Below, piece after piece: positions 1-64,000 of a DNA stretch of 64,000 nt (within the stretch, counting starts at the first letter, position 1; each line of letters begins with the position of its first letter). The position numbers and the translations under genes were made by a program. The notes beneath the pieces are model-generated. The model was not told the DNA's origin, ran no database searches, and was given only the letters and a program-made list of their open reading frames with translations. The stretch is from Thioalkalivibrio paradoxus ARh 1 (GTDB taxonomy: Bacteria; Pseudomonadota; Gammaproteobacteria; Ectothiorhodospirales; Ectothiorhodospiraceae), in the NCBI RefSeq assembly GCF_000227685.2, contig NZ_CP007029.1, positions 2,268,501 through 2,332,500 on the forward strand, read 5' to 3'.

Positions 1-2
1 AC

Positions 3-200
3 CTCCCCGAATACCCGCTCGAGGCCCTGCCGGCCGACGCCCGGTCGACTTACGTGAGGCAGTGGCAACATCACTTGGCGTCCGAGCAGAATCGCTTTTC
101 CAACCAACACGAGATGGTGCTGCTGTGGGCACGCGGGTATCCCCACGAGACCCGCAAGCAGCTTGTCACGACTTTGCGGGGAGTCCTTGCACATGAGTGA
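3..200 (+). CDS. C-terminal fragment of an unidentified protein
   Basis: An open frame enters from the left edge and ends at TGA 198-200, giving the last 65 residues of a protein that starts outside the window. The fragment is hydrophilic, rich in Arg, Gln and His, with no membrane segment or motif that I recognise. Its stop overlaps the ATG of the following methyltransferase by 8 bases, so the two are probably translationally coupled in one operon. The product cannot be named from this tail. Confidence 0.6.
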   Translation, partial: LPEYPLEALPADARSTYVRQWQHHLASEQNRFSNQHEMVLLWARGYPHETRKQLVTTLRGVLAHE

Positions 201-987
201 GCAGCAGTACTTCGATACGATCGCCGACGGATACGGGACGCTGGACACGGGATCCACGCCGGTCCGGCGCTACGCAGAAACCCATACACTTTCGAGATTG
301 CTACCGCCCTTGCAGGGGCGGACAGTACTCGAACTTGCCTGTAGTGATGGATTCTTCTCCCGCATCATTCGTCGGCATGGCGCCGCGTCGGTGCTGGCCG
401 TCGACCTATCTCCGCAGATGATCGCACTGGCACGCCTGCATGAAGAACGGGATCCGCTCGGGATCGAATACCGAACGGGCAGCGTCCTCGATATCGGGAT
501 ATTGGGTGCGTTCGACCTCGTTTTCTCCCCGTTCGTGATGAGCTATGCGAAAGATCGGGCCGAACTCCTGCAGATGTGCCGCATCCTCTACGACAATCTC
601 AAGCCGGGAGGAACACTCCTGAGCATGAACGACAATCCCGACCTGCTTCCAGACTCCGAAACGGGCTTTGAGAAATATGGGAAGACCAAGCGCATCGCCG
701 AACTGGCCAAGGACGCAGCAAAGCTGACGGTCACCTGGCTCGTGCCCGATGCCGAGGGCGGAATCCAACAGCTGGCGTTCGACTGCCGCTACTTCACCCG
801 CGACGCGCTGGAATGGGCACTCTCAGAGGCCGGCTTCGTCGACGTTCGGATCCATCGTCCGGGCATATCGCCGGAGGGGATGGAACGCTACGGAACGGAT
901 TACTGGACACTCTTCCTGGAACACCCGCTGTTGGTGTTCGTGAAAGCACGCAAACCGGGGGACCGGACGCCGACACCCGAGGCATAG
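193..987 (+). CDS. class I SAM-dependent methyltransferase
   Basis: This 264-residue protein has a Rossmann-type methyltransferase core. Motif I (ELACSDG, residues 47-53) forms the SAM pocket, and an acidic residue ending the second strand (Asp71 in AVDLSPQM) would bind the ribose. A post-I region (FDLVFSPFVMSY) and a late strand with FVDVRIHRPG follow. An upstream in-frame TTG at 163 exists, but the ATG at 193 fits the family N-terminus and couples to the preceding gene by an 8-base overlap. The substrate cannot be told from sequence; small molecules such as quinone precursors or natural-product intermediates are typical for this fold. Confidence 0.8.
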   Translation: MSEQQYFDTIADGYGTLDTGSTPVRRYAETHTLSRLLPPLQGRTVLELACSDGFFSRIIRRHGAASVLAVDLSPQMIALARLHEERDPLGIEYRTGSVLDIGILGAFDLVFSPFVMSYAKDRAELLQMCRILYDNLKPGGTLLSMNDNPDLLPDSETGFEKYGKTKRIAELAKDAAKLTVTWLVPDAEGGIQQLAFDCRYFTRDALEWALSEAGFVDVRIHRPGISPEGMERYGTDYWTLFLEHPLLVFVKARKPGDRTPTPEA

Positions 988-1258
988 GAATCCAGAGGGC
1001 GTTCAGGCGTGCAGACCGCAGGCAGGCGGCGATGCGATCGGATCTGCCCAGCGCTCACCAGGCATCGTGGAAAACCGTCCGCATGCCTCCGGTGCAGTGG
1101 TCGGCCGCGCTGCACCATTCTCGATCCGAACGCGATGGTGCCCTCGTCACCAGCCGCTGCAGGAACCTGGACTCTGCACCGCAGCCGCGGGTCCGCAAAC
1201 GCCAGTGTGTCGAAGCCATTGCGGCTGGAGGCGGACTCGCAACGTCCGACGACTGCGG

Positions 1259-2380
1259 TCACCCGCCTGCGTCTGCCCGCGTAACCCGAAGCACGCGTCC
1301 GTCCGGCTTGTCGGTCAGCAGGTACAGCGCGCCATCCGGGCCCTCTCGCACGTCGCGCAGGCGCTCGCCGACTTCCGCGAACAGCACCTCCTCGCCGATC
1401 ACCCGGGTACCGTCGAGCGACAGCCGGCGCACTTGGCGCTGCACCAGCGAACTGATCAGCAGGCTTCCGTGCCACTCGGGAAACAGATCGCCGCGGTACA
1501 GCGCCATTCCCGACGGCGCGATTGCCGGGGTCCAGTGCCGCACCGGCTCGCGCATGCCCGGCAGCGAGGTATAGGGCGTGATCCGGGCCCCGGAATAATC
1601 GATGCCGTGACTGGCCATCGGCCATCCATAGTTCACACCGGGTTCGATCAGGTTGAGTTCGTCGCCGCCACGCGGCCCGTGCTCGTGCGCCCAGAGCACC
1701 GCGTTCTGCGCATCGAAGACGATCCCTTGCACGTTCCGGTGCCCATAGCTGTAGATTTCCGGGAGTGCATCGGCCCTGCCGACAAACGGGTTGTCTGCCG
1801 GTACCCGCCCATCGCGATGCACGCGAACGATGCTGCCAGTGTGGCTGTCCAGGCGCTGCGCGTCCTCGCGATTGTCAAAGGCATCGCCCAAACCCAGCAC
1901 GAGCGTGCCGTCCGGAAGCAGTGCCAAACGTCCGCCGAAGTGCACGGGAGTCGCGCGCTTCGGACGTGCCTCGAACAGCACCTCGACATCCGCCAGCCGG
2001 TCGCCGTCGAGCCGCGCACGCAACAGGCGCGTCGTGTTCGCGGCACCCGTTCCGTACGCCTGGGTCAGGTAGATCAGACCGTTGTCGTCGAAATCGGGGT
2101 CGGGCAGCACCTCGAACAGCCCGCCCTGGCTGCGAACGAAGGACTCGGGCACTTCTGCCACCGGCGCGTCCAGCAAGCGCCTCTGGTCGATGATCCGCAA
2201 CCGGCCCGCGCGCTCGGTCACCAGCATCCGGTCGTCCGGAAGGAACGCGATGGACCAGGGATGTTCCAGCCCGGACGCGACGGTCTCGATCCGGTACTCT
2301 GCCGCCTGAACGCCCCCGGAAACGACGACCAGCACCAGCAGCAGGCCACGGCACAGTCGATCGAGGGAAGCGCCGATCAA
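1259..2380 (-). CDS. PQQ-dependent sugar dehydrogenase family protein (soluble aldose dehydrogenase type)
   Basis: This is a six-bladed beta-propeller of the soluble glucose/sorbosone dehydrogenase family, probably a periplasmic PQQ enzyme oxidising aldoses. Family signatures include the start LEHPWSIAFLPD, the strand VHFGGRLALLPDGTLVLGLGD, and the conserved AHEHGPRGGDELN, which holds the catalytic His region, followed by NYGWP. The frame stays open upstream to 2563, but that part lies in a dispersed repeat. I prefer the TTG at 2380, which gives a 26-residue signal peptide ending at VQA before AEYRIE. That start is uncertain because the ribosome site is weak. Length would be 373 residues, normal for the family. 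Confidence 0.82.
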   Translation of the reverse strand: MIGASLDRLCRGLLLVLVVVSGGVQAAEYRIETVASGLEHPWSIAFLPDDRMLVTERAGRLRIIDQRRLLDAPVAEVPESFVRSQGGLFEVLPDPDFDDNGLIYLTQAYGTGAANTTRLLRARLDGDRLADVEVLFEARPKRATPVHFGGRLALLPDGTLVLGLGDAFDNREDAQRLDSHTGSIVRVHRDGRVPADNPFVGRADALPEIYSYGHRNVQGIVFDAQNAVLWAHEHGPRGGDELNLIEPGVNYGWPMASHGIDYSGARITPYTSLPGMREPVRHWTPAIAPSGMALYRGDLFPEWHGSLLISSLVQRQVRRLSLDGTRVIGEEVLFAEVGERLRDVREGPDGALYLLTDKPDGRVLRVTRADAGG

Positions 2381-2398
2381 ACCGTGATCGCCCGCACG

Positions 2399-2470
2399 GC
2401 GGATGACGGCCTTAGGCCTTTTCCGCCCTACGCCTCTTTCATCATCGGGGGTGGCCGCGTGCGCCATCAG
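2399..2470. repeat. dispersed intergenic repeat, copy 1
   Basis: About 72 bases starting GCGGATGACGGCCTT and continuing through CCGCCCTACG to GGTGGCCGCGTGCGCCAT. It is nearly identical to 16695-16773. Spurious reading frames through both copies give the same peptide, MAHAATPxDERGVG. This copy lies immediately upstream of the sugar dehydrogenase start. Confidence 0.8.
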
Positions 2471-2545
2471 AGGTAGTGCCGCGCTTCGCTCGCAATCACA
2501 GGGTAGATTCCTCTGCGCTTCCCGAGGGACATCACGGGATGATTT
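2471..2545. repeat. probable second repeat type (CGAGCGAAGCGCGGCA family)
   Basis: Read on the minus strand this segment has TGATTGCGAGCGAAGCGCGG followed by an ACTACC run. It resembles the short dispersed repeats seen in many proteobacterial intergenic regions, whose false translation contains IASEAR. It abuts the other repeat at 2399-2470, forming a composite repeat island between divergent genes. Only one copy is in this window, so the call rests on recognition. Confidence 0.4.
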
Positions 2546-2628
2546 TTCGGGTTGCGACTGCAAGAATAGCAGATGCGTCGGGCCGGGCGGCGGCGGTTCC
2601 GTGACACAAACTGGGGAGTGCCATTCGG

Positions 2629-3072
2629 ATGCACAGGCTCAGAACGGCGTTGGCGGGGTTCGGGGCGGTGGTCGTGACCGCGGCAGCCGGCAGTGTGATC
2701 CAGACCCAGTTCAATCTGGCGATGATCCAGCGCCTGGGCGCCCCGATTCCCTGGCCGGTGCGGCTCGAAACCACTCTGCACGACCTGGCGGGCTTCGCAC
2801 CGACCTACGCGTTGCTGGTCGCCGCGGGATTTCTGATCGCGCTTCCGGTCAGCGGCCTGCTCGCCCGCCGGTGGCCGCAGATGCGCATCGCACTGCATGC
2901 GCTGGCCGGATTCGCCGCAATCGCCGCCGCACTGCTGGTGATGAACGCGCTGCTCCCGGCAACGATGATCGGCGCCGCGCGCTTTGCCTCGGGCATCGGC
3001 GCGCTCGCGGCAGCAGGCGCGCTCGGTGGATGGCTGTTCGCGCTCTGGACCCGGCCGCACGGCCCGCGCTGA
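2629..3072 (+). CDS. small four-helix membrane protein, unknown function
   Basis: This is a 147-residue, strongly hydrophobic protein with about four membrane segments: roughly residues 8-28, 58-80, 86-112 and 118-140. The short loops contain Arg-rich turns (LLARRWPQMR). No catalytic motif is visible. It is divergent from the sugar dehydrogenase and separated from it by the repeat island, and a link to that enzyme is only positional. I do not recognise a named family with certainty. Confidence 0.65.
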   Translation: MHRLRTALAGFGAVVVTAAAGSVIQTQFNLAMIQRLGAPIPWPVRLETTLHDLAGFAPTYALLVAAGFLIALPVSGLLARRWPQMRIALHALAGFAAIAAALLVMNALLPATMIGAARFASGIGALAAAGALGGWLFALWTRPHGPR

Positions 3073-3229
3073 CTGCCAGCGCGCTGCCACGCCCGCATGC
3101 CCTGCAACGACCCTTCGCCGGGTGACACTTCGCGGGGCGCGACAGCCCGTTGATCACGCGCCGCGCTGCGCTGCGTGCGCACCGGCTCCGGGTGCCCGGT
3201 CGTTTCCGCCTGCGCCGTCGCCCATGCGC

Positions 3230-4528
3230 TCAGGCGATGACCGTCTCGGTATCCTTTTCGATGTCGAACTGCAGCACCGCGAGCGCCTCGTCGTACTTGT
3301 CCAGCAGTTCCGACTGATCGCGCCCGCCGATGAACACGTTGGCGATCTCGTAGCTGTACATGTCCTGGCCCTGGAGATCCTTCAGGTGCTGCCCCGGCCT
3401 GACCGGGATCTTCACCTCGGTACCCGGCTGGCGGCTCTTCAGACGTTCGATCGCTGCGGGGCTCGGAACCCGCAGGACGCGGCCGCTTTCCACGGTGCGG
3501 AACATGAAATGCGCCGCGACGTTGAACGGACCCTGGCGCTCCATCGGCTTCGGCTTGCGCCCCAGCGCCAGGTCCACCATCACCGAGTGGTGGGAGACAC
3601 CGTGCACCTTCTCGAAGATGTCGGTGTGCGCCTGCGAGATGCGCGGGTTGATCTCGAGCAGCCAGACATGATCGGCATTCGGGTCATAGAAGAACTCGAC
3701 GTTGAACGGCGAGTGATCGAGCCCGATGCCCCGTACCGCCGAGCGCGCGACATCGATCATCCGATGCTGGATCTCCAGCGGCAGCGACGATGGGTATTCG
3801 TAGCGTGCGAACGACGAGCTGTCCGGGGCGCGTACCGAATCGACCACGCCGTAGACGTTCACCTCGCCCCCATGGCTGTAGCCCTCGAGGGTGCACTGGC
3901 GCCCGCCGATCTGCGATTCGGCGACGAAGCTCTCGGGCATCTCGGCGATCTCCGGCGGTGCACCGAATTCCTGCATCAGGTAACGGAACGGCTCGTTCAT
4001 GAAACCGCCCCGCTCGCGGCAGACCGGCATCGCCGCGCGAAACTGGCGTTCGTCGTTGATCTGGAACGCGAGGAACGAGCGGAACGACTTGATGGGTTTG
4101 ATCCAGAACGGCGGCAGCAGCGCGATCCGGCTCCAGGCGTCGTCGTCGAACGGATCGAACGGCTGAAACTGCGGAATATGCTCGGGAATCGCCTTGCGCT
4201 GCTCCAGACGACTCCAGTACTTGTTCTCGCACTTGAGCACAGACTCGAGCGTCGGCCCGGGCACGCCGAAGCGCTCGGCCAGGACCGGCACCAGCACGGT
4301 GCCAGGAAAGTCGTAATAGCTGGCGATTGCGTCCACCGACCCGCCAGCCGACTCGATATTGCGCACGGCCTTGTCGATCAGTGCGGCCATGTCGAATTCC
4401 TCGACATTGCGGATGTCGGCAATGTCCAACGCCGCATGGAAGTCGCATTCGGCGGCCTGCGGCAGGCGCTCCAGCTTGGCGCGGTTGAAGGGATCGAGCC
4501 CGATGATGAAGACGTTTTTCCTGCTCAC
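3230..4528 (-). CDS. ATP-grasp domain carboxylate-amine ligase-like protein
   Basis: This 432-residue protein has an ATP-grasp fold. An N-terminal pre-ATP-grasp domain (residues 1-95) is followed by the ATP-binding part with Lys144 (FWIKPIKSF). The Mg/ATP acidic motif is NVEFF at 276 and EINPR at 292-296. Enzymes of this fold join a carboxylate to an amine or thiol through an acyl phosphate; the substrates here are unknown. The frame opens at 4546, but GTG 4528 has an AAGGAG ribosome site 5 bases upstream, so I use it. The gene lies 54 bases after a CocE-type hydrolase on the same strand, suggesting an operon that makes and cleaves an amide or ester. Confidence 0.8.
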   Translation of the reverse strand: MSRKNVFIIGLDPFNRAKLERLPQAAECDFHAALDIADIRNVEEFDMAALIDKAVRNIESAGGSVDAIASYYDFPGTVLVPVLAERFGVPGPTLESVLKCENKYWSRLEQRKAIPEHIPQFQPFDPFDDDAWSRIALLPPFWIKPIKSFRSFLAFQINDERQFRAAMPVCRERGGFMNEPFRYLMQEFGAPPEIAEMPESFVAESQIGGRQCTLEGYSHGGEVNVYGVVDSVRAPDSSSFARYEYPSSLPLEIQHRMIDVARSAVRGIGLDHSPFNVEFFYDPNADHVWLLEINPRISQAHTDIFEKVHGVSHHSVMVDLALGRKPKPMERQGPFNVAAHFMFRTVESGRVLRVPSPAAIERLKSRQPGTEVKIPVRPGQHLKDLQGQDMYSYEIANVFIGGRDQSELLDKYDEALAVLQFDIEKDTETVIA

Positions 4529-4582
4529 CTGAACTCCTTCCGGCACGGGTTGCTCATGGGTGGCCGCACGCGGCAGCCGGCA

Positions 4583-6589
4583 TCACAGGCAGTCGCGAGG
4601 GACGGTCTCGTCCCAGCTCTTCGCAAACACGCGGACGTCGCCGTCATACGCATCGAGCGTCGCGCGGATCAGGAATGCATCGCGGGTCGACGTCAGCACA
4701 GTGCGCGTGACCGTGCGTGCCGACCAATCGCCACGGCGGAAATGGCGAGTGTGCACCACCTCGCCGCGCACGGTGTCGTAGACGTCGCTGCGGTAGCTGT
4801 ACCGCTCCCGCACATCGCGGCCGAACACCAGGTCGTTGTCGTGCAGGTGCAGCACCGGGTCGTTGTTGGTCACATCGAGCGCGACTTCGTTGGTCGCGAG
4901 GTTGTGTTCCACCTTCCACTCGCGGTGCGCCGGTGCGAGCAGGGTATGTGCGGGCGTCGGCGCCTGGCGCGGTTCACCGAGGTCGCGCGGCACCGGGGTG
5001 TCCGCGGGCGCGCGGCGCTCGGGCAGGTGCAGGCGGCAGCCTTCCAGATGCAGCGTCAGGCGCGCGGGCTCGGGCGCCGGCCACGCCAGCGGCCAGTAGG
5101 AGCTCGAGATCGCCAGGCGGATGCGGTGGCCGCGGCGGAAACGCTGGGCGACCTCGTTCAGGCGCATGCGGGTGCGGTAGCGCCGCCCGGGTTCCAGTGG
5201 CTGGGGATCGTCGTGGCCGTCGCGGTGGGCCAGGTTGCGGATGCCGAAGGTCACGCGCGTCGCACGGTCGTCGGGGTCGACGTCGGACAGGCGCGCGGCG
5301 ACCTGGGCCACCGGCCGGTCGGCCGAGATCTCCAGTTCCAGCACGGTGTCCCCGAGCAGGTCGAGATCGGCCTCCAGCGGATCGGTATCGAAGACCAGCG
5401 CGCCGCCGTCCTCCAGCCGCTGGTCGGAGGGCAGGTCGGTGGTCTCGGCATAGGAACACCACTTGCCGGCGAACAGGCCGACGCTCAGCGGGCTGCGGAT
5501 GGTCAGGGCCTCCGCCTCGTCGGTGCGTCCGTTGCCGCTGACCAGCCGTCCCTTGGCCAGTTCGAACTCGCCGTAATGGATGTTGGGGCTGGGCCAGTGC
5601 TCCTCGGCGATCCACTCGCCGGTGATCTCCGGCACCAATGGGCTGCGGGCGTCGTGCAGCCACAGCCGCGCCATCGGATCGGAGTCCACGCCGCGGTCGA
5701 TGCCCTTGAGCCAGTGATCCCACCAGCGCACGCACTCGCCGAGGAAATCGATCGTCGGCCCGGGGCCGCCCATGTGCGGGTACTTGTGCCCCCAGGGCCC
5801 GACCAGCCCGGCACGCGGAACCTGCAGATGCTCGAGCAGGCGGAACACGGTGTTGGAGTAGCCGTCGGCCCAACCGCTGACCGCCATCACCGGCACCTCG
5901 ATCGCGCTGTAGTCCTCGCAGACCGAGGCGTGCTTCCAGTAGTCGTCGCGGCGCTGGTGTTCCAGCCACTGGTGCAGCCACAGGCCGCTGTCCTCGAGCC
6001 GCTCCAGCCACATCTCGCGCCAGCGGTCGCCGACCACGCGCGGGTCCGGCGGGCAGGAGTTGAAGCCGAACATGGTCGAGGCCCAGGAGAGATTGTCGGT
6101 CAGCAGGCAGCCGCCCATGTAATGCACATCGTCGGCGTAGCGGTCGTCGGACGAGCACACCGAGATCACCGCGCCGAGCTCGGGCGGCTGCAGCGCCGCC
6201 AGCTGCAGGCCGTTGAAGCCGCCCCAGGACAACCCGAACAGGCCGACCTTGCCCGAACACCAGGGCTGGTCCGCGATCCAGCGCAGGATCTCGAGGCCGT
6301 CGTCGAGTTCCTGCTGCAGGTATTCGTCGCGCAGCACGCCGTCCGAGTCGCCGGAGCCGCGCAGGTCCACGCGCACCCCGGCATAACCGTGGGCCGCGAA
6401 GAAGCCGTGGATCTCGGCGTCGCGCAATGCCTTGTGGTCGTTCTTGCGGTAGGGAATGTACTCGAGGATCGCCGGCACCGGGTTCTGTTCGGCGCCCTCG
6501 GGCAGCCAGATGCGGGCCGACAGGCTGCAACCGTCGGGCATCGTGATCCAGGTGTGCTCGATCACGCGCACGCGGGTTTCCGGATCCAT
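4583..6589 (-). CDS. CocE/NonD family alpha/beta hydrolase (S15 peptidase-like)
   Basis: This 668-residue hydrolase has an N-terminal alpha/beta-hydrolase domain with RGSGDSDG (77-84) and the nucleophile elbow GLSWGG, with Ser121. A cap region (about 150-260) follows, and then the C-terminal jelly-roll typical of X-Pro dipeptidyl peptidases and cocaine esterase. A ribosome site GGAGGT sits 6 bases before the ATG. The family cleaves acyl esters or peptide bonds; there is no signal peptide, so it probably acts in the cytoplasm. It is the first gene of a likely two-gene operon with the ATP-grasp protein. Confidence 0.85.
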   Translation of the reverse strand: MDPETRVRVIEHTWITMPDGCSLSARIWLPEGAEQNPVPAILEYIPYRKNDHKALRDAEIHGFFAAHGYAGVRVDLRGSGDSDGVLRDEYLQQELDDGLEILRWIADQPWCSGKVGLFGLSWGGFNGLQLAALQPPELGAVISVCSSDDRYADDVHYMGGCLLTDNLSWASTMFGFNSCPPDPRVVGDRWREMWLERLEDSGLWLHQWLEHQRRDDYWKHASVCEDYSAIEVPVMAVSGWADGYSNTVFRLLEHLQVPRAGLVGPWGHKYPHMGGPGPTIDFLGECVRWWDHWLKGIDRGVDSDPMARLWLHDARSPLVPEITGEWIAEEHWPSPNIHYGEFELAKGRLVSGNGRTDEAEALTIRSPLSVGLFAGKWCSYAETTDLPSDQRLEDGGALVFDTDPLEADLDLLGDTVLELEISADRPVAQVAARLSDVDPDDRATRVTFGIRNLAHRDGHDDPQPLEPGRRYRTRMRLNEVAQRFRRGHRIRLAISSSYWPLAWPAPEPARLTLHLEGCRLHLPERRAPADTPVPRDLGEPRQAPTPAHTLLAPAHREWKVEHNLATNEVALDVTNNDPVLHLHDNDLVFGRDVRERYSYRSDVYDTVRGEVVHTRHFRRGDWSARTVTRTVLTSTRDAFLIRATLDAYDGDVRVFAKSWDETVPRDCL

Positions 6590-6949
6590 GTCGCTACCTC
6601 CGCCTATGCTGCATCACGCCCGTTGTGTATCCCGTCCGGCAGCCCCGACCGCCATTGCGGGCGCTCGGGCCACCACGCGGTGGCTCCGGCCTTTCGAGGC
6701 CGTGCGCCGCTACCGGCGATTGTATACCCTGGGTTCGGTACTCGTGGCCCCGGCCGGGAAATGCTGGTGGCTGGAGCAGGTGAATCGTTGCAGAACGGCC
6801 ACCCGGCTGGCCGAACGATCCCGCCCCGGCCCGTCGCTTTCCGGGTGTTCCGTATTCATCCTGGGCCCGCTTGTCGTGCTCCCGAGGCCTCACTCGCGCG
6901 AATACGACGCCTGGACAGGCACCGGGCGGCAAGGTCGCCTGGGCCAGGA
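6590..6949. other. intergenic region, no gene seen
   Basis: These 360 bases lie between frdB and the upstream end of the CocE-type hydrolase gene. Open frames here lack coding character. The right end of frdB has no obvious hairpin with a T-run, so I see no clear terminator. The left end supplies the GGAGGT ribosome site for the hydrolase. Confidence 0.5.
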
Positions 6950-7717
6950 TCAGCCGGGAAATACCGCGGCGCGGAGCATCTTGCGGCGCATGTAGGCGAT
7001 CCGGGTCTGCAGGCCCAGGTTCTTCGGGCAGACGTCCTCGCAGCCGAGCAGCGACATGCAGCCGAACACCCCGTCGTCGTCGCCGATCAGCTCGTAGTAC
7101 TCGGCATCGCTGCGCGCATCACGCGGATCCAGCCGCAGGCGGGCGATCCGATTCAGCCCCACCGCGCCGACGAAATCCTTGCGCATGCGCGCGGTACCGC
7201 AGGCGGCCAGGCAGCAGCCGCACTCGATGCAGCGGTCGAGTTCGTAGATCTGCTCGGCGAGTTCCGGCTCCATCCGCTCCTCGAGCCGGCGCAGGTCCAC
7301 ATCCTCCTGCGCATGCACCCAGGCCTCGAGGCGCTCGGTCATCTGCCGCATCCACTTGCCGGTGTTCACCGACAGATCGCCGATCAGTTCGAAGAACGGC
7401 AGCGGTGCCAGTGTGATCCGTTCGCCGAGACTGCCGGTGAGCGTGCGGCAGGCGAGCCCCGGGCGGCCATCGATCAGCATCGCGCAGCTGCCGCAGATGC
7501 CGGCCCGGCAGACGAAGTCGAACTGCAGGCTCGGATCCTGGTGGTCGCGGATGTCGTTCAGCGCGACGAACAATGTCATGCTCGGCGCCTCGTCGACCTC
7601 GAAGGTCTGCAGATGCGGCCGGCTGTCCGGATCCTGCGGGTTATAGCGCAGGATCCGGAGCTGCAGCCTGCGCCCGGTACCTTCCCCGTTCGCCGGGCTC
7701 GCTGCGTTCGCGCTCAT
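6950..7717 (-). CDS. frdB: fumarate reductase iron-sulfur subunit FrdB
   Basis: This 255-residue subunit passes electrons between the flavin subunit and the cytochrome b. The plant-type [2Fe-2S] domain carries Cys70, Cys75, Cys78 and Cys90. The C-terminal ferredoxin-like domain has the CIECGCC and [12 protein letters not shown] clusters for the [4Fe-4S] and [3Fe-4S] centres. The ATG overlaps the frdA stop by 4 bases (ATGA). It is the last gene of the order frdC-frdA-frdB, which is the arrangement of Wolinella-type quinol:fumarate reductases rather than E. coli frdABCD. Confidence 0.93.
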
Positions 7718-9696
7718 GGCAGCCGCTCCGTCAGGCGTTCGTTGCGCCCGCGGTATTGCTCCGGCAGCAGCGCCTCGTACTCCATCAGCGCCGCCTGCCG
7801 CGCGAAACGATCCGCTTCCGGAATGGCCGCGAGGATGCGTTCGACCTCGGCGACGCGCGCCGCGGTATCGGGATGCTCGATGTGGTTGCGTGCACCATAG
7901 CCGCGGAAGCCGGGCGGCAGTTCCATCGTCGTCACGTCGATCTCCTCGTAGCCGATCGTCGGCAGCGTGTCGTCGTCGGATGGCCAGGTCGCGAGCGTGC
8001 GCTTCAGCCAGTCGCGGTCGTCGCGCTGCGGGAAATCCTCGCGAAAATGCGCGCCACGGCTCTCGGTACGCAGGCTCGCACCCTGGGCGACACAGAGCGC
8101 GATCTTCAGCATCTTCTGTACCCGGTAGGCGGCGACGAGTTCCGGGTTCGCCCCCCGGACCCGCGAACGCACGCCGATGTTGCGGCTGCGCGCGAGCAGT
8201 TCCTGCAGTTCGCGGACCGCCAATTCCAGTTCCTCGCCGGTGCGGAAAATGCCGACGCGGTCCATCATCACCTGCTCCATCCGGTTGCGCAGTTCGGTCG
8301 CGCTCTCGCTGCCGCCGCCGTGCAACAACCGGTCGAGCCGAGCCTGCTCGCGCTCCAGGAATTCGCGCACCAGTCCGACCGAAAGACCGGCACCGCCGCC
8401 TTCGGTGTCGCAGAAGTCGGCGACGAACTCGGACACGATCATTCCGGACACCACGGTTTCGGCAACCGAGTTGCCGCCGAGCCGGTTGAAGCCGTGCATG
8501 TCCCAGCAGGCCGACTCGCCACAGGCGAACAGGCCCTTCAGCCCCTGGCTCTGGCCGGTGTGGTCGGTGCGGATGCCGCCCATCGAGTAATGTTGGGTCG
8601 GGCGTACCGGGATCCACTGCTCGACCGGGTCGATACCGAGGAAGTATTCGCAGATATCCTTGACCTCGCGCAGGTTCTTCTCGATGTGCGCGCGGCCGAG
8701 GTTGGTGATGTCCAGCCACAGGTGCTCGCCGTAGCGCGACGGCACGCCCTTGCCCTTGCGCATGTGCTCGGTCATGCGCCGCGACACCACGTCGCGCGAG
8801 GCGAGTTCCTTCTTCTCCGGCTCGTAGTCGGGCATGAAGCGGTGGCCGTCGACGTCGCGCAGCACGCCGCCGTCGCCCCGGCAGCCCTCGGTGGTCAGGA
8901 TGCCGGCGGTGATGATCGCGGTCGGGTGGAACTGCACCGCCTCCATGTTGCCGAGCGGCGCCACGCCCGTCTCCAATGCCAGCGCGACTCCGGTGCCCTC
9001 GCAGATGATCGCGTTGGTCGACACCTTGTAGATGCGCCCGTAGCCGCCCGTCGCGATCACCGTGGCGGTCGCGACGTAGGCCGTCAGTTCGCCGGTGATC
9101 AGGTCGCGCACCACCGCGCCGTGGCAGCGGCCGGCGTCGTGGATCAGCGCCAGCGCCTCCTGACGCTCGAGCACCGGGATGCCGTGCGCGATGGTCTGGT
9201 CGCCCAGCGCGTACAGCATCGTGTGGCCGGTGCCGTCGGAGGTATAGCAGGTGCGCCATTTCTTGGTGCCGCCGAAATCGCGCGCGGTGATCAGGCCATG
9301 CGCCTCGTCCGCCTCGGTGATCGTGACCTTTTCCGCATTGACGACCGACTCGCGGCTGCCGCGCGCGACCCGGCTCCAGGGCACACCCCAGGCCGCCAGT
9401 TCCCGGATCGCCTTCGGCGCGGTGTTCACGAACATGCGCACCACGCGCTGGTCGGCGCCCCAGTCCGAACCGCGAACGGTATCCTCGAAGTGCACGTCCT
9501 CGTTGTCGCCGGCGCCCATCGCGCTGTTGCCCAGGCTCGCCTGCATCCCGCCCTGCGCGGCCGCCGAGTGCGAACGCTTCGCCGGAACGAGGCTCAGGAC
9601 CAGCACATCCCGCCCGCGCCGGCGCACGCCGACTGCGGTACGCAACCCGGCAAGGCCACCGCCAATCACCAGCACATCGGTGTACACGACCTTCAT
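7714..9696 (-). CDS. frdA: fumarate reductase flavoprotein subunit FrdA
   Basis: This 660-residue FAD subunit catalyses fumarate/succinate interconversion at the membrane surface. The dinucleotide-binding motif GGGLAG is at residues 12-17. His43 ([10 protein letters not shown]) is the expected covalent FAD site. Phe141, His257, Arg301 and His369 fall at the positions known for the catalytic residues of Wolinella FrdA, showing a nearly indel-free match to that type. The start ATG overlaps the frdC stop by 4 bases. The direction of catalysis in this organism cannot be decided from sequence; enzymes of this class can work as succinate dehydrogenases too. Confidence 0.93.
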
Positions 9697-10487
9697 GGCA
9701 GCACCTCCCGCGACGCCTGCGCCGCCGGCAGGTCGCGCTCCCAGGTCGGCACATAGCGCTCGCCGGGTGCCCGATCCTCGAGCCCGATCCGGATATAGGT
9801 GCTGAGCGAAACGAGTCCGAGCAGAATGAAGAAAACGATGAAGCCGCGCATCGCCCATTTCAACCGCACCCTCCCCACTGCCGGGTCGCGCGCCGGAAGC
9901 CAGCCCCACTTCACGCCGACGCGGTACATGCCGACCGCTCCGTGTACGACCGCGGTGATCAGCAGCAGCAGGTACAGCGGCCACATCCACTCGCCGACCA
10001 CGCGATCCGACGAGGCGTAGGGGCCGATGTTCGCGGGTTGCGAAAGCATCGTGTACAGATGCACCGCGACCAGAAAGAACAGCGCGAACCCCGTGTAGAT
10101 CTGGACCCACCAGAGCGTCGTGTCCTCGTGGCGCATCACCCTGACGTGATCCCGAAACACTCGGTACTGCCGGTAGCCGTTCGGAAACTTGCGCACCGCC
10201 AGCACCGCGTGTAGCAGCACGATCGCGAGGATGAACGCCGAGAACAACGTGATGATGATCGGATAGGTGTCACCGAAGAAGTAGTAGCCTTCGAAGAAAA
10301 TCGTCACACGGTACATCGCATCCTTGCCCAGCAGGATCGACGCCTCCGCAAACAGGTGCACCCAAAGGAACAGGGCCAGAAACAGCCCCGATGCGCTCTG
10401 CATGAAGTCCAGCCACGCCGGCCAGCGTCCCGTCTCGTGGCGCCCGGTCAGTGCCGCCCCGACCGCCAGTTCGCCCGTCTTGCCCAT
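9693..10487 (-). CDS. frdC: fumarate reductase di-heme cytochrome b subunit FrdC
   Basis: This 264-residue membrane anchor has five transmembrane helices. His44, His93, His143 and His182 sit exactly at the Wolinella heme-ligand positions, so two b hemes are expected. Glu66, the residue known to be needed at the Wolinella menaquinol site, is present. Position 180, which is Glu in the Wolinella enzyme and carries protons in its E-pathway, is Val here (TAVVHG). It is the first gene of frdCAB and is preceded by an Fnr/Dnr-type box and a -10 element at class II spacing. The last roughly 30 residues form a hydrophilic tail. Confidence 0.92.
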
Positions 10488-10550
10488 TCCGGCACCTGCC
10501 TTTCCGTTGGAGTGCGAAGCGACGGGTATCGACCACCACCCGACTCGGAC

Positions 10551-10556
10551 ATGCTA
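10551..10556 (-). promoter_or_regulatory. probable -10 element of the frdCAB promoter
   Basis: TAGCAT on the minus strand, centred 32 bases from the centre of the Fnr/Dnr box at 10579-10592. This is the spacing expected when the activator binds at about -41.5. There is no good -35 hexamer, as usual for class II activated promoters. Confidence 0.6.
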
Positions 10557-10578
10557 GGCCGGAAAACGCCCCTGGGCA

Positions 10579-10592
10579 TTGATCCATGTCAG
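10579..10592. promoter_or_regulatory. Fnr/Dnr-type box upstream of frdCAB
   Basis: TTGATCCATGTCAG matches the family box TTGAT-N4-(G/A)TCAA at all but the last base. It sits 92 bases upstream of the frdC start. The regulator gene in this window (11658-12326) has the ExxSR recognition helix expected for such half-sites. Confidence 0.65.
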
Positions 10593-10761
10593 TGTCCTGG
10601 GGTGCGATCCGCGCGAGCTTCACCGAGCCGTCGCTGCACCGTGACTCGACCCTGGCCCAACTGACCAACCACCTGGCACCCCCGATTCCGTACCGGTTCG
10701 GGCAAGGGGCTTTCTCCTGCATCCCACTTGCGGGTGGCGTACCGCGCTCGGAATCGCCCGC

Positions 10762-10775
10762 TTGATCCGGGTCAA
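10762..10775. promoter_or_regulatory. Fnr/Dnr-type box upstream of the DUF2249 gene
   Basis: TTGATCCGGGTCAA is a perfect TTGAT-N4-GTCAA box. The extended -10 element TGCTAGCGT (10795-10803) has its hexamer centred 32 bases downstream, again the class II geometry. Confidence 0.75.
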
Positions 10776-10934
10776 GGGCAGGTTCGGGTGCTCCTGCTAG
10801 CGTCGGCCTGCCCGCCTCAGGGAGTAGCCCAAGTGACCGGAATCCGTACCCCTCACAGCGAAGACCGCCGGACTCGCGCCGCCGAAATGGCCGACGAGGC
10901 ATCTGCCACCTCCAATCCCATGGGAGCCTGATTC

Positions 10935-11201
10935 GTGGAAATCCGCATCGACGTCCGGGACCTCCCGCCCCCGGGACCCATGCAGCAAGTTCTGGATCGG
11001 CTCCCCGAACTCGCACCGGGCGACGTGCTGCGCATGCTGCACCGTCGCGATCCCTATCCGCTCTATCCGATCCTGAAGGACATGGGCTTCGCCCACACGG
11101 TGCGCCATACGCTGGAGGTGCCGTTCGAGATCCTGATCTGGAGGGCGGATGGCCCGGTCCCGGACGCGGTTCGAGGTGAAACGCCCAACACTGCGCCGTG
11201 A
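10935..11201 (+). CDS. DUF2249 domain protein
   Basis: This 88-residue protein starts at GTG and is a single DUF2249 domain. The characteristic segments are LPPPGPMQQVLDRLPEL, then LHRRDPYPLYPILKDMGF near the middle, then a final beta strand EILIWR. The molecular function of the family is not settled; members often sit beside genes for nitric oxide handling, hemerythrins and denitrification. A perfect Fnr/Dnr box precedes it, and a Dnr-like regulator follows on the same strand, so it probably belongs to an oxygen- or NO-responsive regulon. Confidence 0.8.
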   Translation: MEIRIDVRDLPPPGPMQQVLDRLPELAPGDVLRMLHRRDPYPLYPILKDMGFAHTVRHTLEVPFEILIWRADGPVPDAVRGETPNTAP

Positions 11202-11657
11202 CACCGGCCAGGGGCTCGGTCGGGGCCAGCGCAGTTTCCCCCGCCCGCTGTGTCTGTTCGGGGTGGAGTTTGCGGGCGTACAGATGAGCGCGGGAGGAGC
11301 CCCTGCAGACTCGCTGGACGCTTGAACAAATTCGCAACCGTCCCGGCGCGAACCCGCACAGGCACTACATCGCCCTTCTCGTCGCTGGCCGACGGCACCA
11401 CCACTCGCCAGTGGGCTTGCCCCAACCGGGCTCCCGTCCGCGTCGGCTCGCCTCAGTGGCCTGCCGCGACCGTCGAATTGATCGCCGCCATGCTGCCGTG
11501 CCTCGTGCGCTGTGAATGTCTTGCCGAAGGCGCTGGGCATGCCTTCGGCCGTCTGCTAGCGTGTGGGCTCCGGAACCTGAACCGCGCCTGGCCACATCCA
11601 GCCTTGTTCCGCAAAGCCGCCGCCATCACGGTCCGAACACCGCCGAAGGAGAGGCCG
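11202..11657. other. intergenic region before the Dnr-like regulator
   Basis: No convincing gene is present in these 456 bases. The right part holds an 8-base inverted repeat (11524-11548) and a TGCTAGCGT extended -10 element ending at 11562. The latter is identical to the one before the DUF2249 gene, but no matching Fnr box lies at the class II distance. Confidence 0.5.
11524..11548. promoter_or_regulatory. inverted repeat upstream of the Crp/Fnr regulator gene
   Basis: CCGAAGGC and GCCTTCGG form perfect 8-base arms around a 9-base spacer, ending 9 bases before the TAGCGT element at 11557-11562. It could be an operator or an attenuating hairpin of the regulator gene; no T-run follows. Confidence 0.4.
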
Positions 11658-12326
11658 ATGTCCGCCGAAGACCCGCTTCAACAGGTGCACCTGTTCGAAC
11701 CTTTGGACGATGCACAACTGGCCCGGATGCGCGAATCGATGCGCGAGTTCCACCTTGCACCGGGGGACACACTGTTTACGCAGGGCGACCCCGCGCGCTA
11801 CTTCTTCCTGATCTGCGTCGGCTCGGTAAAACTGTTTCTGCTGTCCCGCGAGGGCGAGGAGAAGGTGATCGACGTACTGCACGCAGGTGCGATGTTCGCC
11901 GAGGCGGTGATGTTCATGGAGCACCGGAACTATCCGGTCAACGCCGGAGCGCTGACCGAAACCCGCCTGCTGGCGTTCGACAACGAGGTGTTCCTGGGGC
12001 TATTGCGCGAGTCCCCGGATCTGACCCTGCAACTGCTCGGGACGATGAGCCGGCGTCTGCACCAGATGGTTCGGGAAATCGATGAACTGAGCCTGCACAA
12101 TGCGAACTACCGGTTCATCACCTACCTGCTGCAGCAGGAGCGTACCGGTGCGAACCGGGTCGACCTCAACGCCCCCAAACAGGTGATCGCATCGCGACTT
12201 TCGATGAAGCCCGAGACGCTGTCACGGACGCTGTCGAAGCTCCGTGACCAGGGACTGATCCGGGTCAAGGGGGATAGCATCACTTTCCTCGACGAGCCGG
12301 GGATCCGTCGCCTGCTGGAGAGCTGA
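11658..12326 (+). CDS. Crp/Fnr family transcription regulator, Dnr-like
   Basis: This 222-residue regulator has an N-terminal cyclic-nucleotide-binding-like barrel (about 1-120), a dimer helix (about 122-145) and a C-terminal winged helix. The recognition helix contains KPETLSRTLSKL, and its ExxSR pattern is the one that reads TTGAT half-sites in Fnr and Dnr. The N-terminal cysteine cluster of oxygen-sensing Fnr is absent, which points to the Dnr branch (NO sensing through heme in known members). A GAAGGAGAGG ribosome site precedes the ATG. Matching boxes lie upstream of frdCAB and the DUF2249 gene, which are likely targets. Dnr itself is inferred, not proven. Confidence 0.85.
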   Translation: MSAEDPLQQVHLFEPLDDAQLARMRESMREFHLAPGDTLFTQGDPARYFFLICVGSVKLFLLSREGEEKVIDVLHAGAMFAEAVMFMEHRNYPVNAGALTETRLLAFDNEVFLGLLRESPDLTLQLLGTMSRRLHQMVREIDELSLHNANYRFITYLLQQERTGANRVDLNAPKQVIASRLSMKPETLSRTLSKLRDQGLIRVKGDSITFLDEPGIRRLLES

Positions 12327-12371
12327 TGCGCATGGCAGGGACACCGTGGCCGCCCGCCCCGTGTCGTTGCT

Positions 12372-13391
12372 TCAGGCCGTTTCGCCGGCGAATGCGGCTT
12401 TCGCCTGTTCCTCGATCAGAATCTCCTGCCCAGTGTGCCGGGACGAGAAGTGGAACGGGATCAAGCGTTTGACCCCCGCCTCTCGCGCCAGCCACCCGGC
12501 CTGCCCGGCCGTCAGGTGGCCGGTCTCCGCCGCGCGTTCGGCGGACTCGTTCAAGAACGGAGTCTCGACATAGAACCGGTCCGCGTAGCGGGCCAACGAC
12601 ACGATCGCGCACCGGTTGGCCCCGTGGAAGGCCGCATCGACCACGTAGGCGATCGTCTGGCCCGGCACCTCGCGCAGCACCTCGCGGCGCAGCAGACCCA
12701 GCGGCTCCGCTCTCTGGTGCTCGCCATGACGGTCACGCCAGCGAATCGTCAGCGCCGTATCGTCTGCGTCGCCCCGGCGCACTCGCTGCTTCAGCTCGGT
12801 CAGCCATGGGCCGGTCGGCAGCCCCAATTCGTCCAGCCGGCTCTTCCAGACATTCAGCTGCGCTTTCTCCTCCAGCGCGAACGCCAGCGAGACGATCCCG
12901 TTATGATCCAGTGGCACAGCCCGTACCCGGAAGTCGTCCTCGTCGAGCAGTACGCCGTCCGAGGCCGTTGCGGCAGGCATTTCCTCACGGGCGAACGCGC
13001 GGGAGGACCGGAACCGGGCCCGGCGCAGCTCGCCGTCCGGCCACCGTTCGACCGCCTCGATCACGAGTTCCACCGCAAAGTTGTGCACCAGGTTCCAGGT
13101 GTAGCCGAGCAGCCGGTGCGCGACCCGGTCCAGGAAGTCCGGTGGCCCGTAAAGCCGCAGTCGCTTCGACCGCCCCAGCATCAGCCGCAGCATCGTGTCG
13201 AAGCCGATGAAATGGTCCATGTGCGCGTGCGATACGAACACATCGGTGACGCGCAGCACCTGGCGGGGTGACAACGCCACGATCTCACCGAGGTCGAACA
13301 GCAGCGCGCGGCGCTGAAACAGGAAGTCGACGTAGAGCACCGGGTCACCGGTGGTGCCGTTGACCAGGTGAGTCTGGAACTGGGGTGTCAT
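12372..13391 (-). CDS. RNase Z-like metallo-beta-lactamase fold hydrolase
   Basis: This 339-residue protein has the metal-binding HAHMDH motif at residues 55-60, then LDHNG in the middle. Further metal ligands are Asp in YVVDAAF and His in PFHFSSRH near the end. The order and length match the ribonuclease Z branch, which trims tRNA 3' trailers, although the sequence is divergent from the canonical enzyme. It lies 30 bases downstream of rtcA on the same strand, so a shared RNA-end-processing operon is likely. Confidence 0.78.
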   Translation of the reverse strand: MTPQFQTHLVNGTTGDPVLYVDFLFQRRALLFDLGEIVALSPRQVLRVTDVFVSHAHMDHFIGFDTMLRLMLGRSKRLRLYGPPDFLDRVAHRLLGYTWNLVHNFAVELVIEAVERWPDGELRRARFRSSRAFAREEMPAATASDGVLLDEDDFRVRAVPLDHNGIVSLAFALEEKAQLNVWKSRLDELGLPTGPWLTELKQRVRRGDADDTALTIRWRDRHGEHQRAEPLGLLRREVLREVPGQTIAYVVDAAFHGANRCAIVSLARYADRFYVETPFLNESAERAAETGHLTAGQAGWLAREAGVKRLIPFHFSSRHTGQEILIEEQAKAAFAGETA

Positions 13392-13421
13392 GAGCGTTGC
13401 CGTTCTCCAGCCGAATACCGC

Positions 13422-14447
13422 TCAGGGACAGACCCGAACGGTCCCCGGCTCACCGAGCCGGCCGTCGACCTCGATCCGGACAGGCAGCAGCCGCGGGATC
13501 AACTCCGCCTGCGTCAGCAGGTGCCGGGTCACCTCAGCGGTCCGTACCGCCGAAGGCTGCGAGCCCAGGGCCAGCGGCAGCAGCAACTGATCCGCGGCCC
13601 AGGGATCCACCACGCCCTCGGTCGCCAGGAACCGCAGCAGCCCTTCGACTGCTTCGTCGGCAACCCGCTCGGCCCGCTTGCCGCGTGCGCCGAGCGCAAA
13701 GAAGCAGGCCTGGGACCGTTCGAACTCGGCCAACAACACGAGCACCGTCCCCGGCGACTGGGCAGGCAGCCGCTCCGCCTCGATCTCGATCGGGCAGCGC
13801 TGGGTCCGGAGACCGTCGAGCGCCCGCACGCGCTGGCGCTCGGCGATCTCATCCGGAAGCAGCGCCACCGCGGACAGTCCGCGGATCCGAACCAGAGGCC
13901 CACGGTCCACCCAGTTCGCCGCAACGACCCGGGCACCGCCGCCGATCTGAGCGTGCAACACGCCGCCACCGGGCGGATAGAACCCGGCCATCGGCATCTC
14001 GAGAGCAAACGGCACACCGATGCGCGTCATCAGCACCCGCCAATGCCAGTCCAGATAATGGTAACAGGGGCTGAACGGCACATGAGTGCCGCCGGTCACA
14101 GTGACGCGCGAGGCATCGCCAGCGACCGCGAGCGGAAGCAGCACGGTCTGCAGCACCAGGCTGGCCGCACCCGCGGTACCGATATCGAAATGGTACGTTC
14201 CGGGAACGACCGGGCCCGGCTCGAACCGGAGCTCCCCCGACCCGACGCGCACGCCTTCCATACGCGCACCGCTGATCCAGCCCGCGGCCTGCACCGCCAT
14301 GCGGTGCTGATAGGCCAGTCCCGGCCGGTCGCGCCGCCCGCGAATACGCACCAGGTGAATCGCCTTGCCGGTCAGCACCGACAGCGACAGCGCGCTGCGC
14401 AGCACCTGCCCACCGCCTTCACCCATCGTCCCGTCGATCCTGATCAT
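13422..14447 (-). CDS. rtcA: RNA 3'-terminal phosphate cyclase
   Basis: This 341-residue enzyme converts RNA 3'-phosphate ends to 2',3'-cyclic phosphates using ATP through an AMP-enzyme intermediate. Recognisable features are the start IDGTMGEGGGQVLRSAL, the central GGGTHVPFSPC-like segment, the glycine turn FYPPGGG, and the late ADQLLLPLAL followed by TRHLLTQAELI, which holds the nucleophilic His. The frame extends upstream to 14570, but ATG 14447 begins exactly at the family N-terminus. Length equals the E. coli enzyme within a few residues. No rtcB or rtcR is in the window. Confidence 0.93.
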   Translation of the reverse strand: MIRIDGTMGEGGGQVLRSALSLSVLTGKAIHLVRIRGRRDRPGLAYQHRMAVQAAGWISGARMEGVRVGSGELRFEPGPVVPGTYHFDIGTAGAASLVLQTVLLPLAVAGDASRVTVTGGTHVPFSPCYHYLDWHWRVLMTRIGVPFALEMPMAGFYPPGGGVLHAQIGGGARVVAANWVDRGPLVRIRGLSAVALLPDEIAERQRVRALDGLRTQRCPIEIEAERLPAQSPGTVLVLLAEFERSQACFFALGARGKRAERVADEAVEGLLRFLATEGVVDPWAADQLLLPLALGSQPSAVRTAEVTRHLLTQAELIPRLLPVRIEVDGRLGEPGTVRVCP

Positions 14448-14814
14448 GCGCTCACCCAGCAGTTGCGCGTTCCCGGCACGTACCCTACCCGCGCTGTCAG
14501 GTGACGGTACCGTACCACGGCGCGAAACACTCCGGAGGTACTTGAAAGGGCTAGTGAGCGGCCCTTCCATGCAACCCGCAGCCGAGATTCGGGCACGAGG
14601 CGAAGCGCCGTGCCCCGCGTGATGCGAGACTCCCGGGAGCCACGAACCGCGCTGGGTGACAACGAGGCTCTTCGTGCCTGATAGGAGAGGGAGAGATCAC
14701 TCGGGCTTCGCCCTTCGGGCCGCCACTGCGCAGCGACGTTGTTCTCCGCCGCCTGCTGCGGCTGGTCGAACCAGCGTGTTGGATCTCAAGGGTTCGAATC
14801 GACCTTCATCAAGC
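14448..14814. other. intergenic region between rtcA and the tRNA terminator
   Basis: No gene is supported here. The stretch contains short GC-rich inverted segments such as GGGCTTCGCCC (14703-14713). A GGTTCGAATC string at 14791-14800 resembles a T-arm but has no surrounding cloverleaf. Confidence 0.4.
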
Positions 14815-14838
14815 GAAAAAAGGGCCACAAGGGCCCCG
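14815..14838 (-). terminator. rho-independent terminator of the tRNA-Ser gene
   Basis: On the minus strand GGGGCCC-TTGT-GGCCC is followed by a run of T, 11 bases past the tRNA 3' end. The stem has five G-C pairs. Confidence 0.85.
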
Positions 14839-14848
14839 TTTTCATGCT

Positions 14849-14939
14849 TGGCGGAGAGGGAGGGATTCGAACCCTCGATACGGGGTTACCGTATACACAC
14901 TTTCCAGGCGTGCGCCTTCAACCACTCGGCCACCTCTCC
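14849..14939 (-). tRNA. tRNA-Ser (anticodon GGA)
   Basis: The 91-base minus-strand gene folds as a class II tRNA. The acceptor stem is GGAGAGG/CCTCTCC with discriminator G and an encoded CCA. The D arm is GTGGCCGAGTGG, the anticodon loop CTGGAAA (GGA), the long variable arm ATACGG...CCGTAT, and the T arm GAGGGTTCGAATCCCTC. It should read UCC and UCU codons. A T-run terminator follows directly. Confidence 0.96.
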
Positions 14940-15083
14940 GGATTCCGCCAACGGCGCTGCGCGCACTGCGCCGGCGAAGCTGCGAAGGGTAAACCAGCGG
15001 CGACCAAACCGCAATTCGGCGCGGTACGCGCGCCATGTTGCGGCAGCCTCCGGGTTCGGACACCGGGCGGGTCCCCCCGGTCG

Positions 15084-15413
15084 CTATTGGCCGCGACCGG
15101 GGGGCAACATGCCGGGAAACATATGGACGTTGCCGCCGGATCCCATCTCGCGGATGCGCGCGCTGCCGATCTCCGCCACCTCGTCGATGCGGATGACCGC
15201 GTGTAGCGGCACGTGGAAGCGTTCGACCCCTTCGAACTCGTGGCGCAGTCGTTCCTCGCTGGGGTCGACGACGACCTGCGAGCGCTCGCCGAACAGCAGC
15301 CCCTCGACGGTCACGAAGCCATAGAGGCGGTCCTGGAAGACCTCACGGGCGAAAACCTCGTAGACCTTGCCCTGGTTGATGAACGTCACACGGAAACGGT
15401 TGCTATCGGCCAT
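15084..15413 (-). CDS. DUF1820 family protein
   Basis: This 109-residue soluble protein has the family pattern FINQGKVYEVFAREV near the start, FGERSQVVVDPSEERL in the middle and HAVIRIDEV later, ending in a loop rich in Gly, Met and Pro. The function is unknown. It is common in gammaproteobacteria and lies 36 bases downstream of purU on the same strand, so it is probably co-transcribed with it. Confidence 0.85.
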   Translation of the reverse strand: MADSNRFRVTFINQGKVYEVFAREVFQDRLYGFVTVEGLLFGERSQVVVDPSEERLRHEFEGVERFHVPLHAVIRIDEVAEIGSARIREMGSGGNVHMFPGMLPPGRGQ

Positions 15414-15449
15414 GCGCCCATCATGCGGCTGTCGCCCGGGATTGCAAGC

Positions 15450-16304
15450 TCAGTCGAACACGATGGTCTTGTTGCCGTGCGTCAGCACCCGCCCCTCGAG
15501 GTGGTTGCGCAGGCCACGGGCCAGCACCCAGCGTTCGACATCGCGGCCCTTGCGGACGAGGTCGGCCACCTGGTCGTCGTGCCGGATACGCACGACGTCC
15601 TGTTCGATGATCGGCCCTGCGTCGAGATCTTCGGTCACGTAGTGGCAGGTGGCGCCGATCAGTTTCACACCCCGCGCGAAGGCCTGGTGGTACGGCCTGG
15701 CGCCAACGAACGACGGCAGAAAGCTGTGGTGGATATTGATGACCCGATCGCGGAACTCGTGGCACAGGTTGGGCGGCAGGATCTGCATGTACCGGGCCAG
15801 CACGACCGTGTCGGCCTGTAGCGCGCGCAACCGGTCCTGCAGGGTCGCGAAGGCTGCCTCGCGGGTCTCGGCGGTCACCGGGATGTGTTCGAACGGAATG
15901 CCGTAGCAGCCCGCGATTTCCTCCAGCAGGCGATGGTTCGACAGAATCGCCGGGATTTCCATCGGCAGTTCGCCCGAGCTCCAGCGCGCCAGCAGATCGG
16001 TCAGGCAGTGCGGTTCCTTGCTGACCAGGATCACCACGCGCGGCCGCGACGCCGCCCGCGTCAGCGCCCATTGCATGTCAAGCGCACCCGCCAGCTCGCC
16101 GAAACGCTGTGCCAGCTCGCTGTCCGCATTCTCGGGTAGCGAGAACACCCAGCGCATGAAGAACCAGCGTGCCTCGGTGTCCGTGTGCTGGGCGGCCTCG
16201 GTGATCCAGCCCTGGGCATCGGCGATCAGCCGCGCCACCCGCGCAACGATGCCCATCTGGTCGGGGCAGGAAACGGTCAGGCGAAACTCGGTGCGTTCGG
16301 TCAT
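15450..16304 (-). CDS. purU: formyltetrahydrofolate deformylase
   Basis: This 284-residue enzyme hydrolyses 10-formyl-THF to THF and formate, supplying formate and balancing one-carbon pools for purine synthesis. The N-terminal ACT domain (about 1-80, starting FRLTVSCPDQMGIVARV) is regulatory. The C-terminal formyltransferase-like domain has the catalytic NIHHSFLPSF and the Asp in VTEDLDAGPI. The ATG at 16304 matches the usual family start; the longer frame upstream runs into non-coding sequence. Confidence 0.93.
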   Translation of the reverse strand: MTERTEFRLTVSCPDQMGIVARVARLIADAQGWITEAAQHTDTEARWFFMRWVFSLPENADSELAQRFGELAGALDMQWALTRAASRPRVVILVSKEPHCLTDLLARWSSGELPMEIPAILSNHRLLEEIAGCYGIPFEHIPVTAETREAAFATLQDRLRALQADTVVLARYMQILPPNLCHEFRDRVINIHHSFLPSFVGARPYHQAFARGVKLIGATCHYVTEDLDAGPIIEQDVVRIRHDDQVADLVRKGRDVERWVLARGLRNHLEGRVLTHGNKTIVFD

Positions 16305-16610
16305 CGGGGGCTCGCAGTCGCCGGGAAGGCTGCATAGTGTAGTGCGCTGCACGCACCCGCTTGTAGTCCCGGGCTCGTGTGCGCCCGCAGGCTGGATCGG
16401 CTCCCGGTCACAGTAAGCGTGCGGTCGCGTGCAGACGTGCCAGCGATTCGGCAACCAGCCCGGCGCTCAAGCGCGGTGTCACGCCCGATGGCGTCGGCAG
16501 GCATCACCTCCGGTACCACGGACCGACACCAAACCCCCGGAGCATGCCTCTCGGCCTTTCCTGCCCGATTCAGCGTGAAAGTCACCGCCTGTCTCGTGTC
16601 CCTGGCGACC

Positions 16611-16728
16611 CGTAGGGCGGAAAAGCGCAGCGTCATCCGCCACACGGCGTTCGGATGGCCCCGCACGGCCTGCGGCAACCCCGGCGTGGGAATGGCGGAT
16701 GACGGCCTTCGGCCTCTTCCGCCCTACG
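16611..16728. repeat. imperfect inverted repeat with GTAGGGCGGA ends
   Basis: The left arm (16611-16641) begins CGTAGGGCGGAAAAGCGCAG and ends CATCCGCC. The right arm (16694-16728) begins GGCGGATGACG and ends TTCCGCCCTACG. The arms enclose about 52 bases. The outer and inner ends pair well, with a mismatched middle. Elements with these termini are common dispersed repeats in gammaproteobacteria. It may act as a bidirectional hairpin at the end of phaC. Confidence 0.7.
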
Positions 16729-16773
16729 CCTACGCCTCTTTCATCCTCAGGGGTGGCCGCGTGCGCCATGAGA
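16695..16773. repeat. dispersed intergenic repeat, copy 2
   Basis: This is nearly identical to 2399-2470 over about 72 bases, with a small duplication (CTACGCCTACGCCTC) and a few substitutions. The homology runs past the inverted-repeat arm into GGGGTGGCCGCGTGCGCCAT, so the repeated unit is longer than the hairpin itself. Confidence 0.8.
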
Positions 16774-16785
16774 GTTAGCGAACGC

Positions 16786-17856
16786 TCAACTGCGTTCGTC
16801 GATCCATCGGCCGATCGATGGCGGCACCTCCTTCTGTGCCCGCCCACTGACGTAGATGCCGATGTGCCCGCCCTTGAACGAGATTTCGGTGTAGTCGCGC
16901 GTGCCGACGAGCCCCTTCATCGCGCGCGAGGCATCCGGCGGCACCAGGTGGTCCTCGGTCGCGTAGACGTTCAACACCGGCATGGTCACGTTCTTCAGGT
17001 TCACCTCATGCGGTCCGATCCGCAGCCCTCCGGTCACGAGCTTGTTCTGCTGGTAGAAATCTTTCAGAAACTGCCGGTACGCCTCCCCCGCCTGGTCCGG
17101 GCTGTCGAAGATCCATTTCTCCATGCGCAGGAAATTCGCGACCTGCTCCGGGTTGTCGAGCAGGTCCACCATGTCGAGGTATTTCTGCCCGATCAGCCGG
17201 TAGGGCTTCAGGTTCAGGAAGGTCCAGTTCAGCATCTCGCCGGGGATGTTGCCCAGCGTGTCGACGATCAGGTCGACATCCACATGACGCACCCAGGTGG
17301 ACAGCATGTTGTCGGGGGTCTGGAAGTCGACCGGAGTCACCATCGTGACCAGGTTCGCAACCTTGTCCGGGTGCGTCGCGGCATAACAGAGGCTGAAGGT
17401 GCCTCCCTGGCAGATGCCCAGCACGTTGATCGCGTCTACGCGATGTCGCTTGCGAATCACGTCGACGCAGCGATCCAGGTAGCCGTTGATGTAGTCGTCG
17501 AGCGTCAGGTAGCGGTCCGCACGTCCGGGATAGCCCCAGTCGACCAGGTAGACGTCCATTCCGGCGTCGAGCAGACCGCGCACGGTGGAGCGGTTCTCCT
17601 GCAGGTCGGCCATGTACGGGCGGTTCACCAGCGCATAGACGATCAAGAGCGGGACCGGGTTCTGGACCACGCTGGCGGGTGCCTGAAACCGGTAGAGGAC
17701 CATCTTGTCCTCCTCGTAGATCGCCTCCCGGGGTGTCACACCGGTGGTGATCTCCTCGGCGTCCATCAGGTTCTGGACACCGTGCGTGAGCTTACGCTGG
17801 AAACTGGTCAGCTCCTCGAGGGCCTCGTCGGGACGGATCTGGATCGGGGGTATCAC
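16786..17856 (-). CDS. phaC: class III poly(3-hydroxyalkanoate) synthase subunit PhaC
   Basis: This 356-residue catalytic subunit polymerises 3-hydroxyacyl-CoA on the granule surface, working with PhaE. The lipase-like box GICQGG puts the nucleophile at Cys149, the same number as in the Allochromatium vinosum enzyme. The catalytic Asp (YATEDHLVPP, about 302) and His (FKGGHIG, about 331) follow. The GTG start overlaps the phaE stop (GTGA). The short length without the N-terminal extension of class I enzymes defines class III. Confidence 0.95.
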   Translation of the reverse strand: MIPPIQIRPDEALEELTSFQRKLTHGVQNLMDAEEITTGVTPREAIYEEDKMVLYRFQAPASVVQNPVPLLIVYALVNRPYMADLQENRSTVRGLLDAGMDVYLVDWGYPGRADRYLTLDDYINGYLDRCVDVIRKRHRVDAINVLGICQGGTFSLCYAATHPDKVANLVTMVTPVDFQTPDNMLSTWVRHVDVDLIVDTLGNIPGEMLNWTFLNLKPYRLIGQKYLDMVDLLDNPEQVANFLRMEKWIFDSPDQAGEAYRQFLKDFYQQNKLVTGGLRIGPHEVNLKNVTMPVLNVYATEDHLVPPDASRAMKGLVGTRDYTEISFKGGHIGIYVSGRAQKEVPPSIGRWIDERS

Positions 17857-19100
17857 GGGTTTTTCCTCCGGGTGGCTCCGGTCTTGCGGGTCGTGGCGGC
17901 CTTCGACGTTCCCGACGTCCGGCGGCTTCTGGGTTTCGGCGCCTCGACGGGCGCGTCGTCATCGCTCCCCGCCTCCGGCGCGGCCCCGGGCGCGACTTCG
18001 GACGCGGCTGTCGCGCCGGTCGTCGGCGCTTCGGGTGCCTGGGATACGACGCTGGTGCGAAGTTCTGCGATCTCGCTGCGCAGGCGGTCGATCTCCGCGC
18101 CCACGCCCTTCAGGTCATCGAGTTCGGCTCGCATGGCCTCGGCCTGGCACCGGAGCGTCTGATACGCGGCGCGGGTATCGTGCAGGCGCCGCTGCAGCGT
18201 CGCGATCTCGGACGCCGTCGGGATGTTCATCGTTTCCAGCCACTCGTCGACCAGCCGGGCCCCCTGCTGCTTGACCGCCATCAACGCGTTCACCATCCGG
18301 CCGTAGCGCTTGGCGTAGTCGTCCGAGCTGGCGTATTCGGCATAGGCCTCCTCGCAGGCATCAACCCAGATATTGAAGACCTCGCGCACGGAGTTGATCG
18401 CGGTGCCCTCCTGGGTTCTGGACTCCATCCGGTTGCGGAACGCATCCAGCGACTTGGAACCCAGGTGCGCGAACCCGGCCTGGTACTCGCCCATCGCCTT
18501 CTCGTAATCGAGCAGCAGGCGCGTGAGCCGCTGGTACTGCTCCTGCGATTCGCGCCCGTAGCCGATCGCCGGCGCTGACAGGATCCCTTCCAGTTGCGCC
18601 CGCAGATCCGTTGCCTTGCCGCTTTCGAAGGCCTTCATGAAGTCCCCCGGGAACGGCATCCCTCCTGACAAGGTGCGCGACCAGGTATCGAACGGAAGAT
18701 CCCAGAACGCCATACCCTTGCGGCCACCTTCGCGCGCGAACTGGGCGAACGGGTTCATCCCCTGGCTACCCTGGCTGAAGGCCTCGCCCATCATGCGGGT
18801 CCAGTTCTCGATCATCTCGGGGAGGTCGGCGGCGGGCCCACCCTTGCAGAGGCCCTCGACCATCGAGAAATACCCCTTGCCGACATTCACCATGTGTTCG
18901 AGCAAGTCGTTCGCGGGTTTCGGCGTGGCCGGGGCGACGCCCTGCCACCACTGTTCCATCGCGGTGGCCCACGGTGGGGTGCTCCCCTCGGATGTCGGAG
19001 CGGCCGTTTCGAGCCCACGCCGGGTCATGTCCATCCAGGCGTCCCAGTAGCGCCGTTGCGCCTCCAGCCACTGGTCGGCAGTCGAATCGGAATCAGCCAT
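17853..19100 (-). CDS. phaE: class III PHA synthase subunit PhaE
   Basis: This 415-residue subunit activates PhaC. It has the family features [15 protein letters not shown] at the start, a helical middle ([11 protein letters not shown]), the conserved [31 protein letters not shown]-type block (about 250-285), and a coiled coil at about 300-350. An unusual tail of about 65 residues is rich in Pro and Ala, then ends in Arg/Lys/Thr repeats ([15 protein letters not shown]). That tail could bind the granule surface or nucleic acid; this is inference. It is the first gene of phaEC and is divergent from phaA. Confidence 0.93.
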
Positions 19101-19170
19101 CGTCAGTCTCCTGGTCGTCGCCGCAGCCGGCGGCCGCGCAGCCCGGCTTGGATAGTAGAACCTAACGGGG

Positions 19171-19198
19171 ATACTAGCACGGAATTTGTGCACCGCAA
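19171..19198 (-). promoter_or_regulatory. probable phaEC promoter
   Basis: On the minus strand TTGCGG (19193-19198), a 16-base spacer and an extended -10 TGCTAGTAT (hexamer 19171-19176) lie about 70 bases upstream of the phaE start. A TGC-rich dyad-like sequence (TGCGGTGCA) overlaps the -35. Confidence 0.5.
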
Positions 19199-19328
19199 CA
19201 TGGCATGGACGGTCGAACGACGCTGGGGAACGCGCGAGCACCGTGCAATAATCGAATCCTTCCGTCCCGGCAACCCGGCAGTCAATCGGACTCGCCCCAC
19301 ACAACGTTACCCGAAGGAGACCGGAGAG

Positions 19329-20516
19329 ATGAGTGAAGAGATCGTGATCGTCGGCGCCGCGCGCACGGCCGTTGGAACGCTGCTCGGCTCCCTGAGCGAC
19401 CTGCCGGCCAGCGAGCTGGGTGCGAAGGTAATCCGCGCCTTGCTCGAACGCGCCGGCGTGAAGCCCGAACAGGTCGACGAGGTCATCCTGGGGCAGGTGC
19501 TCACGGGCGCCGCCGGCATGAATCCCGCACGCCAGGCGTCGCTCGCTGCCGGCATCCCGTACGCGACCCCGGCGATGACCATCAACATGGTCTGCGGCTC
19601 GGGGCTCAGGGCCGTGCATCTCGCGTCGCAGGCGGTGCGTTGCGGCGATGCCGGCATCGTGGTGGCCGGCGGCCAGGAAAGCATGAGCCTGGCACCGCAT
19701 GCGCTGCCCAAGTCCCGCTCGGGGCTCAAAATGGGCGAATGGCCGATGAAGGATACGATGATCCAGGACGGCCTTTGGTGTGCAATCACCGACGGCCACA
19801 TGGGGAACACGGCCGAGAATATCGCCCGCGAATATGGCATCAGCCGGGAGCAACAGGATGCGTTCGCGGCCGAGTCGCAGCAGCGCGCCGGGGCCGCGAT
19901 CCGCGACGGCGCGTTCCGCGACGAGATCGTCCCGATCGAGATCCCGCAGCGCAAGGGCGACCCGATCGTGTTCGACACCGACGAGTTCCCCCGGCCGGGC
20001 ACCACCGCAGAGACGCTGGCCAAGCTGCGCCCCGCGTTCCACAAAGACGGCACGGTCACCGCCGGCAATGCCTCCGGCATCAACGATGGCGCGGCGGCCG
20101 TGATCGTGACCAGCGCGTCCAAGGCCGCCGAACTCGGCCTGAAGCCCATGGCGCGTATCGTGTCCTTCGCCTCCGCCGGGGTCGACCCTGCGGTGATGGG
20201 CACCGGGCCGATCCCGGCCACCCGCGCCTGCCTGGAGAAGGCCGGCTGGCGGCATGAGGATCTGGATCTGGTCGAAGCCAACGAGGCGTTCGCAGCCCAG
20301 GCAATCTCGGTGAACCAGACGCTGGGCTGGGATCTGGCCAAGGTGAACGTCAGCGGGGGCGCGATCGCGCTCGGGCATCCGATCGGCGCCTCGGGCGCGC
20401 GGGTACTGGTCACCCTGCTGCACGGCATGCAGCGGCGCGACGCACGGCGCGGTCTGGCGACGCTTTGCATCGGTGGAGGCCAGGGCGTGGCGATGGCGGT
20501 CGAGCGCATCGACTGA
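19329..20516 (+). CDS. phaA: acetyl-CoA C-acetyltransferase (beta-ketothiolase)
   Basis: This 395-residue thiolase condenses two acetyl-CoA to acetoacetyl-CoA, the first step of PHB synthesis. The acyl-accepting Cys89 lies in NMVCGSGL. The conserved [15 protein letters not shown] (catalytic His) and CIGGGQG (second Cys) are at the C-terminal end. An AAGGAGACCGGAGAG stretch precedes the ATG. The frame is open upstream, but the family start is clearly at this ATG. It leads the phaA-phaR-phaP-phaB run. Confidence 0.95.
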
Positions 20517-20626
20517 GCGCTACCCGGGCGCGCCGGACCGCTCGGCGAACAGCGGTCCGGCGCGCCCGGCAACCTGCCAGCCCATCATGTAGAATTCAAG
20601 ATGGGACAGCGTACAGGGGCACCGCC

Positions 20627-21115
20627 GTGACCGACCAACGCCTGATCAAGAAATACCCCAACCGGCGGCTCTACGACACCGAGGAAAGCCGGTACATCAC
20701 GCTCGTCGACGTCCAGCGGCTGGTACAGCAGGGCCAGAACATCAAGGTGATGGACACGCAGAGCGGCGAGGACATCACCCGCGGAATCCTGATCCAGATC
20801 ATCACCGAGCAGGAAGCGAGTGGCACCCCGCTGTTCACCACCGACATGCTGACCCGCTTCATCCGCTTCTACGATGCCTCGATGCAGGATGCGTTCTCGA
20901 GTTTCCTCGAACAGACCCTGAAGCTGTATTCCGAGCAGCAGGAACAGATGCAGGCGCAGTTGAATCACCTGGTTTCCGGCAAGAGCGTCGACAACTGGAC
21001 GCAACTCGCCGAGCGCAACATGGAACTCTGGCGGGAGATGCAGGACAGCTTCTTCCGCGCGGCCGGTCTGCCCGGCACCGGGCGTCGGTCGACCCGCCCC
21101 CCACACGACCGCTGA
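20627..21115 (+). CDS. phaR: polyhydroxyalkanoate synthesis repressor PhaR
   Basis: This 162-residue regulator begins at GTG with TDQRLIKKYPNRRLYDTEESRYITL, the hallmark of the PHB accumulation regulatory DNA-binding domain (about 1-60). A second helical domain (FTTDMLTRFIRFYDASMQDAF) binds polymer or granules in known members. Such proteins repress phasin genes until PHA is present. The next gene is a phasin with two tandem palindromes over its promoter, the likely target. Confidence 0.94.
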   Translation: MTDQRLIKKYPNRRLYDTEESRYITLVDVQRLVQQGQNIKVMDTQSGEDITRGILIQIITEQEASGTPLFTTDMLTRFIRFYDASMQDAFSSFLEQTLKLYSEQQEQMQAQLNHLVSGKSVDNWTQLAERNMELWREMQDSFFRAAGLPGTGRRSTRPPHDR

Positions 21116-21284
21116 AATCGCTCCCGGCCCGTCGTTCACCGGGCCGTAGGTCCTCGACCCGATTCGAGCCAGACCGCCTGCGCTCGGCAGTTCCTGCCGA
21201 ACGTGCCGGAAATCCGAACGTCGCTGCGTCGCCCGCAACCGATCCGGCCGCTCGATCGCGGCAGCCGGCAGCGCCCCTCTGTCC

Positions 21285-21313
21285 TTGACAATTCCGGCCC
21301 CCAAGCCTATGCT
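21285..21313 (+). promoter_or_regulatory. sigma-70 promoter of the phasin gene
   Basis: TTGACA (21285-21290), a 17-base spacer and TATGCT (21308-21313) form a near-consensus promoter, one of the best in the window. Transcription should begin near 21320, giving a leader of about 45-55 bases. Confidence 0.85.
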
Positions 21314-21340
21314 GCAATGCAACAATGCTGCACTGCACCA
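21310..21340. promoter_or_regulatory. tandem palindromes, probable PhaR operator
   Basis: Two copies of TGCTGCAxTGCAxCA lie at 21310-21324 and 21326-21340, spaced 16 bases apart. Each is a near-palindrome of TGCTGCA and TGCAGCA. They overlap the -10 and the expected transcription start, a typical repressor placement, and phaR is the neighbouring gene. Confidence 0.7.
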
Positions 21341-21361
21341 ACACGGGGTGGTGGCATTTCG

Positions 21362-21766
21362 ATGGAGATGACGATCATGCAAAACCAGATGTTCGACGCC
21401 TATAATGAAATGGCTCAGGGTAGCTACGACGCCCTGCGCAGGCTGGGCGAAATCAACATGCGTGCCGGCGAACGCCTCCTGCAGCAGCAGCTGGACCTGA
21501 CCCATTCGATGCTGGAAGCCAGCACCAAGGGTATGGAACTGATGACCAAGGCGAAGGGCTATCAGGAACTGATGGCGGGTCAGGCCAAGCTGGCCCAGGA
21601 CTACGGCCAGGAGTGCCTGAAGGGCTACCGCAGCGCGGTCGATGTGCTGACCGAAGCCCGCGACGCGGCCGCCGAGGTGATGGATCAGCAGGCACAGGCC
21701 GCCAGCAAGAACCTGCAGGCCGCCGGCGAAACCCTGAAGAAGGCGACGGCCAAGCCAGCCGCCTGA
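21362..21766 (+). CDS. phaP: phasin family protein
   Basis: This is a small amphipathic helical protein of 134 residues, or 129 if translation starts at the ATG at 21377, which has GGAG 9 bases upstream. The phasin pattern is seen in MFDAYNEMAQGSYDALRRLGEINMRAGERLLQQQL-type heptads, then KAKGYQELMAGQAKLAQDYGQE, and an Ala/Lys-rich tail. It coats PHA granules. It has its own strong promoter with candidate PhaR operators. Confidence 0.9.
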   Translation: MEMTIMQNQMFDAYNEMAQGSYDALRRLGEINMRAGERLLQQQLDLTHSMLEASTKGMELMTKAKGYQELMAGQAKLAQDYGQECLKGYRSAVDVLTEARDAAAEVMDQQAQAASKNLQAAGETLKKATAKPAA

Positions 21767-21850
21767 ACGCAAACCATACGGCCCGGCACTGCGGTGGCGA
21801 GGCCTCAACGGCCCGCACCGGCAGCTTCGCCGGGCCTTTACGGAGGATGC

Positions 21851-22597
21851 ATGGCAGCACGAATAGCGTTGGTCACCGGGGGCATCGGGGGCATCGGGTC
21901 CGCGATCTGCAGGGAACTGGCCGCGAAGGGATTCCGCGTCGTCGCGGGCTACTATCCCGCCGAGAAGGATCTGGCCGAACAATGGCTGCAGAAACAGCGC
22001 TCCGAGGGCCTGGAGTTCGAGATCGCTTCGGGAGACGTTTCGTCCTTTGAAGACTCGCAGCAGATGGTCCGGGATATCGAAAGCCGCGTGGGCCCGATCG
22101 ACGTGCTGATCAACTGCGCCGGAATCACCCGCGACAAGACCTTCCGCAAGATGGAGCCCGACCAGTGGCGGGCCGTGATGAGCACCAATCTGGACAGCCT
22201 GTTCAACGTGACCCGGCAGGTGGTCGACGGCATGGTGGAACGCGGCTGGGGGCGTATCGTGAACATCTCCTCGGTGAACGGCCAGCGTGGTCAGTTCGGC
22301 CAGACCAATTACTCCGCAGCCAAGGCCGGCGCCCATGGCTTCACGATGGCGCTGGCGCAGGAGGTGGCGCGCAAGGGCGTGACCGTGAACACCGTCTCGC
22401 CGGGCTACATCGCCACCGAAATGACACAGGCCATCGCCGAGGAAGTACGCCAGCAGATCATCGCGCAGGTTCCGATGGCACGGATGGGTGAGCCGGACGA
22501 GGTCGCGTACCTGGTCGGCGTACTCTGCGACGACCGTGCCGCCTACATCACCGGCGCCAACTACGAACTGAACGGCGGGCTGTTCATGAGCTTCTGA
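21851..22597 (+). CDS. phaB: acetoacetyl-CoA reductase
   Basis: This 248-residue short-chain dehydrogenase reduces acetoacetyl-CoA to (R)-3-hydroxybutyryl-CoA with NADPH. The nucleotide motif TGGIGGIG is near residue 10, and NCAGI follows. The catalytic Ser of NISSVNG and the YSAAK Tyr and Lys come next, then SPGYIATEM. An AGGA ribosome site precedes the ATG. It completes the PHB pathway with phaA and phaEC. Confidence 0.95.
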   Translation: MAARIALVTGGIGGIGSAICRELAAKGFRVVAGYYPAEKDLAEQWLQKQRSEGLEFEIASGDVSSFEDSQQMVRDIESRVGPIDVLINCAGITRDKTFRKMEPDQWRAVMSTNLDSLFNVTRQVVDGMVERGWGRIVNISSVNGQRGQFGQTNYSAAKAGAHGFTMALAQEVARKGVTVNTVSPGYIATEMTQAIAEEVRQQIIAQVPMARMGEPDEVAYLVGVLCDDRAAYITGANYELNGGLFMSF

Positions 22598-22608
22598 GGC
22601 CAGCGGCA

Positions 22609-22628
22609 GGGGCCCGCATCCGGGCCCC
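22609..22628 (+). terminator. hairpin after phaB
   Basis: GGGGCCCG and CGGGCCCC form an 8-base perfect stem with a 4-base loop just past the phaB stop. No T-run follows, so termination efficiency is uncertain. Confidence 0.45.
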
Positions 22629-22747
22629 ATCGCCCTGCTTCGGTCCCGAATTCCGGAACCTCGTTCGAGGCAATGGCGCCTTGAGCCGGTCCGGCATGGT
22701 TTTTCAGGTCTTCGCCCTGCTTCTGACGTAATCGCCACGCAACGGCT

Positions 22748-24208
22748 ATGCTCTGTAGCCTGATGCTCTGGCGCCCGACCCTTCGTCCCCGAAGTCCGCT
22801 GATCCGCCGGATCGAGATCGGCGTGTTTGCCGTGCTACTGACGGTAATCGGCGTCTGGGCCTGGCAGCACAAGCCTTCGGCGCTGAATCTCGCACTGTTC
22901 AAGCAGGAACTCCGGGTGGCGCTGGTGAGCCATCCCCACGACCATACCTCGATCGACCTGAGCAGCCGCGCGGACCAGTTCGAACATGTGCTGCTGCGTG
23001 GCCTCGCCCAGCATATCGGCGCAAGGCTGCAGATCCGGCCCGTGGCCGGGCCGCACGAGGCCTATCGACTGCTCCATGCACGTCGCGTCGACATCGCGGC
23101 CGGATTCCTGGTTGCGCCGAACGGCGATACCGGAATCGAAGTCGGGCCCGAAATCCTGCCAATCGAGAAGAACCTGGTGTACTGGAACGGGCTGGGGCAA
23201 AACATCGGCTCCACCGCAGGCATGCCGGATGGGGCACGCATCGGCGTAACCTCCACCCTGGCACTGCCCGACGACCTGCTGGGCACGAACGAATACCCAC
23301 GGCCCGAACTCATCCAGTATGCCGATGGATCCGAACTGGTGCCGGCCCTGCAGTCGGGATTCCTGAATTACGCGGTGCTCACGTCCATCGAGCTGAGCCG
23401 TCTGCAGCGCGTCCACCCCGAACTGCGCTCGGCGTTCGAGTTTCCCGCCCGCTTCTCCGTCGTCTGGCTTTTCCCGACCGGCTACGACCGCAGCCTGATC
23501 GACGCCGCCCACGCGTACCTCGACGAGCTGCGCAGCGAGCGCGAATTCGAACTCCTGTTCGACCGCTTTTTCGGGCACCTGGACGTGCACGGACTGGTCG
23601 ACGTGATCACCTTCTCCCGTTTCGTCGAGGACCGGCTGGGTCAGCTGAAACCGCTGTTCCGGCAGGTGGCGCAGGAATACGGACTGGACTGGCGCTTCCT
23701 CGCCGCGGTCAGTTACCAGGAATCGTTGTGGAATCCCGATGCCGTCTCCCCGACGGGAGTACGCGGCCTGATGATGCTGACCCGGGCAACGGCCGGATCG
23801 CTAGGGGTCACCGACCGCACCGACCCGGAGCAGAGCGTCGATGGAGGCGCCCGCTATGTGTTGCAGATGCTCGACCGCCTGCCCGCCAGCGTTCAGGAGC
23901 CGGACCGAACCTGGATGGCATTGGCGGCGTACAACGTCGGCCTGGGTCACCTGCTGGACGCCCGCCGTCTGACCGAACGCGGTGGCGGCGACCCGGATCT
24001 CTGGCTGGACGTGATGACCTGGCTGCCGAAACTCGCTCAGCGCGAATGGCATGAGCAGACTCGCCACGGCTATGCCCGGGGCTGGGAACCCGTCACCTAT
24101 GTGCAAAACATCCGCAGCTATTATGACTGGCTGGTGCACCTGTTCCCGACGCCTGACGACCGCCCGGAGATGAGCCCGATCTACCTGCGCGTACCCCTGG
24201 CGCTCTGA
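22748..24208 (+). CDS. mltF: membrane-bound lytic murein transglycosylase F
   Basis: This 486-residue enzyme cleaves peptidoglycan glycan strands with formation of anhydro ends. It has an N-terminal membrane segment or signal anchor (about 24-41), a periplasmic solute-binding-like domain (about 53-290), and a C-terminal SLT domain with the catalytic Glu325 in VSYQESLWNP, followed by GVRGLMMLT and AAYNVGLGHL. The second in-frame ATG, five codons in, is an alternative start. It converges with tadA, 40 bases apart. Confidence 0.93.
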   Translation: MLCSLMLWRPTLRPRSPLIRRIEIGVFAVLLTVIGVWAWQHKPSALNLALFKQELRVALVSHPHDHTSIDLSSRADQFEHVLLRGLAQHIGARLQIRPVAGPHEAYRLLHARRVDIAAGFLVAPNGDTGIEVGPEILPIEKNLVYWNGLGQNIGSTAGMPDGARIGVTSTLALPDDLLGTNEYPRPELIQYADGSELVPALQSGFLNYAVLTSIELSRLQRVHPELRSAFEFPARFSVVWLFPTGYDRSLIDAAHAYLDELRSEREFELLFDRFFGHLDVHGLVDVITFSRFVEDRLGQLKPLFRQVAQEYGLDWRFLAAVSYQESLWNPDAVSPTGVRGLMMLTRATAGSLGVTDRTDPEQSVDGGARYVLQMLDRLPASVQEPDRTWMALAAYNVGLGHLLDARRLTERGGGDPDLWLDVMTWLPKLAQREWHEQTRHGYARGWEPVTYVQNIRSYYDWLVHLFPTPDDRPEMSPIYLRVPLAL

Positions 24209-24248
24209 ACTGGCTGCCCTGAGCCATACGCGCCGATGTCCTCTCCGT

Positions 24249-24734
24249 TCACGAACCCCGGCGCGCCCGAAAGAACGCCCGAAGCTGTTCCCCTGCCTGC
24301 TCGGCCAGCACCCCCCCTGTGACTGCGATGCGGTGGTTGTGCGACGGATGCGTGACCAGATCCAGCGCACTGCCCGCGGCTCCGGTCCGCGGATCCGACG
24401 CGCCGAACACCAACCGCGCAATGCGCGCATGGATCATCGCTCCGACACACATCGGGCAGGGTTCCAGGGTCACGTATAGCGTGGTTCCGGGCAGACGGTA
24501 ATTCCTCAGAATGCGTGCCGCCTGACGGATCACGCGAACCTCGGCATGCGCAGTAGGATCGTGCTCGCCGATCGGGGCATTGTGACCGCGTGCCAGGCAC
24601 ACGCCGCCCAGCACCAGTACCGCGCCCACCGGCACCTCACCGGCCCGCGCACCGGCCTGCGCTTCTTGAAGCGCCAGCGCCATCCAGTCGCGATCTGTCC
24701 CGGTGTCAACCTGGGCAATACCGGTTTCGAACAT
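24249..24734 (-). CDS. tadA: tRNA-specific adenosine deaminase
   Basis: This 161-residue zinc deaminase makes inosine at the wobble base of tRNA-Arg(ACG). The zinc ligands and catalytic Glu are in HAE (63-65) and PCPMC (92-96). Length and the FGASDPRTGAAGS segment are typical of TadA rather than cytidine deaminases. It lies 12 bases downstream of the auxiliary lipoprotein gene, so it could be the last gene of the lipid-transport operon. Confidence 0.93.
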   Translation of the reverse strand: MFETGIAQVDTGTDRDWMALALQEAQAGARAGEVPVGAVLVLGGVCLARGHNAPIGEHDPTAHAEVRVIRQAARILRNYRLPGTTLYVTLEPCPMCVGAMIHARIARLVFGASDPRTGAAGSALDLVTHPSHNHRIAVTGGVLAEQAGEQLRAFFRARRGS

Positions 24735-24746
24735 GCGTTGCAGCGT

Positions 24747-25349
24747 TCAACCGCCGGCCTGTCGTGCCAGCCGGTCCTCGAGTTCGGCAAGCAGCTCCCC
24801 CATCGCCGACGACAGCGCCGCGACCAGCGCCTCCGGTGACCGCGTCGCCAGATCGACCGTCTGCTCCAGGTCCCAGAGCCTGCTATCGGTTCGGCCCTGC
24901 ACGAACACACGCAGGCCCGCGCGGGCCGCCCCGGTACCGCCCGCTCCCAGATCGCCATGAAGCGCGGTGATCAGCACGTCGATTTGCAGGGACCCCGGAT
25001 GCGACCGGGCATCGGTAACCAGGTTCACGGAGCCATCGGTCCGGGTCCAGCGTTCACGCAGGATCTGCTCGAAATGCTCGCGCGGGCTGAGAAACCATTC
25101 GTTGTAGAAGTCCGACTCGTACCGGTACGGTCCGAGTCGGTAGACCAGTCCCTTGCCGGCCACCGCCGGGGCAATTCGCACCGACCCCAGTTCCACCGGC
25201 ACCGGTGGCCGCTCGACCGCTGCCGGATCGGGGATCTCCAGCAGGAACCACGCGCGGTCCACCGCCGGCTGCTCCGGCAGCAGCGTGCACCCTGCCGCCG
25301 CGAATGCCAGCCAGAGGATCGCAGCCGGACGAAACCAGTGGCAGATCAT
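24747..25349 (-). CDS. ABC-type transport auxiliary lipoprotein (PqiC/LptE-like)
   Basis: This 200-residue protein starts MICHWFRPAAILWLA with a lipobox AAGC, so lipidation is expected at Cys21. The body resembles outer-membrane lipoproteins that accompany MCE transport systems: YRLGPYRYESDFYNEWFLSPREH is characteristic. It is encoded 1 base after the MCE protein stop. It probably anchors the far end of the lipid path at the outer membrane. Confidence 0.83.
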   Translation of the reverse strand: MICHWFRPAAILWLAFAAAGCTLLPEQPAVDRAWFLLEIPDPAAVERPPVPVELGSVRIAPAVAGKGLVYRLGPYRYESDFYNEWFLSPREHFEQILRERWTRTDGSVNLVTDARSHPGSLQIDVLITALHGDLGAGGTGAARAGLRVFVQGRTDSRLWDLEQTVDLATRSPEALVAALSSAMGELLAELEDRLARQAGG

Positions 25350-25350
25350 C

Positions 25351-26367
25351 TCATGGACTCCTTTCGATCGCACTGCGGGGCGGAGGCCCACCGAAGATCG
25401 TTCCGGCCGGATTGCGACGCGCGTCTTCGGTCAGCGAGCGCAGCCCCGTGGTCACGGCTTGCAGGTCGCTCAGCGTCGCCGCCAGCTTTTGCTCGTTGAT
25501 CTCGAGCCCCCGGTCGAGGCGCACGACGACCGCCTCGATCTGGGTCACCAGACCGCCGATGTCGGCTCGCTCAACGGCCTCGCGCAGCGAACGCAATGTG
25601 CCCCGGGTCTCGCCCGGGAGCGCGGCAATGTCGGGGTCCTGCAGCAGGCGCTCGGCGGCCACCAGAAGCTGACGACTCTGCTCCACGGTTTCCTGCAGGT
25701 GACCAGCCAGGTCTTCTGCATGACGGGTCAGGGACCGGGTATCCAGATCCGCTACCGTCCGCTCCAGGGTATGCAGCGCGGAGACGGTGCTATCCACCAT
25801 GCCCTCGATGTCGAGCAGGTCTATCCGGCGCAGAACACTCTCCGCATATTCCAGGAACTGCAGCGCAATGCTGGGTGCAGACGGAATATAGACGCTGCGC
25901 GGTTCCCAGGCGATCGGCAGCTGCGGATGGGTCGTCGGATCCAGAAAGTCGAGCTCAAGGTAGTTGATCCCGGTGATCCCCTGCGCGGCCATGCGCACTC
26001 GCAGGCCGGCCTCGATGAAGGGTTCGAGCACGTTCTCGCTGAACAGCGTCTCCCGGGCCGTGGAGGCGAACCGGTCGGGCCGAAGCCTGCCCTCCACCAG
26101 CACATAGCGCTTGCGCTCCACCGGTGACACCTGCTGCTCGTATTCCACCGAGGTAAACCCCAGCCGGGTGACTTCACCGATGGTCACGCCGCGAAACTTG
26201 ATCGGGGCACCGACATCCAGCCCCTGCACCGAACCGTCGATGTAGGTCTCCATCTCGATCGTGGGCCGTAGCAGGTTGCCCGTGCCCATCACGACCAGTA
26301 TCACCACCAGTGTGCCGATGGCGCCGAGTATGAACAGGCCAAGCCGAAAATGATGTACGGCACTCAT
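25351..26367 (-). CDS. MCE domain substrate-binding protein (MlaD-like)
   Basis: This 338-residue protein has one N-terminal membrane helix (about 9-30) and an MCE domain with VQGLDVGAPIKFRGVTIGEV and GLRVRMAAQGITGINYLEL. A long helical, coiled-coil-like C-terminal region (about 165-310) could form a tube, and a Pro-rich tail follows. It binds phospholipid-type substrates in the periplasm. The ATG overlaps the ATPase stop. It is longer than canonical MlaD (about 180 residues) and closer to the extended MCE proteins. Confidence 0.9.
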   Translation of the reverse strand: MSAVHHFRLGLFILGAIGTLVVILVVMGTGNLLRPTIEMETYIDGSVQGLDVGAPIKFRGVTIGEVTRLGFTSVEYEQQVSPVERKRYVLVEGRLRPDRFASTARETLFSENVLEPFIEAGLRVRMAAQGITGINYLELDFLDPTTHPQLPIAWEPRSVYIPSAPSIALQFLEYAESVLRRIDLLDIEGMVDSTVSALHTLERTVADLDTRSLTRHAEDLAGHLQETVEQSRQLLVAAERLLQDPDIAALPGETRGTLRSLREAVERADIGGLVTQIEAVVVRLDRGLEINEQKLAATLSDLQAVTTGLRSLTEDARRNPAGTIFGGPPPRSAIERSP

Positions 26368-27137
26368 GCTGATGACTCCTCGATTTCCGAACGCCGCAGG
26401 AAGCGCCGTACCCAGGGATGCGTGCTGGAGTCACGCAAGACCCTCGGGTCACCCTCCGCCACGATCGATCGGGTTTCCGTGTCCAGCATAATCACCCGAT
26501 CGGCGATCGCAAAAATGCTGGGGAGTTCGTGCGTGACCACCACCAGCGTCATGCCCAGACTGGAGGCCAGGCGGCGGATCAGGACATCGAGTTCCGCCGA
26601 GGTAATCGGATCGAGCCCGGCCGAGGGTTCGTCGAGGAACAGGATCTTCGGATCCAGCGCCATCGCGCGCGCGATGGCGGCCCGTTTCTGCATGCCGCCG
26701 CTGATTTCCGACGGCATGAAATCACTGTAGGCCGCCAGGCCGACGAGTTGAAGCTTGGCGCGGGCGATCCGATTCATCGCGCCCTGCGGCAGCCGCGTAT
26801 GCACCTCCAGCGGCAGCCGTACGTTTTCCAGCAGGGTCATCGACCCGAACAGCGCCCCCATCTGGTACATCACACCGACCTGCCGCAGGATCGCTTCGCG
26901 CTCGGGCCCATCGGCACGCGCCATGTCGGCATCCGCGATCAGGATTCGACCCGCCAGCGGTGTATAAAGGCCGATCATGTGTTTCAGCAGCGTGCTCTTG
27001 CCGCTGCCGGAACCGCCGAGAATCACGAAGATCTCGCCGCGGCGCACGGTGAAGTTCAGTTCCTGCATGATCACCATGGAGCCGAAGCCCATGGTCAGGC
27101 CCTCCACCCGAATGATCGCGTCGTCCCGATCCGGCAT
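26364..27137 (-). CDS. ABC transporter ATP-binding protein (MlaF-like)
   Basis: This 257-residue ATPase has the Walker A motif GGSGSGKST, a Q-loop, the signature SGGMQKRAAIARA, Walker B LFLDEPSAGLDP and the switch His in VVVTHEL. The GM-QKR variant of the signature is usual for the Mla/MCE-associated branch. It starts 2 bases after the permease stop and powers lipid movement through the MlaE-type permease. Confidence 0.92.
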   Translation of the reverse strand: MPDRDDAIIRVEGLTMGFGSMVIMQELNFTVRRGEIFVILGGSGSGKSTLLKHMIGLYTPLAGRILIADADMARADGPEREAILRQVGVMYQMGALFGSMTLLENVRLPLEVHTRLPQGAMNRIARAKLQLVGLAAYSDFMPSEISGGMQKRAAIARAMALDPKILFLDEPSAGLDPITSAELDVLIRRLASSLGMTLVVVTHELPSIFAIADRVIMLDTETRSIVAEGDPRVLRDSSTHPWVRRFLRRSEIEESSA

Positions 27138-27139
27138 GG

Positions 27140-28291
27140 TCAGATCCCGAAATGATAGAACAGCATCGCGAACAGTCCGTCGGCGACTACGATCAGGATG
27201 ATCGCGCTGACCACCGCGCTGGTCGTCGACCGCCCGACTGCTGCGGCGCCGTTGCCCGTCTGCAGACCGCGCAGGCAGCCGACACTGGCGACCAGCAAGC
27301 CGAACACCGCGGCCTTGAACAGGCCGGAGGTCAGATCGGTCAGCGTTACCGCGCCGCTGACCTGGTTGAAGAACGCCACCCACGGGATCCCGAAGCCACG
27401 CATCACCAGCGCCGCGCCGATCAGCCCGATCAGATTGGCATACAGCGTGAGCAGCGGCGCGACGAAGACCCCGGCGAGAATCCGCGGCACCACCAGGAAA
27501 CGCACCGGGTCCAAGCCCATGGTGGTCAGCGCGTTGACCTCCTCGTTCACCTTCATGGTCCCGATCTCGGCGGCGAACGCCGCACCCGAGCGCCCGGCGA
27601 GCAGGATCGCCATCATCAGCGGCCCGAGTTCGCGCAGCAACGAAATCGCGACCAGGTCGGCCACGAAGATCTGCGCGCCGAACTGGCTCATCGCGATCGC
27701 GGACTGGAACGCGAGAATCACGCCGAGCAGAAACGCGATCAGTGAGACGATCGGAAGCGCCTGGAAGCCCGCAGCCTCGGCCACCTTCAAGGTATCGCCC
27801 CAGCGGACCCGGCCGGGGTGCAAGACCGCGAGCGCAAGCGCCCGGCTGTACTCGCCGATGAACGCGATCTGCTCGTAGATCTCGTGCCCGACCGCCACCA
27901 CGTATCGGCGCAGACGCGTGGTCCAGGGACGTTCGACCGCGCCTCGGGCCGAACGCGTCGCCGCGGCTTCGCGGTAAGGGCGAAGGTGCCCCTCGATCGC
28001 GCCATCGAGGCCGTCCATATGGACCTCCACCCCGCGCTCTGCCGCCACCTGCTCGACGCTGAACAACAACGCGGCTCCGGCGCCATCGCAATAGCGTACG
28101 CCCGACAAATCGACCGACAGCTCCCCCTGGGCGGCGAAATCGTCCGCTTCACGCAACACGCGCTCCCAGAGAGGGCCCACGCTGTAGGCATCCATGCGGC
28201 CAGCAAGGAGAATACGTGCAGGCGGCCCCGGCTCGGCACGGTAACGCAGATTCGGATTCGGATCGGTTTCGGGCCTTGGCATTGCTCGCAT
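27140..28291 (-). CDS. STAS-MlaE fusion permease of an MCE lipid transporter
   Basis: This 383-residue protein fuses an N-terminal STAS domain (about 20-110, with VDLSGVRYCDGAGAALL) to an MlaE-type permease (about 125-383). The permease has five or six membrane segments and the conserved EIGTMKVNEEVNALTTMGLDP loop. In E. coli the STAS protein MlaB is separate; here it is fused, as in many proteobacteria. It is the first gene of the operon permease-ATPase-MCE-lipoprotein. A second start nine bases downstream is possible. Confidence 0.92.
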   Translation of the reverse strand: MRAMPRPETDPNPNLRYRAEPGPPARILLAGRMDAYSVGPLWERVLREADDFAAQGELSVDLSGVRYCDGAGAALLFSVEQVAAERGVEVHMDGLDGAIEGHLRPYREAAATRSARGAVERPWTTRLRRYVVAVGHEIYEQIAFIGEYSRALALAVLHPGRVRWGDTLKVAEAAGFQALPIVSLIAFLLGVILAFQSAIAMSQFGAQIFVADLVAISLLRELGPLMMAILLAGRSGAAFAAEIGTMKVNEEVNALTTMGLDPVRFLVVPRILAGVFVAPLLTLYANLIGLIGAALVMRGFGIPWVAFFNQVSGAVTLTDLTSGLFKAAVFGLLVASVGCLRGLQTGNGAAAVGRSTTSAVVSAIILIVVADGLFAMLFYHFGI

Positions 28292-28387
28292 CCGGGGTCA
28301 ACCGTTCATAATGGCGCTCCCCACCCGGGCTCGCCGGAACCTGGGACGGGAATCCGACTCAACAGGCTGGAGCCCCAAGGAATCCGC

Positions 28388-29320
28388 ATGAACCGACCTG
28401 CGCTGGAAATGGATCGGCACGCGCTGAGCCGCGTCGAGGACTCGCTGAACCGCGTGCTGCTCGGCAAGCCGGGGGCTGTACGCCTTGCCCTGGTCTGCCT
28501 GCTGGCCAACGGTCATCTGCTGATCGAGGACCGGCCCGGCGTCGGCAAGACCACCCTGGCCCACGCGCTGGCCCAAGTGCTGGGACTGGACTACCGCCGG
28601 ATCCAGTTTACCAGCGATCTGCTGCCCGGTGACGTCGTCGGAGTCTCGGTCTTCGACCAGGCCCATGCCCGCTTCGACTTCCATCCAGGCCCGATCTTCG
28701 CGCAGGTACTGCTGGCAGACGAGGTCAACCGCGCACCCCCGAAAACGCAAAGCGCGCTGCTCGAAGCGATGCAGGAGCGTCAGGTCAGCGTCGATGGCCG
28801 CACTCACCTTCTGCCCGAACCGTTCTTCGTGATCGCGACCCAGAACCCGGCCGAGCAGATCGGCACCCATCCGCTGCCCGAGTCGCAGCTGGACCGTTTC
28901 CTGATGAGCATCGAACTCGGCTACCCGGAGCCCCAGGCCGAACGGGCGCTGCTCGAGGGTGCGGCCACCACCGGCCCGCAGGCGCCGGTCACCGCAGAGA
29001 TCGATCCGGCGGATTTGCTCGAATGGCAGCAGGCCGTAGCCGCGGTGACCGCACGTCCCGCGCTGCTCGATTACCTGCAGGCACTGCTGCGCTCCAGCCG
29101 CGATCCGGCGCAGTTCCGCACCGGGCTGTCGCCCCGGGCCGGCCTCGGCTTGTTGCAGGCCGCGCGCGCCCATGCACTGATCGACGGCCGTGCATTCGTT
29201 ACGCCCGAAGATCTGCGCGCGGTGCTGCCATCGGTCGCGATTCATCGCATCGCTTCCCGCGAGGCCGAACCGGGCGCGGCGACCGTGGCCCGGTTGCTGG
29301 AATGCGTACCCGTCGATTGA
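28388..29320 (+). CDS. MoxR family AAA+ ATPase
   Basis: This 310-residue ATPase has Walker A in EDRPGVGKTTLA, Walker B in LLADEVNRAPPKTQ, sensor 1 in VIATQNP and a C-terminal lid domain. MoxR proteins act as chaperones for metal-cofactor insertion or complex assembly, usually with a DUF58 partner. That partner overlaps it by 19 bases downstream. The ATG at 28388 fits the family start; the longer upstream frame is a shadow of the divergent permease. Confidence 0.92.
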   Translation: MNRPALEMDRHALSRVEDSLNRVLLGKPGAVRLALVCLLANGHLLIEDRPGVGKTTLAHALAQVLGLDYRRIQFTSDLLPGDVVGVSVFDQAHARFDFHPGPIFAQVLLADEVNRAPPKTQSALLEAMQERQVSVDGRTHLLPEPFFVIATQNPAEQIGTHPLPESQLDRFLMSIELGYPEPQAERALLEGAATTGPQAPVTAEIDPADLLEWQQAVAAVTARPALLDYLQALLRSSRDPAQFRTGLSPRAGLGLLQAARAHALIDGRAFVTPEDLRAVLPSVAIHRIASREAEPGAATVARLLECVPVD

Positions 29321-30309
29321 GCCACGGAGGCACGGCAGCCGGCCGCCTGCGCGCGGATTTCGTCCGCTGGGTAACCCGGCGCCACCGCGCCGACGGCCGG
29401 TCCGCGGTCATCACCCGGGACCGGGTGTACATTCTGCCCACCCGCCATGGCTTGATGCTGCTGGCCGTTCTTCTGGTGATGCTGCTGGGGGCCATCAACT
29501 ACTCCAACAACATGGCCTTCCTGCTGACCTTTCTGATCGCAGGAATTGGGCACAACGCGATGTGGTACACGCACCGCAACCTGCTCGGGCTGCGGGTCAG
29601 CGTGTTGCCCGTCGCGCCGGTATTTGCCGGCCAGGCGCCCGAGCTGAAACTGCGTATCGAGGAAACCTCCGGCCGTTCCCGCGAGGCGCTGCAACTGGCG
29701 GTCGGGGAACACCGGGGCCTGCCCGCATATCTTGGCGCCCTGGGCGCCACAGACGTCGCCGTGGCGCTGGAACCGCGGACCCGGGGGCTCTACCGTCTCC
29801 CGCGGCAGCATCTCTCGACCCGTTTTCCGCTGGGACTGCTGGAGGCCTGGAGCTGGCTCCACCTCGATTCCGAGATCCTGGTCTATCCGCAACCCCTGCA
29901 ACCCACGGCGATCGTTCCGGTGTCCGACGGGACTGCGGGGCCACAGGACGGCGCGGTGCGCGCTCCGGATGCGCCACCCGATGACATCCGTGAATACCGG
30001 CCGGGGGACGCTCCCAGCCGGATCGTCTGGAAGGCCGTCGCCCGCAGCGGCCGTCTGTTCGTGCGTGACTCGGGCAGCGCCGATGCCCAACCGGTCTGGC
30101 TCGACTGGGCGATGATTCCCGGTTCCGACCCCGAGTACCGGCTCTCGGCGCTGTGCCACCTGGTGCTGGAGGCCCATGCGGCCGGCGAGTCCTACGGGCT
30201 GCGGATACCTGCAACGGCGCCGTTGGGTCCGGGCACCGGGCCGGAACACCTGCAGCGCTGCCTGCGCGCCCTGGCAGTGTTCGGCCAGGCGGACCGGGAT
30301 AGCGCGTGA
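29302..30309 (+). CDS. DUF58 domain membrane protein
   Basis: This 335-residue protein has two adjacent membrane segments (about 52-92, LMLLAVLLVMLLGAINYSNN) and the cytoplasmic DUF58 region with DDIREYRPGDAPSRIVWKAVARSG, the best-conserved stretch of the family. Proteins of this type pair with MoxR ATPases. It overlaps moxR at its start and tgpA at its end (GTGA), showing tight translational coupling. Confidence 0.88.
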   Translation: MRTRRLSHGGTAAGRLRADFVRWVTRRHRADGRSAVITRDRVYILPTRHGLMLLAVLLVMLLGAINYSNNMAFLLTFLIAGIGHNAMWYTHRNLLGLRVSVLPVAPVFAGQAPELKLRIEETSGRSREALQLAVGEHRGLPAYLGALGATDVAVALEPRTRGLYRLPRQHLSTRFPLGLLEAWSWLHLDSEILVYPQPLQPTAIVPVSDGTAGPQDGAVRAPDAPPDDIREYRPGDAPSRIVWKAVARSGRLFVRDSGSADAQPVWLDWAMIPGSDPEYRLSALCHLVLEAHAAGESYGLRIPATAPLGPGTGPEHLQRCLRALAVFGQADRDSA

Positions 30310-32339
30310 ACCACCCGTTCACGCGTCCGGCTGGGTCAGGCGCCGAGCTGCTCGGCCTCTGGGCCACGCTGGTGGCGGTACCGGTCGCCGCCCTTCCGCA
30401 CGCATGGGAACAGCCGCCCTGGGTCACCGCCTTCGTGCTCGGTGCCTGGATCTGGCGGGCGGCCATCCATGCCGGGAATGCCCGCATCCCCTCGCTGTGG
30501 GTGATGACCCTGCTGGTTCTGGCCGGCGGCGCATTGACCGTGGCCGAGTTCGGCACCCTGTTCGGACAGCAGGCGGGCACCGCGCTGCTGCTGGTGATGG
30601 TCGCGCTGAAGCTGCTTGAGATCCGATCCCGGCGCGATCTCGTGGTGACGCTGTTTCTTGCCTATTTCGTCGTGGTCACCACCTATTTCTTCAACCAATC
30701 GATCCAGATCGGCGCCTACTCGCTGCTGTCGGCATGGGTGATCACCGCGGCGCTGATCCAGGTGCACGGAGCGCGCAGGCTCGAGGTAACCCGGCTCGCC
30801 CGCAGATCCGCGGCGATGATTCTCCATGCGCTGCCGTTCATGCTGATTCTGTTCCTGCTGTTCCCGCGCATTCCGGGCCCGATCTGGGGCCAGCCCGAGC
30901 CGGACCGAAGCGCTGCGCAAACGGGCCTGTCCGACCGCATGGAGCCCGGCGACATCGCGCAGCTGCTGGAGAACCAGGCAACCGTGCTGCGCGTGCGTTT
31001 CGACGGCCCGGTACCGCCCCAGCACCAGCAATACTGGCGTGCGCTGGTCATGACCGGCTACGACGGGCGCCGCTGGTATGCCGACCGCAACCGCCCGGAA
31101 ATCCCCTCCGACGACCCGGAGCCAACCGACATCGGGTACACCGCGACGCTGGAGCCGACTCGGGAACGCTACCTGCCGGTATTGGAATACCCGGTGGCCC
31201 TGCCGGGGCACGCAACGCTGCAGGACAACTTTCAGGTCACCACGCGGAATCGGGTCGACAGCCGCCTGCAGTACACGGCTTCGGCACGCCCCGACGCCCC
31301 GCCGGGATGGCCGCTAGCGGCCGACGAACGTGCGCGGACACTTGCTCTCCCGGCCGGAGCCGCACCCCGTGCCCGCGTTCAGGCAGGCCTCTGGCGCGCC
31401 AGCCACGGTGACGACGACATGGCGATCGTGCAGGAAGCGCTGGCTCTGTTTGCCGGAGATCCCTACCGATATACGTTGCGGCCGCCGCGGCTGCAGGGCG
31501 ACCGAACCGATGCTTTCCTGTTCGAGACACGCGCCGGCTACTGTGAGCATTACGCCTCTGCGCTCGCGGTGCTGATGCGGGCGGCAGACATTCCGGCGCG
31601 CGTAATCACCGGCTACCAGGGGGGGCAATGGATGGACGCAGGCCAATACCTCCGGCTGCGCCAGGCAGATGCCCATGCCTGGACCGAGGTCTGGCTGGAG
31701 CAGGCGGGCTGGGTTCGAGTGGATCCGACAGCGGCGATCGCACCCGAGCGGATCGAAACCGGGCTCAGCGGCCTGTTCGGCGATGACGCCGATGCCCCGG
31801 CGTTTCTGCGCCGCTCCGGGCTGTCGTGGACCGGACAATGGCGGCTGCAGCTGAGCGACTGGTATGATCTGCTCACCTTCCGCTGGGAAAGCCTGGTACT
31901 TGCGTTCGATCCTGAACGGCAGGAGGAATTGTTCGCGCGCTTCGGGCTCGACGCCACTGACTGGCGCAGCGTGCTCCTGGCACTGGCGATGGCCTTCGGC
32001 GCACTGGCCGCTTTCGCGGGCGCGTTGCTCTGGCTCCGGCGGCCTCGCAGCACCCGGGATGTGGCGCAGCGTGCGCTGGACCGCCTGTGCAGGCGGCTGA
32101 ACCGCCAGGGGCTTCCCCGCCGCCCGGCACACGAAAGCGCCCAGCATTACCTGCAGCGCATGCGCCGCGCACGTCCTGAACTCGCCGCCCCGCTGGCACA
32201 TTTCGCCGAGGCGTACCTGCACCTGCGCTATGCGCCACTCGATCACCCCGAGCAGGAGCGATACCGGATGCAGTTGCGCCAGGCGTTGCGCGAAGCGCGC
32301 CTGCCGCGCCAACGCCGATTCGGCTGGCGCGCCCCATAG
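30306..32339 (+). CDS. tgpA: transglutaminase-like membrane protein (TgpA type, DUF3488)
   Basis: This 677-residue protein has an N-terminal membrane part with about six helices (DUF3488, 1-175), then a periplasmic transglutaminase core. Its triad is Cys413 (GYCEHYA), His457 (DAHAWTEVW) and Asp473 (VRVDPTAA). A further helix at about 555-580 leads to a DUF4129-like cytoplasmic tail. GTG is the start, overlapping the DUF58 stop. Similar proteins are important for viability in Pseudomonas; their substrate is not established. It is the third gene of the MoxR-DUF58-TgpA operon. Confidence 0.9.
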   Translation: MNHPFTRPAGSGAELLGLWATLVAVPVAALPHAWEQPPWVTAFVLGAWIWRAAIHAGNARIPSLWVMTLLVLAGGALTVAEFGTLFGQQAGTALLLVMVALKLLEIRSRRDLVVTLFLAYFVVVTTYFFNQSIQIGAYSLLSAWVITAALIQVHGARRLEVTRLARRSAAMILHALPFMLILFLLFPRIPGPIWGQPEPDRSAAQTGLSDRMEPGDIAQLLENQATVLRVRFDGPVPPQHQQYWRALVMTGYDGRRWYADRNRPEIPSDDPEPTDIGYTATLEPTRERYLPVLEYPVALPGHATLQDNFQVTTRNRVDSRLQYTASARPDAPPGWPLAADERARTLALPAGAAPRARVQAGLWRASHGDDDMAIVQEALALFAGDPYRYTLRPPRLQGDRTDAFLFETRAGYCEHYASALAVLMRAADIPARVITGYQGGQWMDAGQYLRLRQADAHAWTEVWLEQAGWVRVDPTAAIAPERIETGLSGLFGDDADAPAFLRRSGLSWTGQWRLQLSDWYDLLTFRWESLVLAFDPERQEELFARFGLDATDWRSVLLALAMAFGALAAFAGALLWLRRPRSTRDVAQRALDRLCRRLNRQGLPRRPAHESAQHYLQRMRRARPELAAPLAHFAEAYLHLRYAPLDHPEQERYRMQLRQALREARLPRQRRFGWRAP

Positions 32340-32343
32340 ACAC

Positions 32344-32377
32344 GACGACGCCGGGGTCCCAAGGCCCCGGCGTCGTC
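32344..32377. terminator. bidirectional terminator-like hairpin
   Basis: GACGACGCCGGGG and CCCCGGCGTCGTC form a perfect 13-base stem with an 8-base loop between the convergent tgpA and iscR genes. There is no T-run on either side, but the strength and position make termination likely. Confidence 0.65.
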
Positions 32378-32412
32378 GATCACCGCCGCTTCCCCGGACG
32401 CGGCCGGGTTCG

Positions 32413-32889
32413 TCAGGCTGCGTCGTGCCGGAAGATGAAGTGGTGGCGCGCCCGGCGCTCATCCTGGCGGCGCGCGACCTTCTGCACCTCGGGCCGGTTG
32501 GCGAACTGGGCCAGCGTGATCCCATCCAGGAAATCGTAGAGCTGCTGGCTCAGATCGTCCCAGAGTTCATGGGTCAGGCAGCGCTCGCCCTGCTGGCAGT
32601 CCTTCTGGCCCTTGCAGCGGGTCACGTCGACCGACTCGTCGACTGCCATGATGATGTTGGCGATGCTGATCTCGTCGGCGCGCTTCGCCAGCCGGTAACC
32701 GCCGCCCGGCCCGCGCACGCCTTCGACCAGACCCGCCTTGCGCAACTTGGCGAACAACTGCTCCAGATACGACAACGAGATGCCCTGGCATTGGGAAATG
32801 TCGGCCAGCGTTACCGGCCCGATGCGATCGTGGATCGCCAGGTCCATCATCGCGGTGACCGCGTAGCGGCCCTTGGTTGACAATTTCAT
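32413..32889 (-). CDS. iscR: Fe-S cluster regulator IscR (Rrf2 family)
   Basis: This 158-residue regulator has an N-terminal winged helix ([17 protein letters not shown]) and the wing segment [10 protein letters not shown]. The cluster ligands Cys92, Cys98, Cys104 and His107 fall at the same numbers as in E. coli IscR, so a [2Fe-2S] cluster is expected. No iscS, iscU or suf genes are adjacent, so this copy stands alone. A long palindrome upstream may be its own binding site. Confidence 0.9.
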
Positions 32890-33198
32890 AAACGTCGCCT
32901 CCGAGGATTGGGCGAGGGTTGAAAGAACGCGTTACGTTTCCGGGATCGAATCCGCCCCACCTTTCTTGACTACCCTGCTCAAGAATAATTCCACCATTTT
33001 AACAGGCCCATGACGAAATCCCACGACAAACCTGATGAATTAAGGACGAGCGGCATGGATTACCATGAGACCCGCTGACCAGACGATGCCCGGTTCAATG
33101 GGAAGCGATCATGGATTGGAGCACGCGGCCTGCAGGAGGGTTCCCTGTGGATGGGAACCCCGGTACCCGGGTGCATTGCGCCGCGTCCGGCGCGCAGG
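32890..33198. other. region upstream of iscR
   Basis: No gene is seen in these 309 bases between iscR and the end of the L,D-transpeptidase gene. The middle is the least GC-rich part (32960-33010) and holds the palindrome at 32963-32985, so the iscR promoter probably lies here. Confidence 0.5.
32963..32985. promoter_or_regulatory. palindrome upstream of iscR, possible IscR site
   Basis: TTCTTGA and TCAAGAA are perfect 7-base arms around a 9-base spacer. Length and the GACT/AGTC-like core resemble type 1 IscR sites, suggesting autoregulation. The match is by eye. Confidence 0.45.
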
Positions 33199-33792
33199 TC
33201 AGCGGAACGTCTCGAGGATCTCGACCAGGGAATTCAGCGGTACCCGGGCAAACAGTGCAATCATGTCCTGATTGCGCAGGCGGATGCATCCGTGCGATGC
33301 CGGCGTCCCGATCCGCCCTTCCTCGTCCGTCCCGTGCAGGTAGATATAGCGCGCAAAGCTGTCGACCGACCCGCCGTGGTTGCGGCCCGGTTCCAGCCCC
33401 TCGAGCCAGAGAATGCGCGAGGTAATCGCGTCGGTCGCGCTGCTTGCACCCGGTTCCCGCAGGATGGGGGCCACCTGGCCGGTGGGCACGCGGCCACGGA
33501 AGATCGTGCCGCACGGCACCCCGTCACCGATCCTGCGCGCCACCCGGTGCAGCCCGAGCGGGGTTTGCAGGCTTCCGTCCTGGTTGCCGGTCCCGCGCTC
33601 GGCGGTCGAAATCGGGAAGGTTGCCACCACCTTCCCGTTCTCCCAGACGTACAGGCGCTGTTGGTCGACCCGCACGACCAGGACCGGGCGACTCCATCCC
33701 TGCGGCTCCCGGGCCAGTGCGGCGCGGACCACCGGCTCGAGCCAGTCGGAAGCCGAATGATCGGGTTCAGCGGCCGCCACGACCCGAGCCAT
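33199..33792 (-). CDS. L,D-transpeptidase (YkuD domain)
   Basis: This 197-residue protein has the YkuD catalytic segment: YLHGT (152-155) and SHGCIRL, with the nucleophilic Cys169. It would exchange or form peptidoglycan cross-links, or attach proteins to the wall. There is no visible signal peptide, although the chemistry is periplasmic. Either the true start lies elsewhere, export is unconventional, or the protein acts on precursors in the cytoplasm. It lies 33 bases downstream of purF on the same strand. Confidence 0.85.
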   Translation of the reverse strand: MARVVAAAEPDHSASDWLEPVVRAALAREPQGWSRPVLVVRVDQQRLYVWENGKVVATFPISTAERGTGNQDGSLQTPLGLHRVARRIGDGVPCGTIFRGRVPTGQVAPILREPGASSATDAITSRILWLEGLEPGRNHGGSVDSFARYIYLHGTDEEGRIGTPASHGCIRLRNQDMIALFARVPLNSLVEILETFR

Positions 33793-33825
33793 CCCGGGCT
33801 GGCGCCCACCGCGTCCCTACCCGCG

Positions 33826-35331
33826 TCATTTCTTGTTGGCCAGGTCCAGAACCTCGCCTGCGACCGCTTCGGTTACCGTGCCCTCGCCGCGCAGCGACGC
33901 CAGGTAGTCGAGGTAACCCGGCGCAAGACCAGTCATGTATTCGCCGGTGAACACCGAGCAGTCGAAACGTTCGATGCTGCGGTTGCCCCGCTGCACTGCC
34001 GCGACCAGGTCGTCGAGATCCTGGTAGATCAGGCGGTCGGCAGCGATCGCCGAACAAACCGCATCCTCGTCCCGCTCGTGGGCAATGAGTTCGTTCGCGG
34101 CCGGCATGTCGATGCCGTAGACATTCGGAAAACGCACGGGTGGCGCGGCGGATGCGAAGTAGACCTTGCGGGCCCCAGCCTCTCGGGCCATCAGCACGAT
34201 CTCGCGCGAGGTGGTCCCGCGCACGATCGAGTCGTCGACCAGCATCACGTTCTTGCCGCGGAACTCGAGGCTGATCGCGTTCAGCTTCTGGCGTACCGAT
34301 TTCCGCCGCGTCGTCTGTCCCGGCATGATGAAGGTACGCCCGATGTAGCGGTTCTTGATGAACCCCTCGCGGTATTTGATCCCCAGTTCGTGGGCCATTT
34401 CCAGCGCCACCGTGCGGCCCGTGTCGGGGATCGGCACGATCACGTCGATGTCGTGATCCGGCCAGATCCTGCGCACCTTTTGGCCCAGCCGCGTGCCCAT
34501 CCGCATCCGGGCGCGGTGCACGAAAATGTTGTCGATCACCGAGTCCGGCCGCGCGAAATAGACGTGCTCGAAGATGCAGGGCGTCAGCGTTGCATCGGCT
34601 GCGCAATGCCGGGTCCAGACCTCGCCCTCGGGAGTGATGAAGATTCCCTCGCCCGGCCCGAGGTCGCGTTCGAGCTCGAAGCCCAGGGACTCCAGCGCCG
34701 CGCTTTCGGAAGCCACCATCCACTCGACGCCACCCGCGGTCTCGCGCCGGCCATAAACCAGCGGCCGGATCCCGAACGGATCCCGGAACGCCACCAGCCC
34801 GCGGCCGGCGATCATCCCCACCACCGCATAGGCCCCCTGCGCCCGCCCGTGGACACGTGCGATCGCGTTGAACACCGCATCGGCAGTCAGGCCATCCTCG
34901 AGGAAGCGCAGCAACTCCTGCGCGAACACGTTCAGCAGGATCTCGGAATCCGAGTCGGTGTTGATGTGCCGGCGATCGGTGGCGAACAGTGCCTGTTTCA
35001 GTTCCCGCGCGTTGATCAGGTTGCCGTTGTGACCCAGGGTGATCCCGAACGGCGAGTTCACGTAGAACGGCTGCGCTTCGGCCGAGCTCGCGCTGCCGGC
35101 CGTCGGGTAGCGGACATGGCCGATGCCCATGTTCCCGAGCAGGCTGCGCATGTGGTGGGCATTGAACACGTCGCGCACCAGGCCGTTGTCCTTGCGCAGA
35201 TGCAGGCGCCCCTGCTCATCGCTGGTCACGATGCCCGCCGCATCCTGGCCCCGGTGCTGCAATACCAGCAGCGCGTCGTACAGCAGCTGATTGACGGCCG
35301 CCGTGCCAACGACACCTACGACGCCGCACAT
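33826..35331 (-). CDS. purF: amidophosphoribosyltransferase
   Basis: This 501-residue enzyme makes phosphoribosylamine, the first step of purine synthesis. After Met removal, Cys (MCGVVGV) is the N-terminal nucleophile of the glutaminase domain, which also shows HRGQDAAGI and GHNGN. The synthase domain has the PRPP loop [13 protein letters not shown]. It lies downstream of cvpA, as in E. coli and Pseudomonas. The ATG follows a modest AGGCC-type leader. Confidence 0.96.
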
Positions 35332-35368
35332 AAGGCCTCCCCGGGGCTGGGCCGGAGCCGAGCCACCG

Positions 35369-35878
35369 TCACGCCTCGACCTCCGTGTCCAGCTCCCGAA
35401 GACGTTCCTGAATCCCTTCGGGCAACAGATCCACCAGCCATGCGACCAGGTGTTCGAATTCGGGGACCAGCCGGCTCTCCTGCCACCACGGTTCCTCCGG
35501 AACCAGAGTGAGCGAGGCGAGGAACACCAGCAGTGCAACGATCAGCACCCCGCGCAGCAATCCGAAAACGACCCCCAGGGAACGATCCGTGCCGCTCAGG
35601 CCAGAGCCGCGAACCAGCCGCATCGCGAGCACGCCAGCGATCCCGCCGACGATCAGCACCAGGATGAACAGCGCGGCAAAGGCGATGCCCAGCCGAAGGG
35701 TCGTATCCTGGATTGCTTCCGGCAGCAGCGCGGCCAGATCCCCCGCGAAGCGGATCCCGACCCAGATCGCCACGATCCACGTCGCCAGCGAGAAAATCTC
35801 CCGGACGAACCCCCGGTACAGGCTGATCACTCCGGATAGAACAATGAGTGCGAGAAAAACGAGATCAATCCAGTTCAC
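35369..35878 (-). CDS. cvpA: CvpA family membrane protein
   Basis: This 169-residue protein has four membrane helices (about 3-21, 27-45, 63-88 and 103-125) and a C-terminal amphipathic tail. It begins [30 protein letters not shown], typical of CvpA. It is named for colicin V production but is a housekeeping envelope protein whose role is still unclear. It precedes purF by 37 bases in a conserved pairing. Confidence 0.92.
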
Positions 35879-36023
35879 GCCATTCGACTCTCAATCTGCG
35901 TGGTCCCGCGTTCGGGACGCCTAAGCCACCGTTCCGCCCGGCAGGCGGCCCGGGAAAGGCGGGTAGTCTACAGCACGCGGGCGGCAGTGCCCACGGTCCC
36001 GTTGCCGGAGCGTGCGCACCGGT

Positions 36024-36644
36024 CTACGGATGGGCGACGACGATACCCGTAACATCCACCTTCGAACGGATTTCGTCGCGTAACCGCTGCGCTTCGTCGC
36101 GCTGCACCAGCGGCCCGACCTTCACCCGCCACACCTCGCGATCTTCCAGTCTCGCGCGTTCGATGAAGGTCGTGAACCCGGCCTCGCGCAACCGCTGTGC
36201 CTGTTCGCGGGCATTGCGCTCACGCCCGAAGCTGCCGACCTGAACTACCCAGCCGGCGCGTTCGCGCTCCGCTTCGGCGGAAGCCGGAGCCGGAGGAGCC
36301 GTCGAAGGCTGCGCAGAGGCCTCAGGACGCGCAGACGGCGTACCGGCAGCCGCGGGGGGGGGCGACGGTTCACGGGCTGGCGGGGACACCAGCGGCTCCG
36401 GATCCGGGAGCGCATCCGGCACTGCACGCATCCTTTCGCCCTCCAGAGCGGCACGAGGACCATCCGGCTGCACCGGGGGCAAGCGGGGTTCGACGAACAC
36501 CGGCCTTTCGGGGATCGGCTGCTCGACGTCCTGCATGGCCTCGAAGCCGGCACCGTCAAACAGCCAGGGGAGCAGAAGCACCGCAACAAAGATCAGTACG
36601 ACGGCCCCAACCATCCGGTAACGCACGGGTGCTTCCGTGGTCAT
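36024..36644 (-). CDS. dedD: SPOR domain protein, DedD-like
   Basis: This 206-residue protein has one N-terminal membrane helix (about 11-29), a long Pro/Ala/Glu linker (about 40-125) and a C-terminal SPOR domain (WVVQVGSFGRERNAREQAQRL). It should bind denuded peptidoglycan at the division septum. Position between folC and cvpA is the classical place of dedD. The ATG at 36644 is chosen because the membrane helix follows at once. Confidence 0.9.
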   Translation of the reverse strand: MTTEAPVRYRMVGAVVLIFVAVLLLPWLFDGAGFEAMQDVEQPIPERPVFVEPRLPPVQPDGPRAALEGERMRAVPDALPDPEPLVSPPAREPSPPPAAAGTPSARPEASAQPSTAPPAPASAEAERERAGWVVQVGSFGRERNAREQAQRLREAGFTTFIERARLEDREVWRVKVGPLVQRDEAQRLRDEIRSKVDVTGIVVAHP

Positions 36645-36845
36645 TGGCAACGGGCAGCCACACGGAGAAGGCGCGCGACCGCCCCATGGGGTTCGAAGAT
36701 CATGGATTTCACTGCAAGCTCGACCACGGTCATGGTAGGCGGGACCCCCGATTCCAACGCTGGACCGCCGGCGGCAGCCCACACCAGTGGGGCCGCCAAG
36801 TATACCGGCACAAACCGATCTTTGCCGCGCGCGGCCGGAACCCGT

Positions 36846-38138
36846 TCACGTTCCCGTGTCCGCTCCCGGAGGCTCGTTCGCGAGCCATTCCGTCACTGCC
36901 TGCACCGTCAGGAACGACCCGAACACCACCGAGCGCCCGTCAGGTCCGGCGTGCTGCCGCGCGGCACGAACGGCATCGGCCACCGCATCGGCGCGCAGAA
37001 CCTGCGCACCCGGCAGCGCCTGAAGCTCCTGCGACAGGATCTCCGGGCCGAGGGCACGCTCGCCCGGGATCCGCATCGGGATCCAGACGGCAATCTGGGA
37101 TTCCAGCGCTTCGAAGATCGGCTGGCGCCGCTTGTCCGCCATCAGCGCGACGATTGCCACGGTCGGACCGGGGACCGGGTGCTCCCGCAGGAAGGCTGCC
37201 AACTCGCGCGCCGCCTGGGCGTTGTGGGCCACATCCAGCAACCATTCCGGGCGGCCCGCGATCCGCTGCAGACGCCCCGGCGGCACTGCCTCGATGCCTG
37301 CCTGCACATCCTCGGGCGTCAGGCGTTCCTGGAGCCCGAGGGTGTGCAGGGCGGCCAGCGCCGTCGCGACGTTGCGCTGCCGGGCACCTGCCAGCCCCGC
37401 CGGGGTTCCGAGCCCGAGCGACCGGCCCGACCCCAACCAGGTCCATCGGCACCCGGGTGCGGCCGCGTCGAGCCCGAAGTCGACTCCCTGCCGATACACC
37501 TGCGCACGCAGTTCGCGCGCGGTCTCGAGAACGCTTCGGGGCGGATCGGTCTCCCCCAGCACCAAGGGGCGCCCCGGGCGCAGAATCCCCGCCTTTTCGC
37601 GCCCGACCGACTCCCGGTCGGAACCGAGCCAGGCTTCGTGGTCCAGATCCACGCCGGTGATCACCGCGACGTCGGCATCCCATAGGTTGACCGCGTCGAG
37701 ACGGCCGCCCAGCCCGACCTCCAGGATCTGGAAGTCCACTTGCGCGTCCCGGAACAGCAGGGCCGCGGCGAGCGTGCCGAACTCGAAATAGGTCAGCGAT
37801 ACCGGGCCGCGCGCGCCATCGATGCGATCGAAGGCGTTACAGAGTTCGGCGTCGGTCGCCGGTTGCCCATCGATGTTCACGCGCTCGTTGTAGCGCAGCA
37901 GATGGGGCGAAGTGTACAGACCGACCCGGAACCCCATCGATCGCAGCAGCGCGGCCAGGACCGTCGCCACCGTTCCCTTGCCATTGGTGCCGGCAACCGT
38001 GATCGTCGTGGGCACCGAACCGTTGCGCAGCCCCAGTGCATCGGCCACGCGCGCCAGCCGTTCGAGCCCCGGGTCTATGGCCTTCGGATGCAGGGTTTCC
38101 TGCCAGGCCAGCCAGTCGGTCAGCGTGGAAAAGCGCAT
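36846..38138 (-). CDS. folC: bifunctional dihydrofolate synthase / folylpolyglutamate synthase
   Basis: This 430-residue Mur-ligase-type enzyme adds glutamate to dihydropteroate and to folates. The P-loop is GTNGKGTV (about 50-57), followed by YTSPHLLRYNERV, LEVGLGGRLDAVN and the C-terminal DVAHN segment. It lies between accD and dedD in the conserved gammaproteobacterial order. Confidence 0.95.
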   Translation of the reverse strand: MRFSTLTDWLAWQETLHPKAIDPGLERLARVADALGLRNGSVPTTITVAGTNGKGTVATVLAALLRSMGFRVGLYTSPHLLRYNERVNIDGQPATDAELCNAFDRIDGARGPVSLTYFEFGTLAAALLFRDAQVDFQILEVGLGGRLDAVNLWDADVAVITGVDLDHEAWLGSDRESVGREKAGILRPGRPLVLGETDPPRSVLETARELRAQVYRQGVDFGLDAAAPGCRWTWLGSGRSLGLGTPAGLAGARQRNVATALAALHTLGLQERLTPEDVQAGIEAVPPGRLQRIAGRPEWLLDVAHNAQAARELAAFLREHPVPGPTVAIVALMADKRRQPIFEALESQIAVWIPMRIPGERALGPEILSQELQALPGAQVLRADAVADAVRAARQHAGPDGRSVVFGSFLTVQAVTEWLANEPPGADTGT

Positions 38139-38279
38139 GGTCCGCGACTATGCCCGCTCGCGGCCGGCTCTCGGCACGCGGCATTGCCGCATACCGCATT
38201 CAAGGGTCACCGAACGGCCAAGGCTCCGCGAAAGCCCGGCGAATGCGGCGGGACGCGCAGCCCCTGAACCACCACGCAC

Positions 38280-39239
38280 TCAGGCCGGCCCCTTCTGCTC
38301 GGACGCCTGCGTCTGCGCGTCTGCGGGCTCTCCCGGTACTTCGGATGACCCGCTTGCGGGTTCGGATGCCGCGGTCGCGGCCGGCGAGATATGGTGCGTC
38401 AGCATCGCCAGCAGCGAGGCCAGTTGCGTGCGCATCTCGCGGCGATCGACGATCAGATCGATGGCGCCGTGTTCGAGCAGGAACTCGGAACGCTGGAATC
38501 CCTCGGGCAGCGTCTCCCGCACCGTCTGCTGGATCACGCGAGGCCCGGCGAAGCCGATCAGTGCCTTGGGTTCGGCGGCGTTGAGATCCCCGAGCATCGC
38601 CAGGCTGGCCGAGACGCCACCCATCGTCGGGTCGGTCATCACCGATACGAACGGTACCCGGGCCTCGCGCAAGCGAGCCAGCGCGGCGCTGGTCTTCGCC
38701 ATCTGCATCAGCGAGAACAGCGCCTCCTGCATCCGCGCACCGCCGCTGGCGGAGAAACACACCAGCGGAATCCGCTCCTCCAGCGCGCGGTCGACGCCCC
38801 GCACGAAGCGCTCGCCCACCGCGGAGCCCATGGAACCGCCCATGAAGAAGAAGTCGAACGCAGCCGCCACCAGCGGAGCGCCTTCGAGTTCGCCGCGCAT
38901 CACGATCAGCGCGTCCTTCTCGCCGGTCGCCTTCTGCGCCGCCGACAGGCGATCGCGGTACTTCTTGCTGTCGCGGAACTTGAGGACATCCGACGCCTCG
39001 ATCCCTGCGCCGATCTCCTCGCGCGGGTTTTCGTCCAGAAAGATATCGAGGCGGCGGCGCGCACCGATACGCCGGTGATGACCGCATTTCGGGCAAACGT
39101 CGAGGTTCCGTTCCAGCTCGGGCCGGTACAGCGTCGCATCGCAGCCTTCGCAGCGGACCCACAGGCCTTCGGGCACCGTGCGCTTGCTCGCGTTGTCGGT
39201 GCGGATGCGCGAAGGCATCAACTTCTCGAACCAGCTCAT
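38280..39239 (-). CDS. accD: acetyl-CoA carboxylase carboxyltransferase subunit beta
   Basis: This 319-residue subunit carries the N-terminal zinc ribbon with Cys30, Cys33, Cys49 and Cys52, and then the crotonase-like carboxyltransferase core ([33 protein letters not shown]). With AccA it transfers carboxyl from biotin to acetyl-CoA. A tail of about 35 residues rich in Ala, Ser, Glu and Pro extends beyond the core. It lies 34 bases after trpA. Confidence 0.96.
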
Positions 39240-39273
39240 GCGTCGTTCCCGTGTTTCACGATCAGACCGGGCA

Positions 39274-40107
39274 TCAGGCGCTGGCCGGTGCGCCAGCGGA
39301 TCGAGCCGCATCCATCGCCGCGCGCATTTCACGGACCGTCGCTGCCGCGGCGCTGCGGAAGCCATCCGGATCCCCCGGGTACTGGTCCACCAGGCGAACC
39401 AGCGCGCTGCCCACGACGACCGCGTCGGCCACCCGGGCCACTTTCGCTGCCGTGTCCGCGTCGCGGATCCCGAAGCCTACGCCCAGCGGCAATGCGGTCA
39501 GCCCGCGGATCGAATCGAGACGGGCGCCGAGCGCGTCGGCATCCAGCGCCTGCGATCCCGTCACGCCCTTCAACGACACATAGTAGATGAAACCGCGTGC
39601 CGCGGCCGCGACATGCTGCACCCGCTCGCCGGAGGTGGTCGGGGCAAGCAGGAAGATGGGATCGATCCCGGCAGGTTCGAGCACCGCGGTCAGGTCGCCG
39701 CTCTCCTCGGGCGGCAGGTCGACCACCAGCACGCCGTCCACGCCGGCCGCGGCGGCCTCGGCGGCGAAGGCCTCGGCCCCCATGCGTTCCACCGGGTTCA
39801 GATAGCCCATCAGGATTACCGGCGTGCGGCTATCCTGCTGCCGGAACTCGCGGACCATTTCCAGCACGTCACGCAGGCTGGTGCCATGCGCCAGCGCCCG
39901 CTCGCAGGCCTGCTGGATCACCGGACCATCGGCCATCGGATCGGAGAACGGAACCCCCAGTTCGAGCATCTCGGCCCCGGCGGCGACCAGGTCGTGCATC
40001 AGCGGCACGGTCACCCCCGGTGCGGGATCGCCCGCGGTGATGTAGGGCACCAGGGCCGCACGGCCGGCGGCACGGATCTCGGCAAAACGCTCGGCAATGC
40101 GGCTCAC
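39274..40107 (-). CDS. trpA: tryptophan synthase alpha subunit
   Basis: This 277-residue TIM barrel splits indole-3-glycerol phosphate to indole. The catalytic Glu49 and Asp60 ([17 protein letters not shown]) carry the standard numbers. The phosphate-binding GVGFGI is near residue 211. Its ATG overlaps the trpB stop by 4 bases. Confidence 0.96.
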
Positions 40108-41324
40108 AGCTCGATTCCTTCGAGACGGGCGATGGTGTTCAGATCCTTGTCACCGCGCCCGGACAGATTGATGATCAGGCTCTGGTCGGCACGCATCCCG
40201 GGCGCGATGTCCAGCGCGTGGGCGATCGCATGACTCGTCTCGAGCGCCGGCAGGATGCCCTCGGTCCGGGTCATGCGGTGGAACGCGCCCAGTGCCTCGT
40301 CGTCGGTTACCGACACGTAGCGGGCGCGCCCGATGTCCTTGAGCCAGGCATGCTCGGGCCCGACCCCGGGGTAGTCGAGACCCGCAGAGATCGAATGGGT
40401 CTCGATGATCTGGCCGTTGTCGTCTTCCATCAGGTAGGTACGGTTGCCATGCAGCACCCCCGGCCGCCCGGCACACAGCGGTGCCGAATGGTGCCCGGTC
40501 GCGATGCCTTCGCCCGCCGCCTCGACCCCGATCAGCGCGACCGACTCGTCGGCAAGGAACGGGTGGAACAGACCGATCGCATTGGACCCGCCACCGACGC
40601 AGGCGACCAGCGCATCCGGCAACCTGCCGGTCATTTCCAGGTGCTGGACCCGGGCCTCGCGTCCGATCACCGACTGGAAATCGCGTACCATCGCCGGATA
40701 GGGATGCGGCCCGGCGACAGTCCCGATGATGTAGAAGGTATCGTCGACGTTGGTCACCCAGTCGCGCATGGCCTCGTTCAGCGCATCCTTCAGCGTGCGC
40801 GAACCGGACTTGACCGCGACCACCTCGGCCCCGAGCAGACGCATCCGGTACACATTCGGCGACTGGCGCTGGATATCCTCCGCGCCCATGTAGACCACGC
40901 ATTCCAGCCCCAGCCGGGCCGCCACGGTCGCGGTGGCCACGCCGTGCTGCCCGGCACCGGTTTCGGCGATGATGCGGCGCTTGCCGAGACGCTTGGCGAG
41001 CAGGGCCTGGCCGATGGTGTTGTTCACCTTGTGTGCGCCGGTATGGTTCAGATCCTCGCGCTTCAGGTAGATCTGCGCGCCGCCCAGTTCCCGCGAAAGC
41101 CGCTCCGCGTGATAGAGCGGGCTCGGGCGGCCGACGAAGTGGGCAAGATCGGCATCGAGTTCCGCGAGGAAGTCCGGATCCTGCAGATAGCGTTCATAGG
41201 CCGCCTGCAATTCCTCCAGTGCCCCCATCAGGGTTTCGGCCACGAACCGACCGCCGTAGGGCCCGAAATGCCCGCGGGCGTCTGGAAAGGCCGCCCAGTC
41301 AATCGCCTGTTTCATTTCGCTCAC
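40104..41324 (-). CDS. trpB: tryptophan synthase beta subunit
   Basis: This 406-residue PLP enzyme joins indole and serine. The PLP lysine is in [10 protein letters not shown] (Lys99 with this start), and the phosphate loop is GGGSNAIG. The GTG start overlaps the trpF end by 26 bases; an ATG three codons in (41315) is an equally plausible start. It is coupled to trpA by an ATGA overlap. Confidence 0.95.
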
Positions 41325-41943
41325 GTTCCACCTGTCTGACCGACTGCACGAATTCCCGTACCCGTTGCGGATCCTTCTGCCCAGGCGCCGACTCGACGCC
41401 TGAACTCACGTCGACCCCGTAGGGGTCGGTCTGCGCCAGCGCGGCGCCGACGTTGTGTGCGTCGAGCCCGCCCGCGAGCAGCCAGGGCCGCCCCAGCGAC
41501 GCCGGGATCGACGCCCAGTCGAAACTCTCCCCGGATCCCCCAATCCTGCCATTGCCATGGCTGTCGAGCAGAAAGCCTCGCGCCAGCGGATGGGAGTCCA
41601 TCACCGGACGCGGGTCGGCCTGGTCTGCCATCGCGACGGCCTTCAGGTAGGGCACCCCGAAGCCCCCGCAGAAATCCGCTGACTCGTTCCCATGGAACTG
41701 CAGGAAATCCGGGTGCACCGCATCCAGCACCTGCTCCACATCCGCATGCGCGGGATCCACGAACAGCGCGACGCTGGCGACGAACGGCGGCAGCACCTGC
41801 ACGATCGCACGCGCCTGTTCCAGCGTCACCGCGCGCCGACTCCGAGGATAGAAAACCAGCCCGATCGCATCGGCCCCACTGGCGGCGGCGTCCAGCGCCT
41901 GTGCGGAGTCCGTGAGACCACAGATCTTGATCCGGTAACGCAT
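41299..41943 (-). CDS. trpF: phosphoribosylanthranilate isomerase
   Basis: This 214-residue TIM barrel performs the Amadori rearrangement in tryptophan synthesis. The catalytic Cys8 is in KICGLT and the general acid Asp in [18 protein letters not shown] is the phosphate loop. It heads the trpF-trpB-trpA-accD run and lies downstream of truA. The rest of the trp pathway is not in the window. Confidence 0.95.
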
Positions 41944-42019
41944 GGTAACGGGAAAGACTACCAGAAAGCGGAGGCCCCGCGGACAACCCTCGCTGCGGTC
42001 GGGGCTCCCGCTTTCGGGC

Positions 42020-42865
42020 TCAACCCGGGCCCTGCCGGCTGGAGCCGTCGCCGAAAGCCTGTGGGAACACCGGCCAGGTCGGTGCCTGTCCGGCACCGGG
42101 CAGCCGATGCACGGGATCATAATCCACACCGACCAGGTACAGGCCGCCTGCGGGTGCGGTAATGCCCGACGCGCGCCGGTCCCGCGCGTTCATGATCTCG
42201 TGGACCCAGCCGGCGTCGCGCCGTCCCTGGCCGATCGGGAGCAGCACCCCGGCGATATTGCGCACCATGTGATGCAGGAAGGCATTCGCATGCACATCGA
42301 GCACCACGTACCGCCCCTGGCGGTGGACGCGGATCGAATGGACCGTCTTGATCGCCGACCGAGCCTGGCAGGCGGCCGCCCGCAGGCTGCTGAAATCGTG
42401 CGTTCCCAGCAACGCCTGGGCGGCTTCGTGCATCCGCCCGGCATCCAGCGGATAGCGCCACCACGCCACCCCCCGCGCCTGCAGTGCCGGCCGCACCGCC
42501 TGATTCGCGATCACGTATCGATAGCGGCGGCCCTGGGCCGAGAACCGGGCATGGAAGTCGCGCGAAACCGGACGCGCCCAAAGCAGCGCGACCGCCTCCG
42601 GAAGGCGTGCGTTGGCGCCCAGCAGCCAGTTGCGTTCGTCCCGTAGCGCCGTGGTGTCGAAATGGATCACCTGGCCCGTGGCATGCACGCCGGCATCGGT
42701 CCGGCCAGCGCAATGCAAATCCACCGGATGTCCGGCCACGAAGCCGAGCGCCTGTTCGACTGCGGCCTGCACGCTGGGCCCGTCCTTCTGCCGTTGCCAA
42801 CCGACGAACCCGCTGCCGTCGTACTCGACGCCCAGCGCCCAGCGCTGCGGCTCGCTCACAGCCAT
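42020..42865 (-). CDS. truA: tRNA pseudouridine(38-40) synthase
   Basis: This 281-residue enzyme modifies uridines 38-40 of the anticodon arm. The catalytic Asp57 is in GRTDAGVHA. Other family marks are YDGSGFVGWQRQ, the FSAQGRRYRYVI segment and HANAFLHHMVRNI. A second possible start (GTG, two codons in) would give MSEPQRW. It sits between the fimV neighbourhood and trpF as in Pseudomonas. Confidence 0.95.
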   Translation of the reverse strand: MAVSEPQRWALGVEYDGSGFVGWQRQKDGPSVQAAVEQALGFVAGHPVDLHCAGRTDAGVHATGQVIHFDTTALRDERNWLLGANARLPEAVALLWARPVSRDFHARFSAQGRRYRYVIANQAVRPALQARGVAWWRYPLDAGRMHEAAQALLGTHDFSSLRAAACQARSAIKTVHSIRVHRQGRYVVLDVHANAFLHHMVRNIAGVLLPIGQGRRDAGWVHEIMNARDRRASGITAPAGGLYLVGVDYDPVHRLPGAGQAPTWPVFPQAFGDGSSRQGPG

Positions 42866-42870
42866 CGGGA

Positions 42871-43659
42871 TCACGCCAACGGTCCGATCGCCGCACTCCG
42901 GATCACAATCGCCGACAGCCCGGCCACCCAGAGCAGACTCACCTGCCACGCCAGTCCCGCTCGGGTCGCCGCCGGATCCGGCCCGCCAGCCCGTTCTGCA
43001 GGCGCTGGCGCCACAGCGTCCGACACGGGCCGGCCGCTCAGGGCACGGTCCAGCCCCTTGACCAGGAACTCGCGCCCCGCCATCAGCCGGCGCCAGCGGG
43101 TGCCGCTGCAGCGATCGCGAAACTCGCGGTAGTGCCGGTGCTGGTGTTCGAAGTAGTCCAGCGCCAGAAACAGGCGCCGGGCGAACCGCTCGCCCCGAAT
43201 CCCCAGCGGCCGCAGCAGATTCAACCAGCGCAGCAAGCCGGCGATCTGCGCCGGGCGGTCGAACGCGGTCGTGAACCAGGCCACCCAGCCAACCACCAGC
43301 GCCAGAGCGGCAATGCGGATCGCCGCCTCCCCGAGACCTGGAAGCGACGGCAGCATCGCTCCCCACGCGACATCGGGCTGCGACGGACCCTGCAGCCAGC
43401 CGAAGAAGACGAGCAGCGACAGGTAAAACCACTTCAGGCGCCAGACCAGGCCCGCCGCACGCCGCCAGGGGAAACCGCCCGTCAGCCAGAACCCCAGCAG
43501 CACCAGGAAACCGGGCAGCAGCGCGACCGCCGCCGGGGCAAGCACATTGCCCGACATCAGCACGACGCCCGCGATCCCCAGGCTGGCCAGACGGGCGGCG
43601 CGCGTCTCCGGCGGCAGGCCAGGCGCTCCGACGGCGGACGGATGCGTCACGGCTGTCAT
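42871..43659 (-). CDS. multi-pass membrane protein of unknown function
   Basis: This protein of about 262 residues has roughly four or five membrane segments: near residues 26-60, 75-92, 108-130 and a last one at about 240-258. A large positively charged cytoplasmic part contains RRLFLALDYFEHQHRHYREFRDRC. The arrangement of hydrophobic helices plus a basic Arg-rich loop recalls the T component of energy-coupling-factor transporters, but I see no clear coupling motif. It lies 5 bases upstream of truA and 72 bases downstream of fimV. The frame is open to 43710, so the start is uncertain. Confidence 0.6.
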   Translation of the reverse strand: MTAVTHPSAVGAPGLPPETRAARLASLGIAGVVLMSGNVLAPAAVALLPGFLVLLGFWLTGGFPWRRAAGLVWRLKWFYLSLLVFFGWLQGPSQPDVAWGAMLPSLPGLGEAAIRIAALALVVGWVAWFTTAFDRPAQIAGLLRWLNLLRPLGIRGERFARRLFLALDYFEHQHRHYREFRDRCSGTRWRRLMAGREFLVKGLDRALSGRPVSDAVAPAPAERAGGPDPAATRAGLAWQVSLLWVAGLSAIVIRSAAIGPLA

Positions 43660-43731
43660 CGGCTGACCGGCTTCATCAACACGCGGAAACCCACGCGGTC
43701 CCGCGGCCACGTGCCCAGCCCGTACCCCACG

Positions 43732-46107
43732 TCAGCCGGCATCCTCCTGCCCGAGCCGTTGCCGGATCGCGTCGGCCTGTTCCTTTTGCTGCTGCGTTGC
43801 GGCAGGCATGACCTCGTCGAGCAGCGCAAGCGCGCCTTCGCGGTCTCCCAGATCGGCGAACGCTTCCGCCAGGCTGAGCTTCATTCCCACCTCGGAAGTA
43901 TCGCTGGCTACACCGGCCGCCACCTCCGTGTCTGCAGGGGCCGCGGTATCCGCATCCTGACTTCCGCCTTCGGCGCCTTCCAGTGGCGGCAAATCCAGCG
44001 CAGGGATCCCCTCTCCTTCGCTCTCCCCATGCGGCTTGTCCACCTGCCGGGCCGATGAATCATCGTCCAGTCCCTCGACGTCGAAACGGAGCAGATGGTC
44101 TTCGTCCTCGTCGCGGCGCGCATCCTGTCCGGCTTCGACCTGCGTTTCCGGCTCCGGAGCCAACTCCTCGGGCGCATCGAAATCGAGGCTGCCGGGATCC
44201 GGCACCGCCTTCTCAGGCGCATCCTGCGCACCGGTGTGCACGGAACTGTCACCCGCCTCCGGCTCGTCGGGCTCGGTCGCAAACTCCTGGGGCTCCTGGG
44301 GCTGCTCGCCCAAGAACCGGGCCTCGACGGCCGCGACCTGCGCGCGTGCCGCATCGTCGTCCGGTCCAAGCCGTGCTCGCACATCCGCAGCGGCCTGGCG
44401 CACCGCGTCGGTGTCGTTGTTCGCGGCATGGGCATCGAGCAGGCGCATCCGGTACTCAAGCGTATCCGTCCCGCCGTCGATCGCCTTGTTCAACGCGGTG
44501 ATCGCCTGGTCGTTCATGCCATAAGCAAGATAAAGATCGACATCGGCCAATACGTCGTCTTCACCCTCGTTTACGTCGATCTCGCCGGACGGGACGCCAC
44601 CCAGTGTGGCCTGGTCGTTAACCGCTGACGGTGCGTCCGCCGGTGCCCGTGCAGCCGCAGTGCCAGCCGCAGTGCCAGCCGCTGCGCCTGCCAGCGCCGC
44701 CCCGGCGACCGAACCGGTGCGTGTCTCACCCGGCTGCTGCGGAGCCCGTTCGGGCGCCGCCGGAGCTTCGGCCGCCCGGGCCGCCTCGCGTATGCCAGGA
44801 CTCCCGGCATCACCCTCAGGCTGCCGGAGCCGCACCGGTCGGAACAAAGCCACCAACAGCAACATGAACAGCAGCAGCATCGTGGCGGCCATCATCAACA
44901 GCAGCGGGTCGGCGAGGATCCGATCCCGAAACGCCATGTCCCCAACCGACTGACCGGCGCCCGGGAATCCGGCCCCGGCCGATTGCTGCAGCTCGCGCAT
45001 CCGGCTCTCGAGTTGGGCCAGCTCGTTGCTGACCAGGGTGAGCAACTGGTCGCGTTCGGCCAGCTCCGTGCGCAGCGCGACGAGTTCCTCGCGCAACTCG
45101 CTCATCGCGGCCTGTTGGGACAGCAATGCCTCTTCGACCACCTGTGAACTCGCCGCCCCGATCGGCGCCCCGGGGCCGCCCAGGATCTCGAGGCGATCCT
45201 CCATCGCGATTTCCAACCCGTCGATGGTATCGACCGGCGGTTCCTCAGTGGGAAGCGCGTCAGCAGGGGGGGCTTCGGGTTCCGGTTCTTCCGATGGGGG
45301 AACCGGATCGGGCGTCGGAGGCACTTCTTCCGGCGCAGGGGTCACCGGCTCTGGTGCTGCCGGAGGCGGACTGGCAGGGACAGGCTCGGGACGCGGCGCC
45401 GTTCGTTCGCGCCAGGCCTGAGTCTGGCGCCGCACCTCTGCGCGGGCAGCATCGCTGCTGCGGGCGGCTACATCTTCCTGCGCCGGAATCCTGAGTTCCA
45501 CATCCGCGCGGAGCTGATTGATATTGCCGCCGACGAACGCCTGCGGATTCGCCTCCAGAATCGCAAGCATCGCTTGTTCCGAGGTCACACCTACATAACC
45601 CTGCTGACGGACGATGGTCAGCAACGTGTCGCCCCGCCGGACCCGATAGGTGGTCGCGCGCGCCGGTTCCGCCGGGACCGTCTCGGCCGGTCGGGTGACC
45701 ACCGGCGGCGCACTGCGCTCTGGTTCAAAGGCAACGGGCGGATCCAGCAGCAGCGTGAACTCGCGCAGTATCCGCCCGCCGCCCCAGCGCGCCTCGAGCA
45801 GAACGCCGAGGTACGGCTCACGCACCGGCCTCTGCGTCGTGAGCCGAATCAGCCGACTGCTGCCAGTGCCTTCGACCCGGATCTCCAGGTCCGGCGGAAG
45901 CGCGCCCCGGGCCAGGCCCGCACGACGATAATCCTGTTCCGGAGCGAGGCGGAACTCGACGTTGTCGAGCGCCGCACCCTCTGCCCTGACCTGCGCCTGG
46001 AGCGGCTGGTTCAGGAAAGAACGAACGTCAATGTCTCCCAGGCTGACGTTCGCCATGGCTGAACCGGCCAGCAGCCACAGCGTCAGGGCAATGATGATTC
46101 TGCGCAC
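43732..46107 (-). CDS. fimV: FimV-type polar scaffold protein
   Basis: This 791-residue protein starts at GTG with GGAGG 8 bases upstream and has a signal peptide ending in SAMA before NVSLGDI. A periplasmic N-terminal domain (about 20-135) is followed by a LysM domain (TYRVRRGDTLLTIVRQQG). A Pro/Glu-rich linker, a coiled coil and one membrane helix (about 405-430, LLLMMAATMLLLFMLLLVALF) come next. An acidic cytoplasmic part ends in the FimV C-terminal TPR (EVGMKLSLAEAFADLGDREGALALLDEV). FimV organises the cell pole for type IV pili. It is downstream of asd, as usual. Confidence 0.94.
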   Translation of the reverse strand: MRRIIIALTLWLLAGSAMANVSLGDIDVRSFLNQPLQAQVRAEGAALDNVEFRLAPEQDYRRAGLARGALPPDLEIRVEGTGSSRLIRLTTQRPVREPYLGVLLEARWGGGRILREFTLLLDPPVAFEPERSAPPVVTRPAETVPAEPARATTYRVRRGDTLLTIVRQQGYVGVTSEQAMLAILEANPQAFVGGNINQLRADVELRIPAQEDVAARSSDAARAEVRRQTQAWRERTAPRPEPVPASPPPAAPEPVTPAPEEVPPTPDPVPPSEEPEPEAPPADALPTEEPPVDTIDGLEIAMEDRLEILGGPGAPIGAASSQVVEEALLSQQAAMSELREELVALRTELAERDQLLTLVSNELAQLESRMRELQQSAGAGFPGAGQSVGDMAFRDRILADPLLLMMAATMLLLFMLLLVALFRPVRLRQPEGDAGSPGIREAARAAEAPAAPERAPQQPGETRTGSVAGAALAGAAAGTAAGTAAARAPADAPSAVNDQATLGGVPSGEIDVNEGEDDVLADVDLYLAYGMNDQAITALNKAIDGGTDTLEYRMRLLDAHAANNDTDAVRQAAADVRARLGPDDDAARAQVAAVEARFLGEQPQEPQEFATEPDEPEAGDSSVHTGAQDAPEKAVPDPGSLDFDAPEELAPEPETQVEAGQDARRDEDEDHLLRFDVEGLDDDSSARQVDKPHGESEGEGIPALDLPPLEGAEGGSQDADTAAPADTEVAAGVASDTSEVGMKLSLAEAFADLGDREGALALLDEVMPAATQQQKEQADAIRQRLGQEDAG

Positions 46108-46228
46108 GCGTATTCCTCCCTCGCCACAATCCAGCACCTTCAGGCGGGATCGAAGGGCTTGTTCTCCTGCGCCCGGCCCCCAGCCTCCCTGCCCACAGAG
46201 TAGCAGACGGCGACGAGCCCGTTTCGCG

Positions 46229-47254
46229 TCAAAGGTATTCGCGGACCAGCAACTCGGCAATCTGGATGGTATTCAGCGCCGCGCCCTTGCGTACATTGTC
46301 CGACACGACCCACAGGTCGAGACCACGGGGATGCGAGATGTCCTCGCGAATCCGCCCCACGAAAACGCCGTCCCGCCCGCTGCTCTCGGTGACCGCGGTC
46401 GGATAGCCGCCAGGACCGCGGCTATCCAGCACCTCGACGCCCGGCGCCTGCTCAAGCAGAGCACGGGCCGTCTCGGCGCTGATCTTCTCGCGCGTTTCGA
46501 TATGCACGGCCTCGGAGTGCCCGTAGAACACGGGTACGCGCACGGTGGTCGGGTTCACCATGATCGAATCGTCCTCGAAGATCTTGCGCGTTTCCCAGAC
46601 CATCTTCATTTCTTCCTTGGTGTAGCCGTTATCCATGAATGCGTCGATGTGCGGGAGGACATTGAACGCGATCTGCTTCGGATACACGCTGCATTCCACC
46701 GGCTTGCCGTTGAGCAGTGCCGCGGTCTGCTGGGCCAACTCGTCGATGGCGTCCTTGCCGGTGCCGGACACCGCCTGATAAGTGGCGACGTTGATCCGTT
46801 CGATGCCCACAGCGTCGTAAATCGGCTTCAGGGCCACCAGCATCTGGATGGTCGAACAGTTCGGATTGGCGATGATGCCGCGATTCCTGTAGCTCGCGAC
46901 TGCCGCCGGATTCACCTCGGGCACGATCAGCGGAATGTCGTCGTCGTAGCGGAACTGCGAGGTGTTGTCGATCACCACGCAGCCCGCGGCCGCCGCCTTG
47001 GGCGCGTACACCGCAGACACCGATGCCCCCGGAGAGAACAGCCCGATCTGTACCTTCGAGAAGTCGAAGGTGGCCAGATCCTCGACCACGAGTTCGCGGT
47101 TGCCGAACGCAACCGTCTTGCCCGCCGAACGCTCGCTGGCCAGCGCATGGACGGTGCCGACCGGAAACGCACGCTCGGCCAAAATCGCCAGCATCGTCTC
47201 GCCCACCGCACCGGTCGCGCCGACGACTGCTACATCAAACTTCTTTTCACTCAT
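46229..47254 (-). CDS. asd: aspartate-semialdehyde dehydrogenase
   Basis: This 341-residue NADP-dependent enzyme makes aspartate semialdehyde for lysine, methionine, threonine and diaminopimelate synthesis. The cofactor motif is GATGAVGE and the nucleophile Cys133 is in NPNCSTIQ. The catalytic His is further on. It belongs to the branch with the short active-site loop found in Pseudomonas. It is 18 bases downstream of leuB. Confidence 0.96.
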   Translation of the reverse strand: MSEKKFDVAVVGATGAVGETMLAILAERAFPVGTVHALASERSAGKTVAFGNRELVVEDLATFDFSKVQIGLFSPGASVSAVYAPKAAAAGCVVIDNTSQFRYDDDIPLIVPEVNPAAVASYRNRGIIANPNCSTIQMLVALKPIYDAVGIERINVATYQAVSGTGKDAIDELAQQTAALLNGKPVECSVYPKQIAFNVLPHIDAFMDNGYTKEEMKMVWETRKIFEDDSIMVNPTTVRVPVFYGHSEAVHIETREKISAETARALLEQAPGVEVLDSRGPGGYPTAVTESSGRDGVFVGRIREDISHPRGLDLWVVSDNVRKGAALNTIQIAELLVREYL

Positions 47255-47272
47255 GGCATTGCCATCCCAAGT

Positions 47273-48355
47273 TCAACCGTTATCTCCGTTCAGGGCCGCG
47301 ACCAGCGCGTCGCCCATTGCCGCCGTGCCAACCAGTGTACAGCCTTCCGAGACGATGTCTGCGGTCCGCAGCCCCTGGTCCAGCACCCGCCCGACGGCCG
47401 TCTCGATCCGGGCCGCCGCGGCCGCATGGCCAAGACTGTGGCGCAGCATCATCGCCACCGACAGGACGGTTGCGATCGGATTCGCCTGGTCCTGGCCCGC
47501 GATGTCCGGAGCCGAGCCGTGAATCGGCTCGTACAGCCCCGCGCGCTCGGCATTCAGCGACGCCGACGGCAGCATGCCGATGGAACCGGTCAGCATCGCC
47601 GCCTCGTCGGAAAGAATGTCGCCAAAGATGTTGCCGGTGACGATCACATCGAACTGCTTCGGCGCACGCACCAGCTGCATCGCGGCATTGTCGACGTACA
47701 TGTGCGAGAGCTCGACGCTCGGGTAGTCGCGACCGACCCGGATCACCACCTCGCGCCAGAGCTCGGAGACCTCCAGCACGTTGGCCTTGTCCACCGAGCA
47801 CAGCCGGCGTCCCCGCTTCATCGCGGCGTCGAATGCCACGCGGGCAATGCGCTCGATCTCGGATTCGCTGTAGACGGCCGTATTGAATCCCACGCGCTCG
47901 CCGTCGCGTTCCTCGACGCCCCGCGGCTGCCCGAAATAGATGTCCCCGGTCAATTCACGGACGATCAGCAGGTCGAGGCCCGCGACCACTTCCGGACGCA
48001 GCGTCGACGCCGACGCCAATTGCGGATACAGGATCGCAGGCCGCAGGTTCGCGAACAGGTTCAGATCGGAACGGATGCCGAGCAGGCCGCGTTCCGGGCG
48101 CAGAGGGCGATCCAACGCCTCGTACTGCGGGCCGCCGACCGCGCCCAAAAGGATTGCGTCCGCCTCGCGCGCCATCGCGCGCGTCGCCTCGGGATAGGGA
48201 TCTCCCGCGGCGTCGTAGCCGGCTCCACCGATCAGTCCTTCGTCGATCTCGAAATCCAGACCCTCGAGTTCGGCGACCCGATCCAACACCTTCAGGGCCT
48301 CGTTCACGATCTCCGGACCGATCCCGTCGCCCGGCAACACCAGAATTCTCTGCAC
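47273..48355 (-). CDS. leuB: 3-isopropylmalate dehydrogenase
   Basis: This 360-residue enzyme oxidises 3-isopropylmalate in leucine synthesis. GDGIGPE is at the start, [10 protein letters not shown] binds substrate, and the adenine loop [16 protein letters not shown] is near residue 280. The GTG start at 48355 has AGGAG 8 bases upstream. It is separated from leuD by 223 bases that include a tandem repeat. Confidence 0.95.
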
Positions 48356-48378
48356 CCTGCGCGCTCCTAACGTTCCAC

Positions 48379-48408
48379 TGGTTGTATTGCTTGTGGTTGT
48401 ATTGCTTG
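48379..48408. repeat. tandem 15-base direct repeat in the leuB leader
   Basis: TGGTTGTATTGCTTG occurs twice, head to tail and without mismatch, 24 bases upstream of the leuB GTG. It is much less GC-rich than its surroundings and lies between leuD and leuB. Confidence 0.9.
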
Positions 48409-48578
48409 AAAACGATTGCCGATGCATGGCGGCGGGTTTGTGCGTTGCCCCAACCTGCGGGGGCGTGTCGGCGCAGTACGCAGATCAGCCGCGCACGCCC
48501 ACGCGAAGCGACCGGCGAGGCCTGGCACGGCCGTCATTCTACGCGCTTTCCGCATCCGTCCGTCGCGGCGTATGGACC

Positions 48579-49220
48579 TCAGCCGGGCATCAGCCACGGC
48601 GCCTCCTCGCGCCGGCGGGCCTCATACGCGCGAATCTCGTCGGCATGCTGCAGCGTCAACGCAATGTCGTCCAGACCTTCGAGCAGCCGATGGCGACGGT
48701 TCTCGTCGATTTCGAAGTGGAACACCGGCCCGTCCGGGACCCGGACCTGCTGCGTCTGCAGGTCCACCTCGAGCTGCAGCCCGGGTTCGGATTGCACCCG
48801 CCGAAACAGTTCGTCGACCTCCTCTTCACGTAAAACAACGGGAAGCAGGCCATTCTTGAAGCTGTTATTGAAAAAAATGTCCGCGAACGATGGTGCGATG
48901 ACCGCACGGAACCCGAAGTCGGCCAAGGCCCAGACCGCATGTTCCCGCGACGAACCACAGCCGAAATTCTCGCGCGCCAGCAGGATCGATGCGCGATCGA
49001 ACGGAACCCGGTTCAACACGAACTCCGGGTTCGGCCGGCGCTGCGCAGGGTCGGAATCGGGCTCGCCGGGATCCAGGTAGCGCCAGTCATCGAACGCGTT
49101 CGGTCCGAAGCCGGTGCGCTTGATCGACTTCAGATACTGCTTCGGGATGATCGCGTCGGTATCGACATTGGCGCGGTCGAGCGGCGCCGCGATGCCTCGG
49201 TGCACGGTGAATGCCTGCAT
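48579..49220 (-). CDS. leuD: 3-isopropylmalate dehydratase small subunit
   Basis: This 213-residue subunit completes the isomerase active site with LeuC. The family start [29 protein letters not shown] and the segment [15 protein letters not shown] are diagnostic. It begins 3 bases after the leuC stop, so the two are coupled. Confidence 0.96.
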
Positions 49221-49223
49221 GGT

Positions 49224-50633
49224 TCAGTCCTCCAGTCGTGCAGGATCGACGAAATGCCCGGCAACCGCGGCCGCGGCCGCCAGCGCCGGGCTGACCAGAT
49301 GCGTGCGCCCCCCCTGCCCCTGCCGGCCCTCGAAATTTCGGTTCGAGGTGGAGGCGCAGCGCTCTCCCGGTTCCAGACGGTCCGCGTTCATCGCCAGGCA
49401 CATCGAACAGCCCGGTTCGCGCCATTCGAAACCCGCGTCCAGGAACACCCGGTCCAGCCCCTCGGCCTCCGCCTGCTGCTTGACCAGCCCCGACCCCGGC
49501 ACCACCATCGCAAGCTGGACACTGTCCGCCTTGCGCCGGCCGCGGACCACCGCCGCCGCCTCGCGCAGATCCTCGATCCGGGAATTGGTGCAGGAACCGA
49601 TGAACACCTTGTCGGGACGGATCCCGTCGATCGGGGTCCCCGGCTCCAGCCCCATGTACCGCAACGCCTTGCGCATGCCCTCGGCACGCACCGGATCCTT
49701 TTCCAGCGCCGGGTCGGGGACGCGTCCGGACACCGGCACGACCATCTCCGGAGACGTGCCCCAGCTGACCTGGGGCTCGATCGTCGCGGCGTCCAACACC
49801 ACCACCCGGTCGAACCGGGCGTCCGGGTCACTGACCAGCTCGCGCCAGGACAAGGCCGCCCGTTCGAACAGCTCGCCCGCAGGGGCCTGCGGGCGACCAC
49901 GCACGTATTCGATGGTCTTTTCGTCGACCGCGACCATCCCGGCGCGGGCGCCGGCCTCGATGGCCATGTTGCACACGGTCATGCGCCCCTCGACCGACAG
50001 GCTGCGGATCGCCGCCCCACCGAACTCGATCGCATAGCCGGTGCCCCCGGCGGTTCCGATCGTTCCGATGATCGCCAGCACCACGTCCTTCGCGGTAACC
50101 CCCGGCCGCAGTTCGCCGTCCACGCGAACCAGCATGCTGCGGGACTTCTTCTGCCACAGGCACTGGGTCGCCAGCACGTGCTCGACCTCGGAGGTCCCGA
50201 TGCCAAAGGCCAGCGCTCCCAGCGCACCATGGGTGGAGGTATGGGAATCGCCGCAGACCACGGTCATCCCCGGCAGCGTCGCGCCCTGTTCCGGCCCGAT
50301 CACGTGCACGATTCCCTGGCGCAGATCGCGCATCGGGAAAAACTTCAACCCGAACTCGCCGACGTTGCGTTCCAGCGTCTCGACCTGCGTCCGGGAAACC
50401 GGATCGGCGATGCCGGCCTCCCGGTGCTCGGTCGGGACGTTGTGATCCGGCACGGCCAGCACCGAATCCGAACGCCAGGGCTTGCGCCCGGCCAGCCGGA
50501 GACCCTCGAAGGCCTGCGGCGACGTGACCTCGTGCACCAGATGGCGGTCGATGTACAGCAGCGCGGTGCCGTCCTCTTCCTCATGGACGACATGCGCCTG
50601 CCACAGTTTGTCGTACAGCGTCTGACCGGACAT
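49224..50633 (-). CDS. leuC: 3-isopropylmalate dehydratase large subunit
   Basis: This 469-residue aconitase-type subunit binds a [4Fe-4S] cluster through Cys in GSCTNSR and [19 protein letters not shown] and [11 protein letters not shown] are further marks. A GGAGGA ribosome site lies just upstream of the ATG. With LeuD it converts 2- to 3-isopropylmalate. It is 168 bases downstream of leuA. Confidence 0.96.
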
Positions 50634-50801
50634 GCTTCCTCCAGCGAGCATGAAACGATGAATGATACCGCGCGCCGCAACGGTTGCGCCGCCGCGCAGC
50701 CCCGCAAGCCCTTCCCGCGCTCGGCGGGAGACGGCTTGGGGAGCGAGACGGGGCCCGCGATCCGTTGCCGAATCGGCGGTCGCGGGCGGACCTGACGGCT
50801 G

Positions 50802-52502
50802 TCAGGTCGCGACGGCGAGCTTCGGCTCCGTTGCGGCGGCCTCGACCCCCGCACGCGACAGCGCGGTCAGCACCGCCTGCACCGCGGCTCCGGCACTGTC
50901 CTCCGCGATTGCCGCACCGGTCGCACGCGTCCCGTCGACGCTCAGCGCAACCGCGGCCAGCGCCCGCGCACCGGTGCTGTGCTCCAGCGCGTGTTCGTCG
51001 AACTCGACCACCTCGACCGCCACACCGTACCGCCGCTCCAGCGCCGATACCAGCGCCGAAACGACGCCATCGCCGCGCGCGGTCAGGCGTTGCACCACGC
51101 CGTCGACCGCCAGTTGCACGTCGATCTCGACCTGCGCACCTTGGCGGTTCAGCCGGTACCCGCTCAAACGCCAGGCTTCCGGGGTGGCCAGGTACAGCCG
51201 GTCGAACAGCGAGTGCACCGTGCGCGAGTTCACCTCGGCCCCGCTCGCCTCCGCCGCCGCCTGCACCGCGCGCGCGAACTCCACCGCCAGCCAGCGCGGC
51301 AAGGTGATGCCGTGATCGCGCTCCAGCACGTGGGTCACACCGCCCTTGCCGGACTGACTGTTGATCCGCACCACCGCTTCGTAATGCCGGCCCAGATCGC
51401 GCGGGTCGATCGGCAGGTACGGCACCTGCCAGGGACCACCGCGACGCTGCTGGTGGACCATGCCCTTGCGGATCGCATCCTGGTGACTGCCCGAGAACGC
51501 GGTGTAGACGAGTTCCCCGGCCCAGGGATGCCGCGGGTGCACGGGCAACCCGGTGCACTCGCGGTACACCGCCTCGATCCGTTCCATCTCCGACAAGTCG
51601 ATTTTCGGATCAATGCCTTGCGAGTACAAGTTCATAGCGACTGTGATCAGGTCCATGTTCCCGGTACGCTCGCCGTTGCCGAACAATGTCCCTTCCAGCC
51701 GGTCCGCCCCCGCCAGCAGCCCCAGCTCGGCCGCCGCGACCCCGGTGCCGCGGTCGTTGTGCGTATGCAGCGACAGCACGAAGTGCTCGCGCATCGCGAC
51801 GCGATCGCAGAACCACTCGACCTGGTCGGCGAACACGTTGGGCGTGGTGATCTCGACCGTCGCCGGCAGGTTGATGATCACCTGCTGGCCCTGATCGGGC
51901 CGCCAGATCGCGTTCACCGCGTCGACCACTTCGACCGCGTAGTCGGGCTCGGTGGCCGAGTAGCTCTCGGGCGAGTACTGGAAGGTCCAGTCGGTGCCGG
52001 GATACTCGGCCGCGATATCGCGCACCCAGCGCGCGCCGTTCTCCGCGATCCGGCGCACGCCGTCGCGGTCCAGCCCGAACACCTGCTCGCGCTGCGCCGG
52101 GTTGGTCGAGTTGTACACATGCACGATCGCACGCGGCACGCCCGCCAGGGCCTCGAAGGTGCGCCGGATCAGGTCCTCGCGCGCCTGCGTCAGCACCTGG
52201 ATCGTCACATGATCGGGAATCCGGCCTTCCTCGATCAGGCGCCGGGTGAAGTCGAAATCCGGCTGCGACGCCGACGGGAAACCCACCTCGATCTCGGTCA
52301 CACCGATCCCGACCAGCAAATCGAAGAATTGCAGCTTCTGCTCGACCGACATCGGGCGCTCGAGCGCCTGGTTGCCGTCGCGCAGGTCGACGCTGGCGAA
52401 TACCGGAGCGCGCTCGATGCGCCGGTCCGGCCAGCGCCGGTCGGGCTTCGCGATCACCGGTGCGGGGGCATACTTGCGATGGTCGAATCTCGGATGGTTC
52501 AT
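50802..52502 (-). CDS. leuA: 2-isopropylmalate synthase (long actinobacterial/fungal type)
   Basis: This 566-residue enzyme condenses acetyl-CoA and 2-ketoisovalerate, the first committed step to leucine. The start RKYAPAPVIAKPDRRWPDRRIERAPVF and the motif LRDGNQALERPM place it in the longer branch known from Corynebacterium and yeast rather than the E. coli type. The metal site HTHNDRGTG and the C-terminal leucine-binding allosteric domain (about 435-566) are present. GAGGAG lies 6 bases before the ATG. It is divergent from an Lrp/AsnC regulator. Confidence 0.94.
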   Translation of the reverse strand: MNHPRFDHRKYAPAPVIAKPDRRWPDRRIERAPVFASVDLRDGNQALERPMSVEQKLQFFDLLVGIGVTEIEVGFPSASQPDFDFTRRLIEEGRIPDHVTIQVLTQAREDLIRRTFEALAGVPRAIVHVYNSTNPAQREQVFGLDRDGVRRIAENGARWVRDIAAEYPGTDWTFQYSPESYSATEPDYAVEVVDAVNAIWRPDQGQQVIINLPATVEITTPNVFADQVEWFCDRVAMREHFVLSLHTHNDRGTGVAAAELGLLAGADRLEGTLFGNGERTGNMDLITVAMNLYSQGIDPKIDLSEMERIEAVYRECTGLPVHPRHPWAGELVYTAFSGSHQDAIRKGMVHQQRRGGPWQVPYLPIDPRDLGRHYEAVVRINSQSGKGGVTHVLERDHGITLPRWLAVEFARAVQAAAEASGAEVNSRTVHSLFDRLYLATPEAWRLSGYRLNRQGAQVEIDVQLAVDGVVQRLTARGDGVVSALVSALERRYGVAVEVVEFDEHALEHSTGARALAAVALSVDGTRATGAAIAEDSAGAAVQAVLTALSRAGVEAAATEPKLAVAT

Positions 52503-52685
52503 TTCGGCTCCTCGTCGAACTGTCAGCGGCTGCGGCACGCTCCGGGGGCTGGCAAGCGCCCACAGCGGTGGAATGCCATCGAGCACCATGATATTCGAAT
52601 GGACGCGCAATGAATCGCCTATTTGAACCCGATTCTCCGCTTTTGGGCCATACTATTTCTCATATGTGCCTAGATGTGACATTTC

Positions 52686-53192
52686 ATGCCCACAGAGAAC
52701 CAGAACACCCGACTCCATCCCCTCGACCGCACCGACCGCCGTATCCTCGAGGTGCTGCAGCACGACGCCGGGCTATCCAACCAGGATCTCGCCGAGAAGG
52801 TCGGCCTCAGCCCTTCCCCCTGCCTGCGGCGGGTTCGGGCGCTGGAGCAGGCCGGGATCATCATCGGCCGGGTGGCGCTGCTGGATCGCAAGCGCCTCGG
52901 GCTCGAGCTCACCGCACTGATCCAGATCGGCATGGACCGCCACACCCCCGAGCGTTTCGCGACCTTCGAGGACGCGGTCTCCAGCTACCCAGAAGTGCAG
53001 CACTGCTACCTGATCACGGGCCAGGCCGCCGACTACCTGTTGCAGGTGGTCGTTCCCGACATGGATGCCTACCAGGATTTCCTATTGCGCCGGATCACCC
53101 GGCTCGAGGGAGTCAGCAGCGTGCACACGAGCTTCGTGCTCCGGCGCGTGATCGACCGCACCGCCCTGCCCCTCGGCTACCTCCCGAAATGA
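52686..53192 (+). CDS. Lrp/AsnC family transcription regulator
   Basis: This 168-residue regulator has an N-terminal HTH (DRTDRRILEVLQHDAGLSNQDLAEKVGLSPSPCLRRV) and a C-terminal ligand-binding RAM domain with VQHCYLITGQAADYLLQV. It is transcribed away from leuA across a 183-base region, so it is a natural candidate to sense leucine and control leuA. The effector cannot be told from sequence. Confidence 0.9.
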   Translation: MPTENQNTRLHPLDRTDRRILEVLQHDAGLSNQDLAEKVGLSPSPCLRRVRALEQAGIIIGRVALLDRKRLGLELTALIQIGMDRHTPERFATFEDAVSSYPEVQHCYLITGQAADYLLQVVVPDMDAYQDFLLRRITRLEGVSSVHTSFVLRRVIDRTALPLGYLPK

Positions 53193-53211
53193 GGCCGGAG
53201 CACGGGCACCA

Positions 53212-53242
53212 GACCCCGTGCGCCGGTCCGGCCCACGGGGTC
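53212..53242. terminator. hairpin between convergent genes
   Basis: GACCCCGTG and CACGGGGTC form a 9-base stem enclosing an inner GCCGG/CCGGC pairing. It lies 20 bases past the Lrp gene and about 85 bases past the peroxiredoxin end; no T-run follows. Confidence 0.55.
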
Positions 53243-53327
53243 GACTTGCATCAAAGGTAGCCAGAGCGGCGGGGCGAAAACGCCTCCACCGCGCTGGCGA
53301 GAAACCCGGCGATGGCCGGGGATCAGG

Positions 53328-53933
53328 TCACTCCATTGAGGGCTTCCACACCTGCCAGACCCTGCCGACCAGGTCGGGGCCGGGCTTGAGGGTGGGTTTG
53401 CCGGGCTCCCAGCCCGCGGGCATCGCTTCCTTACCGCCCGATGCCCTTACGGCCTGATACGCCTGAACCTGGCGCACCGTTTCCGCGAGCTTGCGGCCGA
53501 CGGGAGGCGTCAGCACCTCCATCGCCTGGATCACGCCGTCGGGATCGATGATGAAGCGACCCCGCAGTTCGATGCCCTGGGTCTCGTCCCACACGCCGTA
53601 GGCGCGTCCGACATGCCCTGCCTGGTCCGAGGCCATGTGGAAAGGTATGCCGCCTTCCACCATCTTGCTCAGTTCGACCTCGTTCCAGATCTTGTGGACG
53701 AAGTGGCTGTCCACGCTGACCGCAATGACTTCCACACCCAGTTCCTGCAATGTCTGATATTGTGCGGCGACCGCCGACACCTCAGTGGCTCAGACAAACG
53801 TGAAATCGCCGGGGTAGAAGCAAAGCAGAACCCACTTGCCGGAGAAATCGGACAGCTTCGCATTGGTGAAGCTTCCGCGGTAAAACGCCGGCGCGGTGAA
53901 ATCGGGGGCTTTCTCGCCCACGCGGACACTCAT
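53328..53933 (-). CDS. selenocysteine peroxiredoxin (UGA decoded at the peroxidatic position)
   Basis: Read through one in-frame TGA (53790-53792), this is a 201-residue AhpC/Prx1-type peroxiredoxin that reduces hydroperoxides. The N-terminal half is DFTAPAF...[14 protein letters not shown] and the C-terminal half [28 protein letters not shown], continuing to [11 protein letters not shown]. The TGA replaces the peroxidatic Cys of the family PxxxTxxC site (PGDFTFV-U48-ATE). A SECIS-like hairpin follows at the proper distance. Both sides keep full coding quality, and AAAGGAGGA precedes the ATG. The resolving Cys expected before PAGW is Met (KEAMPAGW), so this is a one-Sec enzyme. The usual Pro after the active residue is Ala. 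A plain nonsense mutation is the alternative, made unlikely by the hairpin. Confidence 0.88.
53754..53785 (-). promoter_or_regulatory. bacterial SECIS element in the peroxiredoxin mRNA
   Basis: Starting 10 bases after the UGA, GUG-U-CGGC-GGUC-GCCG-CAC forms a 7-base-pair stem with one bulged U and a GGUC apex. A lower stem CUGA/UCAG (5-8 and 33-36 bases after the UGA) extends it. A bulged U and a GGUC loop are the features SelB recognises in the E. coli fdhF element. There the GGUC lies 19-22 bases after the UGA; here it lies 18-21. Confidence 0.85.
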
Positions 53934-54229
53934 TCTGACATCCTCCTTTGGTGTACTGGATTCGGTGGGTGGGGGGCGTTCCGATGCCGGGGCTTCATCC
54001 ACGGCGCCGGACACCCGTGCACACCCTACGGGTTGCTCTTCCATACTGCCTCCCAGACGGATTGGTCCTGACAGCAGAGGCATACCCGACCGTGCAGATG
54101 AGTGCCTGCCAAAACCGGATACCGCCCGCCCGACATGTGCCGGCCCGGACCCGAGAGCGGGAAGCGCACTCGGCCTCAAGGCGAGTATGGTCGGCGGGGC
54201 GCGGGGCTGCAACCAACCGGAGAGGTGCG

Positions 54230-56017
54230 TTACGCGCGGTCGACGTGGGTCTGCAGCCAGAACTCGAGCAGCGCCAGATGCCAGAGTTTGGAGCCCTGGA
54301 TGCGCGTGAAGTACTGGTCGGGCGCGTCGAGCAGGCGCTGCACGTATTCGGGCCGGTAGATGCCGCGTTCGCGCGCCGCCTGCGACCCCAGGATATCGCG
54401 CATGAACTCCAGGAAATCGCCGCGCACGTACTTCAGCGCGGGCACCGGGAAATAGCCCTTCGGTCGGTCGAGCACCGCGTCCGGCAGCCGCCCGCGGGCA
54501 ATCTGCTTCAGCACCTTCTTGCCGCCGTCGCCGAGCTTCAGGTGCGGCGGCATCGCCGCCGCGGTCTCGACCAGCTCGTGGTCCAGGAACGGCACCCGGG
54601 CCTCGAGCCCGAAGGCCATCGTCATGTTGTCGACCCGCTTCACCGGGTCGTCGACGATCAGCGTGGTCACGTCGAGCGCAAGCACCGCGTCGATGAAGCT
54701 GTCGGCCCGGTCGGTCTCGAGCATCGCCAACTCCGCCCGCAGCCACTCGCCGGCCAGATCGTTCGGCGGCGGCGCGGCGAGCAGCTCGCGCATCTCCGGG
54801 TCGTCGCGGTCGAAATAGTGCTTGCGGAAGCGCTCGGCCCAGTCGCCGGAGCGTTCCTCAGCCATCTTCGGGTACCAGAAATAGCCGCCGAACACCTCGT
54901 CGGCGCCCTGCCCCGACTGCACGACCTTCACATGCTGCGAGACCTGCTCGGCGAGCAGGTAGAACGCGACCGCGTCCTGCCCGAACATCGGCTCGGCCAT
55001 CGCCGCAACCGCCTCGGGCAGGCGGCGGAGCACTTCGCTGTTCGGAATCAGTGTGCGCTGGTGGTCGGTCGCGTAGCGCTCGGCGACCGGGTCCGAAAAC
55101 TCGAACTCCGAGCCCTTTTCCTCCGGCTGGTCCTCGAACCCCACGGTGAAGGTGCGCAGGTCCTGCGCGCCCTCCTCGACCGCGAGCGCGACCAGCAGGC
55201 TCGAGTCCAGCCCGCCGGAAAGCAGCACGCCGACCGGCACGTCGGCCACTTCCAGCCGCCGCCGGACCGCCCGACGCAGCCCGGCCTCGATGCGCTCGCG
55301 CCATTCGTCGTCGTCGATCGCCTGTTCCGGACGCCGCGCACAGAGCTGCCAGTAGCGTTCCAGGTGTTCGTGGCCGTCGGCCTCGATCAGCAGGTAATGG
55401 CCCGGCTGCAGCTTGCGGATCCCGCGCAGCACGGTGCGTGGCGCCGGCACCACCGCGTGCAACGAGAACAGCAGATGCAATGCCTCGGGATCCAGCGCGG
55501 GATCGACACCGCCGCTGTCCAGCAGGGCCTGCGTGTTCGACGCGAACCGGATCCCGTGCCCCGAACGCGCCAGGTACAACGGCTTGATGCCCATGCGGTC
55601 CCGGGCAAGCAGGATCTTCTGGGTCCTGGAGTCGAACAGCGCGAACGCGAACATGCCGTGCAGCCGGGCCACGACCCCCTCGCCCCACTCGGCATAGCCC
55701 TTGAGGATGACCTCGGTGTCGCCGCTGGAGAAAAAGCGGTGCCCGCGCCGCTCGAGCTCCGCGCGCAGAGTCCGGAAATTGTAGATCGCGCCGTTGAACA
55801 CCAGCGCCAGCCCGGTTTCCGGATCGAACATCGGCTGGTGCGCGCGTTGCGACAGATCGAGGATCGACAGCCTCCGGTGCCCCAGCGCCGCCCGGCCGGA
55901 AGCCCAGACGCCATCCGCGTCAGGTCCGCGCCGCGCCAACGCGGGCAGCATCCGCGCCACCGCATCGACGTCCGCACGCCGGTCACCCCAGACGAATTCC
56001 CCCGCAATTCCGCACAT
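54230..56017 (-). CDS. N-acetylglutaminylglutamine amidotransferase (asparagine synthase family)
   Basis: This 595-residue enzyme has an N-terminal class II glutaminase domain (Cys2 in [24 protein letters not shown]) and a synthetase domain with the pyrophosphate loop [10 protein letters not shown]. The segments [22 protein letters not shown] and [17 protein letters not shown] are typical of the amidotransferase that makes the osmoprotectant N-acetylglutaminylglutamine amide. In other genomes it sits with a fused acetyltransferase/ATP-grasp synthetase and an M42 peptidase; neither is near here. It lies between a LysR gene and the selenoperoxiredoxin gene on the same strand. A general asparagine synthase is the alternative. 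Confidence 0.82.
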
Positions 56018-56107
56018 GACCCGCTCCGCTGCCGTTTCCCAGAGTGTACCGAACTCGCAACGGCAGGGCTGTCCCGCCCGGCGGGACCGCCCGAGCGCAT
56101 CGGGGGA

Positions 56108-57058
56108 TTACAGTTCGGGCCGGGATCCGCAACGCGCCAGCGACCACCAGTCGGGCAGTGCCTCGGACTCGGGAGAGCGTTCCTCGAACACCGAGCACAG
56201 CGTCGCGCCCAGACTGCGCGTGGCGGCGCCCGCCCGATCACGATCCGCGAACACCAGCGAGAACGGCATTACGCGGGTCGATCCGGCCTCCAGCGCGACC
56301 GCCGCCAGACTGCCCCGGTCCAGTGCCTGCCGAACCAGGCACTCGGGCAGCCAGGCGAACGCAAGCCCGGCCTGCACGATCTGCAGCGCGGTGCTCATAT
56401 GGCCCACCGTCCAGCGCTGCGGGGCCTCCGGCTCGTCCCGGTCGCCGTCGCCGGTGTCCCCGGAAGCCCGCACCACCACTTCGCGCGACGACCGGAGATC
56501 CCGCAGCGCGAACCGGCCACCCGCCTGCCCCAGGGGATGCGCCGGATGCGCAACGCAGATCAACCGGATCTGACCCAGCGGTTCACCCAGAAAGCCAGCC
56601 GGAACCTCGGGCCCCAACCACAGATCCACGCGGCCCGAACGCAAGAGTTCGGCGCCGCCATCGAGAACGGTTTCATGGACCTGCACACGGATGCCCGGGA
56701 ACTCGGTCGCAAACCGCTGCAACGCATCGATCACCGCTGGCTGCGGCACGATCTGGTCGACTGCAAGCGCGATCTCCGACTCGATCCCCGCTGCCAGCGA
56801 CAACGCCAGATTTTCCATGTCCCGGGCGTCGTTCAGCAAATGCCCCGCGCGGCGCAGCAACGCCTCGCCCGCCTCGGTCAGCTCGGCCTTGCGCCCGCGG
56901 ACCTCGAGCAGCGCGACCCCGAGCTGAGTCTGCAACTTCTGGACTGCGTGGTTGATGCTCGACGGACTCTTGTGCACACGTTCTGCAGCCTTCGCGAAGC
57001 CGCCGGCCTCGACCACTGCCTTGAGCATGCGCCACTGCTCGAGAGTCACCTTTGGCAT
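56108..57058 (-). CDS. LysR family transcription regulator
   Basis: This 316-residue regulator has an N-terminal winged HTH (LEQWRMLKAVVEAGGFAKAAERVHKSPSSINHAVQKLQ) and a periplasmic-binding-like effector domain (about 90-300). It is transcribed toward the amidotransferase gene, 90 bases away, and may be co-transcribed with it instead of controlling it divergently. The effector is unknown. Confidence 0.88.
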   Translation of the reverse strand: MPKVTLEQWRMLKAVVEAGGFAKAAERVHKSPSSINHAVQKLQTQLGVALLEVRGRKAELTEAGEALLRRAGHLLNDARDMENLALSLAAGIESEIALAVDQIVPQPAVIDALQRFATEFPGIRVQVHETVLDGGAELLRSGRVDLWLGPEVPAGFLGEPLGQIRLICVAHPAHPLGQAGGRFALRDLRSSREVVVRASGDTGDGDRDEPEAPQRWTVGHMSTALQIVQAGLAFAWLPECLVRQALDRGSLAAVALEAGSTRVMPFSLVFADRDRAGAATRSLGATLCSVFEERSPESEALPDWWSLARCGSRPEL

Positions 57059-57273
57059 ACCTGCGATCTCCGCTCACTTGCACTCCCTGGCGGGCAAGCG
57101 ACCAGGGACAGACCCCGCGCGCCGGCACATCCGGACGCGCGCTTCTGTATTTCAGTAATCGCTAATATTATAGCAAGGTCAATCATGGGGCTACCCGAGT
57201 CCATGCCCGCGATCATGCGCCCTTCTGACAAAACGCCGGGGGGGGTCGGCCGACTCCGGGTTCCAGCGCCCCG

Positions 57274-58140
57274 CTACGGGAGCGTCAGAATGAGCTGCCC
57301 TTCCCGCTGCGCGAAATCCAGGTGCTTCAGCACACTCATTCCCAGCAGGACCTGGTCACTGGTCATTCCCGGATTGATATGCCCCGACACGTTGCGCAGC
57401 ACGAACGGCCCCAGCGCGACTTCCGGGATGAGCGTGTGGCGGATATCGACCGGCCCGTTCGCGGTCAGCGCCCGGCCACGGCGGCCGGGTTGCAACCCCA
57501 GATCATCGGCCAGGTGCTCGGGCACCGACACCTGCGTGGCCCCCGTGTCCAGCAGGAATGTCACGGGTCCGCCATTGATCGTGCCCGGAGCCAGATACTG
57601 TCCGACGTGGTTGCGACGCAGCACCAGTTCCGTGCTGCCACCTTCGGCGATGGCCAGGTTCCGATTGGGAAACTCCCTGCGCTCCAGGTAATCGTCGAAC
57701 GCCCACCAGAGCAGCGCCAACACCACGATCCAGCCCAGCGTGATCAGAGTCAGGCGCAGCGGCCCAGGGCGCCGGGCGCTGTTCACGCGCCCGGGCAGGC
57801 CGGGCTGCACACCCACCGGCGCCGGATCCACGGCGTCGAACCCCGCTTGCTGCACCCGAACCCAGGCATCGTGATCCCGGCGCCGCTGCGGATCCGACAA
57901 CACCTGATAGGCTTCGTCGATCAGTTGCCGGATGCGCTCCGCCTGCTGCGGCTGGTCCGGGTGGTGGTCCGGGTGCCACTTCCGCCTCAGCGAGATCCAC
58001 GCCGCCTGAATCACTTCCGGACTGGCGTTTTCCTTGACCTGCAGGTTGTCGTAGTGGGTTCGAAAGCGTCTCACGGGCTTCCCTCTGGCGTTCGCCGCCG
58101 AGCGCAGCGCGGCGGACTTCCGTACGCGTTCAGACACCAC
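57274..58140 (-). CDS. J-domain / retropepsin-like aspartic protease fusion
   Basis: This 288-residue protein combines three parts. A DnaJ-type J domain (about 28-95) has the HPD motif at 56-58 (RRKWHPDHHPD). One membrane helix lies at about 129-148. A C-terminal single-lobe aspartic protease domain has the active-site triad DTGAT (198-202) and a late LLGMSVL segment. Single-lobe enzymes of this kind act as homodimers. If the membrane helix is a normal N-in anchor, the J domain is cytoplasmic and the protease periplasmic. Two consecutive GTG codons begin the frame, so the exact start is unsure. Confidence 0.8.
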   Translation of the reverse strand: MVSERVRKSAALRSAANARGKPVRRFRTHYDNLQVKENASPEVIQAAWISLRRKWHPDHHPDQPQQAERIRQLIDEAYQVLSDPQRRRDHDAWVRVQQAGFDAVDPAPVGVQPGLPGRVNSARRPGPLRLTLITLGWIVVLALLWWAFDDYLERREFPNRNLAIAEGGSTELVLRRNHVGQYLAPGTINGGPVTFLLDTGATQVSVPEHLADDLGLQPGRRGRALTANGPVDIRHTLIPEVALGPFVLRNVSGHINPGMTSDQVLLGMSVLKHLDFAQREGQLILTLP

Positions 58141-58182
58141 CGCCGGGGCGAAGTGCCGGACCCCGGCACCGGCGAAAACGCC

Positions 58183-59112
58183 TCAACGCCGTTGGGCGAG
58201 GTACTCGCGCAGATCCGCTGCCAGCGCATCCCGGGCCGGACGCGCCTGCTCGAAGATGTCCTCGAATCGGTGGAAATCGAGCACGCGCACGTCTTGAATA
58301 TCCGGCCGCACCAGGAAATCGGGGGGTGAACTGCGCAGTTTCTCGCCCAGGATCGCCGACTGCATGATCTGAAACGTATTGAATATGCTATCCAGCGACG
58401 ACGGCACCTCGGAGCCGTCCGGGGTCCGCGTCCCCAGCACATCGACCGCAATCACCAGGTCGCAGTCGTCCAGCAGATCGTAGGGCAGCGGGTTGGTCAA
58501 TCCGCCGTCGACCAACAGCGTGTCCTGGTGGTTCACGGGCTTGAACAGGCCGGGCATGGCCATGCTGGCCCGCACCGCCGGCCACAACGGCCCCGACTCC
58601 AGCACAACCATCTCCCGGGCCCAGAAGTCCGTCGCCACCACCTGTAGCGGAATCTCCAGCTCCTCGAACGCGGCCACGCCCGCGGTCTCCGCAAGGAACT
58701 CGGTGAAGGCCTCCGCCTTTACCAGCCCCCCGCGCTCGAACCCGGGTTCGACGAACCGCAGCCAGCGTGTCAGCTCCCGATCCAGCAGGGCCTGGAACCA
58801 GCTTTCGTCTTGCGACACGGTCACGCGGTCGAGTGCATCGTGGATGTCCTGCGCCGACAACCCGGCTGCGTACAGCGAACCCATCACCGCGCCGATGCTC
58901 GAGCCGGCAATCCGGTGCGGCCGCAGCTCGAGCATGTCCAGAACCTCGAACACCAGAATATGGGCCAGCCCGCGGGCACCGCCGCTGCCGAGCGCCAAAC
59001 CGATCCGCGGTTCCGGGGACGCCCCCCGCGCCGTCACCCAAGGGGCGATTGCCGCCCCGAGCATCAGCGCCAGCGCCTTGCGGCGACCGCGGGAAAAGCC
59101 GTACTGCATCAT
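58183..59112 (-). CDS. patatin-like phospholipase (RssA type)
   Basis: This 309-residue lipase has the oxyanion motif GSGGARG (42-48), the nucleophile Ser72 in GSSIGAVMG and the catalytic Asp in VDGGLTNPLPYD. The N-terminus has SRGRRKALALMLGAAIAPW, a signal-like hydrophobic stretch after twin arginines, so Tat-type or anchored export is possible. GGAGGG lies 9 bases before the ATG. It is separated from the J-domain protease gene by 42 bases and may be co-transcribed. Confidence 0.87.
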   Translation of the reverse strand: MMQYGFSRGRRKALALMLGAAIAPWVTARGASPEPRIGLALGSGGARGLAHILVFEVLDMLELRPHRIAGSSIGAVMGSLYAAGLSAQDIHDALDRVTVSQDESWFQALLDRELTRWLRFVEPGFERGGLVKAEAFTEFLAETAGVAAFEELEIPLQVVATDFWAREMVVLESGPLWPAVRASMAMPGLFKPVNHQDTLLVDGGLTNPLPYDLLDDCDLVIAVDVLGTRTPDGSEVPSSLDSIFNTFQIMQSAILGEKLRSSPPDFLVRPDIQDVRVLDFHRFEDIFEQARPARDALAADLREYLAQRR

Positions 59113-59293
59113 GGCATCGCCCTCCTCGAAGCTTGCGCGCATCCGGATCACCGAGCGGCCGCGGCAGGGCAGACTCTCCTGCGGCACCCTGCGGACGGCC
59201 GGCCCGTGGACTCCTGCGACCGTGGAATCGGGGGCCTGGATCCCGACCCACTCTCGCAGCAAGAGGATGACAGCATGCGGCGGCGCTGGCATC

Positions 59294-59312
59294 ATTTGAA
59301 CGCGATTCAAAT
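59294..59312. promoter_or_regulatory. palindrome upstream of tetR, probable operator
   Basis: ATTTGAA and TTCAAAT are perfect 7-base arms around CGCGA, ending 21 bases before the tetR ATG. This is the typical position and shape of an autoregulatory TetR operator. Confidence 0.65.
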
Positions 59313-59333
59313 TTCGGATACGACTCAATTCCA

Positions 59334-60074
59334 ATGGGCACCCGGGAACGCAAGCTGCGGGAACGCAGCGCCCGCGAGATGCTGTTCATCGAGACGGCAC
59401 AGGATCTGATCCGCCACGACGGTCTGCTGAATCTGCGGATGTCGCGGCTTGCCGACGCCTGCGACTACGCAACCGGCACGCTGTACCAGCATTTCGCTTC
59501 CAAGGAGGATCTGCTGCTGGCGATCGCAACCGAGGACCTGAAACGCCGCGCCGCGGCGTTTGCACGCCTGCCGGACCTGCCGCTGGGCACGCGTGACCGG
59601 ATGCTTGCGGTGATCCTGACCGACATCGATTTCGGCCAGCGCCACCCGGATTACTTCCGCCTGGTCCAGTACGTCAGCACCGAGGTCATCTGGGATAGCG
59701 CGTCCGCCGAACGGCGCGAACGGCTGCTGGAGGAAGGCGCGCCGATCAGTCAGGCCGTATCGCGCATCGTCTCGGCAGCAATCGAGGCGCAGGATCTCCC
59801 GCGCAGCGCCGGCCTGCGCCCGATCGAGATCGCCGCGGGGCCATGGTGTCTGAATACCGGCATGCATACCCTGATCCACGCGCAGGGACTGCTCGAAGCA
59901 TACGCAGTCCGCGAGCCGTACGACCTGCTGCTGCACCACAGCCACGCGCTGCTCAACGGCCTTGGCTGGCGGCCGCTCGCGAAGCTCGACGACTCCGATG
60001 CACTCGCCCGGCAGAACGAGCGCGTGCGCCTGCTGCTGGATTCCGATCCCACCCCGCCGGCCTCAACGGCCTGA
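59334..60074 (+). CDS. TetR family transcription repressor
   Basis: This 246-residue protein has an N-terminal HTH (about 14-62; DGLLNLRMSRLADACDYATGTLYQHFASKEDLLLA) and a C-terminal ligand domain with no strong similarity that I recognise. It is the first gene of a tetR-MFP-RND operon, 45 bases before the adaptor gene. It probably represses its own operon through the palindrome just upstream and responds to an efflux substrate. Confidence 0.9.
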   Translation: MGTRERKLRERSAREMLFIETAQDLIRHDGLLNLRMSRLADACDYATGTLYQHFASKEDLLLAIATEDLKRRAAAFARLPDLPLGTRDRMLAVILTDIDFGQRHPDYFRLVQYVSTEVIWDSASAERRERLLEEGAPISQAVSRIVSAAIEAQDLPRSAGLRPIEIAAGPWCLNTGMHTLIHAQGLLEAYAVREPYDLLLHHSHALLNGLGWRPLAKLDDSDALARQNERVRLLLDSDPTPPASTA

Positions 60075-60119
60075 CGCAGGCCCTTCGCCTGTCACGGATT
60101 GCCTGTCACGGAGCCCCCG

Positions 60120-61232
60120 ATGTCCAAGCGCTTCATTCTGATGCTGATCGCGGTGACCCTGGTCTTCGGGGGCATCTTCGGTTTCAAGGCCTTCGTCGAT
60201 TCCCAGATCGACGCCTACTTCGACAGCATGCCGGTACCGACCGCGACGATCACCGCCACCGAGGCGCGGCAGGATCGCTGGACACCGAAGATCCGCGCGG
60301 TCGGATCGCTGGAGGCGGTGCAAGGCGCGATGCTCAGCACCGAAGTCGGCGGGATCGTGCGCGAGATCCTGCTGCAGCCCGGCACCGAGGTGATGGAGGG
60401 CAGCGTACTGCTGCGCCTGGACACCGAAACCGATCGGGCGGAGCTGACCGCTCTGGAAGCTGCGGCGCGACTCGCCGAGCAGGAACTGCAGCGCGCGCGC
60501 CGGCTGGCGCAGGAGCGCAACATTTCCGAGGCCGAAGTCCAGCGCCGGCAAAGCGAAGCCGAACAGGCTCGCGCCGCGGTCGCCGCACAGCGCGCGCGCA
60601 TCAATCAGAAAACCCTGCGCGCGCCCTTCGACGGCATCCTCGGCATCCGCCGGGTCAACCTCGGCCAGTACGTATCGCCCGGCGACCCGATCGTGACCCT
60701 GGAATCGGTGGACCCGATCTACCTGAACTTCACGCTGGCGGAGCGCCGCCTCGGGCAGGTCCGCCCCGGGCAGCCGGTGCGGCTGGAGGTCGACGCCTTC
60801 GCCGAACGCTTCGACGGGACGATCAGCGCGATCGAACCACGGGTCCGTGCGGGCTCGCGCACGTTCGAGGTTCAGGCACTGGTACATAACCCCGAGGGCA
60901 AGCTGCGCGCCGGCCAGTTCGCCCGGGTCACGCTGGCGGCGGGCGAGCCCGAAGACGTGATCGTGCTGCCGCAGACGGCGATCCGTTTCAATCCGTTCGG
61001 CAATTCGGTGTTCGTGACCTACCGGGACGACCAGGACACGCTGCGGGTGCGCGAACGCTTCGTGCAGACCGGCGAGCGCCGGGGCGACCTGATCCGCATC
61101 GTCGATGGGCTCGAGGCGGGCGAGCGGGTCGCGAGCAGCGGATTGCTGAAGCTGCAAAACGAGACCCCGGTCGAGATCACCGACGAAGCCCGACCGAGCG
61201 AGGACCCTGCTCCCCGCCCCGATAACGCCTGA
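60120..61232 (+). CDS. RND efflux periplasmic adaptor (membrane fusion protein)
   Basis: This 370-residue adaptor has an N-terminal signal anchor (about 5-26), a split lipoyl domain (GSLEAVQGAMLSTEVGGIVREILLQPG and RAPFDGILGIRRVNLGQYVSPGDP) and an alpha-hairpin between them (about 105-160) rich in Glu, Arg and Ala. A beta-barrel follows. It links the inner-membrane pump to an outer-membrane channel. No channel gene is in the window. Confidence 0.92.
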   Translation: MSKRFILMLIAVTLVFGGIFGFKAFVDSQIDAYFDSMPVPTATITATEARQDRWTPKIRAVGSLEAVQGAMLSTEVGGIVREILLQPGTEVMEGSVLLRLDTETDRAELTALEAAARLAEQELQRARRLAQERNISEAEVQRRQSEAEQARAAVAAQRARINQKTLRAPFDGILGIRRVNLGQYVSPGDPIVTLESVDPIYLNFTLAERRLGQVRPGQPVRLEVDAFAERFDGTISAIEPRVRAGSRTFEVQALVHNPEGKLRAGQFARVTLAAGEPEDVIVLPQTAIRFNPFGNSVFVTYRDDQDTLRVRERFVQTGERRGDLIRIVDGLEAGERVASSGLLKLQNETPVEITDEARPSEDPAPRPDNA

Positions 61233-61261
61233 CCTTCCCACGCCAACCACCGGGACACCCG

Positions 61262-64000
61262 ATGCGATTCACGGACCTCTTCATCCGGAAGCCGGTGCTG
61301 GCCACCGTGGTCAGCCTGTTCATCCTGCTGCTCGGGTTGCGCGCGATCGTCGATCTGAACGTGCGCCAGTTTCCCGAAGTGAAGAACGCGGTCGTTACCG
61401 TCAGCACCGCGTATATCGGGGCGGATGCGGACCTGATCCAGGGCTTCGTGACCACGCCGCTCGAACGCGAGGTCGCGGCTGCCGAGGGCATCGACTACCT
61501 GGTCTCGACCAGCGTGCCCGGCATCAGCGTGATCCAGGCGTATCTGCGCCTGGACCATGACCCCAACGAGGCCCTGACCCAGATTGCGGCGCAGGTGAAC
61601 AAGGTGCGCGGCGACCTGCCGGCCGAGGCCGAGGATCCGGTGGTGGAGCTGGCCGTCGGCGAGAGCATTGCCGCGATGTATCTGTCGTTCTTCTCCGACC
61701 GGCTCGCGAACAACCAGATCACCGACTATCTCACCCGCGTGGTGGAACCCGAGCTGTCGACCATCGCCGGGGTGCAGCGCGCGGAGATCCTCGGCGGCGA
61801 GACGTTCGCGATGCGCATCTGGCTCGATGCCGAGCGCATGGCGGCCTATGGCGTCACCGGCCGCGACGTGCGCGCGGCTTTGCAGGCGAACAACGTGCTG
61901 GCGGCGGTCGGACGCACCCGCGGGCAACTGGTCACCGTCGACCTGACCGCCGAGACCGACCTGTCCCGACTCGAGGAATTCGAACGCCTGATCGTGCGCG
62001 AGGAAGACGGCGCGATGGTACGGATCGAAGACATCGCGACCGTCGAGCTGGGCTCCGAGAACTACGACGTTTCGGTACGTTTCAACGCCCAGAACGCGAC
62101 CTTCGTCGGCATCGAGCTCTCGCCTGACGCGAACGCGCTCGACGTGATCGCCGACGTGCGCCAGGCGTTTCGCGACCGCATCCGCCCGCAACTGCCCGAG
62201 GGCCTGAACGCCGAAATCGTCTACGACTCCACCGAGTACATCGAAAGCGCGATCGAGGAGGTTCTGCTGACCATCGCGCTGGCGCTCGGCGTGGTGCTGA
62301 TCGTGATCTATCTGTTCCTCGGGTCGCTGCGCAGCGTGGCGATCCCGGCGGTCTCGATTCCGCTGTCGCTGATCGGCACCTTCCTGCTGATGCTGCTGAT
62401 GGGCTTCTCGATCAACTTGCTGACCCTGCTCGCGATGGTGCTCGCGATCGGCATCGTCGTCGACGATGCGATCATCATGGTCGAAAACGTGCACCGCCAC
62501 ATCGAGGACGGGATGAAACCCTTCGATGCCGCGATCCAGGGCGCCCGGGAACTCGCCTGGCCGATCGTCGCGATGTCCACCACGCTGATCGCGGTATTCC
62601 TGCCGATCGGGTTCGTCGGCGGACTGACCGGCACACTGTTCATCGAGTTTGCGTTCACGCTGGCCGGCGCGGTGCTGATATCCGGGATCATTGCGCTGAC
62701 ATTGTCGCCGATGCTGGCGTCACGCATCCTGAAGGGCCACGAAGGCGGCCGACCGGGCGGCCGCCTCGAAGGCTGGCTCGACGCACGCTTCAACGCCTTG
62801 CAGGCGCGTTACCGGCACCGGCTGCACGGCGCGCTGAACGAGCGCTTCACGCTGCTCGTCTTCGGCCTGATCGTGCTCGTATCCTGTTATTTCCTGTTCA
62901 TCACCAGCGCCAGCGAGCTGGAGCCACCGGAGGATCAGGGCTTCGTGTTCTCGGTGATGGAAGGCGACGCCTACCTCGGGCTGGATCAGGTCGAGCGCAA
63001 CACCCGGCTGATCGACGGCTTCATGGGCGAGATTCCCGAGCTGCGCAACATCTTCATCGTCAACGGTTTCGGCGGCGGCGCCACGCCCAGCACCAACGAG
63101 GCGATCGCGGGCTTCGTGATGGCGCCCTGGGATCAGCGCGAGCGTTCGACGGGCGAGATTCTCGAACAGGATCTGCAGCCGCGGCTCGACCAGATCCCGG
63201 CGCTCAGCATCTTCGCGGTCGAGCCGCCGTCGCTGCCGAGCCCCGGGGGCGGCGGCGCGCCGGTCAGCATGGTCATCGGCTCGACCGGGCCGATGGAGAA
63301 CCTCGGGGAATTCACCGACGAGATCATCGCCCGCGCGATGGCGAGCGGCCGGTTCATCTTCATGGACTCGGATCTGGACTTCGACAAGCCGCGAGTGGAC
63401 CTGAAGATCGACCGCGACAAGGCCGCGCAGATGGGCATCGACATGGCGACGCTGACCGCCGACCTGGCGCCGCTGCTCGCCGGTGGTTTCACCGGCCGCT
63501 TCGCGCTCGACGGCCGCAGTTACCGCGTGATTCCGCTGGTGCAGCGCAGCGAGCGCCTGAACCCCGACCAGCTCGCCGAACTCTACACGCGCACCCGGGA
63601 CGGCGAGCCGGTACCGCTGTCGAACATCGTCACGTTCGAGGAGACCGTGGTGCCGCGCAGCCTGCGCCGATTCCAGCAGCTGAACGCGGTCACGCTGTCG
63701 GGCGTGCCGCGCCCCGGCGTGACCCTCGGCGAGGCGCTGGATCTGCTCGACGGCATCGCCGCGGAAGTGCTGCCTGCGGGCTACACCGTCGACTACGCCG
63801 GCCAGTCGCGGCAGCTGAAGGCCGAGGGTGCACAGTTCGTGGCCACGTTCTTCTTCGCGCTGGTCGTGATCTACCTCGTGCTGGCAGCGCAGTTCGAATC
63901 GTTCCGCGACCCGCTGATCATGCTGATGACCGTCCCGATGTCGGTGGCAGGCGCGCTGGTGTTCATCAGCCTCGGGTTCACTTCGCTGAACATCTACACG
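61262..64000 (+). CDS. RND efflux inner-membrane permease (N-terminal 913 residues)
   Basis: The frame starts at ATG 61262, 29 bases after the adaptor gene, and runs off the right edge. The visible part has the first membrane helix (LATVVSLFILLLGLRAI), the porter domain, the helix 4 Asp pair in GIVVDDAIIMVEN, and the second periplasmic half with helices starting near residue 860. The paired Asp residues carry the proton relay of this family. It matches the HAE1-type multidrug pumps in layout. The substrate is not known. Confidence 0.93.
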   Translation, partial: MRFTDLFIRKPVLATVVSLFILLLGLRAIVDLNVRQFPEVKNAVVTVSTAYIGADADLIQGFVTTPLEREVAAAEGIDYLVSTSVPGISVIQAYLRLDHDPNEALTQIAAQVNKVRGDLPAEAEDPVVELAVGESIAAMYLSFFSDRLANNQITDYLTRVVEPELSTIAGVQRAEILGGETFAMRIWLDAERMAAYGVTGRDVRAALQANNVLAAVGRTRGQLVTVDLTAETDLSRLEEFERLIVREEDGAMVRIEDIATVELGSENYDVSVRFNAQNATFVGIELSPDANALDVIADVRQAFRDRIRPQLPEGLNAEIVYDSTEYIESAIEEVLLTIALALGVVLIVIYLFLGSLRSVAIPAVSIPLSLIGTFLLMLLMGFSINLLTLLAMVLAIGIVVDDAIIMVENVHRHIEDGMKPFDAAIQGARELAWPIVAMSTTLIAVFLPIGFVGGLTGTLFIEFAFTLAGAVLISGIIALTLSPMLASRILKGHEGGRPGGRLEGWLDARFNALQARYRHRLHGALNERFTLLVFGLIVLVSCYFLFITSASELEPPEDQGFVFSVMEGDAYLGLDQVERNTRLIDGFMGEIPELRNIFIVNGFGGGATPSTNEAIAGFVMAPWDQRERSTGEILEQDLQPRLDQIPALSIFAVEPPSLPSPGGGGAPVSMVIGSTGPMENLGEFTDEIIARAMASGRFIFMDSDLDFDKPRVDLKIDRDKAAQMGIDMATLTADLAPLLAGGFTGRFALDGRSYRVIPLVQRSERLNPDQLAELYTRTRDGEPVPLSNIVTFEETVVPRSLRRFQQLNAVTLSGVPRPGVTLGEALDLLDGIAAEVLPAGYTVDYAGQSRQLKAEGAQFVATFFFALVVIYLVLAAQFESFRDPLIMLMTVPMSVAGALVFISLGFTSLNIYT

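Follow-up and report, generated by a model that had tools for sequence, protein, structure and literature searches.

DUF2249 is presumably the same protein family as COG4309. In 2005, COG4309 was reported to be placed together with the nor genes in the NnrR, NsrR, and DNR regulons (PMC1274295). DUF2249 proteins are described as being induced in the denitrifying archaeon Haloferax mediterranei (PMC11218638), and the same account credits DUF2249 proteins with taking part in the nitrate respiration of Thermus (PMC6282519). In the alpha-proteobacteria, FNR targets and DNR targets have been separated by their co-occurrence with the regulators (PMC2908626), and the profile logic used below is the same. 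Thioalkalivibrio paradoxus, according to one report, has nar, nor, and nos genes and yet cannot use NOx (PMC5328954). A literature search on class II FNR control of fumarate reductase in Thioalkalivibrio found no account of a frdC/DUF2249 promoter pair.

Here we describe such a pair in the soda-lake bacterium T. paradoxus ARh 1 (genome G000 in our comparative set; assembly of 3,756,729 bases). The window, that is, the whole stretch of DNA that was analysed, comprises 64,000 nucleotides (contig NZ_CP007029.1, positions 2,268,501 to 2,332,500). The two promoters share their geometry, which is not proof that they share a regulator, and the comparison of genomes favours Fnr for the frd promoter and DNR for the DUF2249 promoter.

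The Divergent Promoter Pair

The features of the locus are collected in Table 1. The frdC, frdA, and frdB products all match fumarate reductase NCBIfam equivalogs above their cut-offs, in the gene order C-A-B, and we take these equivalogs to be those of the “Wolinella-type” fumarate reductase. A separate sdhA lies on the forward strand at G000:C1:2004356-2006101, and the DUF2249 gene is present in a single copy in the genome.

Table 1. Features of the frd-DUF2249-dnr locus, in window coordinates
Feature	Position	Strand	Basis
frdB, fumarate reductase iron-sulfur subunit	6950..7717	-	NCBIfam NF010071 above cut-off (given 6950-7675), gene call; start codon uncertain
frdA, fumarate reductase flavoprotein subunit	7714..9696	-	NF006383, 1138.7 bits vs cut-off 663 (given 7714-9678), gene call
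frdC, fumarate reductase cytochrome b subunit	9693..10487	-	NF010072, 313.3 bits vs cut-off 187
Putative -10 hexamer TAGCAT, frd promoter	10551..10556	-	Sequence; TANNNT at gap 22-23 in 12/12 same-genus frdC loci
FNR-type box 1, frd promoter: TTGATCCATGTCAG (frd strand, CTGACATGGATCAA)	10579..10592	-	Kept in 12/12 same-genus frdC loci
FNR/DNR box 2, DUF2249 promoter: TTGATCCGGGTCAA	10762..10775	+	Equivalent at gap 22-23 in 12/24 DUF2249 loci
Putative -10 hexamer TAGCGT, DUF2249 promoter	10798..10803	+	Sequence
Hemerythrin (HHE) remnant ORF, 32 codons	10833..10931	+	Alignment to G010, translation
DUF2249 gene, 88 aa	10935..11201	+	PF10006, 2.9e-16; 59.5 vs gathering score 29.5 bits
Membrane-protein gene, degraded piece	11331..11591	+	tblastn with G010 protein: residues 88-176, 36% identity, E 1e-4
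DNR-like Crp/Fnr regulator, 222 aa	11658..12326	+	3dkw, 2.3e-44; PF00027 + PF13545; ETLSR, without N-terminal Cys cluster

Because frdC lies on the minus strand and the DUF2249 gene on the plus strand, the two promoters diverge. The original prediction had described this as a divergent pair with class II geometry; its boxes, -10 hexamers (both of the form TANNNT), and coordinates are all present in the sequence, as is the distance of 32 bases between the centres of box and -10 (a gap of 22 bases), which is identical at both promoters. The window holds two matches to the composite of box, N22, and TANNNT, whereas 100 dinucleotide shuffles of it gave no match at all, and the box alone occurs five times against an expectation of 0.53. 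Box 2 fits TTGAY-N4-RTCAA fully, and box 1 departs from it once, at position 1, where T. paradoxus has a C, so that as an FNR site it is imperfect. Judged from the sequence, the promoter pair is real, conserved, and of a known kind. A further box, at 12255-12268, lies inside the dnr coding sequence and was set aside as coding.

The Same Geometry across the Genome

A genome-wide scan for the same box and -10 geometry had been proposed as a check, and we ran it with the relaxed pattern YTGAY-N4-RTCAR, taking the genes from a codon-usage gene finder trained on the T. paradoxus genome. The 51 boxes found correspond to 102 orientations, and 22 of these are intergenic and no more than 450 bases from a start. 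Among the 22 upstream orientations, five have a TANNNT at a gap of 21-23 bases, and two are found at all other gaps from 8 to 39 (binomial P for the five, about 1.5e-5 to 1.5e-4). The genes behind these five are ccoN (identified by TIGR00780), norC (a 150-aa cytochrome c immediately ahead of norB), nosZ (identified by TIGR04244), frdC, and DUF2249, the gap being 23 at both norC and nosZ. This set of genes supports the compact anaerobic and NO regulon that had been proposed from the window.

With the shorter core TGAY-N4-RTCA and a -10 at a gap of 22-23, the genome holds eight matches, against one for a reversed-pattern control. Four of the eight are again frdC, DUF2249, norC, and nosZ; two lie inside genes, one is followed by no nearby gene call, and one falls in the interval that separates fnr from a divergent gene pair. 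At this last site (G000:C1:1344477-1344517, L197), the box has a TANNNT at gap 22, and the divergent pair, named by eye, resembles the iron-sulfur and flavin subunits of hydrogenase or sulfite reductase. It should also be mentioned that a strong FNR-type box, without a TANNNT at class II spacing, lies 57 bases ahead of ubiU, an O2-independent ubiquinone gene (G000:C1:1699066-1699079, L110).

Two Candidate Regulators

The regulator encoded beyond the DUF2249 gene has its best solved match in DNR of P. aeruginosa; no other Crp/Fnr chain of known structure scored as well. Its recognition helix is ETLSR and its sole cysteine is Cys53, so that it has no Fnr cluster; an ExxSR helix without the Fnr cysteines, in a gene just beyond the promoters, is what had been predicted. 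The protein is presumably NO-responsive. Its gene is under purifying selection when compared with that of G010, a same-genus relative with a genome of 4.0 Mb (dN/dS 0.10). No DNR box that would point to autoregulation was found upstream of dnr in T. paradoxus or G010, and a literature search for the heme-ligand histidine of DNR returned nothing. HTH_Crp_2 has seven matches in the T. paradoxus genome, five of them over the cut-off. A canonical Fnr is encoded at G000:C1:1343642-1344370, with CxxCx5C in the form CDQCSLKLLC, a further internal cysteine in SLC, and the helix ETISR.

Which Regulator Reads Which Promoter

Regulators and targets were compared across 144 genomes, with thresholds of E 1e-30 for a DNR match and E 1e-60 for an Fnr match. 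FrdC was found in 14 genomes, of which 12 belong to the same genus (among G000-G029); the remaining matches are in G032, from another genus, and in G139, where the match is a fragment. In all 12 frdC loci of the genus,.TGAY-N4-ATCAA stands upstream of the start codon, at -105 to -111, with TANNAT at a gap of 22 or 23, and the rest of the upstream region has diverged. The genus consensus of the box is GTGAY-N4-ATCAA (11 of the 12 loci). No such box was found at the FrdC locus of G032 (L025), which is of the same family.

A DNR-like protein is present in three of the 12 frdC genomes of the genus (G000, G010, and G027); the other nine, among which five are 96% complete or more, gave no match. Fnr was matched in 10 of the 12, and the two misses are genomes that are 77% and 80% complete. 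Over the 144 genomes, frdC and DNR are unassociated (DNR in 3 of 14 frdC genomes, Fisher P 0.73). Because the frd box and -10 are found in all 12 genomes and nine of them gave no DNR match, the frd promoter would be independent of DNR in most of the genus. We infer that Fnr is its simplest reader, and frd is most likely an Fnr promoter.

Among the same 144 genomes, DNR occurs in 36, NorB in 23, and DUF2249 in 24, and DNR accompanies NorB in 18 of 23 cases and DUF2249 in 20 of 24. Half of the 24 DUF2249 loci have a box and -10 at a gap of 22-23 (12; 14 when gaps of 24-25 are counted), and at 10 the 1500 bases scanned held nothing that paired a box with a -10 at gap 19-25; the box scan did not extend to L098 and L099, which are second DUF2249 matches. 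Measured from DUF2249, the box stands at -497 to -538 in all but T. paradoxus, where it is at -173, and it usually precedes a hemerythrin gene that heads a hemerythrin-DUF2249-membrane-protein operon. The same architecture was found at the nor operon in all four loci scanned (gap 20-23). By these profiles, the DUF2249 promoter probably fits DNR. Where the E 1e-30 threshold gave no DNR match, as in three of the 12 box genomes (G036, G038, and G040), another regulator may read the DUF2249 box. In four genomes of other families, the DNR and DUF2249 genes diverge from each other at a distance of about 1 kb or less (L083, L089, L087, and L082, from G107, G060, G113, and G133, respectively).

The original prediction had assigned both promoters to the one neighbouring regulator. 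This is probably apt for the DUF2249 promoter but finds no support for frd, whose box is kept in nine genomes that gave no DNR match. The canonical Fnr encoded elsewhere in the genome lay beyond the view that the window affords.

A Reduced Operon behind the DUF2249 Promoter

Downstream of the promoter, G010 has in turn a hemerythrin gene (PF01814), DUF2249, a gene for a 465-aa membrane protein, and dnr. Ectothiorhodospira haloalkaliphila (L001) has the hemerythrin, DUF2249, and membrane-protein genes in the same order, and in L001-L004 the box stands ahead of the hemerythrin gene. The membrane protein occurs in 22 genomes, every one of which carries DUF2249, and DUF2249 is found without it only in T. 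paradoxus and G086. Of the hemerythrin gene, T. paradoxus retains the start region and the stop that adjoins DUF2249, the middle being lost, and no intact membrane protein was found in its genome at E 1e-10. The comparison with relatives indicates that DUF2249 in T. paradoxus is the survivor of an operon that has otherwise lost its structural genes, a decay that fits the report that this organism is unable to use NOx (PMC5328954). The specific physiological context that had been claimed for DUF2249 is real, but it is not new, COG4309 having been reported in NO regulons since 2005 (PMC1274295), and in T. paradoxus it attaches to an operon remnant.

The DUF2249 frame is open and is constrained relative to G010, but less than its neighbours (dN/dS 0.18 vs 0.09-0.10). 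Where 13 of 13 other framed homologues have the near-invariant Glu of the PPEP motif, T. paradoxus has Gly14; this residue was defined from our own DUF2249 alignment, not from a curated definition, and one of the 15 rows (L082) was disregarded because it is not in frame. Three bases separate the end of the hemerythrin remnant ORF from the GTG start of DUF2249, and this ORF could be a leader for coupled translation.

The membrane protein (L027:4641-6038, minus strand; relatives L171-L192) is polytopic, with invariant His65 and His196 in an alignment that used 13 of 24 matches. Neither Pfam nor NCBIfam has a match for it, a search of solved structures with its profile gave nothing at E 1, and hhalign comparisons with NorB (0.3%) and CcoN (5.5%) were not significant. 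An AlphaFold2 model from the single sequence gave a mean pLDDT of 57.7 and a pTM of 0.29. A possible kinship with the heme-copper oxidases is a lead from PMC11218638, which cites Pei et al. 2014.

We advance only tentatively, and with some doubt, the idea that hemerythrin, DUF2249, and the membrane protein make up an NO-handling module, conserved in the gamma-proteobacteria and placed behind a class II promoter of DNR, and that T. paradoxus has stripped this module so that hemerythrin became a 32-codon leader ORF and DUF2249 alone stayed under NO control, functional without its partners. If the module is read in this way, the stripped form would mean that DUF2249 function needs neither partner.

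Proposed Mechanism and Alternatives

We consider it likely that the intergenic region holds two divergent class II promoters, frd being read mainly by Fnr and DUF2249 mainly by the DNR-like regulator, with the operon of the latter reduced and with cross-binding likely. Both would be sigma-70 promoters that depend on an activator and follow the FNR class II type. Their geometry suggests that a dimer of the Crp/Fnr family binds about 41.5 bases ahead of the start and touches RNA polymerase at a weak -10 (TANNNT) that has no good -35. At the frd promoter, mainly the oxygen-sensing Fnr encoded elsewhere would act, giving fumarate reductase under anoxia. At the DUF2249 promoter, the main activator would be the adjoining DNR-like, presumably NO-responsive regulator; this promoter may formerly have driven an NO-handling operon of hemerythrin, DUF2249, and membrane-protein genes and have shared a regulon with the norCB and nosZ promoters, and T. 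paradoxus would since have lost the other two structural genes. Because Fnr and the DNR-like regulator should recognise nearly the same site, cross-binding is likely in T. paradoxus, and because FNR and DNR have their motif in common, the division between them is drawn from co-occurrence only. The NO branch may be idle in T. paradoxus, since it is reported to be unable to use NOx (PMC5328954).

Other readings start from the same boxes. The neighbouring DNR-like regulator could be the sole activator of both promoters, in a single local regulon: its gene adjoins them, both boxes fit the FNR/DNR consensus at identical spacing, and the regulator stands beside frd and DUF2249 in G010 too. However, the frd box and -10 are kept in nine of 12 genomes without a DNR match, and the association of frd with DNR is absent across the 144 genomes, which makes this very unlikely. 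That Fnr alone reads both boxes, with the DNR-like protein serving other genes or being inactive in an organism that does not respire NOx, seems unlikely as well, given how strongly DUF2249 and NorB track DNR and given the purifying selection on dnr; in its favour are the presence of the canonical Fnr, the shared geometry of the typical Fnr targets ccoN and frdC, and the 3 of 12 DUF2249-box genomes without a DNR match. Finally, the boxes might be chance palindromes without function, in a GC-rich genome with 51 relaxed boxes and only 22 of 102 orientations upstream of a gene, but a composite absent from 100 shuffles and conserved at 12 of 12 frdC and 12 of 24 DUF2249 loci renders this extremely improbable.

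If frd indeed belongs mainly to Fnr and DUF2249 mainly to the DNR-like regulator, promoters of the same box and spacing, standing 183 bases apart as these do, can belong to different sensors. The genes ccoN, norC, nosZ, frdC, and DUF2249 offer a small, testable regulon in a soda-lake sulfur oxidiser, and the intact operon of close relatives, beside the stripped copy of T. paradoxus, is natural material for work on DUF2249.

Comparison with Known Systems

The two promoters resemble FNR/ANR class II promoters in having a box of the TTGAT-N4-ATCAA type centred 32 bases ahead of the -10, a likeness read here from sequence only, and differ from them in that the frd box is asymmetric, with G or C at position 1. 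The three subunits of T. paradoxus match the equivalogs of the Wolinella-type quinol:fumarate reductase in the order C-A-B, whereas they occur here in an obligate sulfur oxidiser, one with a separate sdhA in addition. As in the DNR regulon of denitrifiers, so far as PMC1274295 describes it, T. paradoxus has a DNR-like regulator and boxes at norC, nosZ, and DUF2249; unlike those denitrifiers, it is reported to be unable to use NOx, and its hemerythrin/membrane-protein operon has decayed. The hemerythrin-DUF2249-membrane-protein operon itself is found behind the same promoter in G010 and Ectothiorhodospira, whereas T. paradoxus retains DUF2249 alone.

Follow-up and report, generated by a model that had tools for sequence, protein, structure and literature searches.

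A predicted selenocysteine peroxiredoxin of the PrxU family in Thioalkalivibrio paradoxus ARh 1, with a probable second, internal start site

The genome of Thioalkalivibrio paradoxus ARh 1 consists of one contig of 3,756,729 bp. The 64,000-nucleotide stretch of it analyzed here (the window) carries a complete prxU gene on the minus strand, which is also the strand of all other window features given below. Translation of positions 53933-53331 yielded a 201-residue AhpC/TSA frame whose sole interruption is a TGA at 53792-53790, in the sequence PGDFTFV-U-ATE. This confirmed the preliminary description of the locus, according to which two parts of one AhpC-type protein lie in the same frame and are split only by this TGA. 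The UGA and the frame had been placed correctly; the strand had not been stated, and the start assigned at 53933 proved to be short by 37 codons, the frame remaining open upstream to an ATG at 54044-54042 that adds 37 residues. The long reading frame (53328-54044) comprises 238 residues with Sec85, plus the stop codon, and its N-terminal extension, which contains a G/S-C-A-R motif, is conserved in most family members; RefSeq uses the corresponding long start in Peptoclostridium acidaminophilum. The short reading frame (53328-53933, the coordinates of the preliminary description) begins at an internal ATG that is kept, together with its Shine-Dalgarno sequence, throughout the family, and comprises 201 residues with Sec48, plus the stop codon. 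According to translation and homologue alignment, the in-frame UGA (53790-53792; codon 48 of the short form and 85 of the long form) occupies the peroxidatic position, as in TxxU peroxiredoxins.

The protein matched the NCBIfam model NF040737 (peroxi_PrxU) with 366.9 bits, against a curated cut-off of 270 bits; in the whole-genome search the match spanned model positions 2-232 and included the N-terminal part of the model (about 2-34). The Pfam AhpC-TSA domain was also matched. An AlphaFold model had a mean pLDDT of 89, and Foldseek aligned it with Prx3 and Prx2 at TM scores of about 0.87-0.89, with AhpC structures matched as well, indicating a peroxiredoxin fold. The expectation that automatic annotation would call such a gene as two broken genes does not generally hold now: NCBI has the PrxU model, and the P. 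acidaminophilum gene is a single RefSeq CDS.

No recognizable sigma-70 promoter was found upstream of prxU, nor was a consensus terminator found downstream. A GC-rich hairpin with only a short T tail lies just after the stop codon (53304-53321; z = -3.45 on folding). Beyond it, prxU converges with an Lrp-like gene, and between the two is a very stable double hairpin (53208-53300; -62.3 kcal/mol, z = -5.42). A sub-threshold Rfam match to the sRNA ncr1175 at the same positions (33 bits, cut-off 60) was set aside as chance or as terminator structure. A search for a conserved operon partner within 3 kb on either side of 81 loci found nothing common to more than 7 of them.

The mRNA just downstream of the UGA refolded as previously described, into a 29-nt hairpin with a 7-bp stem (53762-53780) and a GGUC apical loop (53769-53772) at 18-21 nt past the UGA, one bulged U lying four pairs below the loop. 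A published model of the bacterial SECIS element (bSECIS) asks for a small apical loop that has G in its first two positions and lies at a distance of 16-37 nt from the UGA on the 3' side (PMC13188914); the small loop of this hairpin, with G in its first positions, falls within that range. Rfam returned no match at the hairpin. The bSECIS of E. coli fdhF likewise has a GGUC loop and a bulged U four pairs below it; compared with this element, the T. paradoxus hairpin is shifted by one base (GGUC at 18-21 versus 19-22 nt after the UGA) and has a different stem sequence. The isolated 29-nt hairpin was more stable than most shuffled sequences (z = -1.86; 6/200), but a stretch of 53 nt folded with ordinary energy (z = 0.14). 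A chance hairpin is argued against by conservation, including that of the TGA itself (80/80 loci, see below), and by covariation, not by folding energy.

When the structure was laid on 82 sequences, 90.9% of cells were paired, and 97 two-sided changes were counted, as compared with 28.9 ± 3.9 in shuffled alignments and no more than 32 when the structure was slid to other positions. With pairs numbered from the U of the UGA, the best covarying pairs coincide with third codon positions. Pair 18-27 occurs as G-C, A-U, C-G and U-A, and the outer loop positions 21-24 are G-C in 57 sequences and A-U in 25, never mixed, around a middle G and U that are invariant in this set. This covariation at synonymous sites extends to the outer bases of the GGUC/AGUU loop and sets limits on what SelB recognizes. 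The lower stem is variable: roughly one sequence in five lacks pairs 16-29 and below, and T. paradoxus has one of two alternative forms in the family, the one with the bulged U. Conservation of the hairpin in the PrxU family is strong but not universal. Six PrxU-like loci with TGA from a second set of genes, five from Clostridia (L170-L174) and L175, have not kept the GU tetraloop hairpin; downstream sequence resembling TCACACATAGCCGT is found in L170-L174, and L175 has another sequence there. These loci may use another type of bSECIS, or their recognition may be altered.

A search of the genome for selA, selB, selC and selD, which the preliminary description had named as a check, recovered all four: selA (583 bits), selB (465 bits), a tRNA-Sec with anticodon UCA (selC) adjoining selB, and two selD matches over the cut-off. 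The selA, selB and tRNA-Sec genes form a cluster at a distance of about 200 kb from prxU. One selD is close to this cluster; the other (G000:C1:1145820-1146737) is elsewhere, lies within an 896-residue open frame and is possibly a fusion. About 10 kb before selA, an FdhA-like gene (G000:C1:2518485-2519762) contains an in-frame TGA at DTQARI-U-HAPTVASL. This formate dehydrogenase-like gene is likely to be a second selenoprotein gene, and the Sec machinery is therefore not there for prxU alone. In a Burkholderiales bin with two selB genes, prxU lies 97 bp upstream of one selB on the same strand (L034, 5001-7643); this pair is possibly a mobile Sec cassette that brings its own selenoprotein.

Homologues were compared at the UGA codon. 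All 80 nearest loci in species-representative genomes, from about 20 phyla, carry TGA at this codon, and the hairpin is conserved with it. In the class Anaerolineae, a PrxU gene was detected in 64 of 249 sampled genomes, with an in-frame TGA in all among the matches listed; in Clostridia, TGA was present in all 10 genomes over the PrxU cut-off and in one below it. Sec peroxiredoxins had been said to exist in a few bacteria; their existence is borne out, and "few" is too low an estimate. The closest Cys forms, from the search of Clostridia, scored 206-219 bits and differ from the Sec forms in other respects besides. Of 39 genomes with a homologue, most of them draft bins, 33 had a selB match over the cut-off and 6 had no selB match. 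Among Anaerolineae, selB occurs in 60/64 PrxU-bearing genomes versus 203/249 overall, rows compared by eye. In a sample of the genus, PrxU exceeded the cut-off only in T. paradoxus and a sister genome (G010), both with selB, while one further genome (G017) has selB and no PrxU. The sister genome has the same UGA-containing prxU gene rather than the truncated relative that would have spoken against a selenoprotein. Between these two genomes, dN/dS was 0.047 before the UGA and 0.058 after it; purifying selection acts with equal strength on both parts, and a decayed 3' part is therefore excluded.

A pseudogene, in which a Cys peroxiredoxin was broken by a TGC-to-TGA mutation or a sequencing error, would account for a single in-frame stop at a Cys position that is one base away from TGC, but we rejected it as exceedingly improbable, given that all 80 nearest homologues and the sister genome share the TGA, purifying selection is strong beyond it, synonymous third positions covary in the hairpin, and the genome has complete Sec machinery. 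Termination at the UGA, or its readthrough by a near-cognate tRNA, with mostly a truncated peptide of 47 or 84 residues as the product and some other role for the hairpin, is also very unlikely. Sec insertion is generally inefficient, as this reading would have it; however, PrxU goes together with the Sec machinery, the bSECIS geometry fits, and a GU loop with a covarying stem would be needless for non-specific readthrough. Taken together, the conserved UGA, the hairpin, the Sec machinery, the sister gene and the purifying selection past the UGA support the original reading of the locus, and we predict with high confidence that T. paradoxus prxU encodes a selenocysteine peroxiredoxin of the known PrxU family, its Sec insertion and activity being deduced from sequence. 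SelB with Sec-tRNA(Sec) would bind the hairpin just 3' of the UGA, and Sec would be inserted at the peroxidatic position as residue 48 counted from the internal start or 85 from the long start.

Each of the two candidate starts has its own Shine-Dalgarno sequence: GGGAGG (54049-54054) precedes the ATG of the long start (54044-54042) by 4 nt, and AAGGAGG (53942-53948) precedes the internal ATG (53933-53931) by 8 nt. An N-terminal tail with a G/S-C-A-R-like motif, 30-36 residues before the peroxiredoxin domain, was present in 78 of 83 genes, one of which (L029) looks like a chance match; family comparison places the Cys of this motif at Cys8 of the long T. paradoxus form (GCAR; codon at 54021-54023). 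The extension (53934-54044) and the internal Shine-Dalgarno/ATG pair also occur upstream of prxU in L009-L088, L095 and L180.

We then compared pairing with the anti-Shine-Dalgarno sequence at the internal ATG, chosen by a fixed rule, with the pairing of versions in which codons had been resampled for the same amino acids. Across 82 genes the mean was -9.70 kcal/mol at the internal ATG and -5.65 kcal/mol in the resampled versions; the natural site was the stronger in 78 of the 82. A second set of 29 genes from a profile search gave -10.60 and -6.31 kcal/mol, respectively, with the natural site stronger in all 29. Other in-frame ATGs, after the UGA, averaged only -4.07 kcal/mol in the first set and -4.45 kcal/mol in the second. 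The p-values of this test overstate independence, because the rows are related. Glu codons before the internal ATG are predominantly GAG (133, versus 36 GAA), whereas GAA prevails in the gene body (769, versus 623 GAG). In addition, four genes (L025, L046, L047 and L051) lack the extension and have kept the internal ATG and its Shine-Dalgarno sequence.

It could be argued that only the long start at 54044 is used and that the internal AAGGAGG..ATG arises incidentally from the linker, which is rich in Lys and Glu, whose codons yield AAGGAG-like DNA; RefSeq, moreover, gives just the long form of P. acidaminophilum PrxU (240 residues). We regard exclusive use of the long start as rather unlikely, however: codon resampling preserves the amino acids of the linker and loses much of the pairing, Glu codon choice before the internal ATG departs from that of the gene body, the later in-frame ATGs pair poorly, and the internal site persists in the four genes without an extension. 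A second, internal in-frame start in the PrxU family is thus likely but unproven, and production of a long and a short isoform from the two starts has good support in sequence. In the founding paper, PrxU of P. acidaminophilum reportedly had 203 residues and Sec47; such a protein would agree with use of the internal start in that species.

Typical 2-Cys peroxiredoxins (AhpC, human Prx1-4) share with PrxU the fold, the PxxxTxxC/U motif and the C-terminal 1-cysPrx_C domain. T. paradoxus PrxU differs from them in having Sec for the peroxidatic Cys, Met171 for the resolving Cys, an extra Cys38 and the N-terminal extension. The Met171 codon (53421-53423; short-form numbering, as for Cys38) was located by domain match and alignment at the site of the typical resolving Cys, where the sequence is EAMPAGW instead of a VCPA motif. 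Cys38 (codon at 53820-53822), ten residues before Sec, was found without exception in a first set of 81 Sec forms, for which one of six search patterns contained Cys38 (a mild bias), and in 40 of 41 of a second set obtained by profile search. In contrast, just 16 of the 81 sequences in the first set have the C-terminal resolving Cys. In the four related Cys forms used for comparison, the C-terminal Cys is kept and residue 38 is Val.

In the predicted catalytic cycle, the Sec selenolate would reduce hydrogen peroxide or organic peroxides and become a selenenic acid, which would then be reduced by a thiol. Since the resolving Cys is Met171 here, this thiol must come from elsewhere: the selenenic acid may be reduced by Cys38, by Cys8 of the tail, or by an external reductant such as thioredoxin, among which we make no choice. 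A cycle of the 1-Cys type, in which an external thiol acts directly on the selenenic acid and neither Cys38 nor Cys8 is resolving, is a real possibility. It is consistent with the lack of a C-terminal resolving Cys in most members and with the AlphaFold model, in which Sec48 is at the start of helix 47-57 and Cys38 lies in core strand 34-39, where it may be buried. The near-invariance of Cys38 in Sec forms, its replacement by Val in the Cys forms that retain the C-terminal Cys, and the presence of the tail Cys in most genes argue against it. We also tentatively propose that two conserved starts produce long isoforms with the GCAR tail and short isoforms with the peroxiredoxin domain only, both containing Sec, across about 20 phyla, and that the tail Cys and/or Cys38 replace the C-terminal resolving Cys. 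If so, recycling of the Sec enzyme could be tuned by the relative use of the two starts. Two leads go beyond the preliminary description, the likely internal start across the family and the swap of resolving cysteines, and they make specific predictions about Sec peroxiredoxin recycling and real start sites.

The PrxU family is already known; T. paradoxus prxU adds a member to it, from an unusual host. The founding member, PrxU of Peptoclostridium (Eubacterium) acidaminophilum (Sohling et al. 2001, doi 10.1515/BC.2001.123, as cited in PMC8533274), is 65.5% identical over 96% of the T. paradoxus query. Both genes have the UGA at the same codon and the hairpin at the same distance, with the loop AGUU in P. 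acidaminophilum and GGUC in T. paradoxus, and both proteins have the N-terminal GCARP extension, a shared Cys stretch and no C-terminal resolving Cys. The hosts differ: P. acidaminophilum is a strict anaerobe (Sohling et al. 2001), whereas T. paradoxus ARh 1 is an obligately aerobic sulfur oxidizer from Kenyan soda lakes (PMC4653848). In the Sargasso Sea metagenome the same TxxU selenoprotein family ranked second in abundance, with 43 Sec peroxiredoxin genes (PMC1088965); it was represented by 12 genes in a 2006 genome survey (PMC1794560), and recent reviews have an entry for TxxU peroxiredoxins (PMC13188914, PMC9312934). A limited literature search found no paper on T. paradoxus prxU, on a conserved internal start or two isoforms, or on the Cys38 pattern.

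T. paradoxus, an obligately aerobic, haloalkaliphilic gammaproteobacterium, belongs to a lineage that seldom carries PrxU. Gammaproteobacteria outside Vibrionales and Pasteurellales had just one selenoprotein family in the 2006 survey (PMC1794560), and only 1 of 398 genomes in our Pseudomonadota sample, that of T. paradoxus, had PrxU. In a tree, T. paradoxus and its sister genome fell into a small set composed mostly of Pseudomonadota plus one Chloroflexota row; the group around this set has many Chloroflexota and Acidobacteriota. Transfer of prxU between phyla is plausible.
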